IMG/VR virus record: IMGVR_UViG_3300025767_000124
Coordinates: 1 to 23,863 of that record
Direction: 5' to 3' (one strand)
Length of the DNA stretch: 23,863 bases
DNA from: a virus
Of this stretch, positions 1 through 23,863 are shown piece after piece; position 1 is the stretch's first letter, and each line of letters begins with the position of its first letter. Position numbers and translations under genes: made by a program. Under the pieces are notes generated by a model. It saw nothing but the letters and a program-made list of their open reading frames with translations. It was not told the DNA's origin and did not search any database.

Positions 1-3000
1 ACTCGCTCCACCCATTGCAATAGCAAAACTATCAGCTATCTGAGTAGGTAAGAAACCCATTTTAAGTAAAGAAGACAAAACAGCTTTTGTTTTATTTGTA
101 GCGGTTTCCGCAGCGTTAGCAATGTCATCGGCATTTACATCATTCTTTAATCCTGATCTTCTTTGCTTTAAGAAATCAGAGTTAAACAACATTGCGAAGT
201 CACTCCAGAATTGTTTTTGATTAGCAAATGCTTTAGCCGCCGCCATAGGATTGTTATCTCCCCAGTTTATAAAGTTAACAATAGATAACGTTTGTAATAA
301 TGCTGATCTAGTGTTAAAAAACATTATTGTACCAACTGAATCATTAACCCAGTTCATAAACTTGTTTGTTAACTTGTTAGCGCCTGAAGGCCTGTTTCTA
401 CCGGTCTTCATTCTATAAAGCATATCTTCCATTGCCTCTACATAATTATCACCAAATGCCGCTCTAAGTTTATTAAAGTTTTCTTTACTAAATATAGCGT
501 CAGCATTAGTTTGCCAAGCTTCTAAGAATTCAGCTCGCTTAGTGGTATTAATCATGTTGATAGCATCCGTGGTAATTGTACCAGCCAGCCATTCGTTTTG
601 CGGCTCTGGGTATCCTTCTAAAACAGAATCCATTTGGTTAGCAAAATCTAAAAGATCTTTATTAGCTTGCACTACGGCAATCAATTCTTTTTTATCCGTT
701 TCAGATAAACCATTAATATCATAGCCATTTTTTGCCCATAAGTAAACTCTTACGGCAACTTCGTTTGTAAATCCAGTCTCATTAACTTTCTTCAATCCAG
801 AAGGAACGTTTTTAATATCCTTCTTAAGTTGTTTAACGATCCCTGTGACGTTTTGCTTGTAGCTTTCGAATTCACGCATAGCTTTAGCAAACGGATCGAA
901 TAAGGCTTCTTTAAACCAAGCCTGCTGAGCCTCGCCTGCTTTACCTTTGCCTGTAAGTTTATATAATAAACCTGCAAAATCATCCGCGGATGGTGGAATA
1001 AAGAATTTATACTTACCTTTCCCCTGCCCTCTTACTTTTCCTTTAGCTTCTGAAAAAGTTTTAAATGATTCAATACCTGTAACATCTTCTATTATGTTAT
1101 TAAACTCTTTATTTAAGTTTTTAGAAAATTGCACTTTAGCTTGGTGAACTTTAGACTTAACATCCGCTTGCTCTAATACTTCTTGAACGGCTTTAACGTT
1201 TTTATATGCGTCATCTGCAAAGTAAAAATCGTTATACCCTTCAGCAACTTTTCCAACGACCCACTTGGCTTTAGCAATAGCAGTACCATCACCTAATCCA
1301 AATATGTTTTCTAATTTAATATCTAAGCCAATACCTTTTAAAAACTCGTGTATAGCATATTTTGAATTCGCTGGCCGAGCAGTTAAAATGTATACATTGC
1401 TATTTCCGAATTTTTTATTACGGGCAATTGCTTTATCAAACATAGGGCCTTTAGCTCCTTTCATTACTTTGCTAAATTCGCTAAAATCAAATTCCGCGCC
1501 TTGTTTTTCAAGGTTATCAGCTTGTAGTGCAAACTCGGTTGCATTGAGTTTTCCCTTTGTACCATCCGATAATGTATATAAAACATTGCTTTTGGTTGTA
1601 GCTAATGTGTCGTCAAAGTCCCAAACGCTAATACCTTTAACAGGTGCGTTGGGACGATTAACCATCGCTTTAGCTTTGTTTACTGTTTTACTAAATTCAA
1701 TTGTACTTTCAGGTGTTGAGTTAGAAAAGCCAGCCTTCTTAAAATTGCTGTTTATAGATTCTGAGCTTATTATGGACATAGTAGATTCTGCCACTAAAGC
1801 GTTGGAAGATTCTGTAGTCAATTGAGAATACATTTTAAGTATAAATGTCATCTTGCCATTAGCCTTAGGCGCTCCTTTTTTTAACCATGCTCTTGTAAAT
1901 AAATCGCCTTTGAATTTAGGTATAGGTAACCCTGCTATGTTTTCGCCTACATGGAATGTTCCAATATCTAGGAACCCTATATAATTAGTATCTTTACCAT
2001 TATATATAGTCTCTATCATTTTTTCATTCAATCCGTTTATGTAGGTTACAGATTTTTTATACAAACTATCTCCTAGATTTAACTCTTCATATTGTTTAGG
2101 AGTTAATTCTATATAGCCTGACTCAGTTATATAATTTTCGCCAGGATAGTTTTTAGCCATAAATTTATCGACTTTATTAACAAAGTCTTGCAATGGTTTG
2201 CTATTTTTAATAGCATCCATAACTATTTTATTACTTTCCTCCCCTATATCACGAGTAGTCTCCATCGTAGAGATATCGTTGTAATTCTTTATGTTTGTGC
2301 TGGTTATTCTAGATGTCTTGTTGTATTTTATTTCAAATATATACTCTTTTTGTTTATGCTTAATAATAATATCTGCTCCTGTATCACCTGATTTATTACC
2401 GGGTCTTTTAGAAACAACTTTAACACCTGGTGTTTTAGAAAAAACATCCCAAACAACTTGCTCAGCTAATACCCCATTAGTGTATTCTTGCTTTGCTTTA
2501 AAAGAATCAAGTATATCAGTATAATCTTTAAGAGTGTTTTTCCAAACTTTTTCCCAAAGTTCTGGGCCAAGCTTTTCTTCTATAGTTTTTAATGATTTAT
2601 TATATTTTGTTCTAGTAGGGCTTATTGTCTGAGATATAATTTGCGCGGCTAATTGAGCCATTGCTATAACACCGTCACTTTTATACCCTAATTTTTTAGA
2701 AACAGCAGCTTTATCATCTTTGCTTAAGCTTTTTGAAAACTGTATAATATCAAATCCTGCTTTTTCACCTTTGTATCTATCTATTTGTGACTCTAGTTCG
2801 TTTAACTGAGCCTCAATAGCTATAGAATTTACTACGTCTAAAGATTGCGCAGGAGCTAAGTCTTTAATAGAATTAAGCTGAGCTAAATTTTCAGGCGTTG
2901 CATAATCAGCAACAATTTGCTTAGTCAATGGTTCAAGTATTTCTCTAAACAATTGCTTTTGTCTTTCTAATACCGCTGATTTTTTTCCTTTAACAAAATA

Positions 3001-6000
3001 AGTTAAGAAGGTTTTCTTGTCGATTGGTTTGATTCTAAAAACAGGATTACCTTCTGCGGTTAATTCCCTGCCAACTTTTTCTATAGGGAATAACTTGCCA
3101 TAGCTCTTCTTAATGCTTTTAATTGGTAAAGCTTTAGTTACTATGTCAAAGGTTTTTGGATCGTTTAGAAAGTCTATATATGCCCCAGGAATTACCGCAT
3201 TAGGGTATACGCCTGTAATAGCACCAACCTTTTTCAGTAACTTCTTAAATAGCTGCTTATTAACATAATTTTCAAGCCACGAAACAATGTAGGTTTCTCT
3301 ACCTTTTTTTACGCTAACTGTTTCTGACAATGTGCCTTTTTGCACTCTTACCCTTATTTCTTTTTCTAAGTCAGATTTAATGTCATCTATTAAATCCTGA
3401 TCTACTATGTCTAGCTCATCGAAAGTACGCTGGCCTCTTTCCACTGTGCCGCTGCGATCAATAGACTGAGTATCTTTAGTATCAACTACTCCTTTAGCAT
3501 CGTCTAAATTAGATGTAAATTCAGTATTAGCTTCCTTAAACATTAAAGACTGCCTAGTTTGTACTATCTTTTTTACATAACCAGCTAAATCTTTGTTTTT
3601 AGAAGGATCATAAGTACGCAATGCGCTAATTACCTCAGCTCTTAGTATAGATAAAGCATCTTGAAATTCTAAAGCCTCTGTTGCAAATTGCTTAAACTTT
3701 TGTTGAACAATAGTGTTTATGTATCCTTCAAATAATGGCACTAGCTTTCTTTCTAAAGAAGCTGGTAGGGGTTTGTTTGATTTGTACTCCGTTCTTTCAA
3801 CACCCTCCACGCCTTCGTTGTAAGTGTCCATGATCTTTTTAGACTTTGGATCTCTAGGACCTAAGTCTGTTGTCCTTGTTGGCTTATCAGGTCTTTCTTT
3901 TTTAACTTTTGGCTTTTCTTTAGGCTTTGGAGTAGGTTTAACAACGGCTTGTGGGTTTGCCGCAGCCTCTTCTGCAGCGTCTAATGCTGCTTCAGCTGCT
4001 TCTAGGTTAGCTTCAAATCTAGGGTCGTTTGGGTCTGCGTTTTGTGCATTTTCATAATCAAGCTCAGCCTCTTCTACAGTCTTAGAAAATTCAATTCCGT
4101 CTTGTAACCCAGCATCGCTTAAGTCAACATCTTTAAGAGCTGCTGCTGCTTTTGATGTTAATTTACCTTGTTCGGCACTTTGGTCAAATTCTTTAATAAA
4201 ATTATATACATCTTTACCGGACTCAAAGCTTATATTAGTATAGCCTACTGGTTTAAAAACATTTACTATAGCGTCTCCTATTTTTTCAAATGTTGTTTTA
4301 TCGTAGTTAATTTGTTTTTTACGCAAGGCATCAGAAAACACGGTAACATACTCTGTATTGTATGCTTTACCTGTATACCCTCTTTTTTTCATCTCAGCAT
4401 CAACAAACCTTCTTTGAGACGATGTCATGGCTCTTCTAAATTGCTTAACAATTTTACCTTGCTCTTTAGCGTTACCCACTAATTTATTAAGCACCGGGTG
4501 TAAAACTTCGTGCATACCTGCATTGATAGATCCTGTTTTTCTAGCAATTTCTTTATCTATGACTAATTTATTACCAATTACAAAAGCAGATATATCTTTT
4601 CCTTCTTTCCTTTCTTTATAGTAAGCTTCTCTATTTTCAGGACTTATTTTATCGCTATTAATTAAAGCTTCTACTTCTGCTGTGGTTTTAACGTCTAATT
4701 CTAACCCTTTTTCTTCAGCAATAGCTTCTGCAGTTTTAATATTTTTTTTCAGCTCCATATCGATTAAGCCTTTTCTAGCTTTATCGTATTCAGCTTGGAA
4801 ACCAGAAGAAGCCGCTTCATACTGTGACTGCGATATTTCACCTCTTCTTAATTTTTTATTTAGATCTGTTACTTTATATGCAGCCGCGTCGGCTAAATCA
4901 GTTAAGCTTTCTATTTCGCTTATTTGCTCATCAGTAAGGTTGTTATATATATCGTTACCTTTTCTTACCGCATCCGCTATTTCAGACTCTTTTTCGTTTA
5001 TTTTAATTTGTATTCCCTCTTGAACACTTTTATCGGTAGATGTGTTAAACTGTTTTCTCAGCTGTGCTAATTGATTAATATCTTTATCAATCTTGTCTCC
5101 ATCAACAACACTTCTTATAGTGTTCATGCTTTTAGCAGAATATGTACCTGCTACCATTCCACCACCACCAATAAATCCTTGAAGGCCTGCTTCTAAGCCT
5201 TCTTGACTTGTAACAGCATCAATAATTGTTTTAAAAACTTCTGATTCATTTTCAGTACCAGCTACACTACCTAATTCTAAATTAACTTGGTCTGCTGCAT
5301 GCTGTAATATTTCTGTTGTAAATTCAGTTGCCCCTGTAGAAAGCATTCTCATAGTGTTTCTAGCCCCAGTATTGTATATAAGCTTTTCAGCTAAATACTT
5401 GCTACCCATGCCTAAAATACCTGTGGTACCCGTTCCTTTAACAGCTCCTTTTGCTCCTTTTAAAACAGTGCCCAGCCCAATGTATTCTAGAGCAGTAGAC
5501 ACAGTACCCATGCCAATAGGTATGGCATTGTCAGCTTCCCCGCTTAAAACTAAATCGTTAAAGCTTACCCCTAAATTTTCCGCTTTAAGCTTGTTGAATT
5601 CTACATAATTTTCAGCAACATAATCCATAAAAAACCCCGAGCCTAAGGTACCAGCTCCATATCCAATGCTACCTAACATACCTGTTACAGCATTTACCGC
5701 GCCCGCAAATACTCCACCAATATCACCCTCCTTAACGCTTTCAATTATGCCTAAAGTCTGCTTTGTCTCACCCTTCTCTTTTTCATAAGCTTTTATAGCT
5801 TCAAAAGTCGCCTTACTGCCAATACCTTCAGTAAGCCATTCGTTATCTTTATTCCTTTCTACGTAGGCATCGACCTCGTCTTGCCCAAATAGAGAAGCGT
5901 AAACTGTATTAGTAGCTATATCTAAAGAAGAATTTGCTCCTTCGTTGGTAAACCAAAACTCCCCTACATCTGATAATTGCTCGCCTAAATTAGAAAAAGA

Positions 6001-6288
6001 ATTTTTAATCGATTGCCAAGCCGATAAACGTTCTTCCGATTTGGATCCCGTATCTTTTTGGCTTGACTCCACAGCTGGATCCGCGCTTGCAGAGTCGTTT
6101 GTCTTTACTGGATCACCACTAAAGAATTGATTACTAAAGTCACTGAATGATTTTGTATAATCGCCAGAGCCTTTTAATGCACCGTATAGTTTTTCTTGAC
6201 CCTCTGTAGATCCAAACTGTGTTTGGAAATCTTCAAAAGACTTAGTATATTTACCTTGCTCAGAAAGTGAGTTAAATAATTTTTCCAT
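1..6288 (-). CDS. Giant multidomain virion/ejection protein (partial, C-terminus off the window)
   Basis: The frame is open without a stop from an ATG at 6288 to base 1, giving 2096 codons, so the C-terminus is missing. Domains seen, in residues: tandem repeat 2-55; Gly-rich hydrophobic segments about 190-216, 257-296 and 365-382; helical region 400-520; zincin-like HEVLH 592-596; Pro/Lys linker 779-816; sigma-70 region 2-like 840-916; PD-(D/E)XK-like E1276, D1306, E1319-x-K1321; HAD motifs DFDDT 1557-1561, ILTARP 1634-1639 and FADD 1690-1693; and a long C-terminal domain from 1719, including IMFFNTRSALLQ near 1988-1999, which I recognise as typical of giant 'large polyvalent' phage proteins. 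It starts 4 bases after the preceding stop and is last in the ejection-protein trio, where T7 places gp16. It is inferred to be packaged in the capsid and injected. The catalytic assignments rest on motifs only. Size and the A-rich leader support this start. Confidence 0.85.
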   Translation of the reverse strand, partial: MEKLFNSLSEQGKYTKSFEDFQTQFGSTEGQEKLYGALKGSGDYTKSFSDFSNQFFSGDPVKTNDSASADPAVESSQKDTGSKSEERLSAWQSIKNSFSNLGEQLSDVGEFWFTNEGANSSLDIATNTVYASLFGQDEVDAYVERNKDNEWLTEGIGSKATFEAIKAYEKEKGETKQTLGIIESVKEGDIGGVFAGAVNAVTGMLGSIGYGAGTLGSGFFMDYVAENYVEFNKLKAENLGVSFNDLVLSGEADNAIPIGMGTVSTALEYIGLGTVLKGAKGAVKGTGTTGILGMGSKYLAEKLIYNTGARNTMRMLSTGATEFTTEILQHAADQVNLELGSVAGTENESEVFKTIIDAVTSQEGLEAGLQGFIGGGGMVAGTYSAKSMNTIRSVVDGDKIDKDINQLAQLRKQFNTSTDKSVQEGIQIKINEKESEIADAVRKGNDIYNNLTDEQISEIESLTDLADAAAYKVTDLNKKLRRGEISQSQYEAASSGFQAEYDKARKGLIDMELKKNIKTAEAIAEEKGLELDVKTTAEVEALINSDKISPENREAYYKERKEGKDISAFVIGNKLVIDKEIARKTGSINAGMHEVLHPVLNKLVGNAKEQGKIVKQFRRAMTSSQRRFVDAEMKKRGYTGKAYNTEYVTVFSDALRKKQINYDKTTFEKIGDAIVNVFKPVGYTNISFESGKDVYNFIKEFDQSAEQGKLTSKAAAALKDVDLSDAGLQDGIEFSKTVEEAELDYENAQNADPNDPRFEANLEAAEAALDAAEEAAANPQAVVKPTPKPKEKPKVKKERPDKPTRTTDLGPRDPKSKKIMDTYNEGVEGVERTEYKSNKPLPASLERKLVPLFEGYINTIVQQKFKQFATEALEFQDALSILRAEVISALRTYDPSKNKDLAGYVKKIVQTRQSLMFKEANTEFTSNLDDAKGVVDTKDTQSIDRSGTVERGQRTFDELDIVDQDLIDDIKSDLEKEIRVRVQKGTLSETVSVKKGRETYIVSWLENYVNKQLFKKLLKKVGAITGVYPNAVIPGAYIDFLNDPKTFDIVTKALPIKSIKKSYGKLFPIEKVGRELTAEGNPVFRIKPIDKKTFLTYFVKGKKSAVLERQKQLFREILEPLTKQIVADYATPENLAQLNSIKDLAPAQSLDVVNSIAIEAQLNELESQIDRYKGEKAGFDIIQFSKSLSKDDKAAVSKKLGYKSDGVIAMAQLAAQIISQTISPTRTKYNKSLKTIEEKLGPELWEKVWKNTLKDYTDILDSFKAKQEYTNGVLAEQVVWDVFSKTPGVKVVSKRPGNKSGDTGADIIIKHKQKEYIFEIKYNKTSRITSTNIKNYNDISTMETTRDIGEESNKIVMDAIKNSKPLQDFVNKVDKFMAKNYPGENYITESGYIELTPKQYEELNLGDSLYKKSVTYINGLNEKMIETIYNGKDTNYIGFLDIGTFHVGENIAGLPIPKFKGDLFTRAWLKKGAPKANGKMTFILKMYSQLTTESSNALVAESTMSIISSESINSNFKKAGFSNSTPESTIEFSKTVNKAKAMVNRPNAPVKGISVWDFDDTLATTKSNVLYTLSDGTKGKLNATEFALQADNLEKQGAEFDFSEFSKVMKGAKGPMFDKAIARNKKFGNSNVYILTARPANSKYAIHEFLKGIGLDIKLENIFGLGDGTAIAKAKWVVGKVAEGYNDFYFADDAYKNVKAVQEVLEQADVKSKVHQAKVQFSKNLNKEFNNIIEDVTGIESFKTFSEAKGKVRGQGKGKYKFFIPPSADDFAGLLYKLTGKGKAGEAQQAWFKEALFDPFAKAMREFESYKQNVTGIVKQLKKDIKNVPSGLKKVNETGFTNEVAVRVYLWAKNGYDINGLSETDKKELIAVVQANKDLLDFANQMDSVLEGYPEPQNEWLAGTITTDAINMINTTKRAEFLEAWQTNADAIFSKENFNKLRAAFGDNYVEAMEDMLYRMKTGRNRPSGANKLTNKFMNWVNDSVGTIMFFNTRSALLQTLSIVNFINWGDNNPMAAAKAFANQKQFWSDFAMLFNSDFLKQRRSGLKNDVNADDIANAAETATNKTKAVLSSLLKMGFLPTQIADSFAIAMGGAS
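1144..1641 (-). other. HAD-superfamily phosphatase-like domain in the giant protein
   Basis: Residues about 1550-1715. All four HAD motifs are visible: motif I V-W-D-F-D-D-T-L (nucleophile D1557, acid/base D1559), motif II Y-I-L-T-A-R-P (T1636), a motif III lysine at K1673 or K1675, and motif IV F-Y-F-A-D-D (D1692, D1693). The active site is intact, so a phosphohydrolase acting on a nucleotide, a nucleic-acid end or a small metabolite is plausible. The specificity cannot be read from sequence. Confidence 0.7.
2254..2496 (-). other. PD-(D/E)XK nuclease-like domain in the giant protein
   Basis: Residues about 1265-1345. The pattern fits the PD-(D/E)XK core: a helix with N-G-V-L-A-E-Q (E1276), then D-T-G-A-D-I-I-I (D1306 at the start of a strand), then E-Y-I-F-E-I-K-Y (E1319-I-K1321) on the next strand, followed by a Lys/Ser/Thr-rich stretch. 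Spacing between D and ExK is 12 residues, normal for the superfamily. This suggests a DNA endonuclease or DNA-binding module; substrate unknown. Confidence 0.6.
3541..3771 (-). other. Sigma-70 region 2-like segment in the giant protein
   Basis: Residues about 840-916 follow a Pro/Lys-rich linker (779-816). The stretch I-S-A-L-R-T-Y-D-P-S-K-N-K-D-L-A-G-Y-V (887-905) parallels the sigma-70 region 2.1-2.3 pattern A-x3-(F/Y)-D-P-x2-G-x2-(F/L)-x-(T/G)-Y, with a helical L-V-x-L-F-x2-Y segment ahead of it. No region 4 (-35-binding helix-turn-helix) was recognised nearby. The resemblance is by eye and may be a structural echo only. Confidence 0.35.
4309..4671 (-). other. Zincin-like metallopeptidase domain (HExxH) in the giant protein
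   Basis: Residues about 540-660. The motif G-M-H-E-V-L-H-P at 590-597 places H592, E593 and H596 as an HExxH zinc site in a predicted helix. E646, in T-E-Y-V-T-V-F about 50 residues later, is a candidate third ligand. Zincin-like domains are known in giant polyvalent phage proteins. The fold is not proven and the third ligand is a guess. Confidence 0.5.
5134..5730 (-). other. Gly/Ala-rich hydrophobic segments of the giant protein
   Basis: Residues about 187-385 contain three Gly-rich, weakly hydrophobic stretches (about 190-216, 257-296 and 365-382) separated by charged helices. Their Gly content is high for ordinary transmembrane helices. They resemble the amphipathic, membrane-active parts of podovirus ejection proteins, which would fit passage through or insertion into the host envelope. 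This is a composition-based inference. Confidence 0.4.
6124..6285 (-). repeat. N-terminal tandem 30-residue repeat in the giant protein
   Basis: Residues 2-25 and 32-55 align with a 30-residue period. Both carry E-K-L-(F/Y)-x2-L at the start and Y-T-K-S-F-x-D-F-x2-Q-F at the end. The repeat is at protein level; the DNA has diverged. Its position at the extreme N-terminus suggests a docking or packaging tag that binds another virion protein. That role is inference. Confidence 0.75.
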
Positions 6289-6292
6289 TTAA

Positions 6293-7705
6293 TTAAAGAT
6301 TATCTAATGATCCTCCGCCTGTAGAGGAATCTGTTGTAGTATTTTGTGTGTAATTGCCGTAATTGCTATAGAAGTGATTTCTAGCTTTTGGACTTAACTT
6401 AAGATTGTCTAAGTAAAACTTATACAAGTCCTTAGGGTTGTCTGTGTTTATAGGAACTTTTTTAACTTCAGATAATGATAAAGATTTAGGGTTGTAAGAA
6501 TATAGCTGAGACATGCCAAATTCGCTCTTAAAGCGCTCCCTGTCTTCCTTGCTATCATCAAGTTTATTTACTGTAAGATACTGCTGATAAAGCTCTCCAC
6601 GAGTCATATATTTCGCATTTGTAGAGGTGTCTATTTTGTTAATTTCATTAACAAGTATTTTACTTTTTTGTTCGCGCTGGTTTGCAGGTACGTTTGCGCT
6701 GAGTGTAGAAAAATTGAGAGCATCGTTTACTACGCCATCAGGAGCTTCTGCTATTGATATTTCATCCTTTAAAGCACCTCCAAAGCCACCGCGCCCCTTT
6801 CCAGTGGCTGGTCGTTTATCATTAGCTCCTTGTGAAGCAGTATTAGTTATTGCATCCATATAACTATCTAAAACCATCTCGCTAAGCAGCTCTTGGTTTT
6901 CAGGTTCAAATAAAGATGGATCTTGTAAATTTAAACCTCCCTCGATTAAGAAATCGTCTGAAGCCAGTGACAACAAGGTATCTCGCCCTCCAGAGTTTAT
7001 CATGTTTTTTAACTTATTGCGCACCATGTTTTGTCTAGCTCCCGATAAAGATTGCCCTGCATTATACACAGATTCGTTAAGCTGTAATATAGAATCAGCG
7101 GCAACAAAGTCTTTTAAGAATGGTTTCTGTATAGTAGAATAGTTTTCATACTTTAATTTGTCGTCATCCCAAAAAGTAACCTGGCCCCCAGGCCCAATAC
7201 CCATTGATCCTTCGTTTGTATAAATTCTTGAAGCTTTACTTAGCGATCCAATTTCGTTTCCATCTGAAACTCTATTATCATCAAAATCTTTTAAGTAAGA
7301 AATTTTATCTTCTTTATAACCATTAAGTTGATTAGCTAGGTTTCCAAATGATCTTTGAATACCATTCATTTGATCTCTAAGATTTAAATACTCTTCAGAT
7401 GCTGTATCCTCAATTTTAGCTATTTGCCTTGCTGATTCAGCGTATTTATTTCTTTCTTCAACTAAATAGTTTGTAACAGCTTTTTGTTGACCGTCGGTCA
7501 AATTTGTTAAATCAATATCAGAATTTAACTGGTTTATATAGCCAGAAACTCTAGCGTTTGCCGCTTGCCTTTCTGCTTTTTTTATAGCGTTTCTTTTATA
7601 AAGCTCACTTAAACTATTGTTCAGCCCCGTTGTCATTGCCTGATTCCAGGTTGGCTGAGAGCTTTGTCTTACAAGAGCTTCTCCTTTAACTAATTGTTGA
7701 TTCAT
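6293..7705 (-). CDS. Helical virion protein, probable internal/ejection protein
   Basis: 470 aa with no recognised catalytic motif. Residues about 35-150 are strongly helical and rich in Lys, Glu, Gln and Asn (coiled-coil-like). The middle is mixed and contains a Gly-rich loop with the motif N-E-G-S-M-G-I-G-P-G-G-Q. The C-terminal 20 residues are Ser/Thr/Gly/Asn-rich. It lies between the small Gly/Gln-rich protein and the giant protein, starting 12 bases after the stop of the former and stopping 4 bases before the latter. This three-gene order parallels the gp14-gp15-gp16 internal core of T7-like phages, so an internal virion protein ejected with the DNA is the best guess. The leader is A/T-rich with no Shine-Dalgarno. 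The role comes from context and is not supported by a motif. Confidence 0.8.
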   Translation of the reverse strand: MNQQLVKGEALVRQSSQPTWNQAMTTGLNNSLSELYKRNAIKKAERQAANARVSGYINQLNSDIDLTNLTDGQQKAVTNYLVEERNKYAESARQIAKIEDTASEEYLNLRDQMNGIQRSFGNLANQLNGYKEDKISYLKDFDDNRVSDGNEIGSLSKASRIYTNEGSMGIGPGGQVTFWDDDKLKYENYSTIQKPFLKDFVAADSILQLNESVYNAGQSLSGARQNMVRNKLKNMINSGGRDTLLSLASDDFLIEGGLNLQDPSLFEPENQELLSEMVLDSYMDAITNTASQGANDKRPATGKGRGGFGGALKDEISIAEAPDGVVNDALNFSTLSANVPANQREQKSKILVNEINKIDTSTNAKYMTRGELYQQYLTVNKLDDSKEDRERFKSEFGMSQLYSYNPKSLSLSEVKKVPINTDNPKDLYKFYLDNLKLSPKARNHFYSNYGNYTQNTTTDSSTGGGSLDNL

Positions 7706-7717
7706 AATTTATATTTT

Positions 7718-8335
7718 TTATTTATTCCCGAGCACCTTACCTAGTGTGCTTTCTCCTGGAATAAAGCTTGCTGCTGCTCCAGCTAAACTTCCAACGCCAC
7801 CTACTATGGCATTTGTAGCGTCTTGTCTAGCCTTGTTGGCTGCACCTAGCCTTTGCTGGGACATACCCATTAATGTTTCAACTTTTTCTTGTTCAGCGTC
7901 CCTGGATATCAGCTCTCCTTTTGCTTCATATAACTGGAGGTTTCCGGCTTGCTGTCTTTCTGCCATTTGATTTGCCTGCTCTTGTTTACCTATATCTATA
8001 GATGCCTGTCTAATCTGATTTTGCTGCTGCCCTGCTAGCGATTGAGCTAAGGCCGCAATGCCAGAACCCCCCGCGGACCCTTGCATGCCTCCCATTATAT
8101 TTGCTAATCCTTGTTGAGATTGTTCCGCTTGAAATTTCGCTTGCTGCTGATTAACCGTAAGGTCTTCCATGGTATTTTCCATGTTTTCATACACATTAGA
8201 CGTGTCTAAACCCTCATACTGTGATTTTCTTTTATCAAATTCAGCCTGAGCGGCTCTTTGCTCTCGTTTTCTTTTCTTGGATCCGATTATTCCAGACGCT
8301 ATGCCGGTTAAACCGCCTATAACTTGTCCTACCAT
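7718..8335 (-). CDS. Small Gly/Gln-rich internal virion (DNA ejection) protein
   Basis: 205 aa. The N-terminus (about 1-19) is a Gly/Ile-rich hydrophobic stretch followed by a basic patch K-K-R-K-R-E-Q-R. The middle is a long Gln/Ala-rich helix with the motif M-E-D-L-T-V-N-Q-Q-Q-A and a Gly-rich break G-S-A-G-G-S-G-I-A-A-L-A-Q near 112-124. The C-terminus is a second Gly/Ala hydrophobic segment (about 175-195). A membrane-active helix at each end with a Gln-rich helical core is typical of T7 gp14-like ejection proteins. The M-E-D-L-T-V-N-Q and G-S-G-I-A-A-L-A-Q motifs recur in marine phage structural proteins as I recall them. It begins a run of three virion-interior genes. The leader is A-rich. 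Function is inferred from composition and position. Confidence 0.8.
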   Translation of the reverse strand: MVGQVIGGLTGIASGIIGSKKRKREQRAAQAEFDKRKSQYEGLDTSNVYENMENTMEDLTVNQQQAKFQAEQSQQGLANIMGGMQGSAGGSGIAALAQSLAGQQQNQIRQASIDIGKQEQANQMAERQQAGNLQLYEAKGELISRDAEQEKVETLMGMSQQRLGAANKARQDATNAIVGGVGSLAGAAASFIPGESTLGKVLGNK

Positions 8336-8368
8336 TATATTATTTTTTTATAGTTTTATTATTACGCA

Positions 8369-8695
8369 TTATTTACTGCTCTCAAATATCTCTGAGCCTA
8401 CAGAAAATAATTCAATCTTTTCATTAGAATCATTTTTTAAAGTTGTTTCCATATAGTAACCCTTTAACCCTCCTGCGTTTGCTAAATTGGTTTTACTAAA
8501 TAAAATAAAAGAAGTTGAAGTAGGCCTAATAGTACTATTGGGTATTTGAGCCGTAATAGTGTTTGCTCCTATATCTGTTATAATACCTATTTGCACAATG
8601 CTCCTGCCGTTAGGGTCATTTGTGTAATAAGCTGTGTCTCCAATTTGTACTGAAACATTGAGTGGCATAGGAAATTCTAGTGTTATTTCGTCCAT
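8369..8695 (-). CDS. Small beta-rich virion structural protein
   Basis: 108 aa, predicted mostly beta: an N-terminal half with alternating hydrophobic residues (V-Q-I-G-D-T-A-Y-Y; I-G-I-I-T-D-I-G) and a C-terminal half containing L-K-G-Y-Y-M-E-T-T-L and ending L-F-S-V-G-S-E-I-F-E-S-S-K. This C-terminal signature is familiar from small structural proteins of environmental tailed phages; the exact role is not known to me. It sits between the fibre-like gene (16 bases upstream) and the ejection-protein genes (33 bases downstream), so a tail-associated or connector accessory protein is plausible. No signal peptide or membrane segment. The start at 8695 is preceded by an A-rich leader. Confidence 0.75.
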   Translation of the reverse strand: MDEITLEFPMPLNVSVQIGDTAYYTNDPNGRSIVQIGIITDIGANTITAQIPNSTIRPTSTSFILFSKTNLANAGGLKGYYMETTLKNDSNEKIELFSVGSEIFESSK

Positions 8696-8711
8696 AGTTT
8701 ACTTTTATTTT

Positions 8712-10514
8712 TTAAGTTGGGTCTTCCTGTGTGCAGTTAGCATCTGGGCAGCATAGCCTAAGTACTGTCCACTGCGTGCTGACGTCGTGAGGCGCCGTAA
8801 CTCTAAGTATAGCAGTACTGCTTACGGCATAATCTGCTGAATCATACACCCACCAAACTATCTGTTGATAATCCGTGCCTCCAACGCTCATACTTAGCAC
8901 TGTATACTGGGTTTCTGTTAGAAATTCTGCTTGTCTCGTAGGCGGGTTGGTGTCCGCGGCTATGAACTGAGGTACTGCATCAGCTTGGGCTTCAGTTGGG
9001 AAAACTCCTCCGTTTGGATTTGCATCACCAGTGTCTGGCGCGCTAACACCAGGAGGTAAAGGATCTGAGTTAGATGTACCATAGACGTCATCAAATGGCC
9101 CAGAATTCCCATCAGTGGTTGAACCTGATGTTGCTTTCTTATTAGCTATTATAGTGGTTCCGAAAGTGGGGTCTGCAGCTCCATGGAATATTTCAAATTT
9201 ATCTGGATAACTTAAATTTCCCTCAACAAGGAAAGCTACCAATCCTCCTGAAGGGTTTAATGCAATACTAATATCTTCTATTCCTGATCCACCGGGTGTT
9301 TGAGTTGCCCCACAAAGAATAGTCTCAATGGTTAAAAACTCAATAGCTTCGCCATAGCCAGTTCCAATCGAATTAATTGCATAAGCTCTAACGTAATAAA
9401 TTGTATTGCTTTCTAATCCTGTAATATTACTAACAAAATCACCACTTCCAGTGCCCTCGTTTGTTGACCCAAGGATGGTATCAAAAGTATTAGTTGTGCT
9501 CCACTCTACTCCTTTCTGTGTTATAGGGCTATTATAATCTAAAATATTATAACCGCCTGATACAGCAGTGAACTCAGTGATGTCTGTTACTTCTGATGTT
9601 TGTAAAACAGGAATAGCTCCTGCTTGAGATATTGTGAAAGGGTTTTGTTGAGGGAAAGGGCTTATTAAGTCTCCTGTTAATGTAAATGTATAATCTACCG
9701 CAAAATTAGGAGGTATAAGCACGTCTAAAAAATCTTGTCCACCAGAAGGTATCACACTGCTATATGTGCTTGGCGTTGCTCCGTTGTTAATTGTTAAAGT
9801 CCAGTTTGCTCCTTGCGTACCAAATGCAATAAACCTTCGGGTTTCCCCATCTGAGCTAAATTCACTATTTAAAAAAGAATATGATCGTATTTTTACAGGA
9901 GCTCCCGTAGGTAAAGCTACAGCAGAAGCATTTATTAATATTTCATCGCCATATACATTAATAGCTGGAAAAGTGTATTGCGCTGTAAAAGATATACTAA
10001 TTAAGTTATTATTAGAATCAAATGTTTTACTATTAGTCAAAGCGTAGTTGCTAATATCGCCATTAGACACCACACAAGTTGGAGTGTTCAAAAAATAAAA
10101 GCCATCATCAGCTTCAAAAGTAGCATTTGTAAATACACTAGAAGTGGTATTGTAAAGCCCTTGCTTAGTTATTACCGCAGGCGGTAAGCTAGCGGACGCG
10201 TTTAGCAGACTGTAATCGTAATTTACTTGTAGAGTAAAAACAATTAAACCTGAGTAGCCGTTCATGCATATAGGGATAGATAAATCCTCCACAACAGGGG
10301 TTGAGTCAAATTCAACTGTCATTAAAACGTTATTTCCTGATTGCGTAAAGTATATGTTAGACACTGGGCTATTTATAGTTGCTGAAAAATTATTTGCATC
10401 TAAAAAATATCCTGCATCTGGGGTTAAGGTTAATACTGTATTGGGAATTTCATCCCCAGTTATTATTTGCCAATTAACCTCTGTTACTGTAAAATTTTCA
10501 AATTGTGTAGTCAT
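8712..10514 (-). CDS. Tail fibre/appendage-like protein with FN3 domain
   Basis: 600 aa, nearly all beta and poor in Lys/Arg. The N-terminal 200 residues look like two diverged copies of a beta domain (about 25-75 and 128-185), each with an aromatic D-(A/D)-G-(Y/F)-(Y/F)-(F/L) element. Residues about 302-396 form a fibronectin-III-like domain with the Bacteroidetes-type signature: V-S-G-G-Y-N, G-V-E-W-S-T-T, N-T-I-Y-Y-V-R-A-Y-A and G-T-G-Y-G. The last 200 residues are Gly/Asp/Pro-rich and end with cysteines C588, C589 and C594. It follows the nozzle gene by 10 bases, so it probably decorates the tail and contacts the host surface. No enzymatic motif. Fibre versus head decoration cannot be decided from sequence. 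Confidence 0.75.
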   Translation of the reverse strand: MTTQFENFTVTEVNWQIITGDEIPNTVLTLTPDAGYFLDANNFSATINSPVSNIYFTQSGNNVLMTVEFDSTPVVEDLSIPICMNGYSGLIVFTLQVNYDYSLLNASASLPPAVITKQGLYNTTSSVFTNATFEADDGFYFLNTPTCVVSNGDISNYALTNSKTFDSNNNLISISFTAQYTFPAINVYGDEILINASAVALPTGAPVKIRSYSFLNSEFSSDGETRRFIAFGTQGANWTLTINNGATPSTYSSVIPSGGQDFLDVLIPPNFAVDYTFTLTGDLISPFPQQNPFTISQAGAIPVLQTSEVTDITEFTAVSGGYNILDYNSPITQKGVEWSTTNTFDTILGSTNEGTGSGDFVSNITGLESNTIYYVRAYAINSIGTGYGEAIEFLTIETILCGATQTPGGSGIEDISIALNPSGGLVAFLVEGNLSYPDKFEIFHGAADPTFGTTIIANKKATSGSTTDGNSGPFDDVYGTSNSDPLPPGVSAPDTGDANPNGGVFPTEAQADAVPQFIAADTNPPTRQAEFLTETQYTVLSMSVGGTDYQQIVWWVYDSADYAVSSTAILRVTAPHDVSTQWTVLRLCCPDANCTQEDPT

Positions 10515-10524
10515 ATATTAATTA

Positions 10525-13500
10525 TTACGATGGTCCACAACATTCTAAATATTCGAAGGTTATAGCTTGGTCTTGTCCTCCAGCAGGGTCAAAGACGGTG
10601 TTTGTGATAGTGCATGGGTTTACTAAAGTATTTGGGAGTTTGTCAGAAGATTCATAATTCCTAACTTCAAAAGTTCCATAATTTCCATTGCCGTTGTTTT
10701 GCGTATTTTGCAGAAATATTGTATTTGTACCGCCCAACAAAATAGACGGGTCAAAATGATATGTTACCATACCAGCCAATGGGCAAGCAAAGTCTGCACT
10801 ACCTATTTGTACATTTGTATTAGTATCTCCAATAAACACAGAGCCAATTTGAGCGTCCTGATCCAAGTCAAGTGCACCTATATATGTTCCATTTAAAAAT
10901 ACATCAAAATTATCATCCCTTGATGCATTTTCATTACATACTTGCAATACAAATGTTTTGTCTGGGCAATCTGGAACAGCATCTGGTTCTATATTTACAA
11001 CTACCTCATCAAAAGCATTATCGGGATCAGTAACTCTTAATGTATACGTTGTGTCCCCAATTGGCACTGTGCCTGTTATGCTAGCTACTCCTGTAAAGCC
11101 TTCTCCTGTAGTTGTTAATGTTAACTCTAAAGGTAAATCGCCTGAAGACCATACTAAATCCGTTGCTGGATTATGATCGGGATCTGTTGCTGTTATATTT
11201 AGCCAGTTATATGGGTCGCCTTCTGTAAAAGGGCCTGGAGGCAATAAGCTCTCATCTATATTTGGCGGCTCTACTACTTTTGCAATTTCTACTGTAACTA
11301 AAGCAGGCTCACTATATCTAGTCCCGTTAAATGCTCTATATGTAAAACTTCCGCCGCTGCCGTTATAGTTTAAAACATTAGGCGTAAAAGTAATCTGGTC
11401 ATTTACTATGCTACTTAAAGCGCCGTTAATAACATCGTCGCTTACTACCTCGAATGTTAAGGATAACCCTTGAGGATCAGTTCCTGTCAATATTAAGGAA
11501 GCACACGAAGTGCAATCTTCTTGTACCGTATATGCTTTAATATCCGCGGTAGGTGGTTGTATATACACTGCACAGCTAGGGTCGCCAAAGACTCTTACGT
11601 TAAATAAGCTTACACCAGGCCCCTCTATAGAAGTGGCTCTACCTATTCCCTGTACTGAAAAATCGTTTGTACTAATATTATCAAGAGTAGTATTTTTGCC
11701 TTTTATGTAATTAAAGTATTTACCTTCTTTATTTAAAAACTCAGGTATTGAGCCTTTTTCTAAATTAGTTTCTGCATTGTATACCCACCATCCAGGATTA
11801 GTTGTTACTCCATTGGGGGTTGGCCCTCCATTTGACTTTATAGCTTCAACTTGAGCTAAAGAATAATCAATACCTACATAGCCCGGAGAGTTAATGCTGT
11901 ATACATTTTCTCTTGATTTGCTGCCTGTATAATTAATAGTTTTAAAACCTTTTACTAAATTAAATTCTTCATTAAAAACAAAAGTTAGAGAGCTATCATA
12001 TTGAATACCGTAAAAGTTATTATACAAAGGGTTTTTGCCATGCTCATATATTAAGCCGTTTTTAAAAGAATACAACTTTGTGTCAATTGATATACCATTT
12101 TCAGGTGTATATGATTTTCGGCTGGACCATCCGTTGGAGGATTCGTCAAAAGAAATTGTAACAAAGTTTCCAAATTTATCAGACCACTGAGGAGCTTGCT
12201 TAGACAAAGTTAAATTATAAGTACCTGTGCTATTGTCGTAAAATCCAAAAATATTATTATTTAACGGTAAATTGTCTTGGAAAAAATCGTCCATTCCGTA
12301 ATTACTAATTTCAGTTACTCCATCATTAGATAATCTAAGAACCTTGCCTTTAGAGTTGTCGGTAAAATATACTCTATATGCGTAATTAGCAAAAGACTCT
12401 GGATTTTGACCAATCCCGAACATACCAAATGAAGCAGGTATAATTGCTTGACCTAATACGTTTGTTGAAGCAGTTAATTGTTGATTGCCGTTAGCATTAT
12501 ATATAGCATCTTTGTCTGCTAAAATTTTAACAACTTTATCTTCACAAAAAGCTAATAAATCTGTTTCTCTTGCAAATAATTTTTGAACAGGCCCGCTTTG
12601 AGGGTCTAAAGTTTTAGTTATTGGTTCACCTTGAATAAATTGATTCAAATCATTTATACCAGATGTAGTGTTAAATATGCCTGAAAATATTAAAGTATTT
12701 GTTAAGTTTTCTTCTTTATAAGGCGTATCTAAAACCGCATTAGCTTTAGTACCCGTATTTATATAAGGTGCATTAAAATCATCTCTAATTCTATTTGACT
12801 CAACGCCATTTCCAAAAGAATAGCAATTAAACCATGGGCTATCATATTGATTGTTAAACCCGGAAATTGGTAAAGCGTCGGAAATTTCGTAATAAATATC
12901 CAAGTCAGCTCTTTCAGTTGGTTCTGTTTCAAAAATAGCAGGCTCAGAGGATGAAATCTCTACAACGTCCGCTGGTTTCAATACGTCAATAGTTACAAAA
13001 GCATCTGTATTAGGTGCTACAAGTGGAGGAAAACCACTAGCTCCTACAAAAACTTGATTACCATTCACAAAAACCGGGCCGTTGCCATTATCCTGAGAAG
13101 CTCTAAATATTTGCCAAGGAGATATTGAGGCCTCTAGTGGTCTATCTAGTCTAGTATAATATCTTATGTAAGAAGAGCCGCTGGTTTGAGTAAACTGGTG
13201 AAGATACTTTATTTCATAAACTGAATCTGGATGCGTAGAAAATCTTATTTTAGCACCTGTCTTATAGGCTTTTTGAAAGTTAGCAGAGCCTCGACCTGTT
13301 AATTTTCTTTCAAAAACAAAATCCCAATACTCCCCAGGCTGATATGGAATATTCCAGATACTTCCAAAGTTACCGCTATTGTTAGGGTGGCCAGAATTAA
13401 GGCCTCCATATACCTTACTAGTATTAAAATCTAATCTAGTTCCAGAGCCAATTTGCGTTCCCGATTCGTTTTGAAGAGGCCCTCCACCTCCTGAAAAAAT

Positions 13501-16152
13501 TGTGTATCGATCAACGTCGTAACTTCTGCCCACTACAGTTGTCTCTAAAGGTATTAACTCTTCATCAGACACGAAGTTGTCCATCAATGTAGGTGTTTTT
13601 TGTAGTCTTATAAAAAATCTTCCTTCAAATTGACCTTTACCTAAAGTCTCAACTTCATCTGAAATCTCTATAGTATTAGCTTCAGGCGATACCAGTAAAG
13701 AAGCCGGGTCAGAAGGATCTTCATATAAAAAATCTATATCTGTTGTAAAAGGTGTAGATATTGAAACCCTAAGTTCGTTAGCTCCTGCTGGATCTTGCTC
13801 TACTTGAGATATTTCATAATATTGACTTTTACTGATGCCATCTGTAAAACGTATTTTATTACCCGTAACCCAGTATTCCAGCTCTGCAGTAGTTACCCCA
13901 CTGCTACCGACGCTTCCTTCAATTAAGAAAACACTGTAGCCAGCAACTGGAGTAGCTCCTGGTTGCCGCGTCTCTTGAACATTACCTGAACCAAACTGCT
14001 GATCAAACGTGTAATTAGTTTGATATATAGCTTGATTCTTTTTAACAAGTTCAGCTGGCGCTTCATTTTTTTTTGATAAAATTTTAAATTTATTGTTAGG
14101 ATAATCTTTTACCGCTACAGGAGCCCCATCTTTTTTCTTTAAAATGATAAAATCTCCTTCTGCAACCTTGTTTGTTTCCGCTGAAGGAACAGAAATCCAA
14201 ACACTCTCGCCATCTTCAGACTGGTATAGTCGGTCTGCAATTATATTATAATATTCAGCAGCAGGGTCTTTTATGAAAATTTTAAAGCTATCAAACATTT
14301 CAGAACCATCTGGGTTCTTAGGGCTCGGTGATTCAATTTTTAATTTTAAAGTGTTGGCAGTGTCAGAAACGTCAGCCTGTAATGACAAAACTCCAGAGGG
14401 ATCCGTAAAAACGGGGGTTTCTCTACCGTATGTATCTTTAAAAACAACACCTAATTGATAAGTTCTTAAAGATTTAATAGACTTGTTTGGGGAATTAACT
14501 AATCCGACAGGGGTTTGACTAACCAGTGTACTTGAGCTGTCAAATTTTAAAAATGGTTCCGCATTATAGTTTTGAAGATAATTACCGTATATTATTCTAT
14601 TAGATATAGCTTCTTGAGCCTTTGCTTTCCGTGGCACATTATCCCAGGGTCTTAATATTTGGTTCGAAGGTAGAAGCGAATATATAAGCTCGCTTACTAC
14701 TTCAAAAACTGTGCCTAAATTAGTGCTAGTTATAACAACATCTGTTGAGGAAGCAGGAGATAAAGAACCTTCCGCTGCTATTAAAGTTATTGTCTGCGTA
14801 GAAAAAACAGATAGTTCTTGCTCATTTTTTTTCGTGTTAGTAAAAGCAAAAGCTACAGTATTAGCGCTGTTATTTGTTATTTCATATTCTACGTAATTTA
14901 TCTCAAGATCACTAGGAGATAAGGTATCCACTTTATACACAGGAAGAGCATTGTCTTGCTTATATAATATATCCAACTCTACAACATCAGCTGGCAAAGG
15001 AGAATCAAAGCCTCCTAGTACAATTCTTTTAACAGAGTTAATCATTCCTGAATTATAGCCATTTGCGGCAGTATAGTCAAATTCGCCAGGTAAAAATGCT
15101 ACTTCAGAGAAAGGAGAAAAAGGGGAATATTGATTATTTTCATATTTATATCTATATGCAAATCGCGGCAGCGTTAACTCAAAAAGATTTTTTTCACCTG
15201 TAGCCTCCACTTCATAATCGAATGAACCTGAAATTAGCTCAGCAGTTCCGCTTTGTAAAACACCATTAAGTAGGGTGCCGCCTAAATCCATAGATACTAC
15301 GCTAATACTAAAAAGGTAAACATCGGGGTTTCCTTCGTCATCCACAGGTTCATACCCTTCGCTACTAGGGGTATCACATTTGAAATTCAAAGTTTCACCC
15401 GGCTCCACATTTATAGGAGAACTTAAATTTATAGAAACAGAGGTGCCAATAGGTATTGCCGCGCCTATAGACCCGTTGGGAGCTACCCCGTCTGTAAAAT
15501 TATATATTGCGTTAGTTGAAGTAGATCCAGCACCTAAATCAGTGCTTAAAGTTAACTGAGGCTGATTTAAAGGGGCGGGCTTAATTACTACTATATCTCT
15601 TTCAATAAAATCTCGGCCATATATAACCGAATGAGTAGCAAAATTTGCTGTAGAATTTATCCAACTTTTTATATTTAATACCTTAGGTTCTTTTTGGTTG
15701 TCGGTCCAAAAAAGTAAATCCTCTATGATATTTATGCCTGTTATTAAATAGTCTTTAGAGAAATTGAGTATACCCTGGGTGTCAACTAAAATAGGTCTTA
15801 TTAAGTCGCTATTCTTGTCATATTCAGCAATTGCGCTTATGTTATTTGAGGCTATAAACCAGTATATTTTTTCGCTAACATTATCTGCTATAGAACCTAT
15901 ACAAGTGGAGTTAGGCATTGAATCACTTATATAGCCAGCTGACCATTCAGTATACAAGCCTGTAGATTCGTTAAAGGATTCATATTTTAATTCTAAATTC
16001 CCTTTTACGTTTTCAATAGCCCCAACGTCACTACCTTCTGAATTGGACACGTTAATATTTAAAGCATCTCTATATTCGCCATTAGGCACTAATCTTTCGT
16101 CAAGGTCTTGGTTCATTTTGCCTTTTACAAATGTGCGTACAAACTCTGCCAT
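10525..16152 (-). CDS. Giant tail nozzle/muzzle-type ('stabilization') protein with C-terminal Ig/cadherin-like domains
   Basis: 1875 aa. The N-terminus F-V-K-G-K-M-N-Q-D-L-D-E-R-L-V-P-N-G-E-Y-R-D-A-L-N-I matches, from memory, the opening of crAss-like 'stabilization' or muzzle proteins and related T7 gp12-like nozzle proteins. Residues 1-1520 are beta-rich and acidic with few cysteines, consistent with a propeller-type nozzle body. From about 1535 three domains follow: a cadherin-like/tandem-95-type domain (L-T-G-T-D-P-Q-G, F-T-P-N-x-L-N-Y-N-G and F-T-Y-R-A-F-N-G), a second Ig/cadherin-like domain (about 1629-1725, I-T-A-T-D-P-D-H and L-R-V-T-D-P-D-N) and a cysteine-containing terminal domain (1728-1875) ending C-C-G-P-S. 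It follows the 303-aa connector by 3 bases. It probably forms the distal tail and carries adhesin-like tips. Confidence 0.82.
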   Translation of the reverse strand: MAEFVRTFVKGKMNQDLDERLVPNGEYRDALNINVSNSEGSDVGAIENVKGNLELKYESFNESTGLYTEWSAGYISDSMPNSTCIGSIADNVSEKIYWFIASNNISAIAEYDKNSDLIRPILVDTQGILNFSKDYLITGINIIEDLLFWTDNQKEPKVLNIKSWINSTANFATHSVIYGRDFIERDIVVIKPAPLNQPQLTLSTDLGAGSTSTNAIYNFTDGVAPNGSIGAAIPIGTSVSINLSSPINVEPGETLNFKCDTPSSEGYEPVDDEGNPDVYLFSISVVSMDLGGTLLNGVLQSGTAELISGSFDYEVEATGEKNLFELTLPRFAYRYKYENNQYSPFSPFSEVAFLPGEFDYTAANGYNSGMINSVKRIVLGGFDSPLPADVVELDILYKQDNALPVYKVDTLSPSDLEINYVEYEITNNSANTVAFAFTNTKKNEQELSVFSTQTITLIAAEGSLSPASSTDVVITSTNLGTVFEVVSELIYSLLPSNQILRPWDNVPRKAKAQEAISNRIIYGNYLQNYNAEPFLKFDSSSTLVSQTPVGLVNSPNKSIKSLRTYQLGVVFKDTYGRETPVFTDPSGVLSLQADVSDTANTLKLKIESPSPKNPDGSEMFDSFKIFIKDPAAEYYNIIADRLYQSEDGESVWISVPSAETNKVAEGDFIILKKKDGAPVAVKDYPNNKFKILSKKNEAPAELVKKNQAIYQTNYTFDQQFGSGNVQETRQPGATPVAGYSVFLIEGSVGSSGVTTAELEYWVTGNKIRFTDGISKSQYYEISQVEQDPAGANELRVSISTPFTTDIDFLYEDPSDPASLLVSPEANTIEISDEVETLGKGQFEGRFFIRLQKTPTLMDNFVSDEELIPLETTVVGRSYDVDRYTIFSGGGGPLQNESGTQIGSGTRLDFNTSKVYGGLNSGHPNNSGNFGSIWNIPYQPGEYWDFVFERKLTGRGSANFQKAYKTGAKIRFSTHPDSVYEIKYLHQFTQTSGSSYIRYYTRLDRPLEASISPWQIFRASQDNGNGPVFVNGNQVFVGASGFPPLVAPNTDAFVTIDVLKPADVVEISSSEPAIFETEPTERADLDIYYEISDALPISGFNNQYDSPWFNCYSFGNGVESNRIRDDFNAPYINTGTKANAVLDTPYKEENLTNTLIFSGIFNTTSGINDLNQFIQGEPITKTLDPQSGPVQKLFARETDLLAFCEDKVVKILADKDAIYNANGNQQLTASTNVLGQAIIPASFGMFGIGQNPESFANYAYRVYFTDNSKGKVLRLSNDGVTEISNYGMDDFFQDNLPLNNNIFGFYDNSTGTYNLTLSKQAPQWSDKFGNFVTISFDESSNGWSSRKSYTPENGISIDTKLYSFKNGLIYEHGKNPLYNNFYGIQYDSSLTFVFNEEFNLVKGFKTINYTGSKSRENVYSINSPGYVGIDYSLAQVEAIKSNGGPTPNGVTTNPGWWVYNAETNLEKGSIPEFLNKEGKYFNYIKGKNTTLDNISTNDFSVQGIGRATSIEGPGVSLFNVRVFGDPSCAVYIQPPTADIKAYTVQEDCTSCASLILTGTDPQGLSLTFEVVSDDVINGALSSIVNDQITFTPNVLNYNGSGGSFTYRAFNGTRYSEPALVTVEIAKVVEPPNIDESLLPPGPFTEGDPYNWLNITATDPDHNPATDLVWSSGDLPLELTLTTTGEGFTGVASITGTVPIGDTTYTLRVTDPDNAFDEVVVNIEPDAVPDCPDKTFVLQVCNENASRDDNFDVFLNGTYIGALDLDQDAQIGSVFIGDTNTNVQIGSADFACPLAGMVTYHFDPSILLGGTNTIFLQNTQNNGNGNYGTFEVRNYESSDKLPNTLVNPCTITNTVFDPAGGQDQAITFEYLECCGPS

Positions 16153-16155
16153 ATA

Positions 16156-17067
16156 TTAGTGTTTAATTATTTTGGACTTATTACGCATAACCTGTGTAAT
16201 CTCCTCAATTTTAATATTTGATAATCTAATTTTTGCATTCCGCTTAGCTGCTGACCTTTCTCTTTTAAATCTGGATACTAAGTACTCAGGGGTATTGGCT
16301 CTTGTTGATAAAATAGCATAAGCTATATATTTATATAAAGCCTCCTCAGCAAATTTATGAACCATCATTTCCTCATCAGTACCTAAGCCATCTGATATGT
16401 ATTTTAATGTAACAATTCTTCCTACAAATGAAGAGTCAAAAAATATTACGCCCTGTAATTGATCTATATAAAATACACCGTTTGTTTGGGCTTGCTCTGG
16501 AGATATACCATATCTTCTACCAAAATGATTAGCACGTAAAACATCCGAGTTATTAACGTTATCTAAGTTATGTTGCCTATTAAGAGAAGCTGATTGAAAA
16601 CGCTTTCTTGTTTCAGACTCATTAGCGGATAGTATCTCTTGGTTTTGTTCGTCAAAAAGGTATTGATATTGGTCGTCTTGTAATATTGGAAACGGATTGC
16701 TAGTCTTAATAGCTGGGTATATAACGCGTTCTATGCCTTTCTGGTCAACCCAAGTTAGCTTTACATAGTTTACGTAGTCTTTAGGCAAAACAAAGTTTAA
16801 GGTGGGTCCTATTTCAATTTCAGCCGTTTTAACAGAAGGTAATATATCAAAGCTAAATTCTTGAATTCCTCGCTGAGCATGGAATGCAACATCTGTTCTT
16901 TTTGCTTTAGATATTATTTTCTCTTCACCTACGTAGGATATAATAAAATTATTTATAATATCTTTTATACTAGTGAATTGGTAGTTACCATAATTTTCAT
17001 CCCAGTTATTCCAAATGCCATCAGGACCTAAGTAGTATTGTTCGTCTGTTTGATTTATAAGTCCCAT
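16156..17067 (-). CDS. Tail ring / head-tail connector protein
   Basis: 303 aa. An N-terminal helix region (about 30-90) contains A-F-H-A-Q-R-G-I-Q-E-F-S-F-D, then a beta section with L-P-K-D-Y-V-N-Y-V-K-L-T-W-V-D (about 112-130) and G-I-E-R-V-I-Y-P. The C-terminus is helical and basic (R-F-K-R-E-R-S-A-A-K-R-N-A-K-I-R). The Y-V-N-Y-V-K and H-A-Q-R-G-I-Q-E-F motifs are, as I recall, conserved in tail tubular or ring proteins of crAss-like and environmental podoviruses (P22 gp4/T7 gp11-like helical-bundle adaptors). It starts 3 bases after the stop of the 243-aa gene and ends 3 bases before the nozzle gene, which implies translational coupling. Likely one ring of the tail stub below the portal; which ring is unresolved. 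Confidence 0.8.
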   Translation of the reverse strand: MGLINQTDEQYYLGPDGIWNNWDENYGNYQFTSIKDIINNFIISYVGEEKIISKAKRTDVAFHAQRGIQEFSFDILPSVKTAEIEIGPTLNFVLPKDYVNYVKLTWVDQKGIERVIYPAIKTSNPFPILQDDQYQYLFDEQNQEILSANESETRKRFQSASLNRQHNLDNVNNSDVLRANHFGRRYGISPEQAQTNGVFYIDQLQGVIFFDSSFVGRIVTLKYISDGLGTDEEMMVHKFAEEALYKYIAYAILSTRANTPEYLVSRFKRERSAAKRNAKIRLSNIKIEEITQVMRNKSKIIKH

Positions 17068-17070
17068 GTG

Positions 17071-17802
17071 TTACGCTTTTTCTTGTTGGATTGTTTCCTG
17101 CTCTTCTTGGTTCATAACCTGATACAAATTAATATCTTTTATTAATAAGCCTGCTAATTCTAGTATTTTAATCACAAGCTCCGTTTCTTCTGAAGGGTGC
17201 AATTCAAAGTTTACAGATTCAGTTGAATCGTATAAAGCTTCACCAAATACCATTTGGTACTTCCATTCTACTTTAACTGGTTTCTTTATATAATTAAATT
17301 CAACTTCAGTTACATCTGTAATTTCAGAATCACCGTACACTCTGATTCCGTTTGAGTTTGAAACGAATGCAGGTCTAATATTTTTAGGTTTTGTTAAGGG
17401 GGAAGCGTTTATGTACAAAAATTCATTTGCATTTATTCGTTCTGCTTCTATATTCTCCGTAGTAGATACACCGAAAGAATTTGTTGTAGTGTTTTTATAT
17501 ATTACTGTTCCTAATCTATATTGATCCGCTGAGGGAACAAAGAAAAGCCCTGGGCGGGTTGGTTGAGCAGTCGCTTCGAATATATTAATTTTTTCATTAA
17601 GCAATGTAAGCATATCTGAATACTCAGTGTCATTACCTGGAACTCGACCGAATTGGTTTATATCGTAAAAGTATTGTTCAAACAAGTCTTTCTGCGCTTG
17701 ATTAGCAAACAAATTAAACTCTTGAGGGGTTACATACCCTCTTTGTTCTTTATTAAGTATTGCCAATACTCTTTGATAAACAGTATCTACGCTTACAGCC
17801 AT
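17071..17802 (-). CDS. Tail ring / head-tail adaptor protein
   Basis: 243 aa. The N-terminal 60 residues are helical, with V-Y-Q-R-V-L-A-I-L-N-K-E-Q-R-G-Y-V-T-P-Q-E-F-N and F-A-N-Q-A-Q-K-D-L-F-E-Q-Y-F. This block is familiar from portal-proximal proteins of marine and crAss-like phages. The middle is beta-rich; the C-terminus is a helix ending Q-E-E-Q-E-T-I-Q-Q-E-K-A. It is the first gene after a hairpin and has an A-rich leader. It is followed within 3 bases by the 303-aa connector, so the two probably form successive rings of the tail stub. No transmembrane or catalytic motif. The connector role comes from recalled family resemblance plus position. Confidence 0.78.
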   Translation of the reverse strand: MAVSVDTVYQRVLAILNKEQRGYVTPQEFNLFANQAQKDLFEQYFYDINQFGRVPGNDTEYSDMLTLLNEKINIFEATAQPTRPGLFFVPSADQYRLGTVIYKNTTTNSFGVSTTENIEAERINANEFLYINASPLTKPKNIRPAFVSNSNGIRVYGDSEITDVTEVEFNYIKKPVKVEWKYQMVFGEALYDSTESVNFELHPSEETELVIKILELAGLLIKDINLYQVMNQEEQETIQQEKA

Positions 17803-17820
17803 AATGTATTTTTTTATTAT

Positions 17821-17863
17821 TTATAGTAATTAGGCCACCTTTATAGCGGCCTAGCTACTATAA
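17821..17863 (-). promoter_or_regulatory. Long intergenic stem-loop ahead of the tail genes
   Basis: Arms 17821-17836 and 17848-17863 pair over 16 positions, closed by GGCC/GGCC at the loop end. The minus-strand RNA has one G-U pair and one C-A mismatch, and the loop is 11 bases. It starts 8 bases after the stop of the capsid-adjacent gene and ends 18 bases before the next ATG. The downstream sequence in the RNA is A-rich with no U-tract, so it is not a classical intrinsic terminator. It may be a processing or stability element, or a Bacteroidetes-style attenuator. Confidence 0.5.
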
Positions 17864-17871
17864 TTAGTGAC

Positions 17872-18699
17872 TTATTTAAGTCTTTTTAAAATTGTTTTGT
17901 AAACTTCCATTCCGTCATCAGTCTTAAAGAAAGATGCCAATGCAGAATAAGGATGCTCATCAAAAGGAACTGTCATTAATTTTCTGTTTCCTTCGCCGTA
18001 TGTAAACGTACGTTGATCTCCAGAAAGTTTTAATATACCGGCTTCAACGGCTTTAGCCCCTGTGTTTCTTAGCTCAACGGAATCGTCGCTAGCTAATTCC
18101 ATAAATAAGATAGGATTTCTTTTTGCAAAGATCATCAAATCTCTTTTTAATTCACTTGAAGATAATGTTGTAACTTTTTCTCCAAACTCAGATCTTAATA
18201 TCGCTTCCGCGTAATCAATATCCATACTTTTAGCAGCTGTCAAAGCTTCTAATTCGTATTCAATCCAATCTAATTCATTAACAGAATCTTGTACTGGATC
18301 TAATTCTTTATATACCCTATCTTTAAAAGGATGATATATAGATAATAACTTTTGTAAAGCAACGTCTTCTTTTCTTACGGTCAATGTCCCGTTTCTAAAA
18401 ACAATTCTACCTAATGTTACTTCCCCTTTTTGCTCATCAACAAGCGGGGTTCGCTGGTTAGTAGCATAACGGAGTTCACGTGCATAACCTAAATCTTTGT
18501 CAAAATACAATAAAGGCTTTCGCTGACTGTGTTTCGAAGGGATGGTATACACTAAAGGTGATTTTCCTGTAGCAATATAATAAGTTCTATCTTTAAATTC
18601 AAACACTGGTTTAACTGGTGTTTTTTGAACTGGTGCGGTTTTAACCGCTGTTTCCTGAGGTGCAACCTCAACAGTTTCTGCTGTAGCTTTTTTAGCCAT
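17872..18699 (-). CDS. Conserved virion-region protein of unknown function (next to capsid gene)
   Basis: 275 aa, function not recognised. Residues 1-32 are a flexible Lys/Ala/Val/Thr/Pro tail (A-P-V-Q-K-T-P-V-K-P). Residues 35-120 are a beta-rich module with T-Y-Y-I-A-T-G-K-S-P-L-V-Y-T-I-P-S and L-L-Y-F-D. The C-terminal half is helical, with E-L-K-R-D-L-M-I-F-A-K-R-N-P-I-L-F-M-E-L-A and V-P-F-D-E-H-P-Y-S-A-L-A. It lies directly after the major capsid gene, separated by a terminator-like hairpin, and before the tail-ring genes. A capsid-accessory or head-completion protein is therefore plausible, but nothing in the sequence proves it. Its mobile tail and compact body would fit a protein bound at the capsid or portal. 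Confidence 0.78.
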   Translation of the reverse strand: MAKKATAETVEVAPQETAVKTAPVQKTPVKPVFEFKDRTYYIATGKSPLVYTIPSKHSQRKPLLYFDKDLGYARELRYATNQRTPLVDEQKGEVTLGRIVFRNGTLTVRKEDVALQKLLSIYHPFKDRVYKELDPVQDSVNELDWIEYELEALTAAKSMDIDYAEAILRSEFGEKVTTLSSSELKRDLMIFAKRNPILFMELASDDSVELRNTGAKAVEAGILKLSGDQRTFTYGEGNRKLMTVPFDEHPYSALASFFKTDDGMEVYKTILKRLK

Positions 18700-18735
18700 G
18701 ATATAATATAATTAAATAATTGATAAAAGTAATAA

Positions 18736-18762
18736 TTACCCCCGTCATTACAACGAGGGTAA
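18736..18762 (-). terminator. Terminator-like hairpin after the capsid gene
   Basis: Minus-strand RNA forms a 9-bp stem, UUACCCUCG with CGGGGGUAA (one G-U pair), around a 9-base loop, followed by the U-rich run UUAUUACUUUUAU. It starts 16 bases after the capsid stop codon. This fits a partial intrinsic terminator that would let the capsid message accumulate above the downstream tail genes. Confidence 0.5.
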
Positions 18763-18778
18763 CAATTACATTAATTCA

Positions 18779-20206
18779 CTATGCTGTTGCTTTTTTCAAC
18801 AATACAAAGTTGTTAGCGCCTTGTACACATAAACATCTTTCTGATAAGAAATGAACGTTCATTGCATCTTCGTCGCTTGTGTAGTTTCCACCAACGGATC
18901 CAGTAATCCAAGACTTCATTTTACGATCGTCAGCTTCAGAAGCTCTATAACGAATGTGTAAGAATGGTCGTGAAATATTTTTTCCCAATTGCTGGTCGTA
19001 AACTGTAGAAGTTCCTGCTGGCACAATAACGCCCTCAACATCTCCAACTAATCCACGAGTGGTAGCATCGTTTAAGTATTTCCAATCTGTCTTATAGAAG
19101 TCGTAAGATCCTCTGCGGAATCCACTAAACCCTAAGTTTAACGCCATATCTTCAGAGTTATCAAATACACCGTAAGATGTACCTCCAGCTCCATAAGAAT
19201 TTTGTTGCGCTAGCATATTGTCAATACCTAAAGAAGTTGCACGATCTAAGAAAAGCATGTTTTCTTCAATTGCACCCTGCTTGTCAAGTTCCTGTAGGAT
19301 AGCATCGAAATCTTCTAATCCACCTGCAGCTCCAAAGTTAGAGTCTGTGTAAACAAGACCTCTGTTTTCAAGAGCAGCAAAAAGTCCATCAGAACCTGTA
19401 AGCTCAGTACCGCCACCTAATCCAGCTGCTGGAGTAATTGCCGTAGCTGCTTTTTCAGCTTCAATCATAGACATTTCTAATTGATCTTCAAAACGAATAC
19501 GTGCTTCGTGTTCAGATTTTAAGTACCATAAGTAACCAGATGTTCCAGCTTCAGTAGTAACTTCAACCCATCCAATTTGAGCAGCATCAGAACCGCTTAC
19601 GTTGTATTTATCTCTAAGGATAATTGGCTTGTTGTTAAACTGCTCGAAAGCTGCGTCAACAGAAGTACCTGCGTTAGAAGTTCCTTTCGCATATTCAGAA
19701 CCGTATACAAATACTTTACCAGCATCGTGAGCAGTGATAGTTGCAGCGGCATAACCTACTACTGTTAATTCTACAGCACCTGCTACTGGGGCAGCTACCG
19801 CTTGAACATAAGCTTTTTCTACAACTAATCCGTCAGCTGAAGCAACTACAATCGTAGCTCCTGGGCCAATAACGTTTTGGTTAACCCCTCCTGCGCCTGC
19901 TGGAATTGTTACTGTAGTTGTAGTTGTTACTACTGGGTCATATGCAATGTGTAGTCTTCCTTGCTCAGACCATACTACTTGGTCAGAAGCCATAGGCATT
20001 TCTGCTCCTACCATACGTAAAAATCCAGAGATCGTACGGTTTCCGTAACGCTCTACTTCTTTCTCATATACTTCTGGCAAGAACTGTTGTGTAAAATCTA
20101 AATCTGCAAGAGTTAGATAGTTATCGTTAAATAATGTTTGTGTTGGGCGTGGCGTTAAGTGCGCTAATGCGCCTGCGCTACCCGTAAATGAACCTGCTGC
20201 GGCCAT
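18779..20206 (-). CDS. Major capsid protein (HK97-fold, crAss-like type)
   Basis: 475 aa. The N-terminal part contains L-T-P-R-P-T-Q-T-L-F-N-D and F-L-P-E-V-Y-E-K-E-V-E-R-Y-G-N-R-T-I-S-G-F-L, followed by W-S-E-Q-G-R-L-H. Residues about 92-172 are a Thr/Val/Ala/Gly-rich beta insertion. The C-terminus has H-I-R-Y-R-A-S-E-A-D-D-R-K-M-K-S-W-I-T and R-C-L-C-V-Q-G-A-N-N-F. These blocks resemble the capsid proteins of crAss-like and related marine phages as I recall them. It follows a scaffold-like gene and a portal gene, the standard head order, and has a hairpin terminator behind it. There is no obvious N-terminal propeptide, so a separate scaffold is expected. The codons are less AT-rich than in neighbouring genes, as is usual for a highly expressed gene. 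Confidence 0.9.
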   Translation of the reverse strand: MAAAGSFTGSAGALAHLTPRPTQTLFNDNYLTLADLDFTQQFLPEVYEKEVERYGNRTISGFLRMVGAEMPMASDQVVWSEQGRLHIAYDPVVTTTTTVTIPAGAGGVNQNVIGPGATIVVASADGLVVEKAYVQAVAAPVAGAVELTVVGYAAATITAHDAGKVFVYGSEYAKGTSNAGTSVDAAFEQFNNKPIILRDKYNVSGSDAAQIGWVEVTTEAGTSGYLWYLKSEHEARIRFEDQLEMSMIEAEKAATAITPAAGLGGGTELTGSDGLFAALENRGLVYTDSNFGAAGGLEDFDAILQELDKQGAIEENMLFLDRATSLGIDNMLAQQNSYGAGGTSYGVFDNSEDMALNLGFSGFRRGSYDFYKTDWKYLNDATTRGLVGDVEGVIVPAGTSTVYDQQLGKNISRPFLHIRYRASEADDRKMKSWITGSVGGNYTSDEDAMNVHFLSERCLCVQGANNFVLLKKATA

Positions 20207-20231
20207 AATTTTTAAGTTTTAAGTTGTTGTT

Positions 20232-21419
20232 TTATTTTCTTTTAATTCCAAACTTAGGCGAACTAGAAGATTTAATTGACTTAACCGTAAAACCGCCCGG
20301 CATACTGACTTTTTCATGAGTGCCTCTTGGACTCATATCAATATTCTTGGCTTTTTCAATACTACTTTTCATTGCATCGGCCTTGCCTTGCTCGTAAAAG
20401 TGGTTTGCAATTGCGTCTGGATTCATAGCTGTAAATAAAGACTTGTGATAACCCGCAGCGTCGCTCATTTCATTTTTGTCGTTCAAGAACTTCTTGACCA
20501 AATTATTGATGTCGCTCTGGGTGTCTTTAACCTGATCCACATTATTTACTTTAAACCTAAACTTCTTTTCTCCAACGTTGAAATCAAAACCTTTGAAATC
20601 ATTAGAAAAAAGCTTTTCTGTTTTGTTTTTAAATGTAGATACTTGCTGTTCAGCTACTTTAGTTGCCTGTTCGTTTTCTTTTGTATAACGGTTAAAAAAC
20701 TCAACCGCTTTTTGTTGCTCTGGATTTAATTTTGATCCAGCTTTAATTTCTTCGTAATATTTAGACTTTAAACCATCTAAATGGTTTTTAGCCTTTGCTA
20801 ACTCCTCTTTGTGAGCTATTTTCTTTTTACGTATATCTCTTTCTTCATCTAGCTCTTCGTCATATGCAAAATTGTCTTCCATTAAAAAGTCAATTTCTTC
20901 TTTGTCTAAATGAGGTCTAGTGTTTTCATAATACTCTCTTAATAATTGCGTTTCATTCAATGAAGCGTAATCTGTATTAAGCTTAACATAATCCTCAAGA
21001 GATCCTCCTGTTTCATTTATAAACTCAACTACCTTTTGAATATTTTCAGGTAATTCAACCCCAGCGTCTGCTTCAATTATAGCTTGCTCAACCTGCTCCG
21101 CGAGTTCCTCAGTTTGTAACTCAACCTCTTCTTCTGTTATTTCTTCAAGAACGGGTTGTTCAGCTTGAACGGGCTCTTCGTTATTTTGGACGGGCTCCCG
21201 TACTTCTTCAGCCACTTCTTCGCCACTTGGCGTGTCTTGGGGTTGCTCGACAGGAACATCGCTTGCATTTGTTTCTTGCTCTGGAATGGCATCTTCTGCT
21301 GGTTTATTTAATTCTGATAAATCAACCTTAATAACGCCGTCTTCAAACGACATAGGTTTTGTTTCTTGCACAGGGGTTTCTTCAACCACAGGTGCTTCTT
21401 GTTGTGTTTCTTCTGACAT
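20232..21419 (-). CDS. Scaffolding-like protein (acidic N-terminus, coiled coil, basic C-terminus)
   Basis: 395 aa. Residues 1-130 are a very acidic, low-complexity Glu/Gln/Val/Pro region with repeated E-E-T-P-V-Q-E and E-P-V-Q-like units. Residues about 150-275 are charged helices, with K-K-K-I-A-H-K-E-E-L-A-K-A-K in the middle. The C-terminal 30 residues are basic and Ser-rich (S-S-S-P-K-F-G-I-K-R-K). It sits between portal and major capsid protein, the usual place for scaffold. An acidic extended part with a short basic capsid-binding end is typical of such proteins. No protease catalytic residues are evident, so a fused maturation protease is unlikely. Identification rests on composition and order. 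Confidence 0.75.
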   Translation of the reverse strand: MSEETQQEAPVVEETPVQETKPMSFEDGVIKVDLSELNKPAEDAIPEQETNASDVPVEQPQDTPSGEEVAEEVREPVQNNEEPVQAEQPVLEEITEEEVELQTEELAEQVEQAIIEADAGVELPENIQKVVEFINETGGSLEDYVKLNTDYASLNETQLLREYYENTRPHLDKEEIDFLMEDNFAYDEELDEERDIRKKKIAHKEELAKAKNHLDGLKSKYYEEIKAGSKLNPEQQKAVEFFNRYTKENEQATKVAEQQVSTFKNKTEKLFSNDFKGFDFNVGEKKFRFKVNNVDQVKDTQSDINNLVKKFLNDKNEMSDAAGYHKSLFTAMNPDAIANHFYEQGKADAMKSSIEKAKNIDMSPRGTHEKVSMPGGFTVKSIKSSSSPKFGIKRK

Positions 21420-21451
21420 GATAAAATATTATATAATTATTACTATTATTA

Positions 21452-23863
21452 TTACCTAGGCTCGAAGGAACCTAAGTTAAAGTTACCGTTAAGTATATCG
21501 TTTCCGCTGGATTCGAAATTTTTTGGCGGTAAATCGTTTTGTCTTTGGTTTATTAATTCACTTTGCTGTGTAGCTTGAATTTTTGAGCGATCGTCTTTGC
21601 GATCTTCTTTTTCTTTAATCTCAGACTTTCTGCCCTGTACTTCCAGGCCCTTTAGTTGCATGTTCATTTCAAACTCCAGCTGCATTAATTCTTTCTTTAG
21701 TGCCGCTTCCTGCATTAATTTTTGTTGGTCTATTTGCGCTTTGGCTTGCTCTAGTGATATTTTTTGTTGTATTAAAGCTTGTTGTTTCTGCACTTCTGAT
21801 TGTGCTGCAACTTGTGTTGCCTGGGCATTTGCCTCTGCTTGGGCTTGCATATTTTCTTGTTGCATTTTCTGATCTCGTAGTTGCTTTTCAGCTCTTCGTA
21901 TTTTTAGCAATTGATTAGCTAGTTTAAGATTTTTAACCTCACGGAGATCGATAGCATCGGATAAATCAATCATACCTGCCGAAACTGCAGCTTGTATATT
22001 GTTTTCTAAAATTGCTCTTTCTTCTTCATCCGGCTGTAATTCAATAAATATTCCAAAATCATAAAGATACAAGTCGCTCATTTCCTCAAGAACAGCTACG
22101 TTTTGATTTCCTATCTTATGTATAAAAGCTTCTCTTGTTGGAGAATATTCTAGTATATCAGATATTCTTAATGATAACCCTTCACACAAGTCTGCTGTTA
22201 AAAATAAACTTCCATCTAATATGTGTCTTGTAGCTACATTAGAATTAGCAGCTGCCAACTTTTGAACCCCAACTAATGCTCTAGAATCTGGTGTGCTTCC
22301 GTCTCTAGCTTCATTTAATCCGGTTACGTCACGGATCATTTGTAGGTAATAATTGTAGTTAGCAATTAAGCTTTGCATTTTTTGACCCCCTGCTCCTGTT
22401 GATATTTCTTGAATAGGAACTTTCCCTGGATTCATATCTCCATCTTGAGTAAATGATCTACCAATTACAGAACCTGTTTGAAAAAACATATTTAAAGCTT
22501 CTTGCGGATTGTAATTTGTTCCGTTACCTAAATCAACTTCAGCTAATCCGTCCGCATCAAGATATACACCGTCTGGCACCATTCTTGACATTACTTGTTG
22601 TAATTTTAAATGTGTCAACTGAATCATATCTGCAAATCCAGTTATTCTACTTACTATAGACTCTATGCGCCCTTTATACATTCTTGGAGCAACAATGCTA
22701 TAATTCATTTTAACTTTAGTATAATCACTCTTAGGGCGGATCATATTAGTAGCTAATTCCCATTTAAGCATTCTACCGCCTAATACCTTAACTCCTTCAT
22801 ACAGCACTTCTAAAGACTGAGATAATTTTGCAATTCCGTATTCCGCTAAAATTTCTTCTGGTGGATTAAATTGATCGTCTTTAGGTATTATCTTAACTGC
22901 GCCTGTTGCCGTTTCTTTAACTTTGTAAACTTCATTAGCAAATGTTTTGTAATTAAAGTACAAAATTTGAACCGTATTAGAATCATCTTGGTCATAATTT
23001 GTAAGAGTTCTATCGTAAAAACCATTATTGTTATAAGACTGACTTGATATTTCCGTAAGATCCTCGTCAGTTAACCAAGGGAATTCTTTTTTAAGTTCAT
23101 TAAGATGAACAGATTTTACTTCGCCAACATAGTATACATCATCAAAATATGGAGAATCTGTGTAAGACCAAACCAAATTAACAGGATCAACATAATCAAC
23201 TTTCGCGCCCTCAGCTTTATTGAACGTGTTTTTAACCGCGCCAATACCTATAGTAGTTAAATCATAATTACATCTACGCTTAATTAAATCGTATTTATTA
23301 CCATCTAACAATACATTTAAAGCTTGCTCTTCCGCTAACTCAACTTGTTGCTTGTAGCTTAGTTGCATATGCAGGTCTAACTCTTCTTTATTTTTAGGAA
23401 GCGTTTCTGGATTTGTTTCAAACAAATTAACGCCAAATTCAGCTTGAGCAAATTCATTCAAATCTTTTGTTTGCATATCTCTTATGATAGCCTCCATATA
23501 TTTTGTACGTTTTTCAACGCCATATGGATCTTGCGAGTATGCTTTTATATCGAATTGTCTATCTGAAATACCATTAACAACTATATCAACAAACTTTGGT
23601 ATAATTGGCACTGGCTTCCAATCTAAATTTAAATATGATAAATCGCCATTAATAGATAATTCATCTTTATATTTCTGTATTCCCTGTTCTCCTCTTGCGT
23701 ATAATCTTAAATTGTGAAAAGTGTTTTGATTACTTTTAAACCTATTTAAGCCGTTATCGCTACTAAACCATTCGTTTTCTATAGCCCTACCGATGGTTGT
23801 ACCATACTCGATTGACATTTTTTCTGCATCGCTCGCTATTTGACTCGGAAAATAACTTGTTAC
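21452..23863 (-). CDS. Portal protein (5' end probably beyond the window)
   Basis: At least 788 aa from the ATG at 23818. The same frame stays open for 15 more codons to the window edge and reads V-T-S-Y-F-P-S-Q-I-A-S-D-A-E-K, which looks like protein and not leader, so the true start is probably outside. Blocks seen (numbered from that ATG): A-I-E-N-E-W-F-S-S (12-20), W-K-P-V-P-I-I-P-K-F-V-D-I-V-V-N-G (67-83), a central region with M-I-R-D-V-T-G-L-N-E-A-R-D-G (a portal crown/stem-like motif), then a long Gln-rich coiled coil (about 635-740) and an Asn/Pro-rich tail. This matches crAss-like and marine podovirus portals. The dodecameric portal would be the DNA channel and head-assembly nucleus. 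It is followed by the scaffold gene after 32 bases. Confidence 0.88.
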   Translation of the reverse strand, partial: VTSYFPSQIASDAEKMSIEYGTTIGRAIENEWFSSDNGLNRFKSNQNTFHNLRLYARGEQGIQKYKDELSINGDLSYLNLDWKPVPIIPKFVDIVVNGISDRQFDIKAYSQDPYGVEKRTKYMEAIIRDMQTKDLNEFAQAEFGVNLFETNPETLPKNKEELDLHMQLSYKQQVELAEEQALNVLLDGNKYDLIKRRCNYDLTTIGIGAVKNTFNKAEGAKVDYVDPVNLVWSYTDSPYFDDVYYVGEVKSVHLNELKKEFPWLTDEDLTEISSQSYNNNGFYDRTLTNYDQDDSNTVQILYFNYKTFANEVYKVKETATGAVKIIPKDDQFNPPEEILAEYGIAKLSQSLEVLYEGVKVLGGRMLKWELATNMIRPKSDYTKVKMNYSIVAPRMYKGRIESIVSRITGFADMIQLTHLKLQQVMSRMVPDGVYLDADGLAEVDLGNGTNYNPQEALNMFFQTGSVIGRSFTQDGDMNPGKVPIQEISTGAGGQKMQSLIANYNYYLQMIRDVTGLNEARDGSTPDSRALVGVQKLAAANSNVATRHILDGSLFLTADLCEGLSLRISDILEYSPTREAFIHKIGNQNVAVLEEMSDLYLYDFGIFIELQPDEEERAILENNIQAAVSAGMIDLSDAIDLREVKNLKLANQLLKIRRAEKQLRDQKMQQENMQAQAEANAQATQVAAQSEVQKQQALIQQKISLEQAKAQIDQQKLMQEAALKKELMQLEFEMNMQLKGLEVQGRKSEIKEKEDRKDDRSKIQATQQSELINQRQNDLPPKNFESSGNDILNGNFNLGSFEPR

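Follow-up and report, generated by a model that had tools for sequence, protein, structure and literature searches.

The late genes of an uncultured marine phage pose the question of how one very long protein with several enzyme-like parts is put together and what it might do. The window, that is the whole stretch of DNA which we analysed, comprises 23,863 bases, and its minus strand holds every large gene, from the portal (21452-23818) through the giant protein (1-6288). The frame of the giant starts with ATG and continues as a single minus-strand frame for 2,096 codons (residues 1-2096) with no stop before the contig end, where its 3′ end is lost; the uninterrupted frame of at least 2096 codons noticed in a sequence-only reading of this DNA is thus borne out. 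Since the close full-length relatives measure about 2,170-2,480 aa (~2,400 in the close clade; the longest of all has 3,366 aa), the window giant lacks about 370 C-terminal residues.

The portal (PHROG 6547) is the first complete gene in the late gene block of the giant, and the gene order is portal, scaffold-type protein, major capsid-type protein (18779-20206, minus strand, PHROG 13704), further genes and finally the giant. PHROG matches on this strand are to portal, capsid and virion structural proteins, so the giant lies among late virion genes, which is the setting expected of a polyvalent protein. The gene order also agrees with that of N4 and elemoA, in support of the earlier suggestion of an ejection-protein position. 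The block further encodes a protein of 1,875 aa (10525-16152), which is devoid of clusters of the FSK motif described below. The nearest annotated phages are those of Flavobacterium, Cellulophaga, Maribacter and Tenacibaculum; several Bacteroidota MAGs also contain relatives of the core. Four relatives (L091, L092, L094 and L099), placed in MAGs of Aliivibrio, Caldiserica, Maricaulis and Woesearchaeota, are probably mis-binned phage contigs.

One scan of IMG/VR with one query retrieved 564 stretches encoding relatives of the giant, of which 78 loci were kept. In GenBank phages (50,697 records) tblastn found no match, neither with the giant nor with the core of one relative. Pfam returned nothing relevant for the whole giant and for 18 full-length members, an LPD match being absent; the alignments of five modules, run as profiles against the PDB, likewise gave nothing relevant. 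The giants (2,170-3,366 aa) are mosaic: similarity breaks off and resumes at recurring positions. In residues of the window giant, the modules follow each other as two repeats (1-82), a hydrophobic and Gly part (186-400), a zincin (455-733), a sigma-2-like segment with a domain termed 'ERGQ' (835-1184), a nuclease (1230-1480), a HAD phosphatase (1540-1718) and a C-terminal core from 1722 onwards. All window positions given for these modules are on the minus strand.

The N-terminal two-repeat module (6043-6288) is common to the giant of phage ctfjg026. The segments in the Gly/hydrophobic module (5089-5733) had been described as membrane-active; this was overstated, as only one TM-like window, of 19 residues and starting at 190, exceeds KD 1.3, while the module as such is indeed conserved. 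The 'ERGQ' domain (residues 950-1180; 2749-3441) is conserved in the alignment of relatives. The core (residues 1722-2096; 1-1125) runs past the contig and is found in 75 proteins, more than any other module. A polyvalent-type C-terminal domain had been expected here. The core is the most widely shared part, but its assignment as LPD38 was rejected: PF18857 is silent in 5 relatives, while it scores the giant of Panino at 1.8e-5.

Which of the enzyme-like parts are real? The zincin-like metallopeptidase module (4090-4926), delimited by conservation, a structure model and profile matches, carries the zinc-binding motif HEVLH at residues 593-597 (4498-4512) and a third ligand, E646 (4351-4353). 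Across 34 zincin segments, with a mean column identity of 24%, solely H593, E594, H597 and E646 are invariant. The AlphaFold model (pLDDT 85.6, pTM 0.80) has strands at 76-80, 112-117 and 120-124 and then helices at 136-149 and 186-202. As predicted, the HExxH helix follows the three-stranded sheet and the Glu ligand lies on the next helix, the arrangement which characterizes a zincin; the same layout is described for polyvalent MPTases in passages of Iyer et al. (2017, PMC5512222). With the model Foldseek found no fold match in the PDB, the listing being dominated by long helices; among viral models the single strong match was an uncultured-virus protein (E = 1.6e-6). Judged by conservation, the giant carries a real zincin domain. 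In two full-length giants (L054 and L057) the zincin segment is recognisable (E = 1e-8 to 1e-9) and HExxH is gone, so that these are possibly pseudo-proteases by their sequence. The full-length giant of L144 likewise has no HExxH.

The PD-(D/E)XK-type nuclease module (1849-2601) has G1272, E1276, D1306 and E1319-x-K1321 invariant in 12 sequences with identities down to 17-26%. The model that contains it is weaker (whole-model pLDDT 62.7, pTM 0.37), and Foldseek points to archaeal Hjc Holliday-junction resolvases (probability 0.28-0.72, E about 1-2). Residues and predicted elements are consistent with a helix bearing the Glu, a strand bearing the Asp and a strand bearing ExK in an alpha-beta-beta-beta-alpha-beta core, and by conservation the nuclease domain is real. 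The same holds for the HAD phosphatase (1135-1671). Its motifs I (DxDxT), II (T), III (K) and IV (DD) are found in 13 of 13 sequences, with D1557, F1558, D1559, D1560, T1561, T1636, R1638, K1673, D1692 and D1693 invariant. The module is PHROG 415-like: this polynucleotide kinase profile matches at E = 1.5e-4 and recognises 9 of 18 members. Toward a polynucleotide 3′-phosphatase of the PNK type, the observations are these PHROG 415 matches and a PDB profile search with the HAD alignment that gave no hit. As a side observation, the HAD module of L019 (residues ~1726-1824), L024, L025 and L034 carries after motif I an inserted domain whose motifs are ART-like (VFHGG...YFSEE...A..Y in L019) and whose borders are without FSK joints. 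In the giant of L037 a stand-alone ART-like module (DIYHGG...YFSEDKAQAAEYA; residues ~1615-1760) occupies part of the cargo region and replaces the HAD module. At L006:15193-15198 the giant is broken into two ORFs within the HAD domain, by a frameshift or an assembly error.

The signatures HEVLH, E...D...ExK and DFDDT/ILTARP/FADD, from which three enzyme domains had been proposed, are therefore real, their catalytic residues being invariant in the relatives (34 zincin, 12 nuclease and 13 HAD sequences). With them the order of the domains and the polyvalent class stand: at least two disparate activities on one polypeptide mark such a protein, and conservation indicates zincin, PD-(D/E)XK and HAD. 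Overlooked in the sequence-only reading were the joint motif, the swapping of modules and the sigma-2-like domain.

How, then, are the modules joined? They swap at an FSK motif, and this motif is specific to the giants. FSK is the top over-represented tripeptide of the window giant (7 copies against 0.75 expected), and four of the seven copies, at 734, 1184, 1532 and 1721, coincide with module boundaries. On the minus strand the joints are IEFSKT at the border of the zincin and the sigma-2-like region (residues 732-737; 4078-4095), IQFSKS where the cargo slot begins (1182-1187; 2728-2745), IEFSKT where it ends (1530-1535; 1684-1701) and VQFSKN before the core (1719-1724; 1117-1134), whose S1722 is invariant in 18 diverse relatives. 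In the first of them DSSP assigns IEFSK (732-736) of the zincin model to a beta strand. Including variants, the joint form is hydrophobic-[QKE]-F-S-[KRL]-[TSN]. For counting we defined a strict motif, [ILV][QK]-F-S-[KRL]-[TS], and a looser one, [QEKN]FS[KRL]. We counted 69 strict motifs in 80 giants (200,476 residues) and a single one in 448 other ORFs (237,043 residues). The density of the strict motif is thus ~80-fold higher in the giants than in the other ORFs of the same phages, of which composition alone explains at most about 5-fold.

The looser motif was compared with homology breakpoints derived independently of it. The 80 giants hold 198 sites, and 136 of these are no more than 12 residues away from a breakpoint, where 32.5 are expected; the reversed motif and the [QEKN]YS, IS and LS variants do not exceed expectation and [QEKN]F[ADGTN][KRL] reaches about twice that level. 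Because the 198-site counts are not independent, we collapsed the motif contexts and obtained 83 non-redundant ones, grouped in 56 clusters on the upstream and 60 on the downstream side. In these contexts, positions outside the search pattern are biased as well, toward I/V/L before and T/S after the motif; one of them, DFSEFSKV, is part of the HAD fold and no joint. The upstream end 'DRYKGE..FDIIQFS' precedes at least 8 unrelated downstream starts and therefore defines a cargo slot. Among 49 further giants, most of them of another clade, the short form is enriched 2-fold only, and 22 of its 44 sites again fall at breakpoints, with 3.4 expected and 0-2 for the controls. The serine of the HAD/core joint has a TCN codon in 25 sequences and an AGY codon in 20, and the same joint peptide is spelled by different codons in 65 distinct 12-mers. 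It follows from the switch between TCN and AGY that selection maintains the peptide rather than the DNA. In single relatives this joint varies, with H or Y for F and N, E or M for K.

Between the first two joints, residues 865-923 (3520-3696, minus strand) resemble sigma-70 region 2. The resemblance was first spotted by eye and the searches came afterwards. With the window segment Pfam ranks Sigma70_r2 at the top (E = 0.017-0.044, under the curated cut-off), and NCBIfam reports five families, all of them sigma factors, with SigE as the best (6.5e-4; under the curated cut-offs). Over 31 relatives the seven commonest NCBIfam families are again all sigma factors. Foldseek with a 740-residue model finds the sigma-2 domain of SigE (8b3z) in several chains (probability 0.92-0.99, E about 1-2, TM to target 0.65-0.72) and lists further sigma structures. 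In hhalign against E. coli sigma region 2 the segment scores E = 0.0054 and the other modules 0.096-0.82, on a poor sigma alignment with one of five rows misplaced. The AlphaFold pLDDT over the segment is about 52-70. Combined, these tests, none of which passes a strict threshold alone, make it rather likely that residues 865-923 have the sigma-2 fold. For sigma region 4, which serves -35 recognition, Pfam gave no hit at E = 0.01 in any of 18 full-length members. Of 12 relatives, 8 also have an ordinary sigma factor gene that stands alone and scores above the curated cut-off; in L108, L109 and L110 the gene for a sigma-70 factor of about 250 aa lies on the other strand, downstream of the giant. 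That the sigma-2 piece stems from this stand-alone factor of the phages was rejected, the similarity being weak (E = 0.04-0.16).

What could such a chain be for? While the domain identities follow from conservation, we infer packaging, injection, cleavage and the cargo targets. Its gene position makes it probable that the giant is carried in the virion and enters the host together with the DNA. We lean toward the reading that it is a polyvalent-type polyprotein of a Bacteroidota podovirus and that the FSK joints are cleavage sites of its zincin. An N-terminal targeting part and the zincin would precede exchangeable cargo, namely the sigma-2-like piece, the nuclease slot and the HAD phosphatase; a constant C-terminal core would close the chain and the motif would join the modules. 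In the capsid or after entry the zincin would cut at the motifs, between [QKE] and F with Phe at P1′, and thus free the modules. Cut at its joints the window giant would yield pieces of about 733, 450, 348, 189 and 680 residues. Nucleic acids of the host or of competitors could be the targets of the freed nuclease and phosphatase, and the sigma-2-like piece could bind the host RNA polymerase, so that early transcription would be redirected or blocked. A bulky hydrophobic residue at P1′ is a common preference of zincins, which fits a cut between [QKE] and F. MPTase domains are predicted to process polyvalent proteins in passages of Iyer et al. (2017, PMC5512222). This preference together with the published proposal favors cleavage at the joints.

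Alternatively, the FSK motif could be a conserved structural linker or module cap which is kept by recombinational exchange, with the giant working as an uncut chain. Such a cap would sit precisely where modules exchange, as the motif does, and the MPTase-bearing vRNAP of N4 is, in the account of PMC5512222, packaged uncleaved and functions without cleavage before packaging. Against cleavage also speaks that the giants of L054, L057 and L144, all without HExxH, still keep FSK-like sites and that the giants of elemoA and ctfjg026 have zincins and no FSK enrichment. However, the codon switches and the many distinct 12-mers disagree with a DNA-level recombination signal, and a flexible linker needs no recurrent F-S with a hydrophobic residue and Q/K before and K-T/S after it. 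We regard a linker or cap as the less likely reading. It is quite improbable that the giant is an ordinary polyvalent protein whose zincin targets host proteins, whose joints are cut, if ever, by host or other phage proteases and whose 'sigma-2' is a generic helical module: host-directed MPTases are indeed also proposed in passages of Iyer et al. (PMC5512222), the sigma matches are sub-threshold and the zincin is the sole protease considered for the cleavage, yet HExxH..E and the joint S1722 make up the small set of residues outside the core that never vary across 18 diverse full-length members, and sigma models dominate the independent searches.

Self-processing at the joints being the preferred reading, its full form is conceivable, though in our view somewhat short of an even chance: a virion-borne, self-cleaving polyprotein, whose motif is both cut site and mark for cargo exchange, would deliver, besides other tools, a stand-alone sigma region 2 against the host RNA polymerase before phage expression, at the place which the polymerase holds in N4. 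Polyvalent phage proteins are a known general kind; for the giant family with its sigma-2-like module, its exchangeable slot and its joint motif, the literature and databases searched show no precedent. We know of no defined cut site for zincin-processed polyvalent proteins, and our literature search found none. The joint motif makes zincin processing, predicted since 2017, testable by point mutation, and the giant family with its 564 stretches shows that a late phage protein can exchange its cargo in the manner of cassettes. If the proposal is true, the delivered sigma-like domain would be a route to early transcription control that is unreported as far as we found, a literature search for virion-delivered sigma factors having returned no paper, and this uncultured marine phage family would deliver a self-cutting multi-tool into bacteria.

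Among the closest known systems are the giants of the cultured Flavobacterium phage elemoA (QLF85284.1, annotated as 'structural protein') and of phage ctfjg026 (UOF82488.1). They share the gene position and, by profile matches, the zincin (E = 5.5e-9 and 2.2e-5, respectively), the latter giant also the N-terminal repeats (E = 1.6e-9). Unlike the window giant they have other cargo, no FSK enrichment and no convincing HAD, nuclease or core match. DdrB of phage P1 is similarly an MPTase-bearing head protein which is reported in PMC5512222 to be proteolytically processed, by cleavage before packaging; it has other domains, and the passages on it give no cut site. The vRNAP of Escherichia phage N4 (gp50) resembles the giant in its late-gene place (portal-side genes ... 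gp51, vRNAP), its giant size and its HExxH domain, although its zincin does not align to that of the window at a significant E. The window giant has no Pfam RNA polymerase domain and a sigma-2-like piece instead; a search for a T7-like RNA polymerase in 12 relatives gave no match, with controls equally silent, and is hence uninformative. With the polyvalent proteins of phages and conjugative elements, as portrayed in passages of PMC5512222, the giant has in common that a single late-gene polypeptide combines several enzyme domains of unrelated kinds, that the zincin is a hub, and that injection and processing are predicted. No Pfam model of their domains (LPD38, others) matches the window giant, the words 'sigma' and 'phosphatase' are absent from the main text of that paper, and no cleavage-site motif is seen in these passages. 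Unlike these polyvalent proteins, the present family swaps its cargo at a fixed peptide motif.
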